DNA of 64,000 bases from Natrarchaeobaculum aegyptiacum. GTDB taxonomy: Archaea > Halobacteriota > Halobacteria > Halobacteriales > Natrialbaceae. Where the stretch lies: contig NZ_CP019893.1 in the NCBI RefSeq assembly GCF_002156705.1, forward strand, positions 3,224,001 to 3,288,000, read 5' to 3'. The notes beneath the pieces are model-generated. The model was not told the DNA's origin, ran no database searches, and saw only the letters and a list, made by a program, of their open reading frames with translations. Below are positions 1 to 64,000 of this stretch, piece by piece (within the stretch, counting starts at the first letter, position 1; each line of letters begins with the position of its first letter). The position numbers and the translations under genes were made by a program.

Positions 1-777
1 GGTCTCGGTGGTGACGGCGACGCCGTTACCCTCTTCGTCCCACGACGAAACGCGCTCGCCGAAGGCGAAGTCGATGCCGAGGTCCTCGGCGCGCTCGCGG
101 ACGGCCCGTGCGACGTCGTCCTCGTAGGCCGGCAGGGCGTCGGCAAGCATCTCGACGACGGTCACGTCGGCGCCGGCTTTGGCGAACGTGGTCGAGAGTT
201 CCATCCCGATGTAGCCAGCGCCGACGACGAGGAGTCGGTCCGGGACCTCCTCAGCCGCCAGCGCGTCTCGAGAGGACCAGATGGGGTCGTCGTCAAACGA
301 AAAGCCGGGGACTTCGATGGGGCGGCTGCCGGTGGCGACGATGGCGTGTTCGAACTGGATCGACTCCGAGCCCTGCCCCTCGCCAGCGTGAGCGACGCGG
401 ACGGCGTCTTCGTCGATGAAGGTCGCCGTTCCTTCGATGAGGTTCACGCCGTTTGCCTTGCAGAGCTGTTCGACGCCGCCGGTAAGCTGATCGACGACCT
501 CGTCTTTCCACTCGACCAGCGAACTCATGTTCACCGAGGCCTCCGCTTCGACGCCCATCGGCTCGCCGTTGTTTGCCTCGTGGGCCAGATCGGTAGCGGT
601 AATGAAGGCCTTCGAGGGGATACAGCCGTAGTTGAGGCAGGTGCCCCCGACGGCGTCGCGCTCGACGAGCGTCGTGTCGAGTCCGTGTTGTGCGGCGCGG
701 ATGGCGGCCACGTAGCCGCCGGGTCCGCCGCCGATGACCAGTACATCTGTCGCGGTTCGCACGTCTCCCATGACCAT
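1..777 (-). CDS. lpdA: dihydrolipoyl dehydrogenase (E3), 3' end outside the window
   Basis: FAD flavoprotein that reoxidises the lipoyl group of a 2-oxoacid dehydrogenase complex. Translation of the complement gives an N-terminal GGGPGG dinucleotide-binding loop followed by the redox-active disulfide motif GGTCLNYGCIPSK (Cys47 and Cys52 if translation starts at 777). The second nucleotide-binding motif VVGAGYIGME follows. The C-terminal interface domain lies beyond base 1. An ATG at 777 overlaps the TAA of the upstream E2 gene by one base (TAATG), so the two are probably translationally coupled; a second ATG at 771 is possible. The family assignment is secure, but which 2-oxoacid complex it serves is not visible here. 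Confidence 0.93.
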   Translation of the reverse strand, partial: MVMGDVRTATDVLVIGGGPGGYVAAIRAAQHGLDTTLVERDAVGGTCLNYGCIPSKAFITATDLAHEANNGEPMGVEAEASVNMSSLVEWKDEVVDQLTGGVEQLCKANGVNLIEGTATFIDEDAVRVAHAGEGQGSESIQFEHAIVATGSRPIEVPGFSFDDDPIWSSRDALAAEEVPDRLLVVGAGYIGMELSTTFAKAGADVTVVEMLADALPAYEDDVARAVRERAEDLGIDFAFGERVSSWDEEGNGVAVTTET

Positions 778-2360
778 TATTCCAGTAGCAGCAGTTCAGG
801 ATTGTTCAGGTATCGCGTGACCTCGTTCGTAAACCGGGCGGCGTCGGCACCGTCGACGATCCGGTGGTCGACCGACATCGAAATCGGCATCGTCGGCCGA
901 ACGACCAGTTCGCCGTCGTCGACCCACGGGCGTTCGTCGAGCGAGCCGAGCGCCAGGATGCCCGCCTCGGGATAGTTGATGATCGGCGAGGCGTACTCGC
1001 CGCCGATAGCCCCGACGTTGGTGATGGTGAAGGTTCCGCCCTGCATCTCCTCGAGCCCGATCGTCCGGTCGCGGGCTCGAGCGGCCTTGTCGTTGATCTC
1101 CCGGGCTAACTCGAGGAGGCTCTTCTGATCGGCGTCGTCGATAACGGGGACCATCAGGCCGGCGTCGCTGGCGACGGCGATGCCGATGTTGTACTCGTCT
1201 TTGAGGTGGATCTCTTCGGCCTCCTCGTCGAGTTCGGCGTTGATCTGCGGCACCGATTTCAGGGCGGCGACGACTGCCTTGACGACGAACGGCATGTAGG
1301 TGAGTTTGACACCCAGTTCTTCGGCAGTCTCTTTCAGCCGCCCGCGGGCGTCGACGAGGTCCGAGACCTCGACTTCGTCGTGGTGGCTGACGTGCGGGGC
1401 CGTGAACTTCGAGGTTGCCATCTGCTCGCCGATCGAGCGGCGAACACCGCGGTAGGGGACGGTTTCGCCGGGCTGGAGGCCGTCCTGGGCGGCGGCCGCT
1501 GCGGCCGACGCCGACCCCGTCGCCGGGCTCGACTCGGAGTCCGCCGCCGAGCCGGCACTCGCCACGGTCGTCTCGCCGGCGGCGAACGCGCGAACGTCCT
1601 CGGGTGTCACGAACGGCTCGCCGTCACGTTCCTCGCTGGCCGGGACGTCGTCGATGTTGACGCCCTCTTCGCGCGCGAGTTGGCGGGTCGCCGGCATCGC
1701 GAGGGTTCGCTCCCGATCGGCCGCGTCGGCACTCGAGGCGACCGGCTCGGGGGAACTCGCGCTCGGACTGGTCGCTGTGGCCTGGGCCGCGTCTGTATCC
1801 GCGTCGTCGGCGGCCGGCGGTGTCGCCTCGACCCAGCCGTCAGGCTCCGTGGACTCGATGTCGCCAGTGGCCTCGAGCACGGCCCGCTCGTCGATTCGGG
1901 TGCCGGGATTCGAGGACTGAAGTTCGGCCAGATCGACCCCGTTCTCGCGTGCCAGGCGTCGGACGCTCGGCGAGGCGAAGACGCGTCCGTCCGGGAGTTC
2001 GGGCTGGGCGGTTGGCTCGGGCGCACCGGCTGCCGACTCGCTCGAGTCGGTCGATGCAGTCGCTGCATCGCCGGTATCGGTCTCGCTCGAGATGTCGGAC
2101 GTTGCATCCACGTCCGCGTCGTCGACTTCGAAGACGACGATGACGTCGTCGACGGGGACGATCTCGCCTTCCTCGGCGCGTAACTCGGCGACCGTGCCGT
2201 CGTAGGGCGACGGAATTTCGACGAGGGCCTTGTCCGTCTCGACTTCTGCGATCGGCTGGTCTTCCTCGACCTGGTCGCCGGGTTCGACGAACCAGGTGAC
2301 GAGCTCCCCTTCGGCGACGCCCTCTCCGACGTCGGGGAGCTCAAACTCCTTTCTAACCAT
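777..2360 (-). CDS. dihydrolipoamide acyltransferase (E2) with two subunit-binding domains
   Basis: Core transacylase of a pyruvate or branched-chain 2-oxoacid dehydrogenase complex, 527 aa. Domains in order: a lipoyl domain with the lipoylated lysine in ETDKA (Lys44); an acidic Ala/Ser/Thr linker; a first peripheral subunit-binding domain (about 127-166, ASPSVRRLARENGVDL); a second one (about 219-262, AMPATRQLAREEGVNI); and a catalytic acyltransferase domain ending in the HRIVDG active-site motif (His499). Most E2 proteins carry a single subunit-binding domain, so the second copy is unusual. A GAGGTGGTG sequence just before the ATG is a good Shine-Dalgarno match. The gene is followed by E3 in an operon; E1 genes are not in the 500 bases upstream. 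Confidence 0.94.
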   Translation of the reverse strand: MVRKEFELPDVGEGVAEGELVTWFVEPGDQVEEDQPIAEVETDKALVEIPSPYDGTVAELRAEEGEIVPVDDVIVVFEVDDADVDATSDISSETDTGDAATASTDSSESAAGAPEPTAQPELPDGRVFASPSVRRLARENGVDLAELQSSNPGTRIDERAVLEATGDIESTEPDGWVEATPPAADDADTDAAQATATSPSASSPEPVASSADAADRERTLAMPATRQLAREEGVNIDDVPASEERDGEPFVTPEDVRAFAAGETTVASAGSAADSESSPATGSASAAAAAAQDGLQPGETVPYRGVRRSIGEQMATSKFTAPHVSHHDEVEVSDLVDARGRLKETAEELGVKLTYMPFVVKAVVAALKSVPQINAELDEEAEEIHLKDEYNIGIAVASDAGLMVPVIDDADQKSLLELAREINDKAARARDRTIGLEEMQGGTFTITNVGAIGGEYASPIINYPEAGILALGSLDERPWVDDGELVVRPTMPISMSVDHRIVDGADAARFTNEVTRYLNNPELLLLE

Positions 2361-2867
2361 GTATCACCACCTCTCGCTTACAGACCTATGATTTCTTCGG
2401 TACCTAACTGATCGAGTCCGAGGCTGGGTGGCACGCCGAGAGTTCCCGTGTGACCGCACGGTTTGCCCGGACGTCGTACTCGCGTGCGAGCCACAGTGCG
2501 AAAATTCGAACAGGTCGATTCACGGTCGTTCAGAAGGACTTGCGGGCCCCACTGGTAGAACGACCGTTCGGCAGAGGGAAAAACGCCCTCCAAAACATCA
2601 GATGTCTGGAAGTTTTGGCGGAGGGATCGAACGATGACCGGCGAAGTCCACGACCACCGTGGGGTGGCTCGATTCGCCCGAGTTGTTTACACACGTACCT
2701 CTGTAATGGCCTTGTGAGATAGTGTGGCGCATTCGACCGGTACATTCGGCTGAGAAGTCCAGGTTGGTCTGCAAGGTAGAACGAGCGTTTTGCATGGTCG
2801 AATACCCGGTCGAAAGCGACGACCGGCAACCCCCGACCGGAGTATCGTCGTCCATAGTAAATCTCGT
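2361..2867. other. 507-base gap without a convincing gene
   Basis: No open frame here has the acidic composition or codon bias of the neighbouring genes. The gap holds an inverted repeat (CCAAAAC at 2590-2596 and GTTTTGG at 2612-2618, with an ACATCAGATGT palindrome between) and a lower-G+C patch around 2690-2720. It may hold the promoter of the E2-E3 operon and a terminator for the IclR gene. I cannot name anything else in it. Confidence 0.4.
2590..2618. repeat. inverted repeat, possible hairpin
   Basis: Seven-base perfect arms CCAAAAC and GTTTTGG enclose 15 bases that contain an 11-base palindrome. It lies 230 bases upstream of the E2 start and 250 bases past the IclR stop. It could be a terminator or part of a small RNA. 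Confidence 0.35.
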
Positions 2868-3626
2868 TCAGGAAAACACGATTCGAAGTTCGATCACGTT
2901 GGCGATCTCCTTTACAGCCTGCATGAGTTCGTCCCGTCGCTCTTCGTTCGTAAATCTGTTTACCGGTCCGGAAACGCTCACCGCGCCGACGGGTTCCTCG
3001 TCCGCGATGATGGGCGCTGCGATACAGCACAGGCCGTTGATCGTTTCCTCCTGATCGAACGAAAGTCCGCGCTCGCGGATCTCCTCGAGTTCGTCGAAGA
3101 GCACCTCTTCGTCGGTGATCGTGTTTTCGGTCATCTCCGGGAGACCGTGCTGATCGATGATCGCTTCGACGTCTTCGCGCGGGCGGTGTGCGAGGATCGC
3201 CTTCCCCGTCCCGGTCGCGTGCATATAGTTGGTCTCGCCACTCGACATGAACACGTCGGCGGAGTTACGCGGGTTGGTCGCGTAGAGACACGTTCCGAGG
3301 CCGTTTTCCTCGATGACCAGATTGGTCGGTTCACCCGTTTCGCTTGCGAGCTCGTCGACGTGCTGTTTGGCCTGCTGGTAGAGGTCGAACCGTTCCTGCA
3401 CCGACGATCCAAGCCTGAGAACCTTGCAACTGAGTTCGTATTTCCCGTCGGTTTTGGTGACGTATCCTGCGCTGGTAAGCGTGCTGAGATGGGCGTATAC
3501 GGTACTCTTGGAGATCGGCACCTCGCGAGCGATCTCGGAGACGCCCGCGGGTTCGCGGTCACCGATGAGTTCGAGAATTTCCAGTGACCGCTCGACCGAG
3601 TCGATCGTGTTCTTGTGCTCCGCCAT
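2868..3626 (-). CDS. IclR-family transcriptional regulator, probably of the lut genes
   Basis: DNA-binding regulator, 252 aa. The N-terminal winged helix (about 8-68) contains GVSEIAREVPISKSTVYAHL, the typical IclR helix-turn-helix. The C-terminal effector domain (about 75-250) carries the HATGTGKAILAH and GLCCIAAPI blocks of the family. The gene is transcribed away from the lutC-like gene at 3823 with a 196-base shared upstream region. IclR proteins usually control adjacent divergent catabolic genes, so lactate or another 2-hydroxyacid is a reasonable effector class; that is inference. A second IclR at 55357 is a paralogue with the same architecture. Confidence 0.92.
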   Translation of the reverse strand: MAEHKNTIDSVERSLEILELIGDREPAGVSEIAREVPISKSTVYAHLSTLTSAGYVTKTDGKYELSCKVLRLGSSVQERFDLYQQAKQHVDELASETGEPTNLVIEENGLGTCLYATNPRNSADVFMSSGETNYMHATGTGKAILAHRPREDVEAIIDQHGLPEMTENTITDEEVLFDELEEIRERGLSFDQEETINGLCCIAAPIIADEEPVGAVSVSGPVNRFTNEERRDELMQAVKEIANVIELRIVFS

Positions 3627-3785
3627 ACCATGGTGGTCGGTCTACTCCACCTTACGTCTTTTCGATCCTGCCGAACGAGGGACCCGAGAGGAAAACCGAC
3701 GGCTTCCGTGAATCCGAACGACCTGTGGTCCGGGTGACCCCCACGTTCCCGAATTCCCCGCGACGTCGTCGGGGAGCCACCGGGG

Positions 3786-3800
3786 CGAAAGCCTTAATCG
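3786..3800 (+). promoter_or_regulatory. BRE/TATA-like box of the lut operon
   Basis: CGAAAGCCTTAATC is centred about 28 bases before the ATG at 3823. This is the spacing expected of a leaderless haloarchaeal transcript, and it supports that start codon. Confidence 0.5.
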
Positions 3801-3822
3801 ACCCCGCTGGAAACGAAGTGCC

Positions 3823-4332
3823 ATGACGTCCGCTGCAGTCGAGACATTCGAGCGCTCCCTCGAGAACCTTCCCGTGACGTTCGAGCGGGTCGATTCCGGG
3901 GAGTTCCGGTCGGCAGTGGAATCGCGTATCGATCCGCCTGCCGTCGGCGTGTCGCTTCCCTTCGACGGCGTCTCCCTCGAGGACACGTCGGTCAATCTGA
4001 ATCCGACGTCAGAAGACGTCCTCGAGGCGCGGACTGGCGTCACGCCCGGCGGACCTTCGATCGCGGAGTTCGGGACCGTCGTGGTCGCGTCCGCGTTCGA
4101 CGGTGCAAGCTACGCCAGTCTCTTTCCGGAGACGCACGTGGTCGTCGTCGCGGCGAGCGAGATCGTCGAAACTATCGACGACGCACTCGAGACCCTCGCC
4201 GGTGAGATCGACGGCGGTCTGACGAGCGCGATCTTGACCACGGGGCCGAGCGCGACGGCGGACATGGGTGCGCCGGTGTACGGCGCCCACGGACCGGAAT
4301 CGCTTCACGTCATCATCCTCGGTGATCGCTAA
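3823..4332 (+). CDS. LUD-domain protein, LutC-like lactate utilization subunit
   Basis: A 169-aa protein of the LUD (lactate utilization, LutC/YkgG) family. It is a single LUD domain ending in YGAHGPESLHVIIL, and contains GPSIAEFGTVV, equivalent to the region where LutB and LutC share homology. In bacteria LutA, LutB and LutC together oxidise L-lactate to pyruvate. The stop TAA (4330-4332) is separated from the next ATG by one base, so the two genes are clearly an operon. The start is supported by a well-placed TATA box. The substrate could be another 2-hydroxyacid. Confidence 0.85.
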   Translation: MTSAAVETFERSLENLPVTFERVDSGEFRSAVESRIDPPAVGVSLPFDGVSLEDTSVNLNPTSEDVLEARTGVTPGGPSIAEFGTVVVASAFDGASYASLFPETHVVVVAASEIVETIDDALETLAGEIDGGLTSAILTTGPSATADMGAPVYGAHGPESLHVIILGDR

Positions 4333-4333
4333 C

Positions 4334-6604
4334 ATGTCAACAGACCAGTCTGCAGCGGGGCGCGACGAGAAGGCTGCACGGATCAGGCGACTCCTCGAGA
4401 CCAGCGGCTCGACCGTCGGTGAGACGGTTCGCCCGTTCAACGAGGGGCGGTACCGGCGGTACGAGGAGATGGAGGAAACCGAGGCCTACCGCGAGGCAGC
4501 CCGGGAGATCAAAGCCGACGCGATCGAACGCCTGCCCGACCTGCTCGAGCAGGTCGAAGACGTCGTTACCGAGAACGGTGGGACGGTCTACGTTGCCGAC
4601 GACGCGGCGGACGCACGCCGATACGTGAGGGAAGTCGTCGAGGCGGCAGATGCGGAATCGGTCGTCAAAGGCAAGTCCATGACGACCGAGGAGATCGACC
4701 TCAACGACGACCTCGAGACGGCGGGAATCGACGTCTGGGAGACCGACCTTGCCGAGTTCGTCCTCCAGATCGCCGACGACGAGCCGAGTCACATCGCCTC
4801 GCCTGCGGTCCACAAGTCCCGCGAAGAGATCGCGGCGCTGTTCAACGAGCACTTCGACCTCGAGGAGCCACTGACGACGGCCGAGGAACTCACCGCGTTC
4901 GCCCGCGAACAACTCACCGATCACGTTCTGGAGGCCGACGTCGGGATCACCGGCGCGAACTTCGTCACGGCGGACACGGGCACGCTCGCGCTCGTGACGA
5001 ACGAGGGCAACGCCCGAAAGTCTCTGACCGTTCCGGATACCCACGTCGCGGTCGCCGGCGTCGAGAAGATCGTACCGTCGATCGCTGACCTGTCGCCGTT
5101 TTTCAGCCTCATCGGCCCCGCGGGGGCTGGTCAGGACATCACGGCCTACCTCTCACTGCTGACGCCGCCACTCGACGAACCGGTCGTTCGCTTCGACGAG
5201 CCTGACGACGAAGCGTTCGACGACTCGAGCGACGACCGGTCGTTCCACCTCGTGCTCGTCGACAACGGCCGGTTCGCGATGCGCGACGACGACGAACTCC
5301 GCGAGACGCTGTATTGCATCCGGTGTGGTGCCTGTGCCAACTCGTGTGCGAACTTCCAGCAGGTCGGTGGGCACGCCTTCGGCGGCGAGACCTACTCCGG
5401 CGGTATCGCCACCGGCTGGGAGGCCGGCGTTCACGGCGCAGATAGCGTCGCGGAGTTCAACGACCTCTGTACCGGCTGCTCGCGCTGTGTCGAGGCCTGC
5501 CCGGTCAACATCGACATTCCGTGGATCAACACCGTCGTGCGGGACCGCCTGAACCAGGGCGCAGATCCGGACGCGTTCGATCACCTCGTTTCCGGGCTGA
5601 CGCCCGACGACGAACCGACCGGTCTCGATCGGGGCAAACGACTGTTCGGGAACTTCGAGACACTCGCCACCTTCGGGAGCCTGACGGCACCGGTCTCGAA
5701 CCACGTGGCGAACTTCGGCCCCGCTCGAGCGGCCCTCGAACGGGTCGCTGGCGTCGACCGGCGGCGCGAACTGCCTCGGTTCCGGCGGGAGACACTCGTC
5801 GACTGGTTCCAGTCGCGAGAACCCACCCGGATCGACGAGCCCGTTCGCGAGGCCGTCCTCTACCCGGACGTCTACACGAACCACGTGCAGGTCGAACGTG
5901 GGAAGGCCGCAGTCCGGGCCCTCGAGGCCCTCGGCGTCAGAGTGCGCGTTCCCGACGTTTCCTCGAGCGGCCGGGCACCGCTCTCCCAGGGGATGATCGA
6001 CACCGCGACAGCACACGCGAGTGCCGTCTCCGCAGACCTCGAGGGGCACCTCGAGCAGGGCCGTGACGTGGTCGTGATCGAACCGAGCGACCTGGCGATG
6101 TTCCGCGGCGAGTACGAGCGGTTCCTCGACGCGGACGCCTACGAGCGCATCGCCGAACACAGCTACGAACTCTTCGAGTACGTGTTCGGCCTCCTCGAGG
6201 GCGACGGTCCGGGGATCGAAGCGCTCGCCGGACCGAGCGAAGCGTGTGCGATCGGCGCGCCGGCGAGCCCGGACCTCGCGTACCACAGCCACTGCCAGCA
6301 GCGAACGCTCGGTCTCGAGGCCTACACGACGGCCGTCCTCGAGCGGCTTGGGTACGACGTGGTCACCTCGGACGTCGAGTGCTGCGGTATGGCCGGCAGT
6401 TTCGGCTACAAGTCCGAGTACTACGAACTCAGCATGGCGGTTGGAGAGACCCTGAAAGACCAGTTCACGGCCGACGAGACCGCAACCCGGACCGTCGTCG
6501 CCAGCGGCACCTCCTGTCTCGAGCAACTCGACTCGCTGCTCGAGCGCTCGAGCGTCCATCCGATCCAGGTGATCGACCCCGGTTTGCGGTCGGAATTGGA
6601 CTGA
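4334..6604 (+). CDS. LutB-LutA fusion: LUD domain, two [4Fe-4S] motifs and CCG domain
   Basis: A 756-aa iron-sulfur protein that joins what are separate LutB and LutA polypeptides in bacteria. Residues about 60-300 form the LUD domain (GKSMTTEEIDLN, TADTGTLALVTNEGNARK). Two ferredoxin motifs follow: CIRCGACANSC starting at Cys328 and CTGCSRCVEACP starting at Cys379. The C-terminal third is the cysteine-rich heterodisulfide-reductase-like part, with HSHCQQRTLG and ECCGMAGSFG (Cys683, Cys684). The position where a first CCG motif is expected reads SSSGRAP (543-548), so its cysteines are missing. I chose the ATG at 4334 over an upstream frame start because it follows the lutC stop by one base. 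Probable role: electron transfer from lactate oxidation to the membrane chain. Confidence 0.88.
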   Translation: MSTDQSAAGRDEKAARIRRLLETSGSTVGETVRPFNEGRYRRYEEMEETEAYREAAREIKADAIERLPDLLEQVEDVVTENGGTVYVADDAADARRYVREVVEAADAESVVKGKSMTTEEIDLNDDLETAGIDVWETDLAEFVLQIADDEPSHIASPAVHKSREEIAALFNEHFDLEEPLTTAEELTAFAREQLTDHVLEADVGITGANFVTADTGTLALVTNEGNARKSLTVPDTHVAVAGVEKIVPSIADLSPFFSLIGPAGAGQDITAYLSLLTPPLDEPVVRFDEPDDEAFDDSSDDRSFHLVLVDNGRFAMRDDDELRETLYCIRCGACANSCANFQQVGGHAFGGETYSGGIATGWEAGVHGADSVAEFNDLCTGCSRCVEACPVNIDIPWINTVVRDRLNQGADPDAFDHLVSGLTPDDEPTGLDRGKRLFGNFETLATFGSLTAPVSNHVANFGPARAALERVAGVDRRRELPRFRRETLVDWFQSREPTRIDEPVREAVLYPDVYTNHVQVERGKAAVRALEALGVRVRVPDVSSSGRAPLSQGMIDTATAHASAVSADLEGHLEQGRDVVVIEPSDLAMFRGEYERFLDADAYERIAEHSYELFEYVFGLLEGDGPGIEALAGPSEACAIGAPASPDLAYHSHCQQRTLGLEAYTTAVLERLGYDVVTSDVECCGMAGSFGYKSEYYELSMAVGETLKDQFTADETATRTVVASGTSCLEQLDSLLERSSVHPIQVIDPGLRSELD

Positions 6605-6634
6605 ATCGGTTCTGATCGACGAGAGCGGTTTGGA

Positions 6635-7078
6635 TCAGGAACCGACCGTCGTGATCGTGACCGGCCCATCGAACTCGAGCATGATCTGTTGGGCGACGTC
6701 GCCGAAGACGGCTTTCCCGACCGGCGATCGGCGGCGGCCAGTCAGGAAGACCTGCCCGCAGTCGCTCTCCGCAGCGGTCTCGAGAACGCTCTCTGGGAGC
6801 GTCCCGACGACGCCGAGGGCACTCGTTTCGACAGCGTCGTCGAACGCTTGGGACGCCACTGCGGCGGCCGTCTCGCGAGCACGTTCCTCGAGGTCGTCGA
6901 CGTCCTCGAGATCGTTACCGGAACGAACGTCCTGCTGTAGGCTACTCTGATACCGTGCTTCGTCGACGAAGCGGCTGACGACGGCCGTCGTATCCGTCCC
7001 CAGACAGTGGCGGTTCGCTGCAGCGAGCAACTCTTCGTCGGGCGACTCGTCGAGCAGAACCACCAGTATTGCGTCCAT
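6635..7078 (-). CDS. universal stress protein, UspA type
   Basis: A single Usp domain of 147 aa. It starts MDAILVVLLDESPDEELLAAA, with the usual beta1-alpha1 layout, and has GRRRSPVGKAVFGDVAQQIM near the C-terminus. This corresponds to the G-x2-G-x9-G-S/T nucleotide-binding signature, with D in place of the terminal S/T. It ends in GPVTITTV, the last beta strand. It converges on the LutB-LutA gene with 30 bases between stops. One of four UspA genes in the window. The cellular role is not deducible. Confidence 0.85.
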   Translation of the reverse strand: MDAILVVLLDESPDEELLAAANRHCLGTDTTAVVSRFVDEARYQSSLQQDVRSGNDLEDVDDLEERARETAAAVASQAFDDAVETSALGVVGTLPESVLETAAESDCGQVFLTGRRRSPVGKAVFGDVAQQIMLEFDGPVTITTVGS

Positions 7079-7267
7079 GGCCGGTCGATACGGGTGAGGC
7101 GATGAAAAAGGTACCTCCCGAGGCTGGTTGGCGGGGATCACGGCTGCAACACTCTCGGTCGGTCAGGCTACGATTGGCCACCCGACCCGAAAGCGCCCGG
7201 TTCGCAGAGCGGGGCGAAAACGTCCACAACAATTATCATGGTAAGGTCCAAACCTCTACTCGACGCC

Positions 7268-8278
7268 ATGGGTACGAACACGACTAGCCGTCGAACCGTC
7301 CTTCGCCGAGCAGCGCTCGGCACAGGTGGGGTTGCGATCGCTGCACTCGCAGGTTGTACAGACGACGACGGTGGACTCGACTTCACACTCGCTAGCTCTT
7401 ACGAGAGCGGTCACATCAACGTCGAGGCCGCAGAAGCGTTTAGCGAACGGATCGAAGAAGAAACCGACGGTGAGATTACGATCGAGGTGTCCCCCGGTGG
7501 CGCCTACGGTGCCGAAGACGAGATCACCGAACAGGTCGCCGACGACCTCGTGGAGATGCACTCCGGGGCTGGGCTCCCGATCCACATGTACGCGCCGGAG
7601 TACTACATCATCGACCAGCCCTTCGTCATGGACGACGTGGATCACCTCTTCGACGTCCTCGAGAGCGACCTCTTCCAGCCGTCACACGACATGATCATCG
7701 AGAACGGGAACCAGCGCCAGCTCGGCCAGCGATTTTACCGTGGTCAGCGATACTTCACGGCGAACACGGCGGTCGAGGAGCCGGCCGACGTGGAGGGTAT
7801 CGACATGCGGTCTCCGCCGCTGGACAGCTGGATCGAGATCTGGAGCGAGATCGGTGTCAACACGACGTCGGTTGCACTCGACGAACTATACAGCGCCCTC
7901 CAGCAGGGGGTCGTCGACGCCGCGGAAGGTGACGTAGAGCAGATTCACTCGTTCAACTACTACGAAGTGCAGGATTACCTCTGTGCGACCAGGCACGCAC
8001 CGTTCTCCGGTGCCCTGTACATCAACGAAAGCGTGTATCAGGACCTCTCGGAGGCCGACCAGGATCTGTTCGAAGATGTCGCTGCGGAGGTGACCGAAGA
8101 AGCGAACGAAACCGCGTTCGATCGAGAAGAAGAGCGAATCGACGACCTCGTCGACGAAGGGATGACGTTCGTTGAGGACGTCGATAGACAGGCGTTTCGA
8201 GACGCTGCCGAACCAGTCATCGACTCCTGGTTCGAAGACGAGTGGGCCGAAACCTGGGAAGACTGGCGAAACGTCTGA
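7268..8278 (+). CDS. dctP: TRAP transporter solute-binding lipoprotein DctP
   Basis: A 336-aa extracytoplasmic substrate-binding protein of a TRAP carboxylate transporter. The N-terminus carries a Tat motif and lipobox (RRTVLRRAALG then ALAGC), so it is exported folded and lipid-anchored. The mature part has the DctP pattern: ISPGG-like and EQV segments early, AVEEPADVEGIDMRSP in the middle, and ALQQGVVDAAEGDV, the usual Q-x-G-x-V-D-x-x-E/D region. It starts at the ATG at 7268, directly before the Tat motif; an in-frame upstream ATG at 7238 would add 10 unusual residues. The two membrane subunits follow after 241 bases with their own promoter. The substrate is probably a C4-dicarboxylate or other organic acid. 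Confidence 0.93.
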   Translation: MGTNTTSRRTVLRRAALGTGGVAIAALAGCTDDDGGLDFTLASSYESGHINVEAAEAFSERIEEETDGEITIEVSPGGAYGAEDEITEQVADDLVEMHSGAGLPIHMYAPEYYIIDQPFVMDDVDHLFDVLESDLFQPSHDMIIENGNQRQLGQRFYRGQRYFTANTAVEEPADVEGIDMRSPPLDSWIEIWSEIGVNTTSVALDELYSALQQGVVDAAEGDVEQIHSFNYYEVQDYLCATRHAPFSGALYINESVYQDLSEADQDLFEDVAAEVTEEANETAFDREEERIDDLVDEGMTFVEDVDRQAFRDAAEPVIDSWFEDEWAETWEDWRNV

Positions 8279-8484
8279 TCAGACACTCACAGGGCAATCT
8301 GGCACACACATCCTGTCTCGGCGTTCGACCGACGACCTGACATCGAACGCCGCCAGTACCGTCCGTGATCCATCGGTCGCGGTGGTTCCTTCCCAGGTCC
8401 GACCTATCCCGGTGACGCGTTTCCAGCAGTCTGGACCATTCGCTACCTGGAGACGGGAAAGGAACTCACGTATCCCGCTGAACA

Positions 8485-8498
8485 TAATGCTTATTTTA
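8485..8498 (+). promoter_or_regulatory. TATA-like box for dctQM
   Basis: AATGCTTATTTTA lies about 27 bases before the ATG at 8520 in the 241-base gap after dctP. It suggests that dctQM can be transcribed apart from the binding protein, leaderless. Confidence 0.45.
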
Positions 8499-8519
8499 CC
8501 GCGACGTGAGGCCCCCGGT

Positions 8520-9062
8520 ATGGAGATCGATCAGTCACTGGATCTTTCCCAGGAGACACTCTTCGACCGGCTGATCCTGTTCACCACTGCTGGTATGTTC
8601 GCCCTAATGATCTTCCTTGCCAGCTTTCAGGTATTCGCCCGTCAACTGAGCATCCCGATCAGTACGGCCTGGACGGAACCGGCGGCACGGTTCGTCCTCA
8701 TCGTCGCGACGTTTTTCGGGGCCGCCGTCGCGACCAGAAATCGCGAGCACATCCGGATGACGTTCGTCCTCGATAAACTCAGCGAGCGACGACCATCGCT
8801 CAGACGGGCCTTCGACTGTCTGAGCTCCGTGCTTGTCGTCGTCTTTCTCGTCTTTGCACTCGCAGGGACGATGCCGGCGATCGCGAGCAACTGGGGGTCG
8901 AGTCTCGGCGGCGTCGGCTTCGTTACCAGCGGCATGCTCTACCTCGGAATCTCCCTCGGCCTCATCTGTATGCTGATTTACGAACTTCAGCTATTCTATC
9001 GAGAGTACCTGCAAACGACGTTTCGAGACGCTCTCGAGACGGTGGGAGGTCCATGGAACTAG
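8520..9062 (+). CDS. dctQ: TRAP transporter small permease DctQ
   Basis: A 180-aa integral membrane protein with four predicted membrane segments (about 18-42, 57-75, 99-118 and 132-155). It contains the DctQ hallmark WTEPAARFVLIVATFFGAAVATRN followed by EHIRM. It pairs with the large subunit DctM to form the TRAP permease. The ATG at 8520 fits a TATA box at 8485-8498; longer upstream frame sequence is not needed. The last codons overlap dctM by 10 bases. Confidence 0.9.
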   Translation: MEIDQSLDLSQETLFDRLILFTTAGMFALMIFLASFQVFARQLSIPISTAWTEPAARFVLIVATFFGAAVATRNREHIRMTFVLDKLSERRPSLRRAFDCLSSVLVVVFLVFALAGTMPAIASNWGSSLGGVGFVTSGMLYLGISLGLICMLIYELQLFYREYLQTTFRDALETVGGPWN

Positions 9063-10348
9063 CCCTCATTGCGCTGTTGTTCCTCGGGACCCTGCTTGTC
9101 CTGTACGCAGTCGGCGTTCCCGTCGCCGTCGCGATGGGGTTGACCGTGCTTACGGTCATGCTCTCCCCGTTCGGGCCGTCACTGAATCCGTCGCTCGTCA
9201 GCAATCAATTACTGTACGGATTGAACACGTTCACGCTGCTTGCAATTCCGTTTTATCTCCTGCTTGGACGGCTCATGAACAGGAGCGGGATGACCAGTGA
9301 TATCTTCGCGTTTGCCAACGCGATCATCGGCCACATCAAAGGCGGTATCGGATACGTAAACGTGACCGCTTCGATGATCTTCTCTGGAATGTCCGGCCTC
9401 GCACTCGCTGACGCCGCCGGCCTGGGCCGAATCGAGTACACTGCAATGCGCGAGTACGACTACGACAAGGACGTCGCACTCGGTATCACTGGAAGCTCCT
9501 CGATCATCGGTCCGCTCATTCCACCCAGCGTCCCGCTCATCATGTACGGCATTCTCGCCGAGGAGTCTATCTCGACGCTGTTCCTCGCAGGCGTCGTCCC
9601 CGGTCTCGTCCTCGGGATCGTCCTCTTCGTGATGGTCTTCCTCGTCACGTGGCGGCGCGGTTACGGTGGCACCGGCGCGTTCGAGTTCGTGAATGTCGTC
9701 AGAACGTTCTCCGGGGCGTTCGCGGCGTTGATAATCCCGATCCTCATCATCGGTGGGATCCTCTCGGGCTTTTTCACCGCGACAGAAGCCGGTGCCGTCT
9801 CGGTCGTCTACGTGATCTGTGTGGGAATCACCGCTGGTGATCTCACGCTCTCGGGACTGCTCGAGGAGATCCGCGACGCGACCGTCGAGACGTTCGCGCT
9901 GACGTTCATTATCGCCGTCGCCGCAGCATATGGTCTGGTAGCTCTCGAGCTTCGCCTTCCGATGTTGCTGGCTGACGCGATTACGGCGATGACGAACAAT
10001 CCGACGATAATCTTGCTATTACTCGTCCTGTTGTTCCTGATCGTCGGCACGTTCATGGAGACGATTGCGGCGATCACGATTCTCGTCCCGGTGTTGATGC
10101 CCGTGGTCGACACGGTCGGTATCGACCCGATCCACTTCGGCATCGTGATGGTATTTACGCTGATGATCGGCTTGCTAACGCCGCCGCTTGGCGTGATCCT
10201 GTTCGTTCTCGAGAAGGTCACTGACGCGTCCTTCGAGGAAGTGATGCGGGCAATCGTACCGTGGTACGTGCCGCTGGTTCTCGTACTCCTGCTGGTGGTG
10301 CTGGTCCCCGATCTGGCGACCTACGTCCCGTACGAACTGATGCGGTGA
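9053..10348 (+). CDS. dctM: TRAP transporter large permease DctM
   Basis: A 431-aa polytopic membrane protein (about 12 segments), the transport channel of the TRAP system. Conserved blocks include GLNTFTLLAIPFYLLLGRLMNRSGM near the start, SGMSGLALADAAGLG, SSSIIGPLIPPSVPLIMYG, and a C-terminal TPPLGVILFVLE. It overlaps dctQ by 10 bases, so the two are co-translated. Length and motif order are normal for the family. It works with the lipoprotein at 7268 to import an organic acid driven by a sodium or proton gradient (family knowledge). Confidence 0.94.
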   Translation: MELALIALLFLGTLLVLYAVGVPVAVAMGLTVLTVMLSPFGPSLNPSLVSNQLLYGLNTFTLLAIPFYLLLGRLMNRSGMTSDIFAFANAIIGHIKGGIGYVNVTASMIFSGMSGLALADAAGLGRIEYTAMREYDYDKDVALGITGSSSIIGPLIPPSVPLIMYGILAEESISTLFLAGVVPGLVLGIVLFVMVFLVTWRRGYGGTGAFEFVNVVRTFSGAFAALIIPILIIGGILSGFFTATEAGAVSVVYVICVGITAGDLTLSGLLEEIRDATVETFALTFIIAVAAAYGLVALELRLPMLLADAITAMTNNPTIILLLLVLLFLIVGTFMETIAAITILVPVLMPVVDTVGIDPIHFGIVMVFTLMIGLLTPPLGVILFVLEKVTDASFEEVMRAIVPWYVPLVLVLLLVVLVPDLATYVPYELMR

Positions 10349-10720
10349 GACAGGGGTGGCCGGGACGGTATATACACGGTTTTCGAATCGGTCCGGGGTG
10401 CAATCCCTTTCCGCCACTGTGGACGGTCACTCGTTGATACAGCTCGCTGGTCGACTTGGTAGATACGCCCGTGCTACGGACTACTGGAACGACCCGCCGG
10501 TTACACGTGACCTCCAGACGAGCCACCACCGGTGGGGAGTGCGCCGTCTCGGTGGTTCACCCTGGGTCGCCAGTTTCCCAGATCGATCACCCGTACCCCG
10601 GTCGTGAATGCCTCCACGGACCACTCGCGGTAAATAAGGCCCCTTCATTTCACGGATTTTTCATAACTGATACCACATACGAACACAATGTTTAATAGGT
10701 GGTGATGACTGTGTCCTTCC
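10349..10720. other. 372-base gap between two transporter operons
   Basis: No supported gene. The last 70 bases are AT-rich and contain the tctC promoter (TGTTTAATAGG at about 10687-10697). The rest shows no clear repeats or hairpins. Confidence 0.5.
10686..10698 (+). promoter_or_regulatory. TATA-like box of the tctCBA operon
   Basis: ATGTTTAATAGG is centred about 28 bases before the ATG at 10721, which indicates a leaderless transcript and supports that start. Confidence 0.5.
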
Positions 10721-11722
10721 ATGCACTCTAGAAGGTCCTACCTCAGAGTAGCGGCGGCGGGAAGTGTGGCATCCTCCGCGATGTTCCTCACGGGATGTCT
10801 CGGTGACGACAACGGGGACGATGGTGCTGACGACGAGTTCCCATCCGAGAACTTCAACGTGACTATCCCGTGGGGGCAGGGTGGCGGTACCGACATCTTC
10901 ACGCGACAGATCTGGCAGACGATCGCCGATCAGAACGACGTCGGTGCGCAGTTCGAGAACGTGACCGGTGCGGCGGGAATGCGCGGAATCACGGAGTTGT
11001 ACAATTCCGAAGGGAACGGGTACAACCTCGCGCCGATGAACTCCCCGTCCGTCTCGCACTTCCTCATTCAGGAACCCGGCTTCACCATCGACGAGTTCAG
11101 ACACATCGGCGGGTACGCCCGGACGGTCTGGGTGCTGGCGACCGACCCTGACGAAGGCTTCGAGGGATTGGACGATGTGAGCGACGCTTACGACGCCGGC
11201 GACATCAGCAACATCGCCGGCCAGCAACCCGGCGAACCGAACCACGTTCTCTCGGAACTCATTCGGGACGAACTCGACGTACAGTGGGACAGCTACGTCG
11301 CCTACGACGGCAGCGGGCCCATCATCGAAGCGATCGCCGGTGGCGAAGTCCCGGCCGGAATCGTAACGGATACCGCTGCAGCAGACGCCCAGGACCAGAT
11401 CGACGTCGTCACCGCACTCCACAGCGAGGGGACGCCGCTGTTCCCCGACCTGTCGAACTACACCGACTACGGCCACGAGGTCGACATCGACTTCATGGGC
11501 GGTTTCCTCCGATCGTTCATGGCGCCACCGGACACGCCCGACGATCGCGTCGACGAACTCACGGTGCTCCTCCAGGAGGCACTCGAGAGCGAGGAGATGC
11601 AGGAGTGGGCCGAAGATACCGGTAACGAAGTCGAATTCCTCGGCGGCGAAGACTACGTCGAAGACGTACTGGTCGAAAACCAGGAACGAATCCCAGAGAT
11701 TATCGACATCGACGACCTGTAG
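10721..11722 (+). CDS. tctC: tripartite tricarboxylate transporter substrate-binding lipoprotein TctC
   Basis: A 333-aa periplasmic-type binding protein of the TTT (Bug) family. The signal is SRRSYLRVAAAGSVASSAMFLTGC: a Tat-like twin arginine with a lipobox cysteine at about residue 27. An acidic linker follows, then VTIPWGQGGGTDIFTRQIW, the family strand that contacts the carboxylate ligand. It is followed at 17 bases by tctB and then tctA, the standard CBA order. A leaderless promoter precedes it. The substrate is probably a tri- or dicarboxylate; the exact acid is unknown. Confidence 0.92.
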   Translation: MHSRRSYLRVAAAGSVASSAMFLTGCLGDDNGDDGADDEFPSENFNVTIPWGQGGGTDIFTRQIWQTIADQNDVGAQFENVTGAAGMRGITELYNSEGNGYNLAPMNSPSVSHFLIQEPGFTIDEFRHIGGYARTVWVLATDPDEGFEGLDDVSDAYDAGDISNIAGQQPGEPNHVLSELIRDELDVQWDSYVAYDGSGPIIEAIAGGEVPAGIVTDTAAADAQDQIDVVTALHSEGTPLFPDLSNYTDYGHEVDIDFMGGFLRSFMAPPDTPDDRVDELTVLLQEALESEEMQEWAEDTGNEVEFLGGEDYVEDVLVENQERIPEIIDIDDL

Positions 11723-11739
11723 GAGACCAGCCTCGCCAA

Positions 11740-12291
11740 ATGTCCTCTTCGATTTATCAGTCGATCCGGGAACGAGCGACTCCCGAGTCGGTGATGCTCG
11801 TCCTCATGCTCGTCGTCTCGAGTTACATGTTACTCGAGTCGACGACGTTCTCCCGTGAGGTAGCGTTGTTCCCGCGGTTTGCAGCGATCGTGACGATCTG
11901 TGGGATACTCCTGCTGTTGCTTCAGCGCTACTTGCCCGAGACGTTGCAAGCGGCAGTCTCCGAGTCTTCGACGATGTTCGACCAGACCGAATCGGTCCAG
12001 GAGGTCGAAGAGCAAGCCCGGACACGCACCGACGAACCCGGCCCGGGTGACGACCCGGAACACGACGAGCAGTATCAGCAGCTTCTACTGGTCGGCCTGC
12101 TCGCCGTCTACGGCGTCGTCGGATACGTGATCGGGCTCGTTCTGGCGACGCCGATCTTTCTCGCACTGTACGTCGTCATGTTCGACGTCAAACGGACGAT
12201 CGGCGTCGCCCTGATCGTCGTTGGCATCGCCATCGCACTCGCGTTCGATGCGATACTGCCGGTGAACCTGATGGAGGGACAGCTATGGTAA
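11740..12291 (+). CDS. tctB: tripartite tricarboxylate transporter small subunit TctB
   Basis: A 183-aa membrane protein with four predicted membrane segments in two pairs (about 19-35, 47-65, then 110-135 and 146-170), separated by a hydrophilic acidic loop (about 75-107). This is the TctB layout. It includes SREVALFPRFAAIV, which matches the family's conserved A-x-x-F-P motif. The stop overlaps tctA by 7 bases. The acidic loop is longer than in most bacterial TctB proteins, as is common in halophiles. Confidence 0.85.
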   Translation: MSSSIYQSIRERATPESVMLVLMLVVSSYMLLESTTFSREVALFPRFAAIVTICGILLLLLQRYLPETLQAAVSESSTMFDQTESVQEVEEQARTRTDEPGPGDDPEHDEQYQQLLLVGLLAVYGVVGYVIGLVLATPIFLALYVVMFDVKRTIGVALIVVGIAIALAFDAILPVNLMEGQLW

Positions 12292-13763
12292 CGGGGTCGC
12301 TGCTGTCTGCCCTCGAGATCCTGTTCTCCTGGCCGACGCCGGGCTGGATGATCCTCGGATTGCTCGCGGGCATCCTCATCGGTGCGATCCCCGGCCTGGG
12401 GCCGAACCTCGGGTTAGCGATCGTGTTGCCGCTGACGATTCGTCTCGACGGACCCGACGCGATCATCCTGTTGATCAGCATCTACAGCGGCGCGATGTAC
12501 GGCGGGAGTATCGCCGCGATCCTCATCAACACGCCGGGGACGGCCGCGGCTGCCGCGACCACGCTGGACGGCTATCCGATGGCCCGACAGGGACGGGCGC
12601 TCGACGCGCTCACGATTTCGGCGACGGCGTCCGCGGTCGGCGGACTCTTCGCGATCGTGACGTTGCTCCTGCTGACGCCGTACCTGACACAGATCGTGCT
12701 GCTGTTCGGTTCGCCCGAGTACTTCCTCATCGCGCTGTTCGGGATCGCGCTAATTACGGTGGTCGCCCGCGGCTCGATGGTCAAGGGACTCACTGCTGGT
12801 GCGTTCGGGCTGTTACTGTCGACGATCGGGTTCCCGGTCGCCGCCGGTCAGCCCCGATACACGTTCGATTCGTACCTCCTCTTCGACGGACTCGACTTCG
12901 TCGCCGTCCTGATCGGAATCTTCGCGATCGGTGAGATGATCAAGTTGATCGGCGAGCGAGGGACCATCGCCAAAGGCGGCGTCGACATGAGCGGGAGCGT
13001 TCTCTCCGGTGCCAGAGACGTCGTTCGAGCGCCGATCACGACGATCAAGTCGGGATACATCGGTATGTTGATCGGGGCGATTCCGGGTTCCGGGGCGTCG
13101 ATTTCGAACTTCATCTCCTACGCCGAGGCCGTTCGGAGCGGGGGCGGGGAAGAAGAGTACGGCGAGGGGAACTATCGCGGCGTGATCGCCTCGGAGGCAT
13201 CGAACAACGGGACGGTCGCCGGATCGCTCATCCCGACGTTCTCGTTCGGCATTCCCGGAAGCGGGGCGACCGCAATCTTACTCGGCGGCCTCGTTATGCA
13301 CGGGTTGAACCCCGGCCCCGAACTGTTCACGACCAACGTCGACATTACATACAGCGTGTTCCTCGCACTGCTGGTCGGCAACGCGGTCATCCTCGCCGTC
13401 GGGCTGCTTCTCGTGACTCGCTCTGCGTACATCACGAGGGTCAACACGACGTACCTCGTCCCGCTTATCATCGTCTTCGCGACCCTCGGTGCGCTCGGGC
13501 TGCGCGGAAACTGGCTCGACGTGATCACCGTGCTCGTGTTCGGCATCTTCGGGTTCTTCCTGATGCGGTACAACTACTCGATCATCGCGTTCGTCCTCGG
13601 GATCATCCTCGGTCCGATCGCCGAGGAGAACCTCGTCCGATCGCTCCAGCTGTCCGACGGTTCGTTGCTCATCTTCGTCGACGAACCGATCTCGCTGGTG
13701 CTGACAGTGATGACGATCCTCATCGTGATCGCGCCGCTCGTCAGGGCGATCCGCTCGTCGTAA
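12285..13763 (+). CDS. tctA: tripartite tricarboxylate transporter large permease TctA
   Basis: A 492-aa polytopic membrane protein, the TTT transport channel. The family signatures GAIPGLGPNLGLAIVLPLT near residue 35, YSGAMYGGSIAAILINTPGT, and the repeat copies GMLIGAIPGSGASISNFISY and SFGIPGSGATAILLGGL are all present. They reflect the two internal repeats of the fold. Length is normal. It overlaps tctB, so it is the last gene of the tctCBA operon. It probably imports an organic acid at very low external concentration using the lipoprotein TctC (family knowledge). Confidence 0.95.
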   Translation: MVTGSLLSALEILFSWPTPGWMILGLLAGILIGAIPGLGPNLGLAIVLPLTIRLDGPDAIILLISIYSGAMYGGSIAAILINTPGTAAAAATTLDGYPMARQGRALDALTISATASAVGGLFAIVTLLLLTPYLTQIVLLFGSPEYFLIALFGIALITVVARGSMVKGLTAGAFGLLLSTIGFPVAAGQPRYTFDSYLLFDGLDFVAVLIGIFAIGEMIKLIGERGTIAKGGVDMSGSVLSGARDVVRAPITTIKSGYIGMLIGAIPGSGASISNFISYAEAVRSGGGEEEYGEGNYRGVIASEASNNGTVAGSLIPTFSFGIPGSGATAILLGGLVMHGLNPGPELFTTNVDITYSVFLALLVGNAVILAVGLLLVTRSAYITRVNTTYLVPLIIVFATLGALGLRGNWLDVITVLVFGIFGFFLMRYNYSIIAFVLGIILGPIAEENLVRSLQLSDGSLLIFVDEPISLVLTVMTILIVIAPLVRAIRSS

Positions 13764-13878
13764 CCTCGAGGCGACGACGAACGGCCCGTTCCGTTCGTCG
13801 GCCGGCACAACACACCGCTCTCCTCGAGTTCCGGTGCCGGACGCCGATCACTGGGAACGGCCTCGGCACGTCACGAAC

Positions 13879-15093
13879 TCACGTCGACGAACGACTTTCG
13901 TAAGGCATCACCAGCGTGAGCAGCGTCACGACGCCCGCGAGGAGCGCCAGCACGAGGTATCCTTCGTCGAAGAACCCCCGGTCGACGATCACGCCGAAGA
14001 CGACCGGTCCGGTTGCCCCGGCCATCGTCGCGCTCGAGCGGATCATTCCCAGTCCGGTCCCTTGCATGTCTGGCGGAATCGTTTCGGCGAGGTGCGATTG
14101 CGTGATCGCACCGGAGCCGAGCATCGTGCTGATAAAGAGTGTTGCAGTGAGGATGGCGACGGTGGTGTCTGCAAACGGCAAGATCAGGAGGCCGATCATG
14201 GCACTTCCAAGGATCACCGGGAGTGAACGTTTCGCGCCGATGCTGTCGTAGGCCATCCCCGCGATCGGTTTGATGACGACGCCGAGGGCGAAAAAGAGGC
14301 CGAACAGGACGCCTGCGACGGTCGGTGAGTATCCTTTTTCGACGGTCAGATACGTCGGATAGAACGCCGAGAACGTCTGCCAGATGAAGATAAACAGGAA
14401 CAGGACGACGCTCATCGAGAGGTAGGATCGGCGCCGTAGCGCAACGAACGTCTCGCGGAAACCCGCGGTCTCACCGTCGTCCGCGTCGTCAGTCGTCGCT
14501 TTCGACGGGATGGAGACCCAGAGGACGACCGCCACGAGACAGAGAAGCGGGATAACCCACCCGAGACCGACCTGCCAGGCGAGTCCGACTGCCAGCACGC
14601 TTGCGATGGGGGGAAGGAGCGTCTGGCCGATGTCGCCGGAGGCCATCGTGATGCCGATGACGCGTCCGACCCGGTCAGGATACAGGTTCGCGAGCACCGT
14701 GATGCGAGCGATCGGATACTGCGACAGCCCCAGTCCAACGAGTCCCGTCCCGACGAACAGGACGAGCGCCGACGGGGCCGCGATCACGACCGCGAGACTC
14801 CCGACAGCGATCACCACGCTCGCCGTGAGTATCGTGCGTTCTCCGAATCGATCGGCGATGAGGCCGCCGGGGGCCTGACCGATCGCGTAGCACATCCAGA
14901 TGAACGTAACCAGAAACCCGGCTGCCGTGTACGAGAGTGAAAACTCCTCCCGAAAGTACGGGAGCAACACCGGGTAAATCATTCGCGTTCCGTTGAGCAA
15001 CCCCCAGCCGAGCGCGACGGCGAGGAGTGCTTTCCCGGTGCCGCCTGCCCACAGCGCCGTGACTTCGTTACGCAGTGAAACGAGAACTCCCAT
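13879..15093 (-). CDS. MFS transporter, probably for an organic acid
   Basis: A 404-aa major facilitator protein with about 12 hydrophobic segments. The loop between segments 2 and 3 reads GLIADRFGERT, matching the MFS G-x-x-x-D-R-x-G-R-R signature, and the second half has GMAYDSIGAKR at the equivalent place. Divergent from the enolase-superfamily gene at 15310. Both starts are preceded by the same TTCAGTAGT sequence, so transport and dehydration of one acid sugar may be co-regulated. The substrate is not identifiable from sequence. Confidence 0.88.
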   Translation of the reverse strand: MGVLVSLRNEVTALWAGGTGKALLAVALGWGLLNGTRMIYPVLLPYFREEFSLSYTAAGFLVTFIWMCYAIGQAPGGLIADRFGERTILTASVVIAVGSLAVVIAAPSALVLFVGTGLVGLGLSQYPIARITVLANLYPDRVGRVIGITMASGDIGQTLLPPIASVLAVGLAWQVGLGWVIPLLCLVAVVLWVSIPSKATTDDADDGETAGFRETFVALRRRSYLSMSVVLFLFIFIWQTFSAFYPTYLTVEKGYSPTVAGVLFGLFFALGVVIKPIAGMAYDSIGAKRSLPVILGSAMIGLLILPFADTTVAILTATLFISTMLGSGAITQSHLAETIPPDMQGTGLGMIRSSATMAGATGPVVFGVIVDRGFFDEGYLVLALLAGVVTLLTLVMPYESRSST

Positions 15094-15109
15094 CAGTGGT
15101 CCTGTCTGG

Positions 15110-15118
15110 ACTACTGAA
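15110..15118 (-). promoter_or_regulatory. candidate operator TTCAGTAGT before the MFS gene
   Basis: On the complement TTCAGTAGT ends 16 bases before the MFS ATG. The identical nonamer on the plus strand ends 20 bases before the divergent dehydratase start, so the pair forms an inverted repeat across the intergenic region. Confidence 0.4.
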
Positions 15119-15140
15119 TCCCTCCATTGAAGCTATTTCT

Positions 15141-15160
15141 GTTCCGTCCCGTTCCGTCCC
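15141..15160. repeat. tandem 10-base direct repeat
   Basis: GTTCCGTCCC occurs twice without a gap between the divergent MFS and dehydratase genes. Direct repeats of this length in a promoter region can be regulator half-sites. No protein can be assigned. Confidence 0.4.
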
Positions 15161-15280
15161 GAATCTTCCGGGCACCGAGTGTGTCGGGTGTGGCTATTAC
15201 CCCAGCGGCCCCGCTCGACCGTTCGAGTCGGCACTGTGGCCAGTCGAACACTGCAGGACCGACACTGATATGATCCCCTG

Positions 15281-15289
15281 TTCAGTAGT
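15281..15289 (+). promoter_or_regulatory. candidate operator TTCAGTAGT before the dehydratase gene
   Basis: The same nonamer as at 15110-15118 on the other strand, 20 bases before the ATG at 15310. The position downstream of any plausible TATA box suggests repression. Confidence 0.4.
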
Positions 15290-15309
15290 CACATCCCTCC
15301 ACGCAACTC

Positions 15310-16404
15310 ATGCAAATCACAGATGTAGACGCTTCGTCGTACGAGGTTCCGGTCTCCGGATCCGATCCCGACGAAGACGACCAGATGACGATTTCGCTCG
15401 TCTCGATCGAAACTGACGATGGCCTCGTCGGTTACGGCGAGACCGGATATCTCCACCCGAACGCGACGACGTCGTTCGTCAACGACGAACTCGCACCCAG
15501 ACTCGTCGGCGAGGATCCGCTCGCCACCGCCCGGATCTGGGAAACGCTGCACAGGGAAGTTAACCCGCGATCGCAGACGGGCGCCTGGAGTACGGCCGTA
15601 AGCGCCGTCGACATCGCCCTCTGGGATATCAAGGGCAAGGCCTACGACGAACCGGTCTGGCGATTGCTCGGTGGTGCCCGCGAGACCGTCCCGGTCTACT
15701 ACACTCTCGGTGACCCCGTCGAGGATCCCGAGTGGCAGGCAGAAATCGCGCGCGAACTGGTCTACGACGGTGCGACGAAGGTGAAAGTCGTCGTCGGGAA
15801 AGGCGACTGGGCGACGCCGCGAGCCGACGCGGCGCGCATCCGGGCCGTCCAGGACGAGATCGGCGACGACGTCGACCTCGCGATCGACGCGAACTACCTC
15901 TACTCGCTCGAGGAGGCCCTGGAGCTATGCAACCGGATCGACGACCGCTCGATCATGTGGTTCGAAGAGCCGGTCTACGGGAACGACCCGTCGCTGCTTT
16001 CGGACCTGCGCGAGCGAACGCGAGTACCGATCGCAGCCGGCCAGAACGAAGGTATTCGGTTCAACCACCGCGACCTGATCGCCACCAGTGCAGTCGACGT
16101 TCCGCTCCCGAACGTTTGTTTCCTCGGTGGCTTCACCGAGGCCCAGCGCGTCGCCGGACTGGCCGACTCGTTCAACCTTCGCGTCGCCCACGGCGGCGGC
16201 TGGCCATTCCAGAACCTCCACCTCATGGGTGGCGTCGCCAACGCCTCCGTACTCGAGTTCCACGACAGCGTCTGGGAGATCGGAAACACCATCTACGACT
16301 CGCCGCCCCAGCCCGACGGCGATTCCATCGAGATGCCCACCGATCCCGGCCTCGGGCTCGAGCCCGACGAATCCGCACTCGAACGGTACGAAACGTCTCC
16401 GTAG
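15310..16404 (+). CDS. enolase-superfamily acid-sugar dehydratase (mandelate racemase type)
   Basis: A 364-aa enzyme of the mandelate racemase/muconate lactonizing group. The capping domain (1-120) contains GYGETGY. The barrel carries the K-x-K pair Lys157/Lys159, metal ligands Asp193 (DAN), Glu219 or Glu220 (FEEP) and Glu247 (GQNEG), and a catalytic-type histidine at 294 (VAHGGG). This set resembles galactonate- and gluconate-type dehydratases. Divergent from the MFS carrier and close to the TctCBA and DctPQM systems, which suggests use of an acid sugar. The exact substrate is unresolved. Confidence 0.88.
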   Translation: MQITDVDASSYEVPVSGSDPDEDDQMTISLVSIETDDGLVGYGETGYLHPNATTSFVNDELAPRLVGEDPLATARIWETLHREVNPRSQTGAWSTAVSAVDIALWDIKGKAYDEPVWRLLGGARETVPVYYTLGDPVEDPEWQAEIARELVYDGATKVKVVVGKGDWATPRADAARIRAVQDEIGDDVDLAIDANYLYSLEEALELCNRIDDRSIMWFEEPVYGNDPSLLSDLRERTRVPIAAGQNEGIRFNHRDLIATSAVDVPLPNVCFLGGFTEAQRVAGLADSFNLRVAHGGGWPFQNLHLMGGVANASVLEFHDSVWEIGNTIYDSPPQPDGDSIEMPTDPGLGLEPDESALERYETSP

Positions 16405-16917
16405 TGGGACTGACCACCGTCGACCTCGGCTCGAGCACACCGTTCTCTATCCGGAGCCAGAATCATATTATTATTGAAAAGAATTGAAATAGTGCTGACT
16501 GCATAACGTTTCCTTTTTCCGAAGCGATTTCGACGTCATCTGGACGCATATGGGTTCGATGGTGACGATTGGGCCGGAATTCTGCTCCTCTCTCGATTAG
16601 AGAAGTACTATCGCCGAGAATCTGTCGGCGCGAGACTGGACGGAAGAACGACCACTTCGAGACCGTAGACGACCGATCTCGAGAGTAGGCCACGACTACA
16701 CTACTCCAGTGTGGGTACGGACGGGAAAATTCATTCTAAGATTTTCATCATGTATTGGGAATAGATAGTTCATGGTCCGTCGATACCGACAGGTCCCGTC
16801 TCACGAGATACCTCGAGTCGGTACCGAGCGGTTCCTCGACAGGGTGCGCCCACGAACCTCGGGGCCCGGTACCGCTGGTACCAACGATTATCCCGCGGGT
16901 CGTGGTAGGCAGGCGGC
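16405..16917. other. 513-base AT-rich gap
   Basis: No supported gene. The first part (16460-16500) is strongly AT-rich. TGTATTGGGAATAG at about 16751 loosely resembles the first half of the sulfur-regulon motif seen later in the window but lacks the GCAAAAC half. It probably holds a terminator and the sulfatase promoter. Confidence 0.4.
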
Positions 16918-18384
16918 ATGGCTCCCAGCCGACCACACGTCGTCTTGCTCACCTGTCACGACCTCGGTCGCTACCTCGGCTGTTACGGCGCGGATATCGA
17001 GACGCCACAGATCGACGCTCTCGCCGAAGCGGGCGTTCGCTTCGAGAATCACTTCGTGACGGCACCGCAGTGTTCTCCCAGTCGTGGGAGCTTCTTCACG
17101 GGTCGATATCCCCACGTCAACGGGCTGATGGGACTCGCTCACGGCGAGTGGGAACTCCACGACGGCGAACGAATTCTCCCGCACTACCTCGGAGACGTCG
17201 GCTACGAGACCCACCTCTTCGGGCTCCAGCACATCACCCAGGACACCGACCGCCTCGAGTTCGATTACGTCCACTCGGAGGGGAACCTCTACCCGGGCGT
17301 CTCGCCGGAGGTCCACCAGGCAAACCGGGCGCGAAACGTCGCCGACGTCGTCTCCGGCTTCCTCGAGCGCGAGGCCTACGAAGCGCCGTTTTTCGCCCAG
17401 ATTGGCTTCTTCGAGTGTCACCGCGTCGAGGAGGACAACGGCCGCTTTGGTTTCGACAGCGACCACTACGAGACCGACGACCTCGAGACGATCCGGCCGC
17501 CGTCGTACCTGCCTGATCGACGTGGGATCCGCCAGGACCTCGCGGAGATGCACGGCATGGTGTGGGCGCTCGACGAGGCCGTCGGGACGATCTGCGACGC
17601 GATCGATCGCGCAGGAATCACCGACGAGACCCTGTTGATCTTCACCACGGAACACGGGATCGCCTTCCCGCGGGCGAAGGGGAGTTGCACGGACGCCGGT
17701 CTCGAGGCCGCCCTCATCGTTCGCTATCCGGGCGTCGCCGACGGCGGCGAGTCCTACGACGAACTGGTGAGTAACGTCGACGTGCTACCGACGATCCTCG
17801 AGGTGGTCGACGCCGACCCCCGGTCGAGTGACGCAGACTCCGAACCCGATGCCGATAGTGAAGATACTGAAGCGAGTGACGCCGACTCGGTCGGATCTCC
17901 GAGCGAGGACACCGATCCGTTCGATTCCGAACTCGAGTTGCCGGACGGGCTGGACGGGCGAAGTTTCCTGGGGCTGTTGACCGGCGAGGAGTACGAGCCC
18001 CGCGAGCGGGTCTTCGCGGAGATGACCTGGCACGACATGTACAACCCCGTCCGTGCGCTCCGGACGGAGCGGTACAAGTACGTCAAGAACTTCTGGCACC
18101 TGCCGAAGGTCTACCTGACGAAAGACATCTTCGCGAGCGAGGCCGGACGAATGGTCCGCGAGGAAGACGGGGTGCCGCCGCGCCCGTACGAGGAACTGTA
18201 CGACCTCCGGGAGAGCCCACAGGAAGACGAGAACGTCGCCTACGAGCCAGCTTACCAGGAAGAGCGCCTCGAACTGTCGGCACAGCTCGAAGCCTGGATG
18301 CGCGAGACGAACGACCCGCTTCTCGACGGACCGGTCACGCCCGGCGATTACGAGACGATCACGAGCTGGCCACACGAACGCTGA
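16918..18384 (+). CDS. sulfatase-family hydrolase with an acidic insertion
   Basis: A 488-aa arylsulfatase-type enzyme of the alkaline phosphatase superfamily. The signature CSPSR begins at Cys52 within APQCSPSRGSFFTGRYPHVNG. It fits the C-x-P-x-R rule for conversion to formylglycine. THEHG-like metal-binding segment TTEHGIAFPRAKG and the C-terminal EELYDLRESPQEDENV block are also present. Residues about 298-342 form an unusually long Asp/Glu/Ser insertion. No signal peptide is visible, so it may act in the cytoplasm or on small sulfate esters. No dedicated maturase gene is adjacent. Confidence 0.9.
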   Translation: MAPSRPHVVLLTCHDLGRYLGCYGADIETPQIDALAEAGVRFENHFVTAPQCSPSRGSFFTGRYPHVNGLMGLAHGEWELHDGERILPHYLGDVGYETHLFGLQHITQDTDRLEFDYVHSEGNLYPGVSPEVHQANRARNVADVVSGFLEREAYEAPFFAQIGFFECHRVEEDNGRFGFDSDHYETDDLETIRPPSYLPDRRGIRQDLAEMHGMVWALDEAVGTICDAIDRAGITDETLLIFTTEHGIAFPRAKGSCTDAGLEAALIVRYPGVADGGESYDELVSNVDVLPTILEVVDADPRSSDADSEPDADSEDTEASDADSVGSPSEDTDPFDSELELPDGLDGRSFLGLLTGEEYEPRERVFAEMTWHDMYNPVRALRTERYKYVKNFWHLPKVYLTKDIFASEAGRMVREEDGVPPRPYEELYDLRESPQEDENVAYEPAYQEERLELSAQLEAWMRETNDPLLDGPVTPGDYETITSWPHER

Positions 18385-18674
18385 TCACGAATTGGGTACA
18401 CGACGGGTAAACCGTTGCTCGAGCGAGACAGATCACCAGACGTTGCCCGGCGTACGTTTATGCCGGTGGCCGGAGAAGGCCGCGTGTCAGGACCGACACG
18501 ACGATTCATCGACGGACCAGTGACGTTGCCACGAGGTGAAACTCGGCGGGTGAGCGTCGACAGCGACGATCGTGCCGCCGAGGTGTCGCGACCGTCGGTC
18601 CTCGCGCTATCGGCACGAAAACGGCCACGACCAGTTCGATCAGACGAGACGACGATCAGTTCGATCACACGACC

Positions 18675-19064
18675 ATGAACTACAAAGAATTCGTTGGACA
18701 GGTTCAGCACAGACTCGAGTACGCCCAGTTCGGACAGGCAGTCCGGGCCACCAGGGCGGTCCTGACGACCCTCGGCGAACGGCTTCAGGAAGGTGAGGCA
18801 ACAGACCTCGCCAGTCCGCTGCCGATGGAGATCGATCGGTACCTCACCGAGGCCGAGCACGGCCAGCGGTTCGACTATCCGGAGTTTCTCGACCGGGTTG
18901 CCGAGCGGGAGGGTGTCGATCGATCCGACGCGAACTACCACGCCCAGCAGCTGATGGCCGTGGTCGCAGAGATCGTCCCGCCCGGGAATATCGAGAAGGT
19001 CGACGGGCAGTTACCGGACGACTTCGATCAGCTGTTCGCGCTGATCGAGGCCGAAGACGAGTGA
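18675..19064 (+). CDS. DUF2267 family protein
   Basis: A 129-aa soluble protein matching DUF2267: MNYKEFVGQVQHRL at the start, then RATRAVLTTLGERL and a second helical repeat ending NIEKVDGQLPDDFDQLF. Function unknown; family members often sit beside stress genes. The stop TGA overlaps the GTG start of the methyltransferase (GTGA), so the two are co-translated. The 290 bases upstream hold no gene. Confidence 0.85.
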   Translation: MNYKEFVGQVQHRLEYAQFGQAVRATRAVLTTLGERLQEGEATDLASPLPMEIDRYLTEAEHGQRFDYPEFLDRVAEREGVDRSDANYHAQQLMAVVAEIVPPGNIEKVDGQLPDDFDQLFALIEAEDE

Positions 19065-19792
19065 CCGTCGACACCGAGGAGCAGGAGGGTCGATCCGGTA
19101 CCCACCAGCAACCCCGGCCCGCCGGGCCACCCGGACCGATCGAACGAGTTTCGCGCTCGACCGAGACGGCGATGGCGTGGTACGAGGCGGCCGCTCCCTG
19201 GTACGACCGGTTCGCCGACCCGTTCGAGGCATCGGTTCGTTCGAGTGGGATCGACCTCCTCGCCGTCGAACCCGGTGAGTCAGTCCTCGACGTTGGCTGT
19301 GGGACCGGTCGGGCGCTCGTCGAGTTCGCGAGCGACGTCGGAGCCGACGGCCGGGCCGTCGGGCTGGATCTCGCCCCGGCGATGTGCCGGGAGACGCAGG
19401 CGGCGCTCGAGGAACGCGGACTCGATGAGACGGCCGACATCGTCCGAGGGGACGCACGCTCGATCCCCATCGCTGACGACGCCGTCGACGCCGTGTTCGC
19501 CAGTTTCGTTCTCGAGTTGTTCGATACGCCCACTATCCCCACCGTTCTCGAGGAGTGGCGTCGCATTCTCGATCCCGGTGGCAGAATCTGTGTCGTCGCG
19601 CTTTCCCGGCGGACGGCTGGTCCGGTGACACGGCTGTACGAACTCGTCCACCGTCTCGCGCCGACCGCAGCCGATTGTCGGCCGATCTACCTCCGTGAGA
19701 CGCTCGCCGAAGCCGGGTTCAGACCGCTTGAGACGCGTCACGAGCGAGTCTGGTACCTCCCGGCGGAGGTGGTGGTTGCTGATCTTCGTTGA
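19061..19792 (+). CDS. class I SAM-dependent methyltransferase
   Basis: A 243-aa protein with the Rossmann methyltransferase motifs: VLDVGCGTGRALVEFA (motif I), GLDLAPAMC (post I), GDARSIPIADDAVDAVFA (motif II) and LDPGGRICVVAL (motif III). It starts with GTG at 19061, overlapping the DUF2267 stop. Resembles the UbiE/Methyltransf_11 group, which methylates quinones, lipids or small molecules; the acceptor is unknown. The acidic N-terminal 35 residues are not part of the fold. Confidence 0.85.
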   Translation: MTVDTEEQEGRSGTHQQPRPAGPPGPIERVSRSTETAMAWYEAAAPWYDRFADPFEASVRSSGIDLLAVEPGESVLDVGCGTGRALVEFASDVGADGRAVGLDLAPAMCRETQAALEERGLDETADIVRGDARSIPIADDAVDAVFASFVLELFDTPTIPTVLEEWRRILDPGGRICVVALSRRTAGPVTRLYELVHRLAPTAADCRPIYLRETLAEAGFRPLETRHERVWYLPAEVVVADLR

Positions 19793-19829
19793 GGACCCAA
19801 CCGAACTCCCACTCTAGACTGCCGGATCG

Positions 19830-20714
19830 TCACTCGGACGCTGGCGCGCCACGCACCAGCGTGACCGTTCGCGGCGACCGACGGGCGACCCGTTCGGCGA
19901 CGCTGCCGGTGAACAGTTGCGTCGAGAGGGTACTCCCGTGGCTCCCCATGACGATCTGGTCGACGTCGTCAGCACTGGCGCGCTCGAGAATCGCCGTCGC
20001 GGGTGAGTCCGAACCGGTCTCGGTCTCGAGCGACGCGTCGTAGCCGTCGGCGATCTCACTCGCGGACTCGAAGATCGTCTCGGCACGTGCTTCCCGGTCG
20101 TCGAGGACGTCCTCGAGATAGGTCCCCTCGACCTCGGGTCGCGGCCGGTCGAACGGCAACGAGAGGGCGTGGAACGCGGTGATCGCTCCATCCGAAAAGG
20201 TGTCGAGGGCGAACTCGAGGGCGGCCTCGGCCTGTTCGGAGCCGTCGAGGGGAACGAGGATCTCTCCCGGCAGGGTCCGCTCTCCGAGCGCCGCCGTCGA
20301 CTCGGGGACGAGTGTGGTCGATACCGGCGCTCGCCGAACGACGGCTTCGCTTACGTGGCCGAGGAACGGGTGGGAGATAGGAGAGTCACCGTGGCTCCCG
20401 AGGACCACGTGATCGACGTCCGTGTTCGCGATGGCGAGGATTTCGTTGTGGGGACGGCCCGTTCGGAGATACGTGTCGACCGAGAGCCCGTGTTCCGACG
20501 CGTGCTCTTGTGCCTGCTCGAGGATTTCTTCGCCGCGTGCTTCCCCGCGGTCGATCGCGGACTCGCCCGAACCGGCCGAGGCGTCGTGATCGAGCGCTGG
20601 ATCGACGACGTAGAGGACGCTGATGTCCGCGTCCGGAAACGCGGTGAGGCTGTACTCGAGGCCTGCGAAGGCGTGATCGGAACCGTCGAGTGGAACGAGG
20701 ACGTGCTGTGGCAT
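19830..20714 (-). CDS. tandem-domain universal stress protein
   Basis: A 294-aa protein with two Usp domains. The first starts MPQHVLVPLDGSDHAFAGLEY and carries GSHGDSPISHPFLGHVSEAVV. The second starts GEILVPLDGSEQAEAALEF and carries GSHGSTLSTQLFTGSVAERVA. Both have the G-x2-G-x9-G-S/T ATP-binding layout, although the first ends in H-V instead of G-S. The ATG at 20714 is chosen because homology begins there; a longer frame upstream is not Usp-like. The role is unknown. Confidence 0.88.
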   Translation of the reverse strand: MPQHVLVPLDGSDHAFAGLEYSLTAFPDADISVLYVVDPALDHDASAGSGESAIDRGEARGEEILEQAQEHASEHGLSVDTYLRTGRPHNEILAIANTDVDHVVLGSHGDSPISHPFLGHVSEAVVRRAPVSTTLVPESTAALGERTLPGEILVPLDGSEQAEAALEFALDTFSDGAITAFHALSLPFDRPRPEVEGTYLEDVLDDREARAETIFESASEIADGYDASLETETGSDSPATAILERASADDVDQIVMGSHGSTLSTQLFTGSVAERVARRSPRTVTLVRGAPASE

Positions 20715-20835
20715 GACGAATCCCGCGGGCGCGACCCGCGCTACCCGGCCTACACCGGGGACGTACGTAAATGACCGCACCACACCTGCACCTCGTGTGA
20801 CACCTCCCAGTGGGTCAGCGATCGACGAGCAGCGA

Positions 20836-21597
20836 TTACCGGGAGGAGTCGTCCCCCTCGAGTGCCCGCCGAGCCCGATCGGCCGTATCGCGGAGCAACT
20901 CGAGGTCCTCGGTGAACACCTCGACGGCGACGGTGCCGTCGAAACCCTCGAAGTGCTCCGTGACCAGTTCGTAGTCGATTTCGCCGGCACCGATCGGGAT
21001 GTGGGTGTCGCCGCGGCTGCGGGCGTCGTGGACGTGGAGGTGAGTGACGAGGTCGCCGTAGCGCTTGGCGAACCGTTCGACGCCGTCGTTTCCGTCTTCC
21101 ATGTAGGCGTGGCCGACGTCGAAACAGACTGCCGTCCCCGTCTCGCGGGCGATGTCCCCGAGGACCGTCAGCGGGAGTCCGCGCTTCTGGTGGCCGACGT
21201 TCTCGACGACGAGTTCGATCCCTGCCGCTGCGGCCGCGTCGTCGATGGCCTCGAGTTGCTCGGCGAACAGCGGTCGGAGATCGGTGTCGTGGGGATTACG
21301 CGCGGTACCGTGGAGGACAGCTCGCTCTGCGTCGACGGTCCCGGCCCACTCGAGCAATCGTCGCTGGTGGGCGAGGATCGCCTCGTTGATCTCCGGAACG
21401 GGAGTCACGACGTCCTGCTTGAACGGCAGGTGGACACAGATGTCGGCGTCGTGCGCGTCGAGGATCGACAGCAGACGGTCCCGGTCGATCGCGTCGGTGT
21501 CGACGCCCTCTGCGAGTGAGTACTCGGCGAAGTCGAAGCCGCCGATCGTCCGATCCATCCGCTCGAGCGAGTCGCCGACGGTGAGCCCGACGTTCAT
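20836..21597 (-). CDS. sugar phosphate isomerase/epimerase-like TIM-barrel protein
   Basis: A 253-aa xylose-isomerase-like (AP_endonuc_2) barrel. Visible family features: VCFDVGHAYM (metal-ligand Asp and His), VTHLHVHDARSRGDTHIPIGAGEIDY with the H-x-H-D and G-x-G-x-I/V-D-Y signature, and VAVEVFTEDLELLRDT at the C-terminus with the conserved glutamate. Enzymes of this fold act on sugars, inosose or hydroxypyruvate, or as endonuclease IV. The sugar-epimerase group fits best. The neighbours give no clear pathway. Confidence 0.82.
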   Translation of the reverse strand: MNVGLTVGDSLERMDRTIGGFDFAEYSLAEGVDTDAIDRDRLLSILDAHDADICVHLPFKQDVVTPVPEINEAILAHQRRLLEWAGTVDAERAVLHGTARNPHDTDLRPLFAEQLEAIDDAAAAAGIELVVENVGHQKRGLPLTVLGDIARETGTAVCFDVGHAYMEDGNDGVERFAKRYGDLVTHLHVHDARSRGDTHIPIGAGEIDYELVTEHFEGFDGTVAVEVFTEDLELLRDTADRARRALEGDDSSR

Positions 21598-21694
21598 GCC
21601 GGAGCCTTCACCCCCGGGTCACAAACTGCTGTCGGAACGGTCGCCCGCACGTGCCGGCAACGGACGGACGCTCGAGCGTCGACAAGCGCGTTCG

Positions 21695-22225
21695 ATGGGG
21701 CCACGAACCACGACTCGAGTGACGCGCCGGAGCGTAATCGAACGACTCGCCGGTGTCGGCGGCGCCGTAGGCGTAGCGGCTCTCGCTGGCTGTACCGAGG
21801 GGATGGGCGAGGGTGAAGACGGCCCGGAAGACGACGACCAGGAGTCACTGACGGATGCCGACGACGTGGATCCCGACGACGAAGGCTGGGTCGAGGAGTG
21901 GGACGACGTCGACGTGATCGAACTCGAGGGAGAGACCGACGAGGGATGGATCGGGCGTCGGCCCGCGGTGATCGACGGGGAGACGAACCCCGATCTCGCG
22001 CTGCTCGAGGGCCACGAGTACGAGTTCGTCTGGACGAACGGTGACGGCGAAGCGCACAACCTCGCCGTCTGGGACGACGAGGGACCGATCGTCTCCACTG
22101 CGTTCGAGGACGAGGAGGGTGCGACGACCGAAATCGTCGTACAGGCGACCGACGAGATGGAACAGTACCTCTGTGAGACTCACGAAGCGGAGATGAGCGG
22201 CGGGATCGAAATCCGATCAGAGTAG
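21695..22225 (+). CDS. halocyanin-like blue-copper lipoprotein, likely donor to the ba3 oxidase
   Basis: A 176-aa Tat lipoprotein: TRRSVIERLAG then VAALAGC. An acidic linker (about 40-75) is followed by a cupredoxin domain. The copper ligands are His121 (EAHNL), Cys160, His163 and Met167 (C-E-T-H-E-A-E-M), the normal type 1 set. It sits just before the cba oxidase genes on the same strand, and halocyanin is the usual electron donor to haloarchaeal ba3 oxidase. A cytoplasm-external, lipid-anchored position is expected. Confidence 0.88.
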   Translation: MGPRTTTRVTRRSVIERLAGVGGAVGVAALAGCTEGMGEGEDGPEDDDQESLTDADDVDPDDEGWVEEWDDVDVIELEGETDEGWIGRRPAVIDGETNPDLALLEGHEYEFVWTNGDGEAHNLAVWDDEGPIVSTAFEDEEGATTEIVVQATDEMEQYLCETHEAEMSGGIEIRSE

Positions 22226-22331
22226 GTGACCGTTTCTTCGTGGTTACTGATCGTTCACCGGTGGGTTCCGGCCTTCGATCGCAGACCCAGTGTTCGACTT
22301 TCCCGGGCGATCGCGACGCAGAGTAACTCTC

Positions 22332-22368
22332 GTAGCCACTGCGCGTCAGTGCACAGCCGACCGCCAGA
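22332..22368 (+). repeat. dispersed palindromic repeat, copy 1
   Basis: GTAGCCACTGCGCGTCAGTG and the following 17 bases recur at 49998 with few changes. The core CACTG-N5-CAGTG is an inverted repeat. It lies about 150 bases upstream of the cbaD start. Confidence 0.55.
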
Positions 22369-22482
22369 CGTGTCGTCGAACAGTAGTAAGTTGGTGCAGT
22401 TGTTACGACACGATCGTGAGAAAACCGTCGTTGATCGTCCGTTACCCGCTCGTAATCTGCAATTCGAGCGGTAACCACGCCG

Positions 22483-22494
22483 TGGGTTTATGAC
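22483..22494 (+). promoter_or_regulatory. TATA-like box of the cba operon
   Basis: GGGTTTATGACG lies about 27 bases before the ATG at 22517. This supports that start over an in-frame ATG at 22490, which would fall inside the TATA region. Confidence 0.5.
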
Positions 22495-22516
22495 GTCGGT
22501 CGTATCCGGCTTCCGC

Positions 22517-22681
22517 ATGACCGACGGGAATGTGACCCGGGAGATCGACCACGACGAGTACGATCCAGTCGGGACGCTTGCGTTGATCGTCCTGTACTTC
22601 GTGATCTTGCTGTTGATGTGGGGATTCACCTACTTCATCGAGTTCCTCGGAAACGACCCGACGCCGATGCTGCTCGCGTAA
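22517..22681 (+). CDS. cbaD: ba3-type oxidase small subunit CbaD
   Basis: A 54-aa protein with one central membrane helix (about 15-40), preceded by REIDHDEYDPVGTL and ending NDPTPMLLA. This is the layout of the subunit IIa/CbaD peptide of ba3 oxidases, which replaces the first helix missing from subunit II. It is first in the order cbaD-cbaB-cbaA-cbaC, known from Natronomonas pharaonis. The start at 22517 is set by the TATA spacing. Confidence 0.8.
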   Translation: MTDGNVTREIDHDEYDPVGTLALIVLYFVILLLMWGFTYFIEFLGNDPTPMLLA

Positions 22682-22709
22682 GCTGTCGCCTGAACACGGC
22701 CTGAAACCG

Positions 22710-23549
22710 ATGAAGATACATACCTACGAACGGTTCTGGCTCGCCGGTTCGATGGTCCTCATCGTGGCGTTCATCGTCACGATCACCTACGGGACGGTCG
22801 GGCTCGGGATCACGATGATCGGTGACGAAGAGGAGGCGCTGCCACCCGGCGAGATCGACGAGGACGATCGGTTCGAAGATCCGCGGGTCGAACAGGTCGG
22901 CGAGAACGAGTACGAAGCCTACGTCGTCGCACAAACCTTCCTGTTCCGGCCGGAGCCGATCGAGATACCGGCTGGGAACGAGGTGACCTTCTACGTCACT
23001 GCTCGGGACGTCATCCACAGCTTCACCGTCGTCGGGACGAACACGAACACGATGGTCATCCCCGGCGAGGTGTCGACGATGACCGTCGAGTTCGAGGAAC
23101 CGGGCGAGTACGGCGTCATCTGCAACGAGTACTGCGGGTCCGGCCACCACGACATGGAAGGCCAGCTGATCGTCCACCCCGAAGACGAGTTCGACCTCAC
23201 CAGCATCGAGGTCGAGGCCCCCGAACAGGTCGATCCCGACGAGGAGTTCGAGATCGACGCCACAGTCGAGAACGGCCTGTTCGAGGACCTCGAGACGACC
23301 GTCGCCCTCGAGATCGGAGACGAAACGCTCGAGGAGGACGTGACCGTTCCGGGCGAGAGTGCAGAGACAGTCACGTTCACGGTCGACGCGGCTGACCTCG
23401 GCGAGGACGACCACGACTGGACCGTCACGGTCGACGACGAGACGGAGTCGGATACGGTGACCGTCGGTGTAGACGAGGACGACGAGGAAGACGAGGGAGA
23501 CGAGGCCGAAGCCGGGGACGGTGACGACGACGGAGGGGCCGACGAATGA
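22710..23549 (+). CDS. cbaB: ba3-type cytochrome oxidase subunit II (CuA) with C-terminal extension
   Basis: A 279-aa protein with one N-terminal membrane helix (about 10-35) and an external CuA cupredoxin domain. CuA ligands are His103 (VIHSF), Cys138, Cys142, His146 and Met149 in CNEYCGSGHHDM, complete. After residue about 160 comes a CARDB-like beta domain (PEQVDPDEEFEIDATVENG) and a very acidic tail of D, E and G. The extension is not part of the bacterial family and may add salt-dependent docking. The stop overlaps the cbaA start (ATGA). Confidence 0.92.
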   Translation: MKIHTYERFWLAGSMVLIVAFIVTITYGTVGLGITMIGDEEEALPPGEIDEDDRFEDPRVEQVGENEYEAYVVAQTFLFRPEPIEIPAGNEVTFYVTARDVIHSFTVVGTNTNTMVIPGEVSTMTVEFEEPGEYGVICNEYCGSGHHDMEGQLIVHPEDEFDLTSIEVEAPEQVDPDEEFEIDATVENGLFEDLETTVALEIGDETLEEDVTVPGESAETVTFTVDAADLGEDDHDWTVTVDDETESDTVTVGVDEDDEEDEGDEAEAGDGDDDGGADE

Positions 23550-25348
23550 GTGGAACCGAGTATACCGCGAGCGACCTCTTCGTCGAGCGGTTTCCCGATC
23601 AGGCTCGCATCGTTCGAATCGCGTTCACGAACGCGTTCGTCGCGTTAGGTGTCGGAGCACTGTTCGGCGTGTTGCAGGCGCTTCATCGGACCGAGATCCT
23701 GCGGATCGTCGAGTCACCGACGTACTATACGATCCTGACGGGGCACGGCGTCTTCCTCGTGATTTCGTTTACAATCTTCTTCCTCGTCGGCCTCTACCAG
23801 TGGGCGGTGACCGACAGTCTGGGTCGACGACCCGTCGACATGCGCGTGACGTGGACGTGGCTGGGGTTGATGTCGGTCGGGACGCTTATCGCCGCGATCG
23901 CGATCCTCGCCGGGTTCCTCGACGACCCACCGGACGTGCTCGGTTCGGAGTTGAGCGCCGACGTCCTCTTTACGTTCTACGCGCCGTTGCAGGCTCACCC
24001 GCTGTTCTACGTGGGGCTGGTGCTGTTCGTCGTCGGGACGTGGCTTGCCGGTTTCGACTGGTTCCGGAGCTGGTGGGCCTGGAAGAGCGACAATCCCGGC
24101 GAGCGGATCCCGTTGCCGACGTTCATGGTCCTGACGACGATGATCATGTGGTACATCTCCTCGATCGGCGTGGCGACGGCGATCCTCGCGTTCATCCTCC
24201 CGTGGTCGCTCGGAATCACCGAGAGTCTGAACCCGACGCTGACCCGGACGCTGTTCTGGTACTTCGGGCACCCCGTCGTTTACTTCTGGCTGCTGCCAGC
24301 GTACCTGCTGTGGTACATCGTCCTTCCCCACCTCTCCGGGGGACGGCTGTTCAGCGACCCGCTCGCTCGAGTGGTGTTCATCCTCTTTATTCTGCTGTCG
24401 ACGCCGGTCGGGATCCACCACCAGTACCTGGATCCGGGCATCTCCGAGGGATTCAAGTTCATTGTGATGACCAACACCATGTTCTTGCTCCTGCCCAGCT
24501 TGCTGACCGCCTTCACCGTGGTCGCGAGCATGGAACACGGGGCGCGCCAGCGCGGGGGTGAAGGAACGTTCGGCTGGCTCACCGCCCTGCCCTGGCGCGA
24601 TCCAGCGTTCACGGGGATGGCGCTCGCGGGACTGGTGTTCGCCTTCGGCGGGTTCACCGGTATCGTCAACGCCGGGATGAACATCAACTACCTCGTGCAC
24701 AACGCCCTCTGGGTTCCGGGACACATCCACACGCAGGTCGGGACGGCCGTCGCGCTGACGTTCATGGCCGGCACCTACTGGCTCTTGCCACAGTTGACCG
24801 GCAACCGGCTCGTCGGCCGGAGCGTGGCGCTGTTTCAGGTCGTCCTCTGGTTCGTCGGGATCATCTTCATGACAAACTCGATGTACCGCGGCGGGCTGAT
24901 CGGGATGCCCCGTCGAACGGCAGAGCCCCAGTATGCCTTCGACTACGAGATCGGCGTCGGCTCGGTGACCGAACTGGACGTTCAGCTCGCACTCGGTGGC
25001 ACGCTCCTGTTCATCTCGACGCTCCTGTTCCTCGCAATCGTGCTCCTCACGCTGTTCAACAACGACAGCGAACCGATCGTCGACGGAACTATCCCGCCAG
25101 CGCTTTCGGGTCCGGAAGACTCGCCGCGGATCCTCGACGACCTTCGCGTCTGGGTGGCGATCGCACTCGTGCTCGTGATCTTCGCCTACGCCTTCCCGCT
25201 CGCGAACATCGTCTCCCGCGGCGGACTCTTCGGCCCGGACATCAGTCCGTTCCCGGTCGTGACCGATCTGGCTTCTCACCCGGTGACAGTCGATGCCGTC
25301 TTGACGCTCCAGCACGGAGTAGCCACAGCCACGGCGTTGATCACCTGA
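23546..25348 (+). CDS. cbaA: ba3-type cytochrome oxidase subunit I
   Basis: A 600-aa catalytic subunit of a proton-pumping heme-copper oxidase, with about 13 membrane helices. Low-spin heme ligand in ILTGHGVF. The CuB histidine and cross-linked tyrosine occur in FGHPVVYFWLLPAY, the B-type (ba3) signature. The CuB pair is GIHHQYLDPG, and the heme ligands are in VHNALWVPGHIHTQVG. It reduces oxygen using electrons from CuA of CbaB. It overlaps cbaB by four bases and cbaC by one. Confidence 0.95.
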   Translation: MSGTEYTASDLFVERFPDQARIVRIAFTNAFVALGVGALFGVLQALHRTEILRIVESPTYYTILTGHGVFLVISFTIFFLVGLYQWAVTDSLGRRPVDMRVTWTWLGLMSVGTLIAAIAILAGFLDDPPDVLGSELSADVLFTFYAPLQAHPLFYVGLVLFVVGTWLAGFDWFRSWWAWKSDNPGERIPLPTFMVLTTMIMWYISSIGVATAILAFILPWSLGITESLNPTLTRTLFWYFGHPVVYFWLLPAYLLWYIVLPHLSGGRLFSDPLARVVFILFILLSTPVGIHHQYLDPGISEGFKFIVMTNTMFLLLPSLLTAFTVVASMEHGARQRGGEGTFGWLTALPWRDPAFTGMALAGLVFAFGGFTGIVNAGMNINYLVHNALWVPGHIHTQVGTAVALTFMAGTYWLLPQLTGNRLVGRSVALFQVVLWFVGIIFMTNSMYRGGLIGMPRRTAEPQYAFDYEIGVGSVTELDVQLALGGTLLFISTLLFLAIVLLTLFNNDSEPIVDGTIPPALSGPEDSPRILDDLRVWVAIALVLVIFAYAFPLANIVSRGGLFGPDISPFPVVTDLASHPVTVDAVLTLQHGVATATALIT

Positions 25349-25542
25349 TGCGTACCTCACCCGCTCGCCTCCTCATCGTCCTCGCGTTTCTGTTCGTGAT
25401 CGTCCTCGAGCTCCGAACCGTCCTCGCGTTCTTCGACGTGTACGTGACGGTACTCGAGTCGGTCGTCGCCGGGGCAGTCGCGACGCTCGCCATCCTCGTC
25501 TGGGCGTTCTGGCCGACGACGAACGAAGACGACCCTGCCTGA
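25348..25542 (+). CDS. cbaC: ba3 oxidase small subunit CbaC-like
   Basis: A 64-aa hydrophobic protein with two predicted membrane helices (about 7-27 and 32-54), starting RTSPARLLIVLAF. Its ATG shares the A of the cbaA TGA stop, so it is translated with cbaA. Position and size match CbaC of the cbaDBAC operon. The stop at 25540-25542 lies directly against the end of a transposon remnant, so the operon has been cut here. Confidence 0.72.
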   Translation: MRTSPARLLIVLAFLFVIVLELRTVLAFFDVYVTVLESVVAGAVATLAILVWAFWPTTNEDDPA

Positions 25543-25556
25543 CATCCTCCCACGGC

Positions 25557-25560
25557 CAAA
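25557..25560. repeat. 4-base target duplication CAAA, left copy
   Basis: CAAA at 25557-25560 and 26948-26951 flank the terminal inverted repeats of the ISH3-like element. CAAA is the loop of the host hairpin. Confidence 0.65.
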
Positions 25561-25573
25561 CAGTAGTTGCTGA
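25561..25573 (+). repeat. left terminal inverted repeat of the IS
   Basis: CAGTAGTTGCTGA, identical to the complement of 26935-26947. It sits about 200 bases past the transposase stop. Confidence 0.85.
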
Positions 25574-25762
25574 TTCGATCAGGAAAGCCGCAAGGATTGG
25601 AGTGTCGTTCTCAACTCCGGCTTCGTGAAACCGTTCTCAGTGCTGTCCAGAGAGCGTAACAGCTGTCGAAGCGTTTCCTCAGCCTTGTTCTTCCAGTCTT
25701 ACCAGTACTGAGGGGCGTACTGACTCGGGCTGCTCAGCCCGAGTCAGTCGCCGAGATAACCG

Positions 25763-26893
25763 CTACCCGTACGGTATTTGCCCGAGAAACGCGCGAAACA
25801 GGGCGGTCGGGACGACTGGATCCGTCCCGACCGCCCGGCGGGACGTCACGAGCAGGTTCGTCAACACCCACAGATTGTACAGCGCGACGGCGAACAGGAA
25901 GTAAAAGAGCCGTACTGAGAACGTCGGTGACGACGTTCTCGGGAGAAACTCCGTAATCTTGCGATAGGACGTTTCGATTCCCCAACGACGGCGATATGCT
26001 TCAGCCAGTGGCCGGGCGATCTCGACGTCAGTGCCGACGTCGAGATCGCGGTTGGTAACCAGACAGAAGTGGTCGTCATTTCGTGTTCGATGCGGAACGA
26101 CGACGAGCCGGACTGTCGTTCGGCCCGTCGGCGGATTCGACCGAGCCATCTCGTACTCTGCAATGAACGTGTCGCTGTCGTGGTCATCAATAAATTGCTG
26201 TACCTTTTGTGTTTGCGGCGCACGCATGAGGAACTCAACGTCGAGTTCTTCGAGCGCTAGGGCGAGGTGAACACGATAGAAGCCACGATCGAGATAAAGG
26301 CGGTTGATTTCGACATACTCGCGGACGTCTGAGACGAGTTGGCGGAGTGCATCCGCCAACTCGTCGGTATCGCTGCCCTCCAAGGCTACCGATCCAAGCG
26401 TGAAACGGACGCTCGGATCGACGATACAGACGGTAGCGAACTTGTACGCGCGATCGGTGCCCTGCGCTGGATTCGTTGTACAGACGTGAGGAGTCTCTTT
26501 GTCCCCGTAATAGAGCCAGTCGTGAACGTCGATTGCGACGTCTACTGGCCTGGTAAACACGCGGTTGCGAGCGGCTTCGTCGAGGATTGCGTCGCGGACG
26601 CGGTCGAACTGATCGTCGACCGCGTCCGCGTCGAGTCCACGTAGATGGTAGAGGAGCGCTCGTGCGAGCGGATTTCGAGCGGTTGCGTCAATGGCGATAT
26701 CGTCGCCACGGGCGAGCTGATAGGCTTTCGCACCAGTATTGGCGAATTCATTGTCGAATGCGATCCGAGCGAGGACTTGCTGGAAGTCCTCGCTCGGATA
26801 GGTGCCGTTCGCAGCGATCCCGAACTCAAGTTCTGGAAACAGCATCGACGACGCTGCACGAGTCACCTGCGTTGCCTCAGTTGTCTCGACCAT
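25763..26893 (-). CDS. ISH3-like DDE transposase
   Basis: A 376-aa transposase. A plausible catalytic triad is visible: Asp122 in VAIDVHDWLYYGDKE, Asp202 in LYLDRGFYRV and Glu307 in RRWGIETSYRK, with the Y-R-E-K-like signature around the glutamate. This arrangement and the IS length match haloarchaeal ISH3 transposases. There is no frameshift or internal stop, and both inverted repeats are intact, so the element may still be active. The exact IS name needs a database comparison; another IS4-superfamily group remains possible. Confidence 0.85.
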   Translation of the reverse strand: MVETTEATQVTRAASSMLFPELEFGIAANGTYPSEDFQQVLARIAFDNEFANTGAKAYQLARGDDIAIDATARNPLARALLYHLRGLDADAVDDQFDRVRDAILDEAARNRVFTRPVDVAIDVHDWLYYGDKETPHVCTTNPAQGTDRAYKFATVCIVDPSVRFTLGSVALEGSDTDELADALRQLVSDVREYVEINRLYLDRGFYRVHLALALEELDVEFLMRAPQTQKVQQFIDDHDSDTFIAEYEMARSNPPTGRTTVRLVVVPHRTRNDDHFCLVTNRDLDVGTDVEIARPLAEAYRRRWGIETSYRKITEFLPRTSSPTFSVRLFYFLFAVALYNLWVLTNLLVTSRRAVGTDPVVPTALFRAFLGQIPYG

Positions 26894-26934
26894 ATCGAGA
26901 CAACGACCGCGACGGCAATCGTCACTTGGTCACT

Positions 26935-26947
26935 TCAGCAACTACTG
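26935..26947 (-). repeat. right terminal inverted repeat of the IS
   Basis: TCAGCAACTACTG on the plus strand, the exact complement of the left repeat at 25561-25573. It lies 42 bases upstream of the transposase start and is followed by the second CAAA copy. Confidence 0.85.
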
Positions 26948-26962
26948 CAAAGCCGTGGGGTT

Positions 26963-26975
26963 CCCCCACTGGGGG
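26963..26975. terminator. hairpin after the tnpB stop
   Basis: CCCCC-ACT-GGGGG lies one base past the tnpB stop codon. In TnpB-type elements this region forms the right-end structure and the 3' part of the guide (reRNA/omega RNA). A plain terminator role is also possible. Confidence 0.5.
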
Positions 26976-26976
26976 T

Positions 26977-27240
26977 TTAATCCACGAGTAGCGGGAGGTT
27001 CGCAGGTTCGTCGTCACGTTGGACGATGACCTGCGTTTCGGGCTGTACCAGTACAGCCCCCGCCTCGGACAGCGGTTTCGAGAACTTGCCCAAGGTTCGT
27101 TTGTCAATATTCAGCGCACCGTTCTTGTCCGCGTTGTCGTCCAGCCCACACTCGGGACACTCAAAACGTCCCTGCGTCTCACGGACGCCCTCGCAGGCAC
27201 AGCGATTGCAGGTCTTTGACGTGTCGTATTCTTCGACTAA
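26977..27240 (-). pseudogene. tnpB: tnpB, C-terminal fragment (zinc ribbon and RuvC-III)
   Basis: About 88 codons of TnpB. It contains DTSKTCNRCACEG, then FECPECGLDDNADKNGALNI. This gives the four cysteines of the TnpB zinc ribbon and the RuvC-III aspartate in NADKNGA. The upstream end stops at a CTAA (27237-27240), beyond which the frame runs into unrelated sequence. The matching middle part of the gene resumes 2,010 bases away at 29251. Joined at the CTAA, the reading frame is continuous (GIEVQLVEEYDTSKTC). Not functional as it stands. Confidence 0.85.
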
Positions 27241-27285
27241 TTTTCGCAATCGTCGAACTTGCGGGCGTCATCGAGGGCGACACAG

Positions 27286-28107
27286 CTATTCTTCGGACTG
27301 CTCGCCCAGCTTCTCTCGAAACTCGACTGCTGCCTTCTCGAAGTGTTCCGCGAGGAACGGCGTTTCCGATGTCATCCGCTCCTCAAGGAATTCGACGGCG
27401 TCAGTGACCGCATCAGCGTCGCGTTCCGCGGTCGTGACACAGTCGACGTATCCGTCGAGTGCCCGACTGAACGCACGCGAAAAGTGGTCGTAGGCCCCGT
27501 CGACGCTCTCCATGTTGTCGTCGAGCGACTCGACGAGGGCCCGATAGACGGTCGCCGCCGACGCGTACCGACCCTGTTTGCGGTATTCGTTCGCGAGATC
27601 GAACCACTGCGTGAAGTCGATCGGCTCGAAGACGACGTGGTACTCAGGGTTCGTCTCTTCGAACCGTCGGTCGATCGCGGTGCGAAGCTCGTCGACCGAC
27701 TGTCTCGTCGGCTCGCCAACGCGTGCGAGAAACCGATCACGGAGATCCGCATCGGTCGCGAGTTCGTCACGCAGGAACGCGCGGAGTTCGTCGGCGTCGG
27801 CACCGTCGAGTGCGGTGTCGAGTCGATCGCCTTCGTCTGCCGGTGGGTCGTCGACACACCGAAGCAACACGGCGACGACGTGCTTGCATGCTCCCGGCCC
27901 ATCGTACGGACAGTCGCACCACGGGGCAAACCCGTCGGTGGCGAGGTCAACACCAACATCGTACTGACGGCTACCGCTCACGACGGCGGTGACGGTGCTG
28001 TTGACGCGGTGAATCCTGTGGATACGCCCATCAGCAAGGTATCGTTCGCCGCGTTCGAAGACTGCGTCCGCGCAGATGTCCCGAACTGCGTTCTCGGTTA
28101 TATCCAT
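27286..28107 (-). CDS. SWIM zinc-finger protein
   Basis: A 273-aa protein. The N-terminal part contains the SWIM zinc-binding pattern C-x-C-x(n)-C-x-H as CDCPYDGPGACKH (Cys64, Cys66, Cys74, His76). The rest is helical and acidic, with a possible TPR-like segment (WFDLANEYRKQGRYASAATVYRALVE). SWIM domains bind DNA or proteins and also occur in MuDR-type transposases, but no transposase domain is visible. The start lies two bases after the stop of the TumE-like gene, so it is third in an operon carried within the unit inserted in tnpB. Function unknown. Confidence 0.8.
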   Translation of the reverse strand: MDITENAVRDICADAVFERGERYLADGRIHRIHRVNSTVTAVVSGSRQYDVGVDLATDGFAPWCDCPYDGPGACKHVVAVLLRCVDDPPADEGDRLDTALDGADADELRAFLRDELATDADLRDRFLARVGEPTRQSVDELRTAIDRRFEETNPEYHVVFEPIDFTQWFDLANEYRKQGRYASAATVYRALVESLDDNMESVDGAYDHFSRAFSRALDGYVDCVTTAERDADAVTDAVEFLEERMTSETPFLAEHFEKAAVEFREKLGEQSEE

Positions 28108-28109
28108 CC

Positions 28110-28562
28110 TTACGGTGGGTTTGACGCACTATTCAGCCGATCCAGTGCATCATCCTCGTACGCTGCTCGCCACATTGCATGAACTGCACGCGTCACGAGT
28201 GACACCTCGGTTACGTCGATACAGGACGGTTCGGCGTCCGTTGTTGCGGCTTCAGGTGGCCGGTGAAAGTGGATCTCGGGAGAGTGTGTATTCGGGTGGC
28301 GATCGAAGCGCCAGTTGACGCCGTCGCTATCGACGTAATGAAACGAATACATTCCCAGTTCGCTCCACTGGATATCGAGTCTCGCAGCGTCGGCGTCTCC
28401 AAGGCCGTCGCTGAGACTGATCTGCAGTTCCGTGGGTGCGACGACGTCGTCGTACGCCGTTTCGTCGACGAGCGGTTCGAGTTCGAGCCACAGGTTACGA
28501 ATCCGCTGAAGTGCCGGCAGATAGATCGGCCCGAACTCGCCGGCACGGTCGTCGCCCTTCAT
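28110..28562 (-). CDS. TumE-like (DUF6516-like) protein, possible toxin
   Basis: A 150-aa acidic protein. The central part, SELGMYSFHYVDSDG followed by WRFDRHPNTHSPEIHFHRPPEA, resembles the conserved region of DUF6516/TumE proteins (Y-H-Y, then R-Y/F-D-N-x-P-H-H-P and a histidine-containing end). TumE proteins are toxins paired with an HTH antitoxin. The start ATG overlaps the stop of the upstream winged-helix gene (ATGA), typical of toxin-antitoxin pairs. The length is somewhat greater than usual. The match is by eye and moderate; a plain accessory protein is the alternative. Confidence 0.5.
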   Translation of the reverse strand: MKGDDRAGEFGPIYLPALQRIRNLWLELEPLVDETAYDDVVAPTELQISLSDGLGDADAARLDIQWSELGMYSFHYVDSDGVNWRFDRHPNTHSPEIHFHRPPEAATTDAEPSCIDVTEVSLVTRAVHAMWRAAYEDDALDRLNSASNPP

Positions 28563-29071
28563 ACGGTGAGCTGGTGGCTAGCTTCGTCGTAGGCGAGTGC
28601 GGCTTGCGCGACGGCGAGATTCTGCCTCGTCGTGCGCCACGCGGTAAGATCGTCCCAGCCGTCCGTCTCGTCAGCGTCGAGTTGCTGGGCGAGTTCCTCC
28701 GGTGACACCACGTCGTAGCGGTCCTCGTAGCGCCGGATCTCGGCCTTCATGTCCTGGATACTGTCGAGCAATTCCGGCCGATTGACTTCTTCACGAAGCT
28801 CGCGGATCCGGGACATCAACACCCGGTCGCTGTTGCGCTTGTACAGCGTTGTTTGTCCATCCTGTTCTGTCTCGGCGAACCCGGTGTTCACGAGGGTCTT
28901 GCAGTGGCGACGCGCCGTCGGCTCGCTCACGAGGGCCCGGTCGGCGATTTCGGCGGCCGACTGCCCGTCGTGGGTCTGTTCGACGATTTCGTACACCCGC
29001 TCGAACGGTGTAGTGTCGTCTTTCCAGCCCGCCTTGACCTGCTCGTTGACGTCGTCCCACGTCTCGGTCAT
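28559..29071 (-). CDS. winged-helix regulator, possible antitoxin
   Basis: A 170-aa haloarchaeal winged-helix protein (DUF7342-like). The helix-turn-helix is SAAEIADRALVSEPTARRHCKTLVNTGF at about residues 40-68, followed by a wing (TEQDGQTTLYKRN) and a C-terminal coiled helix (MKAEIRRYEDRYDVVSPEELAQQL). The start at 29071 is chosen because AACAAATAGTTTCTT (a complement TATA box) lies about 29 bases upstream; a TTG at 29098 would lie inside that box. It is first in the operon, so it may repress its own promoter. Confidence 0.72.
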   Translation of the reverse strand: MTETWDDVNEQVKAGWKDDTTPFERVYEIVEQTHDGQSAAEIADRALVSEPTARRHCKTLVNTGFAETEQDGQTTLYKRNSDRVLMSRIRELREEVNRPELLDSIQDMKAEIRRYEDRYDVVSPEELAQQLDADETDGWDDLTAWRTTRQNLAVAQAALAYDEASHQLTV

Positions 29072-29093
29072 ACTGGGTGCTACGTACTCGAGG

Positions 29094-29108
29094 AACAAAT
29101 AGTTTCTT
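29094..29108 (-). promoter_or_regulatory. TATA-like box of the three-gene unit
   Basis: The complement reads AAGAAACTATTTGTT, centred about 29 bases before the ATG at 29071. The unit therefore carries its own promoter inside the inserted segment. Confidence 0.45.
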
Positions 29109-29250
29109 GAGAAAATTATCTAACGGTAGTGGCTGTACAGAAGCGTTGTCAGGCTACCCGCTCGCCCAAGAAACTCTTGCGGCGCTGTATCCCCTCCCTG
29201 CTCGCGCCTCCAGCGCTCGCTGAGGAAGGGGGCTTAGCGCCTCAATTCAG

Positions 29251-29434
29251 CTAACTGCACCTCGATGCCTGCGTCGTAGGCTTTGTACTCGATGTAGTTG
29301 AGCAGGCGAGCGAACGGCATCTTGTGGGTCCTGTCGTTGACGTACCACCCTTTGTCGTTGTCCTTGCGAATCCCGCCGAGGTCGCCCACGACGATGACCG
29401 CATTCCGTTCTTCAGCGCCCTCCACGATTTGGTA
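29251..29434 (-). pseudogene. tnpB: tnpB, middle fragment (RuvC-II region)
   Basis: About 61 codons matching TnpB: QIVEGAEERNAVIVVGDLGGIRKDND, then PFARLLNYIEYKAYDAGIEVQL, the block immediately before the zinc ribbon. The glutamate expected in the IVVED/E-type RuvC-II motif is Asp in VVGDL, which many TnpB relatives share. The frame breaks at the CTAA at 29251-29254 and continues in the fragment at 26977-27240. Upstream of about 29434 the similarity stops, so the first two thirds of the gene are lost. Confidence 0.8.
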
Positions 29435-29558
29435 ACTGGGACCAGTTTCACCTACGTCGTCAAGCAATACACCGCGAGGAGCCACTTCAGCGCGTTTCCA
29501 CCCCGATCTCGAGCGCTTCGAAGATAGATTGAAGGGGTCAGATATCGAACGTCGTGTC

Positions 29559-29762
29559 ATGCTCGAAGAGCTGTCTCCACGGATCGCGGCCGCCATCGGA
29601 CTGCTCGCAGTGGTACCCACGATCGCTTACGGCCTCGGTCGACCCGGCCTCTTCGGATTTCTCTCGGCGGTCAACGTCGTGATCATCTTCGTGGCACTCT
29701 ACCTCGCGATGTCGCCGCTCGAGGAGCCGACACACGGGAGCGGCGGCGATACGGCGACGTAA
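29559..29762 (+). CDS. small membrane protein, probable ba3 oxidase accessory subunit
   Basis: A 67-aa protein with two predicted membrane helices (about 8-24 and 29-52): SPRIAAAIGLLAVVPTIAYG, then GFLSAVNVVIIFVALYLAMSP. It resembles the short proteins annotated as cytochrome ba3 oxidase subunit (CbaE-like) that follow cbaC in other haloarchaea; this is from memory and not tested. If right, the transposon remnant has separated it from cbaDBAC by 4 kb. The start at 29559 is the first that gives a normal N-terminus. Confidence 0.55.
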   Translation: MLEELSPRIAAAIGLLAVVPTIAYGLGRPGLFGFLSAVNVVIIFVALYLAMSPLEEPTHGSGGDTAT

Positions 29763-29858
29763 CGACTGCCAGCCACGACTGCGACTGGTGTAACGACGGT
29801 GGAACGATCCGGAGATCGCACGGGGGATTTTTCCTCGTCGACGTGGTGGAGGCCCCCT

Positions 29859-30362
29859 ATGCGGGGACTTCGATGGGTAACACTCCCGGAAGACGAACGA
29901 AATGCGTTCCTCGGAGACGGTGGAACCGGCGTCCTCTCCTTTGGGGCGGGCGAGGGCGAACCGCCACGATCGTTGCCTGTCTCGTACGGGTACGCAGCAG
30001 AAATCGAACAGTTCTACTTCAAACTCTCGTTTCCGCCGGCCAGTTCGAAAGACGAGGTCATCGACAATCCCGTCTCGTTCGTCGTCTTCGGGCCCGTCTC
30101 GTCCGAAGCGGAAGACGAAAAGGAGAGCGTCGAGGGAAGCGATCGAGCCGAGCGAGAGAACGGCCACCAGTGGAAGAGCGTCGTCGCCACGGGCCGTCTC
30201 GAGGAACTCACTGACTTGCCCTCGGAGTCGGCAGCCGTTCAGGGGCTGTGGGCCGTCGACATCCCGGGGTTCGAAGTATTCGAGAAACCGCGTGAGGACG
30301 TCGAGTTCCAGGACTTCTGCCTCGATCCGGAATCGATCACCGGCCGAAAAGAGGCGATCTGA
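29859..30362 (+). CDS. pyridoxamine 5'-phosphate oxidase family (flavin-binding split barrel) protein
   Basis: A 167-aa protein of the FMN-binding split-barrel group. N-terminal WVTLPEDERNAFLGDGGTGVLSF and RSLPVSYGYAAEIEQFYFKL match the first strands of the PNPOx-like fold, and SVVATGRLEELTD matches the later conserved turn. An acidic insertion (about 85-105) is halophilic in style. Members may reduce or bind flavin, F420 or heme; catalysis cannot be assigned. It may be a distal member of the oxidase gene neighbourhood. Confidence 0.75.
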   Translation: MRGLRWVTLPEDERNAFLGDGGTGVLSFGAGEGEPPRSLPVSYGYAAEIEQFYFKLSFPPASSKDEVIDNPVSFVVFGPVSSEAEDEKESVEGSDRAERENGHQWKSVVATGRLEELTDLPSESAAVQGLWAVDIPGFEVFEKPREDVEFQDFCLDPESITGRKEAI

Positions 30363-30454
30363 TGAAGCCAGCTGGTCGTCGGTGAGAGTGCGGTCTCGCC
30401 GATCGACGACCCGTGGTGGCCGTGTCGGTGTGGAGTAGCGGAGCCGTCGGTCTG

Positions 30455-30814
30455 TCAGTTCGTGTAGCGCTCGAGCAACTGTTCGAGGCGGTCACCGGGG
30501 AGTGCGCCGGTGTGTTGTTCGACCTGTTCACCATCGGCGAAGAGGACGAGCGTCGGGACGCCGCGGACGCCGAACTGGCCGGCGAGTAGCTGGTGGGCGT
30601 CGACGTCGACCTTCGCGATTACGGCATCGGTCTTCCCGGCCAGGTCCTCGAGGACCGGCTCGAGCATCTTGCAGGGGCCACACCAGTCGGCGTAGAAGTC
30701 GACGAGGACGACGTCGTGGTCGTCGACCAGTTCCTCGAGGTGGGCCTCGCCGTCGACGTGGACGGGGGCGTTCGGTGCGGCTCCGTTCGAACCGCCGTGT
30801 GCATCGGTTGCCAT
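30455..30814 (-). CDS. trxA: thioredoxin
   Basis: A 119-aa thioredoxin with the active site WCGPCKM (Cys45, Cys48), the cis-proline segment GVRGVPTLVLF and the buried DFYADW. It reduces disulfides in the cytoplasm. The ATG at 30814 lies about 30 bases downstream of a TATA box (complement CCCTTAT), so the transcript is leaderless. Directly upstream of that box is the motif TTGTATTG-N9-GCAAAAC, shared with other sulfur and redox genes in the window. Convergent with the PNPOx-like gene. Confidence 0.95.
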   Translation of the reverse strand: MATDAHGGSNGAAPNAPVHVDGEAHLEELVDDHDVVLVDFYADWCGPCKMLEPVLEDLAGKTDAVIAKVDVDAHQLLAGQFGVRGVPTLVLFADGEQVEQHTGALPGDRLEQLLERYTN

Positions 30815-30840
30815 CACTGCGGGATACGGGCGTGGCCCAC

Positions 30841-30871
30841 ATAAGGGTTTTGCATAGTTGTTGCAATACAA
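30841..30871 (-). promoter_or_regulatory. sulfur/redox motif plus TATA box before trxA
   Basis: On the complement: TTGTATTG, CAACAACTAT, GCAAAAC, CCTTAT. The element TTGCA-N7-TGCAA inside it is a near-perfect inverted repeat. The same arrangement precedes five other genes listed here. Confidence 0.6.
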
Positions 30872-30945
30872 CAGAACCGAGTGATACGGGGGATCGGTAT
30901 CGGCGATTGTTCGCTCACGAACGACGTCGTGGCGCGGCAAACGTG

Positions 30946-31344
30946 TCAGCCCTGCTGATCGACCGACGGGGCGTCGGCGTACCGATCCTCGAACTCCTGA
31001 ATGAGCATGCTCACCTGTGCGTACCGGTCAGTGACCGTCCGCTGCATCTGACGAGTAATCGTCGACGGCGGAACGGGCGTGTAGACGTGGTGGTAGCCCC
31101 CTCCCTCGTCGTTCTTCTGGGTCTTCTCTACGAACCCGCTCTGGAGCAGTCGCTGGATCGATCGGTAGACCGTCGAGCGCTCGCGGTCGACCCGCTCGGC
31201 GACGTCGTCGACCGTCATCGGTCCGTCACTCCTGACGATCACCTGGTAACAGGTCGTATCGAGGCCGCGCAGGCCGTGAATGCACTCGAGTAGCCCCTCA
31301 CAAACCATGTCCCGTCGTAGCTGATCGGCCATCGAGTTCGCCAT
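30946..31344 (-). CDS. HTH regulator of the sulfur/redox genes, paralogue 1
   Basis: A 132-aa regulator. MANSMADQLRRDM is followed by a winged helix (about 40-80) with MTVDDVAERVDRERSTVYRSIQRLLQSGF, similar to the TrmB and MarR classes, and a C-terminal coiled helix for dimerisation. It is 2-cysteine (Cys15, Cys20, Cys32 region), so thiol sensing is possible. It is a close paralogue of the next gene. Its promoter carries the same TTGTATTG motif, consistent with autoregulation. The exact target set is inferred from motif sharing only. Confidence 0.82.
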   Translation of the reverse strand: MANSMADQLRRDMVCEGLLECIHGLRGLDTTCYQVIVRSDGPMTVDDVAERVDRERSTVYRSIQRLLQSGFVEKTQKNDEGGGYHHVYTPVPPSTITRQMQRTVTDRYAQVSMLIQEFEDRYADAPSVDQQG

Positions 31345-31374
31345 GTACGTACTGTTCGTAGGGGCTTGAGAACG

Positions 31375-31404
31375 ATAAGGTTTTGCAAATGTTGCACAAT
31401 ACAA
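31375..31404 (-). promoter_or_regulatory. sulfur/redox motif plus TATA box before regulator 1
   Basis: Complement: TTGTATTG, TGCAACATT, TGCAAAAC, CTTAT. It lies about 31 bases before the ATG at 31344. Confidence 0.6.
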
Positions 31405-31522
31405 GAACGATTAATGGAGGAGAAAACGCTCGAGCACTGTGAGAAGGCCAGAGAACAGACGGAAACGAGAGAGGAAGATACCGCTGACCCGAGTTCTATA
31501 CGAGAGCAGGCGGTGTGCGTGC

Positions 31523-31927
31523 CTACCCTTCCGCGACTGCCGTCCCCTCGTCGACGTGCTCGTACTTGTCTTCGAACTCCTGGATCAGTTGCCCCATCTT
31601 CGCGTACCAGTCGTTGAGCATCCGCTGCATGTCGTTTGCGATCTGGGTCGGATCGGTCGGGTAGTAGACGTGGTAGTACCCACCCTGGTCGTAGTTGATC
31701 TGCTCTTTCTGGATGAACCCGCTCTGGAGCAGTCGCTGGATGGCCCGGTAGGCCGTCGATCGTTCGCGGTCGACGCGTTCTGCAACCTCGTCGATCGTCA
31801 GCGGTTCGTCGCTCTCGACCATCACCTGGAAACACTCCTTGTCGAGTTGCTTGAGACCGTGGATACACTCCAGCAGCCCTTCACACTCCATATCCTGCTG
31901 GAGTTGTTCTACCATCGAGTTAGCCAT
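31523..31927 (-). CDS. HTH regulator of the sulfur/redox genes, paralogue 2
   Basis: A 134-aa regulator, colinear with the previous protein. The helix-turn-helix is LTIDEVAERVDRERSTAYRAIQRLLQSGF, and the N-terminus MANSMVEQLQQDMECEGLLECIHGL is shared with paralogue 1, including the cysteines. The C-terminal helix (DMQRMLNDWYAKMGQLIQEFEDKY) probably dimerises. The two lie in tandem with 178 bases between, each with its own promoter, so they are a recent or maintained duplication. The promoter carries a weaker form of the same motif. Confidence 0.82.
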   Translation of the reverse strand: MANSMVEQLQQDMECEGLLECIHGLKQLDKECFQVMVESDEPLTIDEVAERVDRERSTAYRAIQRLLQSGFIQKEQINYDQGGYYHVYYPTDPTQIANDMQRMLNDWYAKMGQLIQEFEDKYEHVDEGTAVAEG

Positions 31928-31956
31928 GTGTTGATGGGCCGTACGAGACCCGGGGG

Positions 31957-31988
31957 TAAAAGGGTTTTGTGAATATCGTACAATCTCA
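31957..31988 (-). promoter_or_regulatory. variant sulfur/redox motif before regulator 2
   Basis: Complement: GAGATTGTACGATATTCACAAAACCCTTTTA. The first half (GATTGTAC) diverges from TTGTATTG, but the CAAAAC-TATA half is kept. Confidence 0.45.
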
Positions 31989-32141
31989 ATTCACTCGTTG
32001 TGACGATCCGGGATCTCGTCGCTCGTGTCCGGGGGTCATCTGTGAGCGCCCTCGAGTCCCAGCCATCCGTGGAGACGGCACAGTCTGGCATGGGCTCGCG
32101 CCAGCTCGGTCACGGCTGAGAGTCCACTGTCCCGGGAAGGT

Positions 32142-32543
32142 CTAGGCGTCCGCGTACAGGTAGAGCGCACAGATGGCGAGAACTGCCTCGGCAGCTTTCG
32201 TGATGACTGCCAGTGGGTTCAGCGAGCCCTGCATGTAGAACGCCTCGAGACCCCAGCCCTGGACTGGGAAGAGAGCGAGAATCGTGACGATCGAGTAGAT
32301 TGCCGCGACGAGGTATAGCGGTCGCCGCCAGTAGCGAGTGAGATAGACGATCGTTCCACCGATGAATCCGAGCCCGTTGAGAACGAACAGAACGCCCAGC
32401 ACCTGGCTGAATTGAATGGCGTTCGTCGCCGCTACGAGGTGGAGCACGCCAGTGATGAGCGCCATGAGGATGGCGACGTAGCTGACCGGATTCGTTGGTC
32501 GATCGAACATTGCTTTGTCTGCAGTTGTGGGATTTGCGCACAT
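32142..32543 (-). CDS. small integral membrane protein of unknown function
   Basis: A 133-aa hydrophobic protein with four predicted membrane helices, including VSYVAILMALITGVLHLVA, FSQVLGVLFVLNGLGFIGGTIVYL, PLYLVAAIYSIVTILALF and ITKAAEAVLAICALYLYAD. I do not recognise the family with certainty; the layout recalls DoxX-like or DUF7475-like membrane proteins. The start is uncertain: ATG at 32543 (MCANP) or at 32510 (MFDRP). It lies between the HTH regulators and an antiporter, both unlinked to it by spacing. Confidence 0.6.
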   Translation of the reverse strand: MCANPTTADKAMFDRPTNPVSYVAILMALITGVLHLVAATNAIQFSQVLGVLFVLNGLGFIGGTIVYLTRYWRRPLYLVAAIYSIVTILALFPVQGWGLEAFYMQGSLNPLAVITKAAEAVLAICALYLYADA

Positions 32544-32776
32544 ACCCCTGTTGTCTTGACGGGTGGCTGAAAATTCTTCTGGTACGACTGGCGAAGCCCG
32601 TGGGCACGTCGTCTTCACGAGGTGGTCTCGTGGCTTCGAGATTGCATTCGAGTCGAGTTCCGACTCGATGATGCCGGGGGAGGGCCCGACCGCTAGTGGC
32701 GGTCCAGGCCTGAACTGGTGAGTGAAACCGAGCGCGGGTGACCGGGTTCACTCCTCAGTCGACACCTGGAACGGTA

Positions 32777-34642
32777 CTAGTCGTGCGGGTGAAACCGTTT
32801 GACAGCCTGCTCGACGGCGTCGGTCTCGCCGAGGAAGGTGACCCGGTCGCCGTCTCGAAGCCGGTGGTCGCCAGTCGGCACCTCGGTCGTTCCATCCCGG
32901 TGGGTCAGCAACCCGACGATACAGCCGTCTGGAATCTCGGCATTGACGTCCGCGATCGTCTTGCCGACCAGATCCGACGCCGTCACTTCGATCTCCTGGA
33001 CGTCACCGGTGCGGCCGAGTTCGTTCATCCACGCCGACAGCGACGGCCGCTCTAAGACGTTCTCGAGCGACCACGCGGTGGCCATCGAGAGGTCGATCGC
33101 GTGGACGTCGAGGGCTTCGAAGGCGTCGACGTTCTCGGGCTGGTTGACCCGCGAGGCGACCGTCTCGACGTCGAAGGTGGTCTGGGCGAGCTGGCAGACC
33201 AGCAGGTTGACGTCGTCGTCGGGCGTGGTCGCGATGACCGTCTTCGCGTCGTCGACGCCCGCTTGCTCGAGGACTGCGGCGTCGGTGCCGTCACCCTCGA
33301 GCGCCCGGAGGCCGCGTTTACGGGCTTTTTCGACGGCATCCGGGTTCGCGTCGACCAGCAGTACGTTCTCTCCGTCCTGTTCGAGTCGTTCTGCGAGGGA
33401 GAGGCCGACCCGTCCCCCGCCGACGATGATGGTGCGCATTGGTGAAACCTCGAGTACGTTCGCGATCTGTCGAGCGAGGCCGGCCTGGAGGACGACCGTC
33501 GCGAAGATGATCAGAAAGACGGTGCCGGCGAGCAACTGGGCCTCCTGTGGGCGGCCGAGCGCTTGCAACTCGACGGCAAAGAGCGTCGCGACGCTGGCGG
33601 GAATGATCCCACGAGGGCCGACCGCCGAGAGGAAGAGTCGCTCGTTGCGGGTGAATCGCGCGCCGGTCGTCGAGAGGTAGATGACGGCCGGCCGGAGCAC
33701 CATCGTGATCGCGACGACGATGGCGATTCCGGCCAGTCCGAGGGCCATGATGTCCTGAAAATCGATCAGCGCGGCCAGCGCGACGAAGACGAACGAGAGA
33801 ACCACCACGGAGACGTCGTCGAGGAAGTCGATCACTTCCTCGTGGTACGGCAGATCGACGTTTCCGAGGGCGAACCCCGCCATCGCGGCCGCAGCGATCC
33901 CCGTCTCGCTGGCGAGAAACTCGGCACCGCCGTAGGCGACGACGATCCCCGCGAGGACGATCAACCGGGCGTGCAGCGGGGCTGCACAGGGTCTCGAGTA
34001 GCCTCGAGTGAGGAGCAACCAGACGGCGGCTGCGACTGCCGCGCCGACGCCGAGACCGATGCCCAGTCGCCACGCGAAATCCGCAACGAGGTGAGTGAGA
34101 CCGCCGTCGCCGGCGATCAGCACCTCGAAGACGACGACCACCAGGATCGCCGCCGTCACGTCGTTGATCACGCCCTCGCCCTCGAGGACCGAGGCCACGT
34201 GATCTCTGACGGTGACGACCTGCAGGATCGGCCCGATCACCGTCGGGCCGGTCGCGATCAACAGCGCCCCGACTAACAGCCCCACCTCGAGGCTGGTCTC
34301 GAGGAATACGACGACCGCACCAGCCGTGCCAAGCCACGTCAGCAGCGCACCGACCGTGATGAGCCTCGTCAGCGCCGTCGGACTCTCCCGGAGCTTCTCG
34401 AGGTGGAGGTGATACCCACCCTCGAAGAGGATGATCGCGACGCTCACGCCGACCATCGCCGAGAGCCCGCCGCCGAACGTCTCACTCGAGACGATCCCGA
34501 GGACCTCGGGGCCGATGGCGATGCCGGCGAAGATCAGGAAGAGGACGCTCGGGATGCGGAGCCGGTCGGCGAGCACGCGGGAGGCGACCCCGAGGGCGAG
34601 GATGATCGCGATGACGGTGACGAGCATCACGGTCGAATACAC
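32777..34642 (-). CDS. CPA-type Na+(K+)/H+ antiporter with RCK (TrkA-N/TrkA-C) domains
   Basis: A 621-aa membrane protein. Residues about 1-390 form an antiporter of about 12-13 helices. Residues about 397-520 form a TrkA-N/RCK domain starting IIVGGGRVGLSLAERLEQDG with a bound-nucleotide aspartate in LLVDANPDA. The last about 85 residues are a TrkA-C domain. The family uses the cytoplasmic RCK part to sense NAD(H) or cations. A likely role is Na+ or K+ homeostasis at high salt. The gene stands alone. Confidence 0.93.
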   Translation of the reverse strand: MYSTVMLVTVIAIILALGVASRVLADRLRIPSVLFLIFAGIAIGPEVLGIVSSETFGGGLSAMVGVSVAIILFEGGYHLHLEKLRESPTALTRLITVGALLTWLGTAGAVVVFLETSLEVGLLVGALLIATGPTVIGPILQVVTVRDHVASVLEGEGVINDVTAAILVVVVFEVLIAGDGGLTHLVADFAWRLGIGLGVGAAVAAAVWLLLTRGYSRPCAAPLHARLIVLAGIVVAYGGAEFLASETGIAAAAMAGFALGNVDLPYHEEVIDFLDDVSVVVLSFVFVALAALIDFQDIMALGLAGIAIVVAITMVLRPAVIYLSTTGARFTRNERLFLSAVGPRGIIPASVATLFAVELQALGRPQEAQLLAGTVFLIIFATVVLQAGLARQIANVLEVSPMRTIIVGGGRVGLSLAERLEQDGENVLLVDANPDAVEKARKRGLRALEGDGTDAAVLEQAGVDDAKTVIATTPDDDVNLLVCQLAQTTFDVETVASRVNQPENVDAFEALDVHAIDLSMATAWSLENVLERPSLSAWMNELGRTGDVQEIEVTASDLVGKTIADVNAEIPDGCIVGLLTHRDGTTEVPTGDHRLRDGDRVTFLGETDAVEQAVKRFHPHD

Positions 34643-34709
34643 CCGCGATCCACGGTGAAAATGATTTCAGTCGGTGTCTGCGTGCGATACTGGCGCGCGC
34701 CTGTCATGC

Positions 34710-35729
34710 TCAGTCGTCACCGTTGGGCGCGGGCTGGGTGGGCCGTGAGCCAGCCGACGTCTTCACCACCTCGTAGAGGATGATAGAGGCCACGGCGAAC
34801 GACGAACCCACGAGCAACACGACGCTGAGCACGTCGAGCGTGCCGACGCCGAGCCAGTTAGCGAGTTCGCTGAGTGCGATCCCGGCGCTGGCCAGCACCA
34901 TCATGATGCCGAAGTAGACGATGACGTCGTCTTCCTCGACGACGGTCGTCGCAGCCGAGCCGATCCGTGCGCCCAGTGCGCTGCCGACGAGTAGCAGCGA
35001 GACGACCGCGAGGTCGACGCTGCCGGAGGCCCCGTAGGTGAAGGTGCCGAACGCGCCGGAGAACAGCCCGGCGAACAGGCTCGTCCCGACGGCTACGGTC
35101 AGCGGCGTCCCGATCAGGTAGTAGATCGTGGGCATCCGCATGAACCCACCACCGACGCCGATCAGACCGGAGACGAGGCCGACGATACCGCCAGCCCCCG
35201 AAATCGTCCACAGCGACGCCCGGCCGCCGGAGACCAGCGAGATCATCGGGGGAATTGTGTACGACTGGATCTTCTGGCCGACGGCTGGAATCTCCTCGTC
35301 GTCGACGTCGTCGTCCGCATCCTCGTCCTCGAGGTTGTACGCCCGGCGGAGGAAGATCGCGCCGATCCCCGCCAGCAGGACGACGTAGGCGACCCCCGTG
35401 ACGAGGTTGGCGATCCCCAGCGCCTCGAGAGCGAAGACGAGCCGGCTCCCGAGTTCGATGCCGATCGAGAGCACGACGAACAGCGCCGCGCCGAGTTTGT
35501 AGTCGACCTGCCCGATGTCGTAGTGTTTCATCACGGCGATGACCGACGTGCCGAAGTAAAACGCCAGTCCGCTCCCGATCGCGACGGATGCGGGATAATC
35601 GAGGATCAACAGGGTGGGCGTGATCAGGAACGAGCCACCCATCCCGAAGAAGCCGAACAGGACGCCGACCATGAAGCCGAAGCTCACGAACAGCGCCAGC
35701 AGCGGCAGGCTGAGTCCCAGTAGCTCCAT
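34710..35729 (-). CDS. TauE/SafE-family sulfite (sulfur anion) exporter
   Basis: A 339-aa membrane protein with about eight helices. Both halves contain the family repeat: GFMVGVLFGFFGMGGSFLITPTLL at the start and VGLVSGLIGVGGGFMRMPTIYYL in the middle. The acidic loop around residue 150 (EDEDADDDVDDEE) is outside the membrane. The family exports sulfite, taurine-derived sulfur or related anions. It follows the 48-aa gene without a gap and probably shares its promoter. Position next to thiol and sulfur-trafficking genes supports a sulfur role. Confidence 0.9.
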   Translation of the reverse strand: MELLGLSLPLLALFVSFGFMVGVLFGFFGMGGSFLITPTLLILDYPASVAIGSGLAFYFGTSVIAVMKHYDIGQVDYKLGAALFVVLSIGIELGSRLVFALEALGIANLVTGVAYVVLLAGIGAIFLRRAYNLEDEDADDDVDDEEIPAVGQKIQSYTIPPMISLVSGGRASLWTISGAGGIVGLVSGLIGVGGGFMRMPTIYYLIGTPLTVAVGTSLFAGLFSGAFGTFTYGASGSVDLAVVSLLLVGSALGARIGSAATTVVEEDDVIVYFGIMMVLASAGIALSELANWLGVGTLDVLSVVLLVGSSFAVASIILYEVVKTSAGSRPTQPAPNGDD

Positions 35730-35876
35730 CTATGTCTCGACGATCGTTTCGATCAGTGGTGCGGTGATACGTTCGAGGATGCCATATCCGGCGTAGAGGA
35801 TCACTGCCTGTAGCAGGATGGCACCGACGACGAGCGTCGCCTGGACCGGTCCGGAGAGTGTGGCGAACTCGATCAT
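35730..35876 (-). CDS. 48-aa membrane peptide preceding the TauE exporter
   Basis: Complement translation starts MIEFATLSGPVQATLVVG and continues through one membrane helix with GAILLQAVILYAGYGILERI; it ends at a TAG that directly abuts the TauE ATG (TAGATG). This resembles the DUF7512-type haloarchaeal peptides that accompany TauE genes (from memory). Its position and phase suggest a small subunit or chaperone of the exporter. Confidence 0.7.
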   Translation of the reverse strand: MIEFATLSGPVQATLVVGAILLQAVILYAGYGILERITAPLIETIVET

Positions 35877-36279
35877 GCGATCTCCCCTGCTGTCGTGTTC
35901 AGTTGTGTGCGGAACATGGATTTCTACTCAATCACTCCTACCAGCGGCGACGGTATAACGCTTTTGGGATTGGAGCACAATATTACTGCAATGTATCTCA
36001 CGACTATCCAACGAGAATATCTGTATACGTTATGCAGATATCGCGGTCGACTCGAAAGGGGCCTCGAGACCCCGTTGATCCGCGGGCGCGCCACCACCGA
36101 TCCGCAACTCGGCGAACGCAGGGTCGATGCGATTGATTGGTTGGGTATCCTGCTGTCTCGGTGACTGACTCCCTCTTACGGGCGCTGAACGAGGACCCGT
36201 GTCGACGAGAGCGGTGATTCTCGTCGTATCGGTATTGGACTACCCCAACAATATTATACCGTCGATCCCTAGAGAGCGT
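35877..36279. other. 403-base gap between the TauE operon and a UspA gene
   Basis: No supported gene. On the complement it holds a motif-like stretch (35952-35985) for the TauE operon. On the plus strand AATATTATACC (about 36251) is about 27 bases before the UspA start at 36280. Nothing else is recognisable. Confidence 0.45.
35952..35985 (-). promoter_or_regulatory. weaker sulfur/redox motif before the TauE operon
   Basis: Complement: TAATATTGTGCTCCAATCCCAAAAGCGTTATACC. It keeps TATTG, spacing, CAAAA and a TATA-like GTTATA, but diverges in the flanks. It would imply a leader of about 50 bases. Confidence 0.4.
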
Positions 36280-37119
36280 ATGAAAGCGGTCGTAGCGACT
36301 GACCTGTCGGCGGCGAGTGAGGCGACCATCCAGAGCGAAACCTGTCTCGCGTGTATCGGCCGAATCGGTATCGAGGAGATTCACCTCGTGACGGTCGTTC
36401 CGTCGAACGTCCACGCGGGCATGCCCGGGATCGACTTCGAGAAACGACGACGCCGAGGACTCGAGCGATACAGTCGCGTCATCGAGGACGCCGGATTCGA
36501 CGTCGAAAGCCACGTCGTCCGGGGGACGCCCCACCGGCGGATCCGCGGCATCGCCGAGACGATCGGTGCATCGTTGACGATCGTCGGCTCGCGCGGACAG
36601 AGTCCCCTCGAGAACCGCGTAATCGGTTCGACTGCTCGCAACCTCGCGCGGACGACGGTGACGCCGCTGCTGGTAAACCGGGTCGAACGCGAGGCCGAAG
36701 ACCCTGAGGTCCTCCGGGAGCACCTGTTCCGGCGAATGCTCTTTGCGACGGACTTCTCGGAGAACGCAGACCGTGCGTTCGACTCCTTTTCGTACCTGCG
36801 CGGAGCGACGAAGGAGGCGACGCTCGTTCACGTCGAGACGCCGAAAGATCCCGGTCTCGCCGACGACGATCCGGAAGACCGCCTCGACGAACTCGCTGGC
36901 CAGCTCGAAGAGTGGGGGATCGAGACCCGGACCGACGTCCGGCAGGGTGACCCGGCAGACGAGATCCTCGCAGCCGAAGAGCAGTACCGGCCGACGACGA
37001 TCCTGGTGGGGTCGCGAGGCCACAGCCGACTCCGCCGGCTCCTGCTCGGGAGTGTCTCCGAGGACCTGGTTGCCAGGGCGAACGGAAACGTGATGCTCGT
37101 TCCGCCGGCGAGCGTGTGA
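36280..37119 (+). CDS. tandem-domain universal stress protein
   Basis: A 279-aa protein with two Usp domains: MKAVVATDLSAASEATIQSE with GSRGQSPLENRVIGSTARNL (complete G-x2-G-x9-G-S signature), then RRMLFATDFSENADRAFDSF with GSRGHSRLRRLLLGSVSEDL (complete). The ATG at 36280 has a TATA-like AATATTATACC about 27 bases upstream and gives the normal start; an in-frame GTG at 36199 would lie upstream of the box. Fourth-largest class of stress gene in the window. It probably binds ATP. Role unknown. Confidence 0.9.
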   Translation: MKAVVATDLSAASEATIQSETCLACIGRIGIEEIHLVTVVPSNVHAGMPGIDFEKRRRRGLERYSRVIEDAGFDVESHVVRGTPHRRIRGIAETIGASLTIVGSRGQSPLENRVIGSTARNLARTTVTPLLVNRVEREAEDPEVLREHLFRRMLFATDFSENADRAFDSFSYLRGATKEATLVHVETPKDPGLADDDPEDRLDELAGQLEEWGIETRTDVRQGDPADEILAAEEQYRPTTILVGSRGHSRLRRLLLGSVSEDLVARANGNVMLVPPASV

Positions 37120-37187
37120 ACGGCGTCGCCGTCGTATCGAACCGCATCGAACTGTCCCTCATCACGGCCCCAGGTTCAACCCGTCCT

Positions 37188-37202
37188 TACCGTCGGTAAG
37201 CC
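37188..37202. terminator. short hairpin
   Basis: CTTACC-GTC-GGTAAG, six-base perfect arms, about 70 bases past the UspA stop. A terminator is plausible; there is no T-run. Confidence 0.35.
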
Positions 37203-37384
37203 GGGGCAACCGTTGATTTGCCGGCCGGAACGGGGGTCTCGTTTTACTCCGTCTGCCGTCTCGAACCCGCTATGGACGAACCGACCAGATCGGGACGAAT
37301 GCACACCGTTTCCACTCCGACGTGGATCACACGAACGCTCGAGATTGACCGCACACTGTTCATCAGACCAGTGGTGATCGGTCG

Positions 37385-37873
37385 ATGAGCTGGACGTCGT
37401 CGATCGATCGGCGAACACTGTTGACCGCCGCGAGTGCCGCCGGGCTCACGTTCCTCGCGGGGTGCCCGGACGACGAGGAGGAACCGGACGACGACGAACC
37501 GGACGACGACGAGCCCGAAGAAGTCGACCTCGAGGAGTGGGAGGACGTCGACGAGTTCTACTTCGAAGGTCGAACCGAGGCGTGGGTCGGGATCGAACCC
37601 GAGATCATCGAAGACGAAGAGAACCCCACCATCACACTCATCGAGGGACAGGAGTACGATTTCCGCTGGGTGAACGGCGACGGCGTCACACACAACCTCG
37701 AGATCCGCGACGACGGTGACGAGATCATCGACGACTATCAGAGCGAAGACGTCACCGAAGAGGGCGAAGAGACGACTCTCGAGGGAGTCACTGCGACAGA
37801 GGAAATGGTGACATACATCTGCACGTACCACGAGGCGACTCAGGTCGGTGACATAACCGTCGAGTCCGAATGA
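37385..37873 (+). CDS. halocyanin-like cupredoxin lipoprotein with a Gln in the axial position
   Basis: A 162-aa Tat lipoprotein (RRTLLTAASAAG, then FLAGC) with an acidic linker and a cupredoxin domain similar to the one at 21695. Ligands: His103 (THNLE), Cys146 and His149 in C-T-Y-H-E-A-T-Q. Where the paralogue has the axial Met167, this has Gln153. Gln is the axial ligand in plant stellacyanins, where it lowers the redox potential. The effect here is an inference. It sits just upstream of a thioredoxin gene in a redox region. Confidence 0.82.
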   Translation: MSWTSSIDRRTLLTAASAAGLTFLAGCPDDEEEPDDDEPDDDEPEEVDLEEWEDVDEFYFEGRTEAWVGIEPEIIEDEENPTITLIEGQEYDFRWVNGDGVTHNLEIRDDGDEIIDDYQSEDVTEEGEETTLEGVTATEEMVTYICTYHEATQVGDITVESE

Positions 37874-37880
37874 CTCTCGG

Positions 37881-37911
37881 TTGTATTGTGTCTTAAGTGC
37901 AAAACTATTTT
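37881..37911 (+). promoter_or_regulatory. sulfur/redox motif plus TATA box before the second thioredoxin
   Basis: TTGTATTG, TGTCTTAAG, TGCAAAAC, TATTTT, ending about 29 bases before the ATG at 37937. This is the best plus-strand example of the motif. Confidence 0.6.
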
Positions 37912-37936
37912 GTCGTCGAGCCCGTATCACCACACG

Positions 37937-38386
37937 ATGAGCGACACCTTCGACGAGGAACGCGAGCGGATTCGCGAACAGAAGAAGCGTGAACTCGAGG
38001 CCCGGCTCGAGAACGGCGAGGATCCACTCGCCGGAGACGACGATGCCGCATCGACGCCGGATACACCGATCCAGATCGACGGGCAGGGTCACCTCGAGCA
38101 GGTGATCGACGACCACGACGTCGTCCTCGTCGACTGTTACGCCGACTGGTGTGGCCCCTGCAAGATGCTCGAGCCGACTATTCAGGCGCTCGCGGCCGAA
38201 ACCGACGCCGCGATCGCGAAGGTCGACGTCGACGCCCACCAGCCGATCGCACAGCAACTCGGTGCTCGCGGCGTGCCGACGCTCGTTCTCTACGCCGACG
38301 GCGAACCCGTCGAACGGATGATGGGGGCCCAGCCACGCCAGACGCTCGAGGGGCTGATCGAACAGCACACCGAGACTGCTGCGTAG
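37937..38386 (+). CDS. thioredoxin with N-terminal helical extension
   Basis: A 149-aa thioredoxin. The first about 45 residues are a charged helix and acidic linker (TFDEERERIREQKKRELEARL). The thioredoxin fold then has the active site WCGPCKM (Cys72, Cys75) and GARGVPTLVLY. It shares with the thioredoxin at 30455 the LEQVIDDHDVVLVD-type entry strand, so the two are paralogues. The ATG at 37937 is set by the TATA box and shared motif upstream. It probably reduces protein disulfides; the extension may direct it to a partner. Confidence 0.93.
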   Translation: MSDTFDEERERIREQKKRELEARLENGEDPLAGDDDAASTPDTPIQIDGQGHLEQVIDDHDVVLVDCYADWCGPCKMLEPTIQALAAETDAAIAKVDVDAHQPIAQQLGARGVPTLVLYADGEPVERMMGAQPRQTLEGLIEQHTETAA

Positions 38387-38587
38387 TCGTGCCGGCGTAA
38401 CCGCGTTGATAGGGACCGGGCAGGCCCTCGACCCCGTTTTTCGCGCTCGAGCCGGCCCTGGTCGTTCTCGACGGTGTGAGCCACACTGCGTCGTCGCAGT
38501 GGCGGTTCGCACTGGTCGAATCGATGAGGATTCTCCCGTCCCAGTAGCGAGTGGACACTCGAGTGCTGTTTCACGAGGGGAAATCAC

Positions 38588-40168
38588 TCACTTACCGTGG
38601 TCGTGGTCGTCGTGGCTGGAATCGTCGCCCCGACTGTGGTCGTGGTCATCGTGGCTGGAATCGTCGCCCCGACTGTGGTCGTGGTCATCGTGGCTGGAAT
38701 CGTCGCCGGTGCTGTGATCGTGATGATGGTGGTGGTTTTGTGATTCATCGCCGCGCCGGACGAACTGCCCGGCGAACGCCCGGTCGACGACCTCCGAGAG
38801 CGCAGGATGGACGTGAACCGATTCGCGGATATCCCAGACGGTCCCCGTCCCTGCAGTCATGGCGACGACGACCTCCTCGATCAGATTCGAGGCCTCGGGG
38901 CCGACGACGTGACAGCCGAGGATTCGTCCATCCGGCTCGATGAGGACCTTCACGAACCCCTCGGCCTTCATCGCGCTCCCGCGGGCGGTGTCCTCGTACC
39001 GGTAGGTTCGCACGGCGTAAGCCTGGTCGTCCTCCCGGAGATCCTGCTCTCGAGCGCCGACACCGGCCACCTCGGGCGAGCCGAAGACCGCGAACGGCAT
39101 CGCCGAGTAGTCGACCGGTTCGAGGTCGTCGCCGAACAGGTTCCGCACGACGGTCGCCGCCTCGTGATTCGCGTTGTGCTTGAGCAGGTACTCGCCGACG
39201 ACGTCGCCGAGCGCCCAGACTCCGTCGGCAGTGGTGCGCAGGTAGTCGTCGGTCACGACGAATCCGTCTGCGTCCGTCTCGACGCCAGTCGCCTCGAGGT
39301 TCAGCAGGTCGGTGTTGGGCCGCCGTCCCGCAGCGATCAGGAGCGCGTCGCCGCTGACGGAAACGTCATCGCGGTCTGCCGGGTCGTGCCAGGCCGGTGG
39401 GTACGGTCGAGCCTCGACGGTCACCTCCCCGTGGGTTTCCGACGCTGCGACGGCCTCGTATCCGGCGTAGACGTCGTACCGGTCTGCGTATCGGTCGGTG
39501 AACGCGGCAGCGACCTCCTCGTCGGCCTCCGGGAGCAGGTTCGGCCGACGACCGACGATCGACACCTCGCTCCCGAAGGTCCCGAAGAAGTGGGCGAGTT
39601 CGGCAGCGATGTACCCTCCGCCGACGACTACGAGCCGTTCGGGCGGTTCCTCGAGTTGCAACGCCTCCGTGCTCGTCAGATAGTCGACCTCGTCGATGCC
39701 GTCGATCGGTGGCATTGCCGGTCGGGTCCCGGCAGCGACGAGGACGGTGTCGGCTCGAGCGCGCTTTGCAGCGTCGGGACCGTCGACGATCTCGATTTCC
39801 CGGTCGTCGACGAATCGTCCTTCGCCCTCGAGCAGGGTGTGCTGGCTCGAGGCCTGCAATCCGTGGTGGATCGACGCGGCGCTCTCTGCGACGTCGTCGG
39901 TCACGTCGCGGACGATGTCGGCGAAGTCGACGTCGCCGACCTCGACGTCGATACCGAACTCGTCAGCGCGTTCGACGGTTTCCATCACCTCCGCGTGGTA
40001 GAGGAGCTTTTTGGAGGGAATACAGCCGCGGTTGAGGCAGGTTCCCCCGAGCGGACCCTTCTCGACGACCGCGACCGATTGGCCCCGGCGGGCAGCGGCG
40101 TTTGCAACGTCGAGTCCCGATCCAGAGCCGATCACGAGAACGTCGAATTCCGCCGGTTCCGATTCCAT
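38588..40168 (-). CDS. pyridine nucleotide-disulfide oxidoreductase (mercuric-reductase/Lpd-like) with His/Asp repeat tail
   Basis: A 526-aa FAD enzyme. It has GSGSG and the redox disulfide GGTCLNRGCIPSK (Cys44, Cys49), a NAD(P) site VVGGGYIAAEL, a GVWALGDVVGEYLLKHNANHEA FAD block, and the C-terminal HVHPALSEVVDRAF with a catalytic His-x4-E-like pair. It is followed from about 478 by a tail of HHHHH and three 13-residue repeats rich in His and Asp. E2 and other complex genes are absent, so a metal or low-molecular-weight disulfide substrate is more likely than lipoamide. It is divergent from a ZIP transporter. Confidence 0.85.
   Translation of the reverse strand: MESEPAEFDVLVIGSGSGLDVANAAARRGQSVAVVEKGPLGGTCLNRGCIPSKKLLYHAEVMETVERADEFGIDVEVGDVDFADIVRDVTDDVAESAASIHHGLQASSQHTLLEGEGRFVDDREIEIVDGPDAAKRARADTVLVAAGTRPAMPPIDGIDEVDYLTSTEALQLEEPPERLVVVGGGYIAAELAHFFGTFGSEVSIVGRRPNLLPEADEEVAAAFTDRYADRYDVYAGYEAVAASETHGEVTVEARPYPPAWHDPADRDDVSVSGDALLIAAGRRPNTDLLNLEATGVETDADGFVVTDDYLRTTADGVWALGDVVGEYLLKHNANHEAATVVRNLFGDDLEPVDYSAMPFAVFGSPEVAGVGAREQDLREDDQAYAVRTYRYEDTARGSAMKAEGFVKVLIEPDGRILGCHVVGPEASNLIEEVVVAMTAGTGTVWDIRESVHVHPALSEVVDRAFAGQFVRRGDESQNHHHHHDHSTGDDSSHDDHDHSRGDDSSHDDHDHSRGDDSSHDDHDHGK
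38597..38713. repeat. 39-base tandem repeat, three copies, encoding the His/Asp tail
   Basis: Three consecutive 39-base units (38597-38635, 38636-38674, 38675-38713) differ at only a few bases. They translate on the complement to H-S-R/T-G-D-D-S-S-H-D-D-H-D units. Near-identity at the DNA level indicates recent expansion or ongoing slippage. Confidence 0.85.
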
Positions 40169-40369
40169 ACGCGGTCGACACCGACCATCCCCATTATGGT
40201 TGTCGCTCGTGAGCACGACCATCTGCTCGACGACGCGGTCGCCGGGGTCACTCGATACAGGGCGTCAGAGAAGACGACAGATCCAGCATGGACGCCCGCC
40301 CTCGTGTACGCAGGACACCAGTTCGCGTCCTTTTATGTACTGGTGGGAGAAACAGCCACGTCGAAAGCC

Positions 40370-41167
40370 GTGTCCCTCCTCGAGAATCTGACGCTCGTGT
40401 TCGTCGCGGGCCTCCTCACCGCGCTGGCGACCGGGGTCGGTGCCCTCCCGTTTTTCTTCTTCGAGGAGATCAGCGACCGCGGAAACGTCGCTCTCTGGGG
40501 ACTTTCGTCGGGGATCATGGTCTCGGCCTCCGTCTTCGGATTGCTCGAGGAGGGGCTGGCCGAAGGGTCGATCGTCGACATCGCCGCGGGGATGGCCGTC
40601 GGTGTCTTGCTCGTCGTCGTCGCCCACAGCGTCATCGTGGACGCCGACGTCGATCCCCGTCAGTACGAGGAAGCCGACTTCAAGAAACTCGTGTTGATCC
40701 TCGGCATCCTCACCGTCCACAGCTTTCCCGAGGGAATCGCCGTCGGGGTCTCGTTCGCAGACCTCGGTCTCGAGGGTGGCGTCTCGTTCCTCGGGTTTAC
40801 AGTGCCGGTGCTCGCCATCTTCATGACGGTCGCCATTTCGATCCACAACGTTCCCGAGGGGACGGCCATCTCGATCCCACTCCGAACGATGGGCGTCTCG
40901 AAGTGGCGAATGGTCGGATGGGCGATCTTCTCGAGTCTGCCACAGCCGATCGGGGCCGTGATCGCGTTCTACTTCGTCACCATCGCCCGCGAGTTCCTCG
41001 CCTTTGGCTTCGGGTTCGCCGCGGGCGCGATGATCTACCTCGTACTGACCGAGTTCATCCCCGAGGCGCTGGATATCGGTGCGGAGTTGCCCCGCGGCGG
41101 GAAGCCAGAACTCGTCGGTGGCGTGCTGGTCGGCGTGGTGGTGATGGTGCCACTCGCGTTCATCTAG
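40370..41167 (+). CDS. ZIP-family metal transporter
   Basis: A 265-aa membrane protein with about eight helices. It carries both ZIP metal-path motifs: HSFPEGIAVG (His117) and HNVPEGTAI (His159). It imports zinc, iron or manganese into the cytoplasm. The start is ambiguous. The GTG at 40370 (VSLLENLTLVFVAGLL) sits about 30 bases past the TATA-like TTTTATG at 40331 and gives the usual ZIP N-terminus. An in-frame ATG at 40198 would add 57 atypical residues. Divergent from the His-tailed flavoprotein at 38588. Confidence 0.85.
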   Translation: MSLLENLTLVFVAGLLTALATGVGALPFFFFEEISDRGNVALWGLSSGIMVSASVFGLLEEGLAEGSIVDIAAGMAVGVLLVVVAHSVIVDADVDPRQYEEADFKKLVLILGILTVHSFPEGIAVGVSFADLGLEGGVSFLGFTVPVLAIFMTVAISIHNVPEGTAISIPLRTMGVSKWRMVGWAIFSSLPQPIGAVIAFYFVTIAREFLAFGFGFAAGAMIYLVLTEFIPEALDIGAELPRGGKPELVGGVLVGVVVMVPLAFI

Positions 41168-41262
41168 CGCTCGACAGTGAGACGACACAGCCAGATCTGC
41201 TGTCGGATAGACAGCCGAAATCAATAGAACTGTGCCCGGTTGGACCGGTGAAAAACGGACCG

Positions 41263-41724
41263 TCAGTCAGCGCCTGCGGGCGTCGTCTCCGAGGCGGCAC
41301 GCTGACTGCGCCAGTAGCCCTGGACGTAGGCACCGACGAACATGCCGGCGAGCGCCCAGAGGATGGTGACGTTACCGACGCCGAGGCTGGCGTAGGCCGC
41401 GCCGGGACAGATTCCCGAGAGCCCCCAGCCGACGCCGAAGATCGCACCGCCGACGAGGACGTTGCGGTCGAAGGACTTCAGTCGGCGGCCGTATGGCCGG
41501 CCGGTTAGCGGGGCACGATCGCTGATTCGAGGCATCACGGCGAACGCGATGCCGGTGACGATCGCCGCACCGAACATGACGAACAGCAGCCCGAAGTCCT
41601 CGAATTGCAGGAAGTTCAGCACGACCTCGGGGCGGGCCATGTGGCTGAAGCCGAGGCCGAAGCCAAAGATCAGGCCGCCGACGAAGATCAGCGGCATGAA
41701 CAGGGGGTGTCGTTGTTGACTCAT
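41263..41724 (-). CDS. YeeE/YedE-type sulfur transport half-protein (second half)
   Basis: A 153-aa membrane protein with four helices. FVGGLIFGFGLGFSHMARPEVVLNFLQF and GAIFGVGWGLSGICPGAAYASLGVG match the DUF6691/YeeE family, including the conserved cysteine in SGICPGAA. It stands one base after the stop of the other half and pairs with it as a two-subunit thiosulfate or sulfide importer. Bacterial YeeE is a fused protein of both halves. Last gene of the rhodanese-YeeE operon. Confidence 0.9.
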   Translation of the reverse strand: MSQQRHPLFMPLIFVGGLIFGFGLGFSHMARPEVVLNFLQFEDFGLLFVMFGAAIVTGIAFAVMPRISDRAPLTGRPYGRRLKSFDRNVLVGGAIFGVGWGLSGICPGAAYASLGVGNVTILWALAGMFVGAYVQGYWRSQRAASETTPAGAD

Positions 41725-41725
41725 C

Positions 41726-42283
41726 CTACGGACTCACCCCCAGTGCCATCACGATCTGGGCCGTTCCGATCGCGACGATCAGGAACGTGATCACGCCCAC
41801 GATGGACGTCTTCGAGGCGGAGCCGACGCCACAGACGCCGTGACCGGATGTACAGCCCTTGCCGATTCGCGTGCCGATTCCGACGAGGATCCCGCCGAGG
41901 AACAGCCGCCACGGCTGGACGTCAGTCAACCAGAGTGTGACACCCCCGACGTCGTACAGCTGTCCAGTCGTTCCGGACGCGTAGAGGCCGCTCGAGAGCA
42001 GTCCAGACTGGAACGTCAGGGCGTAGACGAACGCGCCCGCGACGATCCCGAGCGTGAAGACGACCCGCCAGTCGCGCGAACTGACGTACTGCTGAAATCG
42101 CGACTGGTCGGAGACGTACGAGAGCGTCGACTCGAGGAACGTGCTCGCGCCGGCCGGAATGCCGGTGCCGAGGTAGATCACGGCGGCCCCGAGGCCGACG
42201 AGCAGTCCCCCGACGGCGTACCGGCTGATCCCAACGGGAAACAGCGACTCGTACAGCGCGGGAGCGAAGAGTTCAGATACCAT
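41726..42283 (-). CDS. YeeE/YedE-type sulfur transport half-protein (first half)
   Basis: A 185-aa membrane protein with about five helices. GGILVGIGTRIGKGCTSGHGVCGVG contains the family's conserved cysteine pair (C-T-S-G-H-G-V-C-G) that passes the sulfur atom through the membrane. It follows the rhodanese-MBL gene by 20 bases and precedes the second half by one base. In bacteria YeeE imports thiosulfate and works with the TusA homologue YeeD; a TusA gene is present at 43741. The substrate here is inferred. Confidence 0.9.
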   Translation of the reverse strand: MVSELFAPALYESLFPVGISRYAVGGLLVGLGAAVIYLGTGIPAGASTFLESTLSYVSDQSRFQQYVSSRDWRVVFTLGIVAGAFVYALTFQSGLLSSGLYASGTTGQLYDVGGVTLWLTDVQPWRLFLGGILVGIGTRIGKGCTSGHGVCGVGSASKTSIVGVITFLIVAIGTAQIVMALGVSP

Positions 42284-42303
42284 TCGGCTGTGAGATGGGA
42301 GCG

Positions 42304-43497
42304 CTAGTCACCGGCCAGGGATTCCTGGCTTGCGGCGCAGTTGTTCGGCCCGAGTTCGAGTTCGAACGCCTCGTCGTCGTCGGCCTCGTTCTGGCCGAGG
42401 TTCGTCGGGATGATCGTCTCGTAGTTGGCCGGACGCGGCGGCATGTCCGAGAGGATCAGGTCGACGAACTCGTCTTTCGCCATCGAGAGGGCGTCCATCT
42501 CGTCGACCAGCTGGCCGATCGGGGCGGTGTAGGTACCGTCCTCGGCCGGTTCGGCGGCGTCACTGAAGTGTGCGCCACCGATCAACGTCTCGTCGGGCAG
42601 CGTCAGTACGCGCTCGTGGAGCGAGTCGTGGAGCATCTGGGCAGCTTCGGGAGCACCGTCGTCGCCCTCCTCGAGGTCTGGACGGGCGACGCTCTCGACG
42701 AACAGGCCGTCGCCGGTCGCGAGCAGCGAGTCGTCGATCAGATACGACGTCATGTCGGTGGTGTGTCCGGGCGTGGAGACGGCCTCGACGGTGATGTCGC
42801 CGACGTTGAACTCGTCGCCGTCCTCGGCGAGGGTCACGTCGGCGGCGTAGGTCGCACCCCGGTCGGCGGATTTGCTCGGGATGACGCCCTCGACACCCTC
42901 CTCGACGAGTGCTCGCACGCCCGAGATGTGGTCGGCGTGGATGTGGGTGTCGATCGCGTATTTCAGCTCGACGCCGAGTTCGTCGGCGTCCTCGAGGTAG
43001 CGGTCGGTGAACGCACGGAGCGGGTCGATTACGGCCGCCTCGTCGCCGTCGTAGACGAAGTAGCCGAGACAGCCACTCGAGGGGCGCTGGTACTGGAGCA
43101 GCGTGCCGGCCCCGTCGTAGCGCTCGACTTCGACGGCCTCGTAGATCTTCGCCCAGCCGTTCATTCCGTCCTCGAGGTGGTGGACGTCGTAGCCGCGGTC
43201 TTTGAGCGTGGCGGCGACGAACTCGCTGGCACCACCTTTCGCACAGAGGACGGTGACCTCACGGTCCTCGGGGACGGCTGCGAGGATCTCCTCGTCGATC
43301 TCGTCCTCGAGGAATTCGAAGTACGGGACGTTGATCGATTCGACGGTCTCTCCGTCGATCTTCCACTCCTCGTAGTCGCCCTGCATCCGTGCGTCGAGAA
43401 TCGTCACGTCCTCGCCGTCGTCGATTCGTGCTTTCAGCTCGGCCGGGGTGACCGCGTCGACGGTCACGTCGGGCATCGGAAAGTCCATCTCGTCCAT
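42304..43497 (-). CDS. rhodanese-metallo-beta-lactamase fusion (persulfide dioxygenase/sulfurtransferase type)
   Basis: A 397-aa protein. An N-terminal rhodanese domain (about 10-120) has its catalytic cysteine at 85 in VLCAKGGASEF. A metallo-beta-lactamase domain follows with DTHIHADHISG, the T-H-x-H-x-D-H metal motif, then STPGHTTDM and GDGLFVES. Bacterial proteins with these two domains, in either order, oxidise or transfer sulfane sulfur. The ATG at 43497 is supported by a TATA box and sulfur motif at 43531-43569; upstream in-frame starts cross the motif. It leads the operon with the two YeeE halves. Confidence 0.92.
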   Translation of the reverse strand: MDEMDFPMPDVTVDAVTPAELKARIDDGEDVTILDARMQGDYEEWKIDGETVESINVPYFEFLEDEIDEEILAAVPEDREVTVLCAKGGASEFVAATLKDRGYDVHHLEDGMNGWAKIYEAVEVERYDGAGTLLQYQRPSSGCLGYFVYDGDEAAVIDPLRAFTDRYLEDADELGVELKYAIDTHIHADHISGVRALVEEGVEGVIPSKSADRGATYAADVTLAEDGDEFNVGDITVEAVSTPGHTTDMTSYLIDDSLLATGDGLFVESVARPDLEEGDDGAPEAAQMLHDSLHERVLTLPDETLIGGAHFSDAAEPAEDGTYTAPIGQLVDEMDALSMAKDEFVDLILSDMPPRPANYETIIPTNLGQNEADDDEAFELELGPNNCAASQESLAGD

Positions 43498-43530
43498 GGT
43501 GTACACTCCAGTGTACCGGTTGCACTCACT

Positions 43531-43569
43531 TAAGGGTTTGCATGGTCTTTCGAAGACTGTACAATACAA
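43531..43569 (-). promoter_or_regulatory. sulfur/redox motif plus TATA box before the rhodanese-YeeE operon
   Basis: Complement: TTGTATTG, TACAGTCTTCGAAAGACCA, TGCAAAC, CCTTA. The spacer is about 10 bases longer than in the other sites and holds the palindrome GTCTT-TCG-AAGAC (plus-strand reading). Confidence 0.55.
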
Positions 43570-43700
43570 CCGATCCGCTTCGTTCACGTATGTGCGGAAA
43601 AGACTAGTTATAGAGCCCACAGAACGCGACTGTGAATCCCGTCGTATCGTGGCTGTTCACGAGGAGGGCAATAACCGGTACGTTTTTATAGTCGTGGTTA

Positions 43701-43723
43701 GTATTGTGGAATAGGTCCAATAC
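43701..43723 (+). promoter_or_regulatory. GTATTG...CAATAC inverted repeat before tusA
   Basis: GTATTG-N11-CAATAC ends 17 bases before the tusA ATG. It shares GTATTG with the regulon motif but lacks GCAAAAC. It may be an operator at or near the transcription start; a TATA-like TTTTTATA lies at 43683-43690. Confidence 0.5.
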
Positions 43724-43740
43724 AGACTCGAAGATCGACC

Positions 43741-43986
43741 ATGACTACAGAATACGACACCACCGAGACGCTCGACGTGAAAGGACTGTCCTGCCCAATG
43801 CCCGTCGTCAAAGCGAAGCAGGCGATCGACGACCTCGAGGCAGACGACGTACTGGAAGTCGTCGCGACCGACTCCGGCAGTATGAGTGACATTCAGGGGT
43901 GGGCCGACGGAACTGACGGCGTCGAGCTGCTCGAGCAGGTCGAGGGTGACGACACCTACACGCACTACGTGAAGAAGACCGATTGA
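43741..43986 (+). CDS. tusA: TusA-type sulfurtransferase
   Basis: An 81-aa SirA/TusA fold protein with the sulfur-carrying cysteine in LSCPMPVVKAKQAID (Cys18) after LDVKG. It carries persulfide sulfur between donors and acceptors. The strand VVATDSGSMSDIQGWADG matches the second conserved block. It is followed four bases later by a DsrE-like protein, the usual partner. Expected donors here are the rhodanese and YeeE proteins. Confidence 0.93.
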   Translation: MTTEYDTTETLDVKGLSCPMPVVKAKQAIDDLEADDVLEVVATDSGSMSDIQGWADGTDGVELLEQVEGDDTYTHYVKKTD

Positions 43987-43990
43987 GACG

Positions 43991-44581
43991 ATGAGTACCG
44001 ACAACCCACCGGCGTCGGCCGACGGACCCGACGGCGAGATCGACCCGGCCGAGGTGCAGGCGTTGCTCGAGCGCGTCGAGGAACTCGAACAATCTGTCGC
44101 AGATATCGACGAAGGCGACGGTAACAAGAAGATGACTATCGTCGCGACCAAGGGGACCCTCGATATGGCCTACCCGCCGTTGATCCTCGCGAGTACGGCC
44201 GCCGCGTTCGACTGGGACGTCGTCGTCTTCCACACCTTCTGGGGACTCGACATCCTCCACGAGGAGACCTCGAAGAACCTCAAGCTCAGCGCGGTCGGTA
44301 ACCCGAACATGCCGGTTCCCAACGCGGTCGCCGCGCTCCCCGGAATGGACGCGATGGCGACGAAGATGATGCGCAAGAAGATCGACGACAACGACACCGC
44401 CACGATCGAGGAGCTGATCGACCTCTCGCTCGACCTGGGCGTCGACCTGCAGGCCTGCCAGATGACGATCGAGCTGATGGACTACGACGAAGACGAGTTT
44501 TACGACGGCGTCACCACCGGCGTCGGCGCGGCCACGGCACTCCAGCACATGGCCGAGTCGGACGTCCAGCTTCTCATCTGA
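43991..44581 (+). CDS. DsrE/DsrF-like (DsrE2-type) sulfur-relay protein
   Basis: A 196-aa protein. Residues about 1-40 are a helical coil (EVQALLERVEELEQSVADID); the rest matches the DsrE2 group: TIVATKGTLDMAYPPLILA, DVVVFHTFWGL, and the conserved cysteine in LQACQMTIELM (Cys156). DsrE2 proteins relay persulfide with TusA and rhodanese and have sometimes been called peroxiredoxin family/DrsE. It is co-transcribed with tusA. Cytoplasmic with a possible membrane association. Confidence 0.9.
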   Translation: MSTDNPPASADGPDGEIDPAEVQALLERVEELEQSVADIDEGDGNKKMTIVATKGTLDMAYPPLILASTAAAFDWDVVVFHTFWGLDILHEETSKNLKLSAVGNPNMPVPNAVAALPGMDAMATKMMRKKIDDNDTATIEELIDLSLDLGVDLQACQMTIELMDYDEDEFYDGVTTGVGAATALQHMAESDVQLLI

Positions 44582-44613
44582 ACGCTCTCCAGACCCTGCA
44601 GGACACACGATCC

Positions 44614-44844
44614 ATGTATCGACACTCCCCTAGCTTTCGCGTCGTATCGGCCGTTGCGGATGCCGACGACGAGGATCTCGTCGACCTCGAGCCGCCCCTG
44701 TCCGAGGTCGTCGATCCGACGGCACTCGACCGGCTCTTCGAAGCCACTGCCACCAGTGACAGATCTGGCGAGGGGCGTGTCACGTTCCGGTACCGTGGCC
44801 ACGACGTGATCGTCCGATCGGACGGCGACGTCGAACTCGAGTAA
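44614..44844 (+). CDS. stand-alone HalOD1 output-domain protein
   Basis: A 76-aa protein matching the haloarchaeal HalOD1 domain: LSEVVDPTALDRLF, then RVTFRYRGHDVIVRSDGDVEL with the V-x-F-x-Y-x-G-x-x-V signature. HalOD1 domains usually follow receiver domains; solo forms are common and of unknown function. It follows the DsrE-like gene at 32 bases on the same strand and may be in the same transcript. Confidence 0.78.
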   Translation: MYRHSPSFRVVSAVADADDEDLVDLEPPLSEVVDPTALDRLFEATATSDRSGEGRVTFRYRGHDVIVRSDGDVELE

Positions 44845-44898
44845 TTCTGTTAGCTCCGGCTTTCGAGTGCCGTCGATCGCCGTACTGCATCGCTATTC

Positions 44899-44929
44899 TT
44901 TGTATTGGGAAATCTGCGAAATACTTTAC
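44899..44929 (+). promoter_or_regulatory. sulfur/redox motif plus TATA box before the CoA-disulfide-reductase-like gene
   Basis: TTTGTATTGGGAAATC, TGCGAAAT, ACTTTA, with ATACTTTAC centred about 28 bases before the ATG at 44954. GTATT and AATAC form an inverted repeat across it. Confidence 0.55.
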
Positions 44930-44953
44930 TTGCTGGTCGACGACCTCGACAGT

Positions 44954-46306
44954 ATGGACGACCCGTTCGTCATCGTTGGTGGTGACGCCGCCGGAATGAG
45001 TGCCGCGAGCAAGGCCAAACGCGAAAACCCGGATCTCGAGGTGATCGTCTTCGAACGGGGTGAATGGGTGTCGTACGCCGCCTGCGGGATGCCCTACTAC
45101 GTGAAGGGAACGGTCGACGACCTCGACGACCTCGTCGCCGTCACTCCCGAGGAGTTCCGCGAGGGGCGTGACGTCGATCTCAGAACGAACCACGAGGTCG
45201 TCGCCATCGATCCCGACACACAGACGGTCACCGTCGAGGCCGACGGCGAGCAGTTCGACCAGCCCTACGGTGCACTGTTGATCGGCACCGGTGCCCGCGC
45301 AATCCAGCCCCCCTTCGACGGACTCGACCTCGAGGGCGTGTTCACGCTCCGGAGCATGGACGAGGCCGACGCGATCGAAGACGACGTCTCCGCACACGAC
45401 CTCGAGACGGCCGCCATCGTCGGCGGCGGCTACGTGGGCGTCGAGATGGCGGAAGCGCTCACGGAACGGGGTATCGAGGTCTCGATCTACGAGATGCTTC
45501 CGCAGATCCTCCAGCCCTTCGGCGAGGAGACGGCGAGTGTCGTCGAGGATCACCTCGAGGACCAGGGCGTCTCGGTGCACCTCGAGACGGCCGTCGACGG
45601 TTTCGAGGGTGACGACCGCGTCGACGAGGTCCTGCTCGACGGTGGTGACCGGGCAGAACCGGCCGACCTCGTCGTCGTCGGCGTCGGCGTCGCCCCGAAC
45701 GTCTCCCTCGCCGAGGAGGCGGGGATCGAACTCGGCCCGACGGGTGCCATCGCGACCGACGAGTACGGCCGGACGAACTGCGACGACGTCTACGCCGCGG
45801 GTGACGCTGCGGAGGCGACGAACGTCGTCACTGGCGAGCCCGATCACGTTCCACTCGCGCTGACGGCCAACCGCGCGGGTCGGGCGATCGGTACCACGGT
45901 CGCCGGCGAGCCGACGCCGACTGGCGGGACGGCAGGGACGGCCATCGTGAAGGCCTTCGACCTCGGTGCCGCGCGAACGGGGATCATCGACGAAGAGCGC
46001 GCTCGCGATGCGGGGTTCGACCCCGTTTCGGTGACGATCGAAGCACCCACGCGCCCGCACTACTACCCCGGGGCGACGGAACTGACGATCACGCTCGTGG
46101 CCGACCGGGAAACCGAACGGGTCCTCGGCGCGAGCCTGGTCGGACGCGACGGCGCGAAACGCATCGACACGGTCGCCACCGCCGTCGACGCCGAACTGAC
46201 CGTCGGCGAACTGCTGAACCTCGACCTCGCGTACGCGCCACCGTTCAGCCCCGTCTGGGATCCGGTCCTGACTGCGGCGAAGGTACTTTCGGGAACACTC
46301 GAGTAG
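44954..46306 (+). CDS. FAD-dependent CoA-disulfide reductase / NADH oxidase-like protein
   Basis: A 450-aa flavoprotein. FVIVGGDAAGMSAASKAKR (FAD site), the single redox cysteine in SYAACGMPYY (Cys44), a NAD(P) site AAIVGGGYVGVEMAEAL, and the FAD block DDVYAAGDAAEATNVVTGE. A C-terminal dimer domain follows (PHYYPGATELTITLVAD). The one-cysteine arrangement is that of CoA-disulfide, CoA-persulfide and polysulfide reductases and NADH oxidases. Its promoter has the sulfur/redox motif, so a disulfide or persulfide substrate is favoured. It ends the sulfur cluster. Confidence 0.9.
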   Translation: MDDPFVIVGGDAAGMSAASKAKRENPDLEVIVFERGEWVSYAACGMPYYVKGTVDDLDDLVAVTPEEFREGRDVDLRTNHEVVAIDPDTQTVTVEADGEQFDQPYGALLIGTGARAIQPPFDGLDLEGVFTLRSMDEADAIEDDVSAHDLETAAIVGGGYVGVEMAEALTERGIEVSIYEMLPQILQPFGEETASVVEDHLEDQGVSVHLETAVDGFEGDDRVDEVLLDGGDRAEPADLVVVGVGVAPNVSLAEEAGIELGPTGAIATDEYGRTNCDDVYAAGDAAEATNVVTGEPDHVPLALTANRAGRAIGTTVAGEPTPTGGTAGTAIVKAFDLGAARTGIIDEERARDAGFDPVSVTIEAPTRPHYYPGATELTITLVADRETERVLGASLVGRDGAKRIDTVATAVDAELTVGELLNLDLAYAPPFSPVWDPVLTAAKVLSGTLE

Positions 46307-46405
46307 TTACCACGACGATCAATCCGTCACGACCGACGATGGTCAACGCGATCCATTCGGCGGGCGAACCAATGCCCCTTTGCTGATCGAGTCGAAGTGA
46401 GACAC

Positions 46406-47218
46406 ATGGAGAGGCGATCGGTCCTACAGGCGGTGGGTGCAGGCGGCGCGATGGCGCTGGCAGGCTGTCTCGACGGCGTCCTCGAGAGCGGTGCCGAAGG
46501 AGCCGTGCTCGGCCCGCCCGAGACCGACCTCAGTCAGTCCTCACACCCAACCTATGGCGACGAAATCCCGTCGTTTAGCGTCCCTGATGCGTTCACGGGT
46601 GAAGTCGTGACCGACGAGCAGTTCCACGGGGAGCGGGCGATGCTCATGACGTTCTTCTTTACGTCCTGTCCGGACGGCCTCTGTCCGGTTTTGCTGCAGA
46701 TGCTCAACATGGCGTCGGAGGACGCAACACGCGAGGGATACGACGACGACGTCGCGTTCGTCGGCATCACGTTCGACCCGGAGTACGACACCACCGAGCG
46801 ACTGCAGGAGGAAGTCGACAGCATCGGGATCGATCCGAGCGCAGAGAACTGGCACATCCTCCGTCCCGAGGACAACGACGAAGCATACGACGTCGTCGCT
46901 GGAGACTTCGGGACGCCGGTCCACCTCGAGCACGACGATCACGAAGAACACGACGATGGTCACGGTGATGGTGCCGAAAGCCACGACGATCACGATGGAC
47001 ACGACGACAACGACCACGGGGAACACGAAACCGATCGTGACGACCACGAGAACCACGACGACGCGCAAGTCGAAACAGCAGAGCCAACCGACGGGACCCA
47101 CGTCTACATCATCCTCCTCGTGAACGAAAACGGGATCGTCGAACGGTCCTACCCCGGTGCAACGAACTACTCTGCCGAAGAAATCATCGACGACCTTCGA
47201 ACCGTGGTGGAGGGGTAA
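46406..47218 (+). CDS. SCO1/SenC-type copper chaperone lipoprotein with His-rich insertion
   Basis: A 270-aa protein of the SCO family. A short Tat/lipoprotein signal (ERRSVLQAVGAGGAMALAGC) is followed by a thioredoxin-like domain with SCPDGLCPVLLQ (Cys88, Cys93) and His232 in THVYIILL, the copper ligand. The cysteines are spaced C-x4-C, where most SCO proteins have C-x3-C. Residues about 172-220 are an insertion of alternating His, Asp and Glu. SCO delivers copper to CuA of cytochrome oxidase; the ba3 operon is at 22.5 kb. Followed by tlpA-like and ccdA genes. Confidence 0.86.
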   Translation: MERRSVLQAVGAGGAMALAGCLDGVLESGAEGAVLGPPETDLSQSSHPTYGDEIPSFSVPDAFTGEVVTDEQFHGERAMLMTFFFTSCPDGLCPVLLQMLNMASEDATREGYDDDVAFVGITFDPEYDTTERLQEEVDSIGIDPSAENWHILRPEDNDEAYDVVAGDFGTPVHLEHDDHEEHDDGHGDGAESHDDHDGHDDNDHGEHETDRDDHENHDDAQVETAEPTDGTHVYIILLVNENGIVERSYPGATNYSAEEIIDDLRTVVEG

Positions 47219-47220
47219 CG

Positions 47221-47775
47221 ATGCGTCGACGGGAACTCATCGCCGGAGCGGTCGGGGGTGGCCTCCTCCTCGGGGGTGGTGCCGTTGCACTCGGTGGACT
47301 CCCCTCGGTCGGCGACGACGAGTCGTCCGAGCCTACCGAACCGATCGAGGTCCGCACCCTCGAGGCTCGCGGCAGCGAGGCCGGGACGATGACGGTTCCT
47401 GACGACGACCGGCTCACTGCGGTGACGTTCTTCGCGACGACCTGCTCGAGCTGTGCCGAGAAGATGCCCCACCTCGCCGAGGCAGCCGCGGGCCTCGAGG
47501 GCGAACCGATCCAGTTCGTCTCGGTGACGACCGAACCGGTCGGAAACACCGTCCCCGAATCCGAGGTCGTCGAGTGGTTCGAGAGTCACGACGGTGACTG
47601 GCTGCTCGCTCACGACGACGGCTCCCGGCTGACGGTGGCCTACGACGGCGTCCCATATCCGAAAACCGCCGTCGTCGACACCGACGGCACGACGCTGTGG
47701 GAACACGTCGGGACGGCCTCCACCGAGGAACTCCTCGAGGGGTTCGAGAGCGCGCTGGCGGACGCGGACCTGTAA
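47221..47775 (+). CDS. TlpA/ResA-like thioredoxin-fold protein
   Basis: A 184-aa protein with an N-terminal hydrophobic anchor (RRRELIAGAVGGGLLLGGGAVALGGL) that reads like a Tat or membrane anchor, and an extracytoplasmic thioredoxin fold. The active site is TTCSSCAEKM (Cys75, Cys78), and the cis-proline segment is GVPYPKTAVVD. TlpA-like proteins reduce cysteines in apocytochromes or SCO/CuA. It follows the SCO gene by two bases and leads into ccdA, so it probably receives electrons from CcdA. Confidence 0.88.
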   Translation: MRRRELIAGAVGGGLLLGGGAVALGGLPSVGDDESSEPTEPIEVRTLEARGSEAGTMTVPDDDRLTAVTFFATTCSSCAEKMPHLAEAAAGLEGEPIQFVSVTTEPVGNTVPESEVVEWFESHDGDWLLAHDDGSRLTVAYDGVPYPKTAVVDTDGTTLWEHVGTASTEELLEGFESALADADL

Positions 47776-47777
47776 CC

Positions 47778-48527
47778 ATGTTCGGTCCCGAGGTCCTCAC
47801 CGCCGTCTCGTTCGCGCTCGTCGCCGGCGTGGCGACGTTCTTCTCGCCGTGTGCCTATGCACTGTTGCCCGGCTACGTCGGCTTCTACGCCACCCAGACC
47901 GAGGAACCGACCCTTCGTGGGACGGTCGTCCGCGGCGGGATCGCTGCCACTGGGATCGTCCTCACCCTCGCTGTGCTCCTCGGAGTCGCGTTCTGGCTGG
48001 GTCAACAGGCCGTCGAAGGGCTGTTGATCGTCGAGCCACTCGTCGGCGTCGCACTCGTCGCCTTCGGCGTGATCGTCCTCGCCGGCAAGGCACCCTCACT
48101 GTCGGTCACGTTGCCACAGCGGCGCTCGAGCGTCCTCGGCTTCGGGATCTTCGGCGCAGGGTACGCCGTCGCGGCTGCCGGCTGCGTCGCACCGATCTTC
48201 CTGACGGTCGTCGTCCAGTCGCTCGCGTTCCCGCCCACCGAAGGGGCGATCATCCTCGGCACGTACGTCGCATCGATCGCCCTGTTGATGCTCGCACTCA
48301 CCGTCGCGACCGGCATGGGACTGCTCGCGGGAGCCGGTCGACTGGCCGCCTACAGCCACCGACTCGAGCAACTCGCCGGCGCAGTCATGATCGTCGCCGG
48401 TCTGGGACAGCTCTACGTCGCTTACGTCAACCCCGATCCTGACCCTGCGTCACTCCTCGACGGCGGAACCGAGACGGCGACTCTGGTTCTCGACGTTGCT
48501 CTCACCGTGACCGCCACACTGGGCTAG
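47778..48527 (+). CDS. ccdA: CcdA/DsbD-type transmembrane thiol electron carrier
   Basis: A 249-aa membrane protein with about six helices. Cys25 lies in FFSPCAYALLPGY and Cys136 in AAAGCVAPIFL, the two transmembrane cysteines that carry electrons from cytoplasmic thioredoxin outward. The ATG at 47778 follows the tlpA-like stop by two bases and gives a normal N-terminus. The operon SCO-TlpA-CcdA therefore supplies copper and thiol reduction for oxidase or cytochrome maturation outside the cell. Confidence 0.92.
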   Translation: MFGPEVLTAVSFALVAGVATFFSPCAYALLPGYVGFYATQTEEPTLRGTVVRGGIAATGIVLTLAVLLGVAFWLGQQAVEGLLIVEPLVGVALVAFGVIVLAGKAPSLSVTLPQRRSSVLGFGIFGAGYAVAAAGCVAPIFLTVVVQSLAFPPTEGAIILGTYVASIALLMLALTVATGMGLLAGAGRLAAYSHRLEQLAGAVMIVAGLGQLYVAYVNPDPDPASLLDGGTETATLVLDVALTVTATLG

Positions 48528-48545
48528 TTCCGTCGTGTGGTCGTG

Positions 48546-49907
48546 TCAGGCTTTCGCCTCGAGGTCGCGGCGCAACTCCTCGGTTGCCCGCTCGAGGCCG
48601 TCGCTGATCTCGACTGCGTACGGTTCGGGATCGTCGATCCGGCGATGGGGTGCAGGGAGGTTTGATCGCCGTTCGTTCGCCCGGTCGCGACTCGTCTCGA
48701 GGCTCGGGAGGTCGGCGACTCGTTCGCCGTCTTCGATCACGGGCTCGAGCAGGTTCTCGCCGGGGAGCGACTCCACCCTGAGACCGATCACGTCGCCGAC
48801 GTACTGGCCGTTCTCTTCGATTCGATGGACTCGTTTTGCGTGCGGGTAGGTCACCTTGCCCGTCGAGAGCTTCATGGTGGGGTGCATCTCGCCGTCGCGT
48901 TCGACTGCGACGAGTTTGTAGACGCCCTCGACCTTCGGGGCGTCCGTGCTCGTGACCAGCGCCGTCCCCGGACCGAAGCCGGTTGCGACGCCGTCGCGGT
49001 CGAAAAAATCCCGGATGGCATACTCGTCGATTCCGGAGGAAATGTACTGGTCGAGCTCACAGACCTCGTCGACGGCCTTCGAGAGGGCAGGCAGATCCCC
49101 CGAGTCGAGTCGAACGCCGCGAATCTCGAGACCCATCTCGTCGGCGACGTCGGCGGCGAGTTCGGCGCCGGCGACCGTGTCGTAGGTGTCGATCAGCAAA
49201 ATGGTCTCCTCGCCGTGTTCGGCGAGATAGGTCTCGAATGCCGCCCGCTCTGTGGCGAAACTCTGGACCCACGAGTGAGCCATCGTGCCGAAGACGGGGA
49301 CGTCGAACAGTTCGCCGGCAGCGACGTTCGACGTGCCGTCGAAACCGCCGACGTACGCCGCTCGAGCCGCCTTGATCCCCGCGTCTGTCCCGTGCGAGCG
49401 TCGCGAGCCGAAGTCGACGAGCGACTGCCCGTCGCCCTGGCGGTCGATCACGTCGCGCATCCGCCCGGCCTTCGTCGCCACGAGCGTCTGGTAGCCGAGC
49501 TGGTTGATCACGATCGTCTCGAGCAACTGCCCCTGCAGGATCGGCGCGGTCACCTCGAGCATCGGCTCGTTCCCGAAGACCGGCGTCCCCTCCGGGAGTG
49601 CCCAGACGTCGCCGGTGAACTCGAGGTCGCTAAGGTGTTCGAGGAATCTCTCCCCGAAGCCCAGTTCGGAGAGGTAGTCGATCGCCCGCGGACCGAACGA
49701 GAGCTGTTCGATGGCGTGAACGGCCTGCTCGAGGCCAGCGGTGAGCATGTAGCCCCGTTTCGTCGGCAACTCCCGGAAGAAGAGACTGAACGTCGCTCGC
49801 GGGTTGTGCTCCTGGTTGTAGTAGGCCTGCATCATCCGCAACTCGTACAGGTCGGTAAACAGCGGCGCGGTCTCTGGGGAGAGGTACCCCGCGGTCGGCT
49901 GGGTCAT
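48546..49907 (-). CDS. pncB: nicotinate phosphoribosyltransferase
   Basis: A 453-aa enzyme converting nicotinate, PRPP and ATP to nicotinate mononucleotide (NAD salvage). Family marks: FTDLYELRMMQAYYNQ at the N-terminus, FSLFFRELPTKRGYMLTAGLEQAV, SLVDFGSRRSHGTDAG, MAHSWVQSF, LLIDTYDTVAGAE, and RLDSGDL. The ATG at 49907 is chosen; an upstream in-frame start lies over a dispersed repeat and has no similarity. It converges on ccdA. No other NAD genes are adjacent. Confidence 0.93.
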   Translation of the reverse strand: MTQPTAGYLSPETAPLFTDLYELRMMQAYYNQEHNPRATFSLFFRELPTKRGYMLTAGLEQAVHAIEQLSFGPRAIDYLSELGFGERFLEHLSDLEFTGDVWALPEGTPVFGNEPMLEVTAPILQGQLLETIVINQLGYQTLVATKAGRMRDVIDRQGDGQSLVDFGSRRSHGTDAGIKAARAAYVGGFDGTSNVAAGELFDVPVFGTMAHSWVQSFATERAAFETYLAEHGEETILLIDTYDTVAGAELAADVADEMGLEIRGVRLDSGDLPALSKAVDEVCELDQYISSGIDEYAIRDFFDRDGVATGFGPGTALVTSTDAPKVEGVYKLVAVERDGEMHPTMKLSTGKVTYPHAKRVHRIEENGQYVGDVIGLRVESLPGENLLEPVIEDGERVADLPSLETSRDRANERRSNLPAPHRRIDDPEPYAVEISDGLERATEELRRDLEAKA

Positions 49908-49997
49908 TGCGTGGCATGTGTTCGCACTCGAGACGCATAAACCGACCCGGGGTGGGGGCCGCCCGCGACCGATGCCACGGAAACGGGGCCTGCTGTG

Positions 49998-50034
49998 GTA
50001 GCCACTGAGCGTCAGTGCACACCCGATCGCCCGA
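49998..50034 (+). repeat. dispersed palindromic repeat, copy 2
   Basis: GTAGCCACTGAGCGTCAGTG and the next 17 bases match the copy at 22332 with only a few mismatches over 37 bases. The core CACTGA-GCG-TCAGTG is a perfect 6-base-arm palindrome. It lies about 90 bases upstream of pncB and past the MoxR stop. Confidence 0.55.
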
Positions 50035-50085
50035 CAGCTGTGCGATCGGTGTGTAAACCGTTTCAACTGGTACGATATCCGACAC

Positions 50086-51042
50086 TCACTCGACAGTCGG
50101 GACGGGGACCGACTCGAGGACGTCGTCGACGATACGGCCCGGCTGGACGCCGGTCACGGTCGCGTCTGGCGTCAGCACCAGCCGGTGGGCCAGGACGGGC
50201 TGACAGACGTGCGCGACGTCGTCCGGCGTCACGTACGACCGACCGACGATAGCGCTGTAGGCTCGTGCAGCCTCGAGCAGCCGCTGAGTGCCACGCGGCG
50301 AGACGCCGACCTCGACGTGGCCTGCAGGCCGGGTCGCCCGTGCGATGGCGACCACGTAATCGACGACGTCCTCGTCGACGTGGACGGCCTCTGGGACCTG
50401 CCTGAGGTCGGTCACCCGATCCGGCTCGAGAACGGTCTCGACCGACGGCGTCGCCGCCTCGCGGGCCACGCGACGCTCGAGCAGTTCGACCTCGCCATCC
50501 TCGTCCGGGTACCCCATCGACGTCTTGACGAGGAACCGGTCGAGTTGTGCCTCCGGGAGCGGGAACGTCCCTTCCTGCTCGACCGGGTTCTGCGTCGCGA
50601 TCACGAAGAACGGCTCGGGAAGCGCGTGCGTCTCGCCATCGACGGTCACTTGCCCCTCCTCCATCGCTTCGAGCAGTGCTGCCTGCGTCTTGGGTGGCGC
50701 GCGGTTGATCTCGTCGGCGAGCACGACGTTGGCGAACAGCGGTCCCGGCGTGAACTCGAAGGTCCGGTCGCGCTCGTCGAACACGTACGTCCCCGTCACG
50801 TCGGCTGGCAACAGGTCGGGAGTGAACTGGATCCGGGAAAACGAGAGCCCGAGTACGTCCGCGACGCTCTGGGCAGTCAGGGTCTTTCCGGTCCCGGGAA
50901 CGTCCTCGAGGAGGACGTGTCCGCGACCGACGATGCCGACGAGGACCGTCTCGAGGAACGACCGATCACAGACGACTGCCTCGCCGATCGTCGCACAGAT
51001 CTCCTCGGCCACCTCGCTGGCTTCCTCGACGTCCATGCCCAT
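50086..51042 (-). CDS. MoxR-type AAA+ ATPase
   Basis: A 318-aa MoxR ATPase. The Walker A is EDVPGTGKTLTAQS, the Walker B VVLADEINRAPPKTQAALLEAM, sensor 1 ATQNPVEQEGTFPLPEAQLDRF, and the lid SPRGTQRLLEAAR. MoxR proteins act as chaperones and usually sit beside DUF58 and von Willebrand domain genes; none is present within 2 kb on either side here. The start could be the ATG at 51042 or at 51036. Partners must be elsewhere in the genome. Confidence 0.9.
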   Translation of the reverse strand: MGMDVEEASEVAEEICATIGEAVVCDRSFLETVLVGIVGRGHVLLEDVPGTGKTLTAQSVADVLGLSFSRIQFTPDLLPADVTGTYVFDERDRTFEFTPGPLFANVVLADEINRAPPKTQAALLEAMEEGQVTVDGETHALPEPFFVIATQNPVEQEGTFPLPEAQLDRFLVKTSMGYPDEDGEVELLERRVAREAATPSVETVLEPDRVTDLRQVPEAVHVDEDVVDYVVAIARATRPAGHVEVGVSPRGTQRLLEAARAYSAIVGRSYVTPDDVAHVCQPVLAHRLVLTPDATVTGVQPGRIVDDVLESVPVPTVE

Positions 51043-51127
51043 GGCCACGCAGGTCGGGTAAATCAGTCTTGCCGACGGCATCCGTGCGAGGGAGTGCCGA
51101 TATTCCGGGACGCACTGCCGAGCGGAT

Positions 51128-52291
51128 TCACACGACCCCGTCCTCCTCGAGTCGATCCAGTTCCTCGTCCGAGAGCACACTCGAGAGGACCTCGCGAGTA
51201 TGCTCACCGTGACCTGGCGCGGCCGATCGGAACTCGTCGAGTTCCTCGCCGAACTGGGCAGGGAATCCGACCTGTGGCACCCTCTCGCCGTCGTCGAGGT
51301 CCACCTCGCCGACCAGATCCCGGGCTTCGAGCTGGGGATGGTCGAAGACCTCGCCGTGCTCGGAGACCGGTGCGACGGTCGTCTCCGGCGAGAGATCCTC
51401 GAGCCACTCCGAGCGCGTCCGACTCGCGAACTCGGCTGCGAGTTCGGCGGTCGCGTAGGCGGCGTCCTCGCCCGTCGCGTCGTGGTACTCCCTGAGGTCT
51501 TCCCGGTCGAGTTCCGCGAGAAGTTGCTCCCAGAACTGCTCTTCGAGGGCGGCGACGGTGACGTACTTTCCATCGGCAGTCTCGTAGACGCCGTAGCTCG
51601 GTCCGGCGAAGGCTCCATCCTCGCCGGGATCACCCGTCTCGAGGAGACTCTCCCACGCGAGACCGGTCCCGAGGGCGGTCGCCACGTCGGTCATCGAGAG
51701 GTCGATGTACTCGCCGCCGCCGCCGAGTTCGCGGCTCGCCAGTGCAGCGACGACGCTGAATGCGGTGAAGAGGCCGCCGGTCATGTCGGCGATCGGAAAG
51801 CCGGGGACAGCCGGGATCGACCCGTCGCGCGACCGGGTCCGGTGGAGAAACCCGCTGAGTCCGAGGTAGTTCAGGTCGTGGCCCGCACGGTCACTGTACG
51901 GGCCGTCCTGCCCGTACCCGGTGAGCGAGCAGTAGACGATCTCCTCGTTTCGGTCCCGGACCGTCTCGTAGTCGACCCCGAGCCGTGAGACCACGCCCGG
52001 CCGGAACTGTTCGACGATGGCATCGGCGTCTTCGGCCAGTTCGAGGAAGGCTGCTTGCCCCTCGTCGGTCTTCAGGTCGATCGTCACGCTCCGTTTGTTC
52101 CGATTGACGGCGTGAAAGAGCGCCCCCGTCCCGGTCGATTTGACTGTCGGCGGTGCCCACCGGGCGTAGTCGCCGCGGTTCGGGTCCTCGACCTTGATCA
52201 CGTCGGCACCGAGATCTGCGAGCAACATCGTCCCGTACGGGCCCGGGAGCAACCACGAGAGGTCGAGAACGGTGTAATCGCTGAGGTCCAT
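51128..52291 (-). CDS. CaiB/BaiF family (type III) CoA transferase
   Basis: A 387-aa enzyme transferring CoA between carboxylic acids. Typical blocks: LDLSWLLPGPYGTMLLADLGADVIKVE at the N-terminus, HAVNRNKRSVTIDLKTDEGQ, the active-site aspartate in HDLNYLGLSG (the D of G-H-D), and PFSDRAGHD-like motif. AVPGFPIADMTGGLFTAFSV follows. The family includes formyl-CoA, carnitine and racemase-type enzymes; the substrate is not deducible. Divergent from an LLM oxidoreductase 373 bases away. Confidence 0.9.
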   Translation of the reverse strand: MDLSDYTVLDLSWLLPGPYGTMLLADLGADVIKVEDPNRGDYARWAPPTVKSTGTGALFHAVNRNKRSVTIDLKTDEGQAAFLELAEDADAIVEQFRPGVVSRLGVDYETVRDRNEEIVYCSLTGYGQDGPYSDRAGHDLNYLGLSGFLHRTRSRDGSIPAVPGFPIADMTGGLFTAFSVVAALASRELGGGGEYIDLSMTDVATALGTGLAWESLLETGDPGEDGAFAGPSYGVYETADGKYVTVAALEEQFWEQLLAELDREDLREYHDATGEDAAYATAELAAEFASRTRSEWLEDLSPETTVAPVSEHGEVFDHPQLEARDLVGEVDLDDGERVPQVGFPAQFGEELDEFRSAAPGHGEHTREVLSSVLSDEELDRLEEDGVV

Positions 52292-52664
52292 CTAGCTCCC
52301 TCCGGTTCGATTGGACGGGAAGTCGAGCGACCGGTCGCCGAGACGTCGCCACTCGAGCCGTTCGCCTGACTGCCGATCGTCGTGTGCTCTGCCCATCCCG
52401 ATTCGTGTTGTCATGCAACACGGTCGGTCGGCGAAGACGAAAAAGCTCCCGGACCGATTCACGCCGAGAACGGTTCGGAACCGTGCCCGCCGGAACAGAC
52501 ACTCGAGGGTGCCGGCCTGCAGGCCATCCCAGCAGATCGACCGCCAGGAGCGAGAAATCGTCGTCTTCGACGTCGCGAAATACGACCGTGCCAGTCGAAA
52601 CGACCTCTGCGGTGGACCGACGAACCGGGTAACTTACCACGAATCCTGACGATAGGTACCAGTT
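52292..52664. other. 373-base divergent promoter region
   Basis: No supported gene. It must hold promoters for the CoA transferase and the LLM oxidoreductase. No strong motif is visible. Confidence 0.45.
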
Positions 52665-53567
52665 ATGACGATTACCGACACCCGCACGGTCGACCTCGGC
52701 TACTCGATCACCTCGGGACGGCCGGCCGATCGGACGGCCGATCAACACGTCGAAGACGTCCTCGACACCACCCGGGCGGCGACCGACGCGGGGTTCGAGT
52801 ACGTCCAGGCCGGTGACCACCACGTCGTCGGACGCGGTTACCTGCAGAACGTTCCGATTTCGGCTCGCCTCTCGAGCGTGACCGATCGCGTCGCGACGCT
52901 GTTTCTGTTACCGCTGTACCATCCCGTTCACCTGGCCGAGCAGGCAGGAACGATCGCGGCGATGACCGACGAGTTCGACCTCTGGTGTGCGCTTGGCTAC
53001 CGGGACGCCTCCTTCGAGGCCTTCGGGATTCCGAAAGCCGAGCGCGTTCCCCGGTTCGAGGAATCACTCGAAATCGTCCGCCGACTGTGGGACGACGACG
53101 CCGTCACCTACGACGGCGAGTTCTACCAGCTCGAGGAGGTCTCCGTTGCACCGACGGCCAGCCCCCGGATCTGCATCGGCGGCAGTGCAAAGCCCGCAGT
53201 CGAGCGTGCGGCGCGCCTCGGCGATACCTGGGTCGCGACCCCATCGGAAACCGAGGACGACCTCCGCCGAAAAATCGAGTGGTACCGGAACGCCGGCGGT
53301 GACACCGTCATCGCCCGTCGCGACGCACTCGTCCTCGAGAACGGTGAGGCGGCCCGGGAGCAGGCGAGAGCGCTTCTGGAGTCGAATTACCGGGGCTGGC
53401 CGGACGACGCGGAGTGGCCGCTCGTCGGAGATCCCGAATCCGTGGCCAAGGACATCGAGACTCTCACAGCCCTCGGCGTCGACGAGATCGTCGTCCGGCC
53501 GATGGATCGGCGCTACGCCACCGAGACCGTCGAGGGCGTCGCCGGTGCACGCGACTCGCTGGACTGA
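52665..53567 (+). CDS. LLM-class (luciferase-like) flavin or F420-dependent oxidoreductase
   Basis: A 300-aa TIM-barrel protein. It has ATDAGFEYVQAGDHHVVGRGYLQNVP at the first strand and helix, VATLFLLPLYHPVHLAEQAGTIAAMTDEFDLWCALGYRDASFEAFG, the ICIGGSAKPAVERAARLGDTW signature, and SVAKDIETLTALGVDEIVV at the end. These match luciferase-like monooxygenases and F420-dependent reductases. Cofactor choice (FMN or F420) and substrate are uncertain. The ATG at 52665 is the natural start. Confidence 0.88.
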   Translation: MTITDTRTVDLGYSITSGRPADRTADQHVEDVLDTTRAATDAGFEYVQAGDHHVVGRGYLQNVPISARLSSVTDRVATLFLLPLYHPVHLAEQAGTIAAMTDEFDLWCALGYRDASFEAFGIPKAERVPRFEESLEIVRRLWDDDAVTYDGEFYQLEEVSVAPTASPRICIGGSAKPAVERAARLGDTWVATPSETEDDLRRKIEWYRNAGGDTVIARRDALVLENGEAAREQARALLESNYRGWPDDAEWPLVGDPESVAKDIETLTALGVDEIVVRPMDRRYATETVEGVAGARDSLD

Positions 53568-54490
53568 TCGCCCGTTCTCGAATCTGGCAGGTCGTCGGTG
53601 TCACCGCTGCCAGCGTCCCAGGTTCCAACCTGGGCTGCAGCCACTCACCACGAGCGACGCCTGAACGTCGACGCTCGTCCAGAATTGGCACGCGTCCAGT
53701 TACTATATGAAGAAGAACATTTCTACACTTCAGTCAAATAGATGATTATATGCCGATTCTTCGAGACGACCGTCGACTCGAGTCCGAGGGTTGCACCTGC
53801 TCCGGCTGAACCGTCCAGTAGGCCAGCAACGACAGCCTGTGGGTTGGGAACTGATCCGGTCACCCCTAGTCGAGAAGCCGTTGCAGAACGGATACGTCGC
53901 CGGTCGGAAAACGGCCGTTCGGTGGCGAGAGGTCGAGAGATGGTCGAATGACTGGGAACGAACGCTGGTCCCCGATCACGAACTGAAAGAAACATATATG
54001 ATTTCAGACTATAATATTGATGCGTCATTTCCGGTAGCATCGGCCCCATAGGATATCGAACGACGCCCGGGGCCACCGAACGATCGATGCCGCAACGGGA
54101 CAGTCACTCGAACGAACGCGATGCAGAACCGTCAGAATCCGGGTAGTAACGGTGCAATTGTGCCCAATTTTCTTCAGCAAAACGACCTTCGAGTGACCGA
54201 CACTGGAAACGTGGGCCCACGCGCCGTGTGAACCAGTATCGAGTCGTCCAGTCTATACAGGTGTACTAGCGTAAATTACGATTTCGGTGATGGGAAACGA
54301 GCCCCCATTCGTTTCACCTCGATCGTTTACGGAGGTACCTGTGTAAACGTCGCAACCCGGCCCAGTATACCGTGGAACCAGATGCGTTTTCACGATCAAA
54401 ACAAAATGCGTGGGGGCCGCGTCTGGATACGATCTTCGCTACGACGCCGAACCCCGCACCTATTTGATGGTCGACCGACCTCGCGTACGT
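53568..54490. other. 923-base non-coding region
   Basis: No open frame resembles a halophilic gene. It contains an 8-base-arm hairpin (53617-53634), AT-rich stretches (53700-53760 and 53985-54025), and sequence of lower G+C than its neighbours. The largest intergenic space in the window. It may carry a small RNA, a degraded mobile element or a complex promoter for the aromatic genes. Confidence 0.5.
53617..53634. terminator. CCCAGGTT-CC-AACCTGGG hairpin
   Basis: Perfect 8-base arms with a 2-base loop about 50 bases past the LLM oxidoreductase stop. Could be a terminator or the tip of a structured RNA. Confidence 0.45.
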
Positions 54491-55270
54491 ATGTCACTCG
54501 AGGACGACACCCGAGATCGACTCGCTGATTCACTGTACGACGCGTTGCAGACGGGCGAGCCGATCGACCGACTCTCGGACGCTCACGACCTGACCATCGA
54601 GGATGCCTACGCGGTACAGTCTGCGTTCGTCGACCGCCGTATCGCCGACGGCGCGACCGTCGAGGGACACAAGATCGGGCTCACGAGCGATGGTATCCAG
54701 GAGCAACTGGGCGTCTCAGAACCCGACTTCGGCCGCCTCCTCGACACGATGTACGTCGACGGACGTTCGATCCCCGCCGCCGACCTCATCGCCCCGCGCG
54801 TCGAACCCGAGATCGGGTTCGTCCTCGCGGACGACCTCGAGCCGCCGGTCACCGCCTTCGACGTGCTGTCGGCGACCGAATTCGTGCTGCCCGTGCTCGA
54901 GATCATCGACAGCCGGATCCGCGACTGGGACATCGGAATCGAGGATACGATCGCCGACAACGCCTCCTCGGCACTGTACCTCACCGGCGAGACGCGCTGT
55001 GACCCCGACGGACTCGACCTCTCGCTCGAGGGCGTGAAACTGTACCGCAACGGCGACCTGGCGGCCTCTGGCGTCGGAGCGGCAGTACTCGAGAATCCTG
55101 CCAACGCCGTTGCCTGGCTCGCGAACACGCTCGAGGAGGTCGGTGGCTCGCTCGAGGCCGGTCACCTCGTCCTGAGCGGGTCGCTGACACCAGCGGTCGA
55201 CGTCGAATCGGGCGATTCGATCACGGTGGAGTTTACGTCGATCGGATCGCTCGTCGGGCACGTCGGCTGA
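54491..55270 (+). CDS. 2-oxopent-4-enoate hydratase / 4-oxalocrotonate decarboxylase family, paralogue 1
   Basis: A 259-aa protein of the FAH-like hydratase/decarboxylase family (MhpD/DmpE/DmpH). Conserved blocks: IEDAYAVQSAFVDRRI, EGHKIGLTSDGIQEQLGVSEPDFG, RVEPEIGFVLADDL (metal-binding E-x-E), VLPVLEIIDSRI, and VVLENPANAVAWLANTLEEVG. In meta-cleavage pathways one member decarboxylates oxalocrotonate and another hydrates the product to 4-hydroxy-2-oxovalerate. Which role this has is unresolved. It starts at 54491; an upstream in-frame stretch is not conserved. Next to an IclR gene on the same strand. Confidence 0.85.
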   Translation: MSLEDDTRDRLADSLYDALQTGEPIDRLSDAHDLTIEDAYAVQSAFVDRRIADGATVEGHKIGLTSDGIQEQLGVSEPDFGRLLDTMYVDGRSIPAADLIAPRVEPEIGFVLADDLEPPVTAFDVLSATEFVLPVLEIIDSRIRDWDIGIEDTIADNASSALYLTGETRCDPDGLDLSLEGVKLYRNGDLAASGVGAAVLENPANAVAWLANTLEEVGGSLEAGHLVLSGSLTPAVDVESGDSITVEFTSIGSLVGHVG

Positions 55271-55356
55271 ACCGGGGGAGCGCGGTCTTCCGTCACATCG
55301 CCGTACCTGTTTTCCAATTGAAAACCATTATGTGGGGCTATACCATGCTGATTCGT

Positions 55357-56118
55357 ATGACAAAAGAAGCGAATCACCCGGTGCGCACGACCGAAAAGTC
55401 GTTGCTGATCGTCGAGAAACTCAGGGAACTCGACGGTGCCCGGATCTACCAGCTCGAGGAGGATCTCGAGATGACCAAGGGGGCGATCCACAACCACCTG
55501 AGTACGCTTCGCAAGCACGGATACGTCGTCAAAAACGGCAACGAGTACGCCCTCAGTTTGCAATTTCTGACCCTCGGCGGCTACGTTCGAAGCAACTACC
55601 TCATCTACGAACACGGTCGTCCGAAGGCGAACACGCTCGCCGACGACACGGGGATGCTGGTGAACCTCGCGACCGAAGAGAACGGCCAGAGCGTCTACCT
55701 CTACCAGGCTCGAGGCGAGTATGCCGTCAATTTGGATACCCAGCTCGGTCATCGACTCCGTCTGCATAACATCGGGATCGGGAAGGCGATCATGGCGTAT
55801 CTCTCCGACGAACGAGTCGACGAGATCTTAGACCAGTGGGGACTCCCAGCAGAGACCGAAAACACGATCACCGACCGCGACCGCCTCTTCGAGGAACTCG
55901 AGACCGTTCGCGAACAGGAGTACGCGACAGACCTCGAAGAACGGACCGAGGGGCTGTGCTGTATCGCAGCGCCGATCCGGCCGGACAACGAGATTCTCGG
56001 CGCGATCAGCGTCTCGACGCCGACCAGTAGACTCGGTGACCGGGGGTTCGACGACGACCTGATCGGCCAGGTCAAGAGTACGGCCAACCAGATCGCACTC
56101 GACATCAAGTACCGCTAA
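55357..56118 (+). CDS. IclR-family regulator of the aromatic pathway genes
   Basis: A 253-aa regulator. The winged helix at about 8-66 has IYQLEEDLEMTKGAIHNHLSTLRKHGY, and the effector domain has HNIGIGKAIMAYL and GLCCIAAPI. It sits between the two hydratase/decarboxylase paralogues, one upstream on the same strand and one convergent, and is the only regulator among the meta-cleavage genes. IclR proteins often respond to aromatic acids. A target and effector cannot be named. The start at 55357 follows an AT-rich promoter. Confidence 0.9.
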   Translation: MTKEANHPVRTTEKSLLIVEKLRELDGARIYQLEEDLEMTKGAIHNHLSTLRKHGYVVKNGNEYALSLQFLTLGGYVRSNYLIYEHGRPKANTLADDTGMLVNLATEENGQSVYLYQARGEYAVNLDTQLGHRLRLHNIGIGKAIMAYLSDERVDEILDQWGLPAETENTITDRDRLFEELETVREQEYATDLEERTEGLCCIAAPIRPDNEILGAISVSTPTSRLGDRGFDDDLIGQVKSTANQIALDIKYR

Positions 56119-56211
56119 CCGGGCTCGAGAATCGATTCGGTGGCGCCTGTAGAACGTTTTCAGATTCAACACACAGAGCGGCCGAAACGAGACGGTCGTG
56201 GTGGCCGCTCT

Positions 56212-56994
56212 TCACTCGGCGCGCAGTTCGATATCGCCGATCGAACCGAATTTGGCGTGGTAGACGTCACCCGGTTCGATGTCGATGGCCGCGTTGATGC
56301 CGCCGGTCATGACCAGTTCGCCGGCCTCGAGCCGGTCGTCACGGTCCTCGAGTCGGTTCGCCAGCCAGGCGACGGCCCGTGCGGGGTGGCCCATGATGTC
56401 GGCCCCGGTGCCTGTCTCTTCGACCTCGCCGTTGACCGAGATGACGACGCTCTCCATCGCGAGGTCGACGTCGGTCACGTCGCGCAGGGATTCACCGACG
56501 AAGACGCGACCGGCTGAGGTCTGGTCGGCGATGACGTCCTGTGCGGAGGGAATCGTCCAGCCCTGAAACCGACTCTCGAGGATTTCGATCACCGGGACGA
56601 CAGCGCGAGTCGCCACGAGGACGTCCGTCGGTGAGACCGGCGGCTCGAGGTCTTCGCCGAGGATGAGACCGATTTCGGCCTCGAGTCGGGGGGCGATCAG
56701 CTCCTCGGTCGGAATCATCGGCCCCTCGAGAATGGTGTCGTCGGGGACGTAGCCGAAGATCGGTTCGTCGATGCCGAGCTGTTCTTGCTTGGCCTCGCTG
56801 ACGAGACCGAGTTTGTGGCCGGCGATCGCGCCGTCGTCGCCGAGGAGTCGATCGACGACGCCGGCCTGTACGTCGTAGGCATCGGCGGTGGTCAGTTCCT
56901 CCTCGTCAGATATCGGCGGCACGGGATCGGAGTTGACCTGTGCGTTGTACAGCGTTTCGGCGAATTCGTCAAGTGTGTCCTCGGGGAGGCTCAT
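56212..56994 (-). CDS. 2-oxopent-4-enoate hydratase / 4-oxalocrotonate decarboxylase family, paralogue 2
   Basis: A 260-aa protein colinear with the one at 54491: TTADAYDVQAGVVDRLL, AGHKLGLVSEAKQEQLGIDEPIFG, RLEAEIGLILGEDL (E-x-E), VVPVIEILESRF, MGHPARAVAWLANRLEDR. Family members need a divalent metal bound by the glutamates. Two paralogues in one cluster suggests the decarboxylase plus hydratase pair of the oxalocrotonate branch. It leads a minus-strand group away from the extradiol dioxygenase. The start is at 56994. Confidence 0.86.
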   Translation of the reverse strand: MSLPEDTLDEFAETLYNAQVNSDPVPPISDEEELTTADAYDVQAGVVDRLLGDDGAIAGHKLGLVSEAKQEQLGIDEPIFGYVPDDTILEGPMIPTEELIAPRLEAEIGLILGEDLEPPVSPTDVLVATRAVVPVIEILESRFQGWTIPSAQDVIADQTSAGRVFVGESLRDVTDVDLAMESVVISVNGEVEETGTGADIMGHPARAVAWLANRLEDRDDRLEAGELVMTGGINAAIDIEPGDVYHAKFGSIGDIELRAE

Positions 56995-57187
56995 CCGTGT
57001 CCCGTGATTGGTGAGCACTCATTTAATGGTACCGTCTTTCACGGATCGGCGAGCACCCGTCGCGGGGCACCCCGGGGACAGCACGGGCTCACGACGAGGC
57101 GTCACGCAGAACGGGTGTGGTTCGAGTGAGACGACGCGTAGAAGCGGGTGTCGTCCGCAGGTGTGGGGTCTGGGGGACGTGTCCGGG

Positions 57188-58150
57188 TTACTCGCTGGCG
57201 TATCCGATCCCGTCCCAGGAGGGACCTTCGCCGACCCACTGGTGGTTAGTTTCGCCGCCGATCTCGTCTGCGCTCCACTCGATGGGGTCCCAGTCAGGTT
57301 CGAAGTTGAGGTAGCCCGGCCCCGCGAAGAACTCGATCCGAAAGTCGCTGGCCGGGTCGGAGACGTAGAGGAAGTCGGCACGCGTGATCGCGTGACGTCC
57401 CGGTCCACCGTCGGGTTCGATCCCGTGTTCGCTCAGGATGTCGGCGGCGGTCCAGAGGTCCTGCAGGCTGTCGAGGTGGTACGAGAGGTGGTGGAACCCG
57501 GAGGGTTCGCCCGCGGGCTCGCGGTGGATGGCGATGTCGTGGGGAAGGGCCGTGACCGCGAACCACCAGCCCCAGAGTTCGCCGTCGTCGCCACGGTAGC
57601 GCTCGTTGAGGCGAAAGCCCAGTTCCTCCTCGAGCCAGGCGGCGTGGGCCCTGGCGGTCTCGTTTTCGTCCTGGACGTGGACGTGGTCGATTCGGCGCGG
57701 GGCGATCCGGTTCGCGACGGACTCGCTGTAGATGCGGTTCTTGAGCCCGGATCGCTGGCCCTCCGGCGCGTCGGGCTGGTCGACATCGTAGTAGAATTCG
57801 TAGGGATGGCCGAATTTCTCGACGCGAATGGCGTCGCCGTGGCCGACCTCCTCGTCACCGTCGACGTAGGTGACGTCGGTTCCCTCCGATTCGAACTGCT
57901 CGGTCAGCTCCGAGAGTGCCTCGGCGCTTCGCGTGCGGAAAGCGATGTGGTCGACGCCTTTCTGGCCGGATTCGATCACCTTCAGGGTGTGATGGTCCCA
58001 GTCGCGCTGGCCGCGCAGATAGGCCGTCGAACCGTCTCGTTCGACGAGGTGCAACCCGAGTACCTCCTCGAAGAACCAGAGCGATTCCTCGAGGTCGGGC
58101 GTGTGCGTCGCAACGTGTCCGAGTTTGGCGAGTGGTGAGTTCGTGATCAT
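57188..58150 (-). CDS. extradiol (catechol 2,3-type) dioxygenase, VOC superfamily
   Basis: A 320-aa two-domain VOC protein. The N-terminal module (about 8-125) is structural; the C-terminal module carries the metal ligands His156 (RIDHVHV), His220 or His221 (GFHHLSYH) and Glu273 (FRIEFF), equivalent to His153, His214 and Glu265 of catechol 2,3-dioxygenase. It would open an aromatic diol ring next to the hydroxyls using Fe(II). The actual substrate (catechol, protocatechuate or an aminophenol) is unknown. Confidence 0.88.
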   Translation of the reverse strand: MITNSPLAKLGHVATHTPDLEESLWFFEEVLGLHLVERDGSTAYLRGQRDWDHHTLKVIESGQKGVDHIAFRTRSAEALSELTEQFESEGTDVTYVDGDEEVGHGDAIRVEKFGHPYEFYYDVDQPDAPEGQRSGLKNRIYSESVANRIAPRRIDHVHVQDENETARAHAAWLEEELGFRLNERYRGDDGELWGWWFAVTALPHDIAIHREPAGEPSGFHHLSYHLDSLQDLWTAADILSEHGIEPDGGPGRHAITRADFLYVSDPASDFRIEFFAGPGYLNFEPDWDPIEWSADEIGGETNHQWVGEGPSWDGIGYASE

Positions 58151-58260
58151 GGCTTCGTCGGTGGTCGCAGTGAGTTCGTCAGGGTCCCCTTACGGCGACT
58201 CGAGCGAAAATTTGCAAGTATCGTATATAATTGTTTTCGTGGGTCGCGACATCGCTGGAG

Positions 58261-59220
58261 TTACTCGAGCAGGTCGAGCAGGTTTCCGGCGTAGATTGCC
58301 TCGCGATCATCGTCGTCGACATCCATTGCCTCCACTGCGGCGATGCCGTTTTCGATGCCGGCGCGACCGCGGCCGGGGCCGAAGGGGTAGTCGGTGCCGT
58401 AGAGGAGCGTGTCACCGAAGAAGTCGTAGGCGACCTCGTGGGCGGCGACAGAGGCACCGAGGCAGGCGTCGGTGTAGAACTCCGCGAAGTAGTCGCTGAC
58501 CGGCTGCTCGAGGTCGGGGAGGTCGGTGTCGGCGTAGTTTTCGGGGTACTGCTGGCGAGTCTCGTAGAACCCGTTGATACGGCCCTCGTAGTACGGAATC
58601 ATCCCACCGCCGTGGTGGGCGACGAGGTCGAAGTCGTGTTTCTGGGTGACGCCGCCGAAGACGAGTCGCGAGAGCGCGAGGGTTGTATCGAACGGCCAGC
58701 CAAAGAGCCGGTGGTCCATGTACTCACTGGCCCAGTCGTACCACTCGTGGAGCTGTGGGTGGAGCCACAGCGGCGTGTCGGTCTCGTCGGCTTTCGCGAA
58801 CAGCGGGTCGAACTGCGGTCGGTCGAGCGGCTCCCCGTCGATGTTCGAGAAGATCTGGATGCCGACCATGTCGAGGTCGTCGACGCAGCGGTCGAACTCG
58901 GCCATGAACTCCTCGCTAACCTTCGGGATGGTTCCGACGGGGATGAATCGGTCCGGATGCTCGTCGGTGATCGCCCGGATCTCGTCGTTGGCGAGTTTCG
59001 TCAACTCGAGTGCGGTCTCGTCGTCCATCCCCTGCCACAGCGGCGGGAGAGCGATCGTCAGCACCTGCTTGTCGATGCCGAACTCGTCCATGTCGGCCAG
59101 TCGCTGTTCGATGTCCCAGAGAAACGACGGCGACCCGCTCAGCCCCTGGAATTCGTACTCCTCGAGTAATGTCTCGTAGAACGATTCGGTCAGTACGTGG
59201 GTGAAGGCGTCGATTTTCAT
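58261..59220 (-). CDS. amidohydrolase-family decarboxylase, ACMSD-like
   Basis: A 319-aa barrel of the ACMSD/amidohydrolase-2 family. The N-terminal metal motif reads DAFTH (His8), with Phe where the canonical H-x-H has its first histidine. LVAHHGGGMIPYYEGRI supplies the middle histidine, and LLYGTDYPFGPG the catalytic aspartate. ACMSD decarboxylates aminocarboxymuconate semialdehyde, the product of extradiol cleavage of hydroxyanthranilate. Its position after the dioxygenase suits a carboxylated ring-cleavage product. The DAFTH variant occurs in many relatives (from memory). Confidence 0.82.
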   Translation of the reverse strand: MKIDAFTHVLTESFYETLLEEYEFQGLSGSPSFLWDIEQRLADMDEFGIDKQVLTIALPPLWQGMDDETALELTKLANDEIRAITDEHPDRFIPVGTIPKVSEEFMAEFDRCVDDLDMVGIQIFSNIDGEPLDRPQFDPLFAKADETDTPLWLHPQLHEWYDWASEYMDHRLFGWPFDTTLALSRLVFGGVTQKHDFDLVAHHGGGMIPYYEGRINGFYETRQQYPENYADTDLPDLEQPVSDYFAEFYTDACLGASVAAHEVAYDFFGDTLLYGTDYPFGPGRGRAGIENGIAAVEAMDVDDDDREAIYAGNLLDLLE

Positions 59221-59330
59221 GTGTCGGCTGATAACTATCAGCCACAACGGACACCCCTCACATAAACTTCACGTCCCGCTGGATTGGGCTCGGCGGTTGT
59301 TTTATGCACTCCGCGTTGCATCGTGAACAC

Positions 59331-59765
59331 ATGGCAATCATCGCCGCAGTCGACGGAGGCAACGGATCGACGCGCGTCGCGTCGACAGCCCACGAACTGG
59401 CCGCCGGCCTCGGGACGGGTCTCGTGGTCGTCCACGTCGTCACGGAAGCGGAGGCCGAAGATCGGATGGACCGACAGACGGACTACTACCTCGACGACGC
59501 AGTCGCGGATGCAGAGCGCGTCGCCGAGCGGATCGCAGGAGACGTCGTCGAGGGCGGGTTCTCCGTGGAAGCGGTCGGGAAACTGGGCGAACCAACCGAG
59601 AAGATCCTCGAGGTCGCCGAGGCCCACGACGCAGACTACGTCGTGATCGGCGGGCGAAAGCGGACGCCGATCGGCAAGGCGCTGCTCGGGAGCGTCACCC
59701 AGTCGGTGCACCTCTCGTCGGATCGGCCGGTCGTGACGGTGATGGAACCCGAGCCGGAAGACTGA
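59331..59765 (+). CDS. universal stress protein, UspA type
   Basis: A 144-aa single-domain Usp. MAIIAAVDGGNGSTRVAS is the first strand, and GGRKRTPIGKALLGSVTQSVHL gives the ATP-binding G-x2-G-x9-G-S signature, here complete. It ends VVTVMEP. The ATG at 59331 is chosen for the normal first strand. It is the only gene on the plus strand between two minus-strand blocks of the aromatic cluster, together with the VOC gene that follows. Confidence 0.88.
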   Translation: MAIIAAVDGGNGSTRVASTAHELAAGLGTGLVVVHVVTEAEAEDRMDRQTDYYLDDAVADAERVAERIAGDVVEGGFSVEAVGKLGEPTEKILEVAEAHDADYVVIGGRKRTPIGKALLGSVTQSVHLSSDRPVVTVMEPEPED

Positions 59766-59822
59766 CCGCGTTCACAGCACTGGATCCGGGCGATTTATTG
59801 TATCGTGCGAAAACTTCCCAGT

Positions 59823-60197
59823 ATGGACGTACTCCACACCGCCATCTGGGTTTCGGACATCGAAGAAACGCTCGAGTTCTACGTCGACACGCTCGGCCTC
59901 GAGAAGACCAACGAGTTCGTGAGTGGCGACGGCGCGACCAACGTTTACGTCGCCGGCGACGACGACGTCGAGTTACAGTTCAAGTGCGACCCCGACCGCG
60001 AGGTCCCGGAACCGGCCGGCATCGACCACATCGCCCTCACGGTCGAGGACACCGACGCGATGGTCGACCGTCTCGTCGAAGAGACCGACTGCAGCCTCGA
60101 GCGTGGCCCCCTCGACTCGGAGGGAGCCAGCGCCCGCGTCGCGTTCCTCGAGGGCCCCGACGGGTACGGGCTCGAACTCGTCGAACCGTTCGAGTGA
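59823..60197 (+). CDS. small VOC (glyoxalase-like) protein
   Basis: A 124-aa single-module VOC protein. MDVLHTAIWVSDIEETLEFYVDTLG is the typical entry strand with a metal-ligand His; GIDHIALTVEDTDAMVDRL and GLELVEPF give the second His and the glutamate. Such proteins include glyoxalase I, methylmalonyl-CoA epimerase and extradiol dioxygenase relatives. The start is the ATG at 59823, about 58 bases after the UspA gene stop. No substrate can be named. Confidence 0.82.
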   Translation: MDVLHTAIWVSDIEETLEFYVDTLGLEKTNEFVSGDGATNVYVAGDDDVELQFKCDPDREVPEPAGIDHIALTVEDTDAMVDRLVEETDCSLERGPLDSEGASARVAFLEGPDGYGLELVEPFE

Positions 60198-60495
60198 GCA
60201 CACACCGAGTTCTTCGTCTCCAGTGCCCGGCTCGAGTCCCGTCTCTCGAGCTGGTCGACTGGGCCCTGTAGACGCGGCTGAAATCACTCACCAGCGAGCT
60301 GATTCGTGAGAAGGCGTGAGCAGGGCGACCGAGCAGGGGAACGCGAGGTCGGGTGAGCCGAACCGAGCGGTGACTCGACACGAGTGGGGCACGCGAGAGA
60401 AGTGCGAGTGGAATCCGGCGTCGGGATTCCGTGAGTGGTCCGGGGTGGTGGTGACCGGGGTGGTGTCAGGGGTGCTGTGATCCGATTGTCGTCGA
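60198..60495. other. 298-base gap with hairpin and G-rich stretch
   Basis: No gene. It contains GGAATCC (60410-60416) and GGATTCC (60424-60430) as an inverted repeat, followed by a G-run-rich stretch (60435-60470). Both may terminate the convergent VOC and aldolase genes. Confidence 0.5.
60410..60430. terminator. GGAATCC hairpin, possible bidirectional terminator
   Basis: Seven-base perfect arms and a 7-base loop. It lies between the convergent VOC and aldolase genes. Confidence 0.45.
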
Positions 60496-61542
60496 TCAGT
60501 CGTCGGCTTCCGAGTCGGCGGTCGCGGCCTTGTCGTCGCCGGCCATCCGGGCGGCGACGTCGGTGATCATGTCCTCTTGTCCGCCGACGACGCCCATATC
60601 GCCGAGTTCGACCAGGATCTCGCGCGGATCGAGGTCGAACTGCTCGCCGACCCGGCGGGTGTGGCGCAGGAACGACGAGTAGACGCCGGCGTAGCCGAGC
60701 ACGAGCGAATCGTTGTCGAGTTCGGGCATCGTGTCATCAGTCAGCATCGGCAGGAGGACGTCCTCGGCGGCGTCCATCACGCCGAAGAAGTCGGGCGAGA
60801 CGTCGTAGCCGGCCTTCTCGAGGACGCCGACGAGCACTTCCATCTGGGCGTTGCCGGAGCCGGCACCCAGTCCGCGCAGACAGCCGTCGACGGTCGTCGC
60901 GCCGGCCTCGATGCCCGCGAGGGTGTTGCCGATGCCCAGTCCGAGGTTGTTGTGAGCGTGGAAGCCGACGTCGATCGAGAGCTCTTCCGACAGGAGGCCC
61001 ACGCGCTCGCGAACGTCCTGTGGGAGCATCGCACCCGCCGAGTCCATCACGTAGACGGCCTCTGCGCCGTACTCTTCCATGAGCTTCGCCTGCTCTAAGA
61101 CGGTCTCTGGCGAGGCCATGTGTGAGAGCATCAGGAGGCCGTTGGCCTCGAGGCCGCGTTCTTCGACGAACTCGAAGTGTTCGGCTGAGACGTCGGCTTC
61201 GGTGACGTGGGTGGCGATGCGGCACATGTCCGCACCCTTCTCGACGGCGAGGTCGAGTTCCTCGACGGTGCCGATGCCGGGTAACAGGAGTACGGAGAGT
61301 CTGGTGTCGGTGAGTTCCGGAACGACGGCGTCGAGGTACGCCTCGGTGTCGGCGGCGGCGAAGCCGTAGTTGATCGAGGAACCGCCCATGCCGTCGCCGT
61401 GGGAGACTTCGACGACGTCCATGTTCGCCTCGTCGAGCGCGCTGGCGACGTCGGCCATCTGTTCGGGGGTGAACTGGTGGTCGACGGCATGCATGCCGTC
61501 GCGCAGGGTCATGTCGATCAGGCGCACATCGCTGTCAGTCAT
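60496..61542 (-). CDS. mhpE: 4-hydroxy-2-oxovalerate aldolase
   Basis: A 348-aa DRE-TIM enzyme that splits 4-hydroxy-2-oxovalerate to pyruvate and acetaldehyde. Marks: LIDMTLRDGMHAVDHQF (metal Asp15 in TLRDG), GFHAHNNLGLGIGNTLAGIEAGA (metal histidines) and DGCLRGLGAGSGNAQME. It overlaps the acetaldehyde dehydrogenase gene by 8 bases, which supports channelling of acetaldehyde between the two, as in DmpFG. The ATG at 61542 is favoured over a GTG at 61551. The C-terminal about 15 residues are a lysine/alanine/aspartate tail. Confidence 0.95.
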   Translation of the reverse strand: MTDSDVRLIDMTLRDGMHAVDHQFTPEQMADVASALDEANMDVVEVSHGDGMGGSSINYGFAAADTEAYLDAVVPELTDTRLSVLLLPGIGTVEELDLAVEKGADMCRIATHVTEADVSAEHFEFVEERGLEANGLLMLSHMASPETVLEQAKLMEEYGAEAVYVMDSAGAMLPQDVRERVGLLSEELSIDVGFHAHNNLGLGIGNTLAGIEAGATTVDGCLRGLGAGSGNAQMEVLVGVLEKAGYDVSPDFFGVMDAAEDVLLPMLTDDTMPELDNDSLVLGYAGVYSSFLRHTRRVGEQFDLDPREILVELGDMGVVGGQEDMITDVAARMAGDDKAATADSEADD

Positions 61543-62476
61543 CGCGCTCACCTCCGACGGGTGTGGCGGTGAGCCCGTGGGCCTCGACGCGCTCTGCGGC
61601 GCCCAGTGCGGCGCTGGTCATGATATCGAGGTTGCCGGCGTACGGCGGGAGGTGCTGGCCTTCACCTTCGACCTCGAGCATGGTCGTGATGACGATGGAG
61701 TCGCCCAGCTCGAACCCCACGTCGGATTCGTCCTTGACGACCGGCTCGAGGGTGACGTCGTAGCCGGGGACGTAGGTCTGGATCTCGGCTTCCATCTCGG
61801 CGACGGAGTCGCGAACCTCATCGACGTCCGTGGTGTCGGGTACTGTGGTGTAGACGGTGTTACGCATCAGGATCGGTGGTTCGGCAGGGTTGAGGATGAT
61901 GATCGCCTTGGCCTCGTCAGCGCCGCCGACCTGCTCGAGGCCGGCGGCGGTGGTCTGGGTGAACTCGTCGATGTTCTGGCGGGTTCCCGGACCGGCGCTT
62001 TCGGAAGAGATGGTCGAGATCATCTCGGCGTACTCGACATCGGCAACGCGGTCGACCGCGTGGACGAGCGGGATCGTCGCCTGGCCGCCGCAGGTGACCA
62101 TGTTGATGTTGTCTTCGGTGCCGATCACGTCCTCGGCGTTGACCGCCGGGACGGTGTAGGGGCCGACCGCGGCGGGCGTGAGATCGATCGCGAACAGTCC
62201 GAGGTCCTCGTAGACCGGTGCCTGCTGTGCGTGGACACCTGCGGTCGTCGCCTCGAAGACGACGTCGAACTCGTCTGCGTGTTCACGGACGCTGTCGATA
62301 CCCTCCGTGCCGACGTCGATACCTTCGTCGACGGCCGCCTGCAGGCCGTCTGATTCCTCGACGGGGAAGATGCCGATCATCCGCTGCAGGGTGATCGTCT
62401 CACTTCTATCGAGGATCTTATACATGAGGTCGGTCCCGATGTTCCCAGGACCCACTATCGCTGCATCAAGCGGCAT
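61535..62476 (-). CDS. mhpF: acetaldehyde dehydrogenase (acylating)
   Basis: A 313-aa NAD-dependent enzyme converting acetaldehyde to acetyl-CoA. It has the NAD site VGPGNIGTDLMYKIL, FEATTAGVH, and the catalytic cysteine in NMVTCGGQATIPLVHAV (Cys129). It forms a channelling complex with the aldolase encoded immediately downstream. The ATG at 62476 is preceded by an AT-rich stretch (62500-62530) with a likely promoter. Final enzyme of the meta-cleavage route. Confidence 0.95.
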   Translation of the reverse strand: MPLDAAIVGPGNIGTDLMYKILDRSETITLQRMIGIFPVEESDGLQAAVDEGIDVGTEGIDSVREHADEFDVVFEATTAGVHAQQAPVYEDLGLFAIDLTPAAVGPYTVPAVNAEDVIGTEDNINMVTCGGQATIPLVHAVDRVADVEYAEMISTISSESAGPGTRQNIDEFTQTTAAGLEQVGGADEAKAIIILNPAEPPILMRNTVYTTVPDTTDVDEVRDSVAEMEAEIQTYVPGYDVTLEPVVKDESDVGFELGDSIVITTMLEVEGEGQHLPPYAGNLDIMTSAALGAAERVEAHGLTATPVGGERDD

Positions 62477-62606
62477 ACGGCCGACCAATCGGCTCACCGC
62501 TATTTAACAGTGTTGGAGATGAATACTTTGGTGGTGCGAACGCGGTAGAGGCGGTCGAATTCGAGGCAGCGAACGAATTATGCCGGCGGGGCGACAACCG
62601 ACGGGT

Positions 62607-62891
62607 ATGTCCGTGACCTGTGACTTCTACGGGCCGCTGCGGGAGGCGGTCGACCAGAAGACGCTCACCCGTGATCCGCCAACCGACGGAACCGTCGGGA
62701 CGTTCCTCGAGTCCCTCGCTGCCGACTACCCCGAACTGGACGACCTCCTCTTCGAGGACGGCGACCTCCAGTCGACGGCGAACGTCTCGGTGAACGCGAG
62801 ACACCTGCGGCTCGAGGAGGGTCTCGAGACGCCGCTCGAAGCCGGAGACAGGGTTCGGCTGTACCCGCCGATCGAGGGCGGGCGGCTGTAA
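62607..62891 (+). CDS. ubiquitin-like/MoaD-type small protein (SAMP-like)
   Basis: A 94-aa beta-grasp protein: VTCDFYGPLREAVDQKTL, GTVGTFLESLAADYPEL, and the C-terminal RVRLYPPIEGGRL. Haloarchaeal SAMP and MoaD proteins end in Gly-Gly for adenylation; here two residues (Arg-Leu) follow GG, so activation would require removal of these two. It lies next to a tungsten/molybdenum enzyme of the AOR family, so a molybdopterin or sulfur-transfer role is also possible. Both are inferences. Confidence 0.8.
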   Translation: MSVTCDFYGPLREAVDQKTLTRDPPTDGTVGTFLESLAADYPELDDLLFEDGDLQSTANVSVNARHLRLEEGLETPLEAGDRVRLYPPIEGGRL

Positions 62892-62923
62892 TCGTCGGGA
62901 AAACCGCGAGAAGTGCGTGGAGT

Positions 62924-62940
62924 GTGGTCCGGGTGGTGGG
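62924..62940. repeat. G-rich 17-base element shared with 60435
   Basis: GTGGTCCGGGTGGTGGG here and GTGGTCCGGGGTGGTGG at 60435-60451 are near-identical, and each lies between convergent genes. They may be related 3' elements or terminators. Confidence 0.35.
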
Positions 62941-62980
62941 TGTTTGTACGGCTGGTGAGGGTATGACCCGTCAGTCCCGA

Positions 62981-64000
62981 TCAGTCCGCACTCGCTGACG
63001 CGTCGACGCGATCCGATGGGACCGTGCCGTCGTCGTTCCAGCCGCGGGCGTCGTAGTATTCCTGAATCGACGATTCGAGGTCCGGCAGGTCGTAGGGCAC
63101 CCAGTCGTCGGCTGCGTCCATGCCACGCTGGTTGTTGAAGTGGCGCTCGAGTTCGACGACGCGGGCACCGACGGCCTGCAGGTCGTCGTAGTCGGCGTCC
63201 AGAACGAGTTCGAAGTGTTCGGCCTCGACGGCGCGGCCGATCCCGAACTGGCAGACGATTCCGCAGTCCCGGAGGGCGTTGCGGTTCTCGTTTTCGACGA
63301 CGTCGTTGGCCTTACCGGCGGTCCCCTCGGGGTCGATCCGGCCGTGGTACTCGTCGATCATCGTCGTCGAGTACATGTGGTCACCGCCGCGGTTCGCGAC
63401 GGCGTACGAGAGGCCCTGCCCGTTGACCGCGCGGCCGTCGTGGGCGGCGAGCTCCAGGCCCTTGATCGCCCAGTTGTCGACGCCGAGGTCCTCGTGGACG
63501 CGTGCGACGCCTTCGGCGAGGAGGTCGCCGTCGCCCTCGCGGTAGGCGATTTTCTCGACGAGGTCGTGAACGAGGTCGGCGTTGCCGAACTCGTCTTCGC
63601 TCGCGAGGTAGGCGGCGACGGTCACTCCGGCGGAGATAGTGTCCATCCCGAGCCGATCACAGAGTTCGTTGGACTTCATCACGTCGACGATGTCGTCGAC
63701 GCCACAGTTCGAGCCGAACGAGAACACCGTCTCGAACTCCGGCCCTTCGGTCTCGAGGCCCGTCTCCTCGTCACGCGTGGGAAGCTTGCAGGCAAAGGCA
63801 CAGACCGAACACGATGCCTTCTCGTATTTTTTCTCCTCGACGGCGTTGCCACCGATATCCGCCGCAGCGTCGAACGACATGTCGGCGTAGTACCGCGTCG
63901 GCAGGGAGAACTCGTCGTTCAGGAACTCGGTGAGACTCGTGGTCCCCTGACGACGCATGATGTCGTCGCTCGTGGCGGCCTGCTGGTGGAGTTCCATCTG
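62981..64000 (-). CDS. aldehyde ferredoxin oxidoreductase family enzyme, 5' part outside the window
   Basis: At least 339 aa of the C-terminal half of an AOR-family tungsten or molybdenum enzyme. CSVCAFACKLPTRD with the cluster cysteines, FSFGSNCGVDDIVDVMKSNELCDRLGMDTISAG (fourth cysteine, then pterin-binding region), and GLELAAHDGRAVNGQGLSYAVANRGGDH. The frame is open to the edge of the window; the N-terminal pterin-binding domain lies beyond base 64000. It oxidises an aldehyde to a carboxylic acid with ferredoxin as acceptor. It ends in a short acidic tail. Confidence 0.9.
   Translation of the reverse strand, partial: QMELHQQAATSDDIMRRQGTTSLTEFLNDEFSLPTRYYADMSFDAAADIGGNAVEEKKYEKASCSVCAFACKLPTRDEETGLETEGPEFETVFSFGSNCGVDDIVDVMKSNELCDRLGMDTISAGVTVAAYLASEDEFGNADLVHDLVEKIAYREGDGDLLAEGVARVHEDLGVDNWAIKGLELAAHDGRAVNGQGLSYAVANRGGDHMYSTTMIDEYHGRIDPEGTAGKANDVVENENRNALRDCGIVCQFGIGRAVEAEHFELVLDADYDDLQAVGARVVELERHFNNQRGMDAADDWVPYDLPDLESSIQEYYDARGWNDDGTVPSDRVDASASAD

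Follow-up and report, generated by a model that had tools for sequence, protein, structure and literature searches.

In the pyridine nucleotide-disulfide oxidoreductase superfamily, the catalytic His-Glu pair of one subunit serves the active site of the partner subunit. The C-terminal domain of a subunit completes or covers the active site of the other one, and in mercuric reductase (MerA) Hg(II) reaches the dithiol of the opposing monomer on a flexible pair of C-terminal cysteines (PMC4500099). Lipoamide dehydrogenase is strongly inhibited by zinc, with an IC50 of about 0.15 µM, and glutathione reductase and thioredoxin reductase are inhibited as well (PMC8145363). For haloarchaea, a review suggested that many annotated "lipoamide dehydrogenases" are really bis-γ-glutamylcystine reductases (GCRs) (PMC7278568). 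Low-complexity His-rich stretches of variable length are known from Hpn-like proteins, the tails of HypB and UreE, and the His loops of ZIP transporters and P1B-ATPases. In the locus described here, in contrast, such a stretch sits on a flavoprotein disulfide reductase. No description of a His-rich disulfide reductase of this kind was found in the open literature searched, which is a weak negative result.

The DNA analysed (the window) is a stretch of 64,000 nucleotides, positions 3224001–3288000 of a 3.93-Mb haloarchaeal chromosome. Its interval 38588–41167 comprises two genes, encoding a reductase and a ZIP-family transporter. The reductase gene occupies positions 38588–40168 on the minus strand and encodes 526 amino acids from the likely start MESEPAEFD. 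The longest ORF, with the start at 40222, encodes 544 residues; the shorter variant was preferred because the alignment with orthologues begins at residue 17–19 of the longest ORF. A 786-aa ORF from 38807 runs antisense through the reductase and was discarded as an artefact. The core contains the Pfam domains Pyr_redox_2 and Pyr_redox_dim (the dimerisation domain), and pLDDT of its AlphaFold model is mostly above 95. The redox-active disulfide CLNRGC (C44 and C49; 40022–40039, minus strand) is invariant in an alignment of 41 archaeal and bacterial relatives, as are H454 and P455 from the region of the catalytic pair His454...Glu459 (HPALSE; 38792–38809, minus strand), E459 being nearly invariant. 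The only other cysteine of the protein is Cys419. The FAD and NAD(P) domains, the dimerisation domain, the CxxxxC disulfide and the C-terminal His-Glu pair are those of group I of the superfamily, and the description of the protein as a flavoprotein disulfide reductase, given initially in a sequence-only reading, is borne out by the Pfam domains, both motifs and the AlphaFold fold. The nucleotide-binding motif is GGGYIAAE...VGRR (GxGxxA plus Arg-Arg) vs GGGYIGME...VVEM (GxGxxG plus Glu) in the aligned haloarchaeal dihydrolipoamide dehydrogenases (E3); the NAD-type fingerprint, GxGxxG with an acidic residue after β2, is absent from the window enzyme. GxGxxA with Arg-Arg is established in the superfamily as the NADPH type, and we infer from these motifs that the reductase probably prefers NADPH.

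The core is thus an NADPH-type group-I disulfide reductase, with the fold nearest to that of mycothione reductase. The mycothione reductases from Rhodococcus (8qcj) and M. tuberculosis (8rx5) were the top PDB match by both sequence and fold, with the core identity of 39% and, for 8qcj, TM of 0.93 on the target; the CxxxxC disulfide and the His-Glu pair are common features. However, the cut-offs of the mycothione reductase models were missed (TIGR03452, 363.5 bits with the cut-off of 635.65; NF005884, 406.4 bits with the cut-off of 501), and the actinobacterial relatives L226 and L229 have no His tail, unlike the window enzyme. Haloarchaea are not known to contain mycothiol. The glutathione reductase equivalog cut-off was not reached either.

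The protein had also been called mercuric-reductase-like. This part of the description stands at the level of the superfamily, as the fold family, the CxxxxC disulfide and a mobile C-terminal segment with metal ligands at the equivalent position of the chain are shared. Below that level it fails: the vicinal C-terminal Cys pair, which serves as a criterion for MerA (PMC8261052), is absent, His454 is kept at the position of Tyr or Phe in MerA, and the MerA model TIGR02053 gives 329.9 bits, the cut-off being 454.45. The MerA identity was rejected on these grounds.

The similarity to E3 includes the fold, the active site and the database name, given that the protein scores 807 bits (cut-off 634) against NCBIfam NF004946, a subfamily named dihydrolipoyl dehydrogenase. 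In contrast, the E3 equivalog TIGR01350 is missed (356.6 bits, cut-off 408.8), the nucleotide motif is of the NADPH type and no 2-oxoacid dehydrogenase genes are found nearby. Judged by these features, the window enzyme is not a typical lipoamide dehydrogenase.

With GCR the enzyme shares the host group, the general chemistry and the proposed disulfide substrate. The Halobacterium salinarum genome, recognised by a 100% match to bacteriorhodopsin, encodes no tailed orthologue; at E ≤ 1e-20 it has two such reductases, an E3 encoded beside an E2 gene (L041) and L043. By elimination and distribution, L043 is likely the characterised H. salinarum GCR; its homologues occur in 231 of 391 genomes, in agreement with the distribution of GCR given in the review (PMC7278568). 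However, L043 is tail-less and only 31% identical to the window enzyme, and the GCR identity of the latter was rejected, the likely H. salinarum enzyme being too remote. Both the tailed enzyme and GCR are present in 73 genomes, the tailed enzyme only in 72, GCR only in 158, and neither in 88. This anti-correlation is mild (Fisher p 0.008, ignoring phylogeny) and too weak to conclude that the tailed enzyme has taken the place of GCR. The window genome has no L043 orthologue, and the candidates for reduction of small-thiol disulfides in it are the tailed enzyme and a tail-less paralogue (C1:1776850–1778295). An ordinary lipoamide dehydrogenase or haloarchaeal GCR with an incidental tail would agree with the NF004946 score and with the renaming suggested in the review. 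We consider it improbable, given the NADPH-type motifs, the lack of nearby E1 and E2 genes with another E3 encoded beside an E2 gene elsewhere in the genome, and the fact that 73 of the 145 genomes encoding the tailed enzyme also encode the dissimilar L043.

The tail itself spans residues 474–526 (38588–38749, minus strand), beginning about 20 residues past the catalytic His454, and contains 15 His, 17 Asp and no Cys. The last 53 codons of the gene encode DESQN-HHHHH-(DHSTGDDSSHDDH)(DHSRGDDSSHDDH)(DHSRGDDSSHDDH)-DHGK. The HHHHH run (residues 479–483; 38720–38734, minus strand) is followed by three tandem units of 39 bp, 13 aa each (38681–38719, 38642–38680 and 38603–38641; the whole array at 38603–38719, minus strand), encoding DHSxGDDSSHDDH. 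Pairwise identities of the units are 34/39, 33/39 and 38/39 bases, and TRF reports an array at 38597–38707 with the period of 39, 98% matches and the score of 215, the highest in the window; the claim of five histidines and three nearly identical His- and Asp-rich 39-base units was therefore correct. His makes up 28% of the tail vs 2.5% of the core (binomial P ~3e-12), so that the stretch is far above background, as expected of a His-rich domain; the same was found in the haloarchaeal loci. The tail is predicted to be disordered, with pLDDT below 50 from residue 476.

Relatives of the reductase were found at E ≤ 1e-120 in 99 of 125 genomes of the host family, a count that includes a related haloarchaeal paralogue of about 50% identity, which has no tail. 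Most of these 99 genomes encode close orthologues with 65–82% identity. In the whole class, a close orthologue is present in 145 of 391 genomes, and for 101 of these orthologues the C-termini were read in the loci. Following the conserved end RAF.G.F.RGG, 99 out of 101 proteins terminate in a tail with HxH or HH; the other two (L104 and L109) lack His altogether. At least four His residues among the last 20 are observed in 78/101 reductases vs 1/1108 other predicted genes in the same loci. The tails vary from GGHDH or GGHSH to more than 100 residues with 28–31 His. The commonest residue across all tails is His, and none contains Cys, as would suit a metal site that has to avoid disulfide formation with the active-site cysteines.

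Tandem repeats were detected by TRF in many tails, and all but one of their 76 periods are divisible by three. Near-perfect arrays have different units in each lineage (39, 30, 30 and 24 bp in the window, L083, L115 and L149, respectively), and the repeat units differ completely between species, each species being represented by one genome. Judging from these arrays, the tails expand by in-frame tandem duplication with a lineage-specific unit. As the arrays differ and the periods are multiples of three, the tails have been repeatedly rebuilt while their His content was kept, and such free turnover of the sequence at a maintained His content fits metal binding. Slippage could also have produced an acidic, flexible low-complexity end having no role in metal binding and retained for solubility in salt or by neutral drift. 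The tail is indeed Asp-rich and easily duplicated, its sequence is not conserved, and haloarchaeal proteins are acidic. Nevertheless, the most frequent residue, and the one that varies least, is His and not Asp or Glu, some tails have hardly any acidic residue (GGHSH, GHRH), the other two reading frames do not yield His, the tail is kept in nearly all orthologues, and non-halophilic archaea have it too. All this makes an origin from slippage alone very unlikely.

Outside haloarchaea, named genomes were scanned using the alignment, and this gave relatives down to about 33% identity. His tails occur on relatives with 36–40% identity from Methanomassiliicoccales, Bathyarchaeota, Thorarchaeota and Thermoplasmata, as well as in one groundwater Thaumarchaeota bin and one Chloroflexi bin; many of the non-haloarchaeal tailed relatives come from metagenome bins. 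No tail was found in relatives from Woesearchaeota, Micrarchaeota, Nitrososphaeria, most Chloroflexi and other bacteria. On the phylogenetic tree, tailed proteins fall mainly into two distant groups with tail-less lineages between them. Well supported branches force at least seven changes of the tail state, a number inflated by the threshold of three His, which scores the minimal haloarchaeal tails as absent, and the tree is compatible with either gain or loss of tails. The near-universal presence of tails in close relatives and their occurrence in archaeal cousins argue that the tail is no peculiarity of this locus but probably a genuine part of the enzyme that binds metal.

The second gene of the interval (40370–41167, plus strand) is separated from the reductase gene by a divergent intergenic region of 201 bp (40169–40369). 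It has a GTG start and encodes a 265-aa protein scoring 50.9 bits against PF02535 (cut-off 35.1), with the motifs HSFPEG at residue 117 and HNVPEG at residue 159. Orthologues align across residues 1–265, and BbZIP is its solved relative. The assignment to the ZIP metal importer family made in the sequence-only reading is thus confirmed; the ZupT equivalog cut-off is missed (89.8 vs 252). Before the ZIP gene, a perfect 7-bp inverted repeat, CACCAGT-N16-ACTGGTG (40316–40345), surrounds a TATA-like box. This palindrome was not seen upstream of 20 ZIP homologues and hence does not speak for conserved regulation; the idea that the two divergent genes are controlled together was rejected.

The implied association of the tail with the transporter did not hold in general. 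While 99/101 orthologues are tailed, ZIP genes lie within 6 kb in only 10/101 loci, and short tails are mostly found beside a gene encoding a 118-aa protein. Hence, the tail is tied to the enzyme and not to ZIP. All orthologues with a ZIP gene within 6 kb have long tails with 7–31 His, so that the finding named in the sequence-only reading as refuting it, tail-less orthologues beside ZIP genes, was not made. A ZIP or Zn/Cd-type P1B-ATPase gene is present within 6 kb in 15/101 loci, always in one long-tailed clade. This clade consists of 30 members including the window enzyme; ZIP genes are at most 6 kb away in ten of its loci, Zn/Cd-family P1B-ATPase genes are present in five, and the 118-aa gene is absent. 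The ZIP gene may be in tandem just upstream, divergent (as in the window), opposite at 3 kb, or remote at 5 kb. In the host family, a ZIP gene was found within 5 kb of 8/32 long-tail-clade reductases (~0.1 expected) and within 40 kb of 16/32 (~0.8 expected) vs 0/46 other reductases at either distance. This proximity supports a metal context, in one clade only: the association of long tails with metal genes is restricted to these 30 members and is not phylogenetically independent. Independent-pair tests yielded no phylogeny-free association of tail length with metal genes; the Mann-Whitney p of 6e-5 ignores relatedness. Most short-tailed orthologues, down to GGHDH, have no metal gene nearby. 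In one locus (L062, 4925–5875), the ZIP gene immediately precedes the reductase gene in the same orientation, and its product has a His-rich loop of its own, DHDHDHDHDTEH.

The nearby ZIP genes bear on one further explanation, in which the tail works as a switch operated by metal or as a metal store. Binding of metal would alter the activity, oligomeric state or stability of the enzyme, tuning thiol reduction to metal supply, or the abundant enzyme would serve as a reservoir. Long tails with 15–31 His exceed the need of one site, and known His-rich proteins and domains store nickel. On the other hand, minimal tails with a single HxH have little storage capacity, and no regulator or metalloenzyme is consistently linked to the reductase. 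We consider such a role unlikely.

The conserved 118-aa gene is present in 44/101 haloarchaeal loci, usually directly downstream of the reductase gene, and its product is likely a functional partner of the short-tailed enzymes. It has no Pfam or NCBIfam match, and the DsrE-like label, assigned by eye only, is unproven. The protein carries a CDYC or CDFC motif (L082, 7624–7980; L118, 9708–10064; and 42 further loci). In the window, the reductase is surrounded by an island of sulfur and thiol genes (34710–35729, 37385–38386 and 41263–46306) encoding a TauE/SafE exporter, a halocyanin-like lipoprotein, a thioredoxin, a two-gene YeeE-type sulfur transporter, a rhodanese and metallo-β-lactamase (persulfide-dioxygenase-like) protein, TusA, a DsrE-type protein and a CoA-disulfide-reductase-like flavoprotein. 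A second lipoamide dehydrogenase (E3) gene, located beside E2, is at positions 1–750 and extends beyond the left edge of the window (genome positions 3223383–3224750). In L054 (8406–9692), L056, L057 and L061, genes for SCO1/SenC, a TlpA-like redoxin and a CcdA-like membrane protein are found near the reductase, and a Zn/Cd-type P1B-ATPase gene is on its other side.

The function that we tentatively propose, regarding it as a little short of evenly balanced, is that of a reductase whose metal-binding His/Asp arm acts as a local metal buffer near the dithiol. The substrate of the enzyme may be a small disulfide or persulfide belonging to the thiol system of haloarchaea, and the disordered tail would be the metal-binding arm. 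Because each C-terminal domain lies over the active site of the neighbouring subunit and about 20 residues separate the catalytic His from the start of the tail, the position of the tail in the chain suggests that it would hang the His cluster beside the reduced dithiol of the partner subunit. There it would trap a divalent transition metal, such as Zn(II), before the dithiol is poisoned or, alternatively, hand over a metal already bound at the dithiol. Metal binding, the choice of metal and the protective role are what we infer from these data, and the simplest interpretation is that the tail buffers Zn, or a metal like it, close to the dithiol. The metal inference of the sequence-only reading is plausible.

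The tail might also deliver metal, as the His counterpart of the MerA Cys pair, to the dithiol of the partner for reduction or release, Cu(II) or a thiol-bound metal being examples. Its position in the chain equals that of the mobile Cys pair passing Hg(II) to the opposing monomer in MerA (PMC4500099), Tn501 MerA is among the fold matches, and genes for SCO1, thioredoxin and halocyanin-like proteins adjoin the reductase in several long-tail loci. However, the His454-Glu459 pair of thiol-disulfide enzymes is kept at the place of Tyr or Phe in MerA, Zn, the metal to which the ZIP and P1B neighbours point, cannot be reduced, and the tail length, from 3 to ~100 residues, is unusual for a precise arm; we regard delivery as quite improbable. 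More broadly, archaea may have repeatedly given a disulfide reductase a His arm reaching across the dimer interface, shielding the dithiol or passing metal. The same reading can be worded as a metal-coupled branch of disulfide reductases in which His does the job of the Cys of MerA. In either wording, we regard it as possible yet doubtful.

The observation of the tail is real and more general than the initial reading had it, the link to ZIP being clade-specific. The conservation of the tail across archaea appears to be undescribed in the literature searched, and for this reason we consider the finding to be of moderate to good interest. A tailed reductase should purify easily on a metal column, and such proteins may be natural His-tagged contaminants in haloarchaeal metal-affinity work. 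Databases name them dihydrolipoyl dehydrogenases, an annotation in which a metal-thiol link is absent. Retention of the tail by 99/101 orthologues, together with its occurrence in four further groups of archaea, suggests that this link between metal and thiol redox control has been selected.
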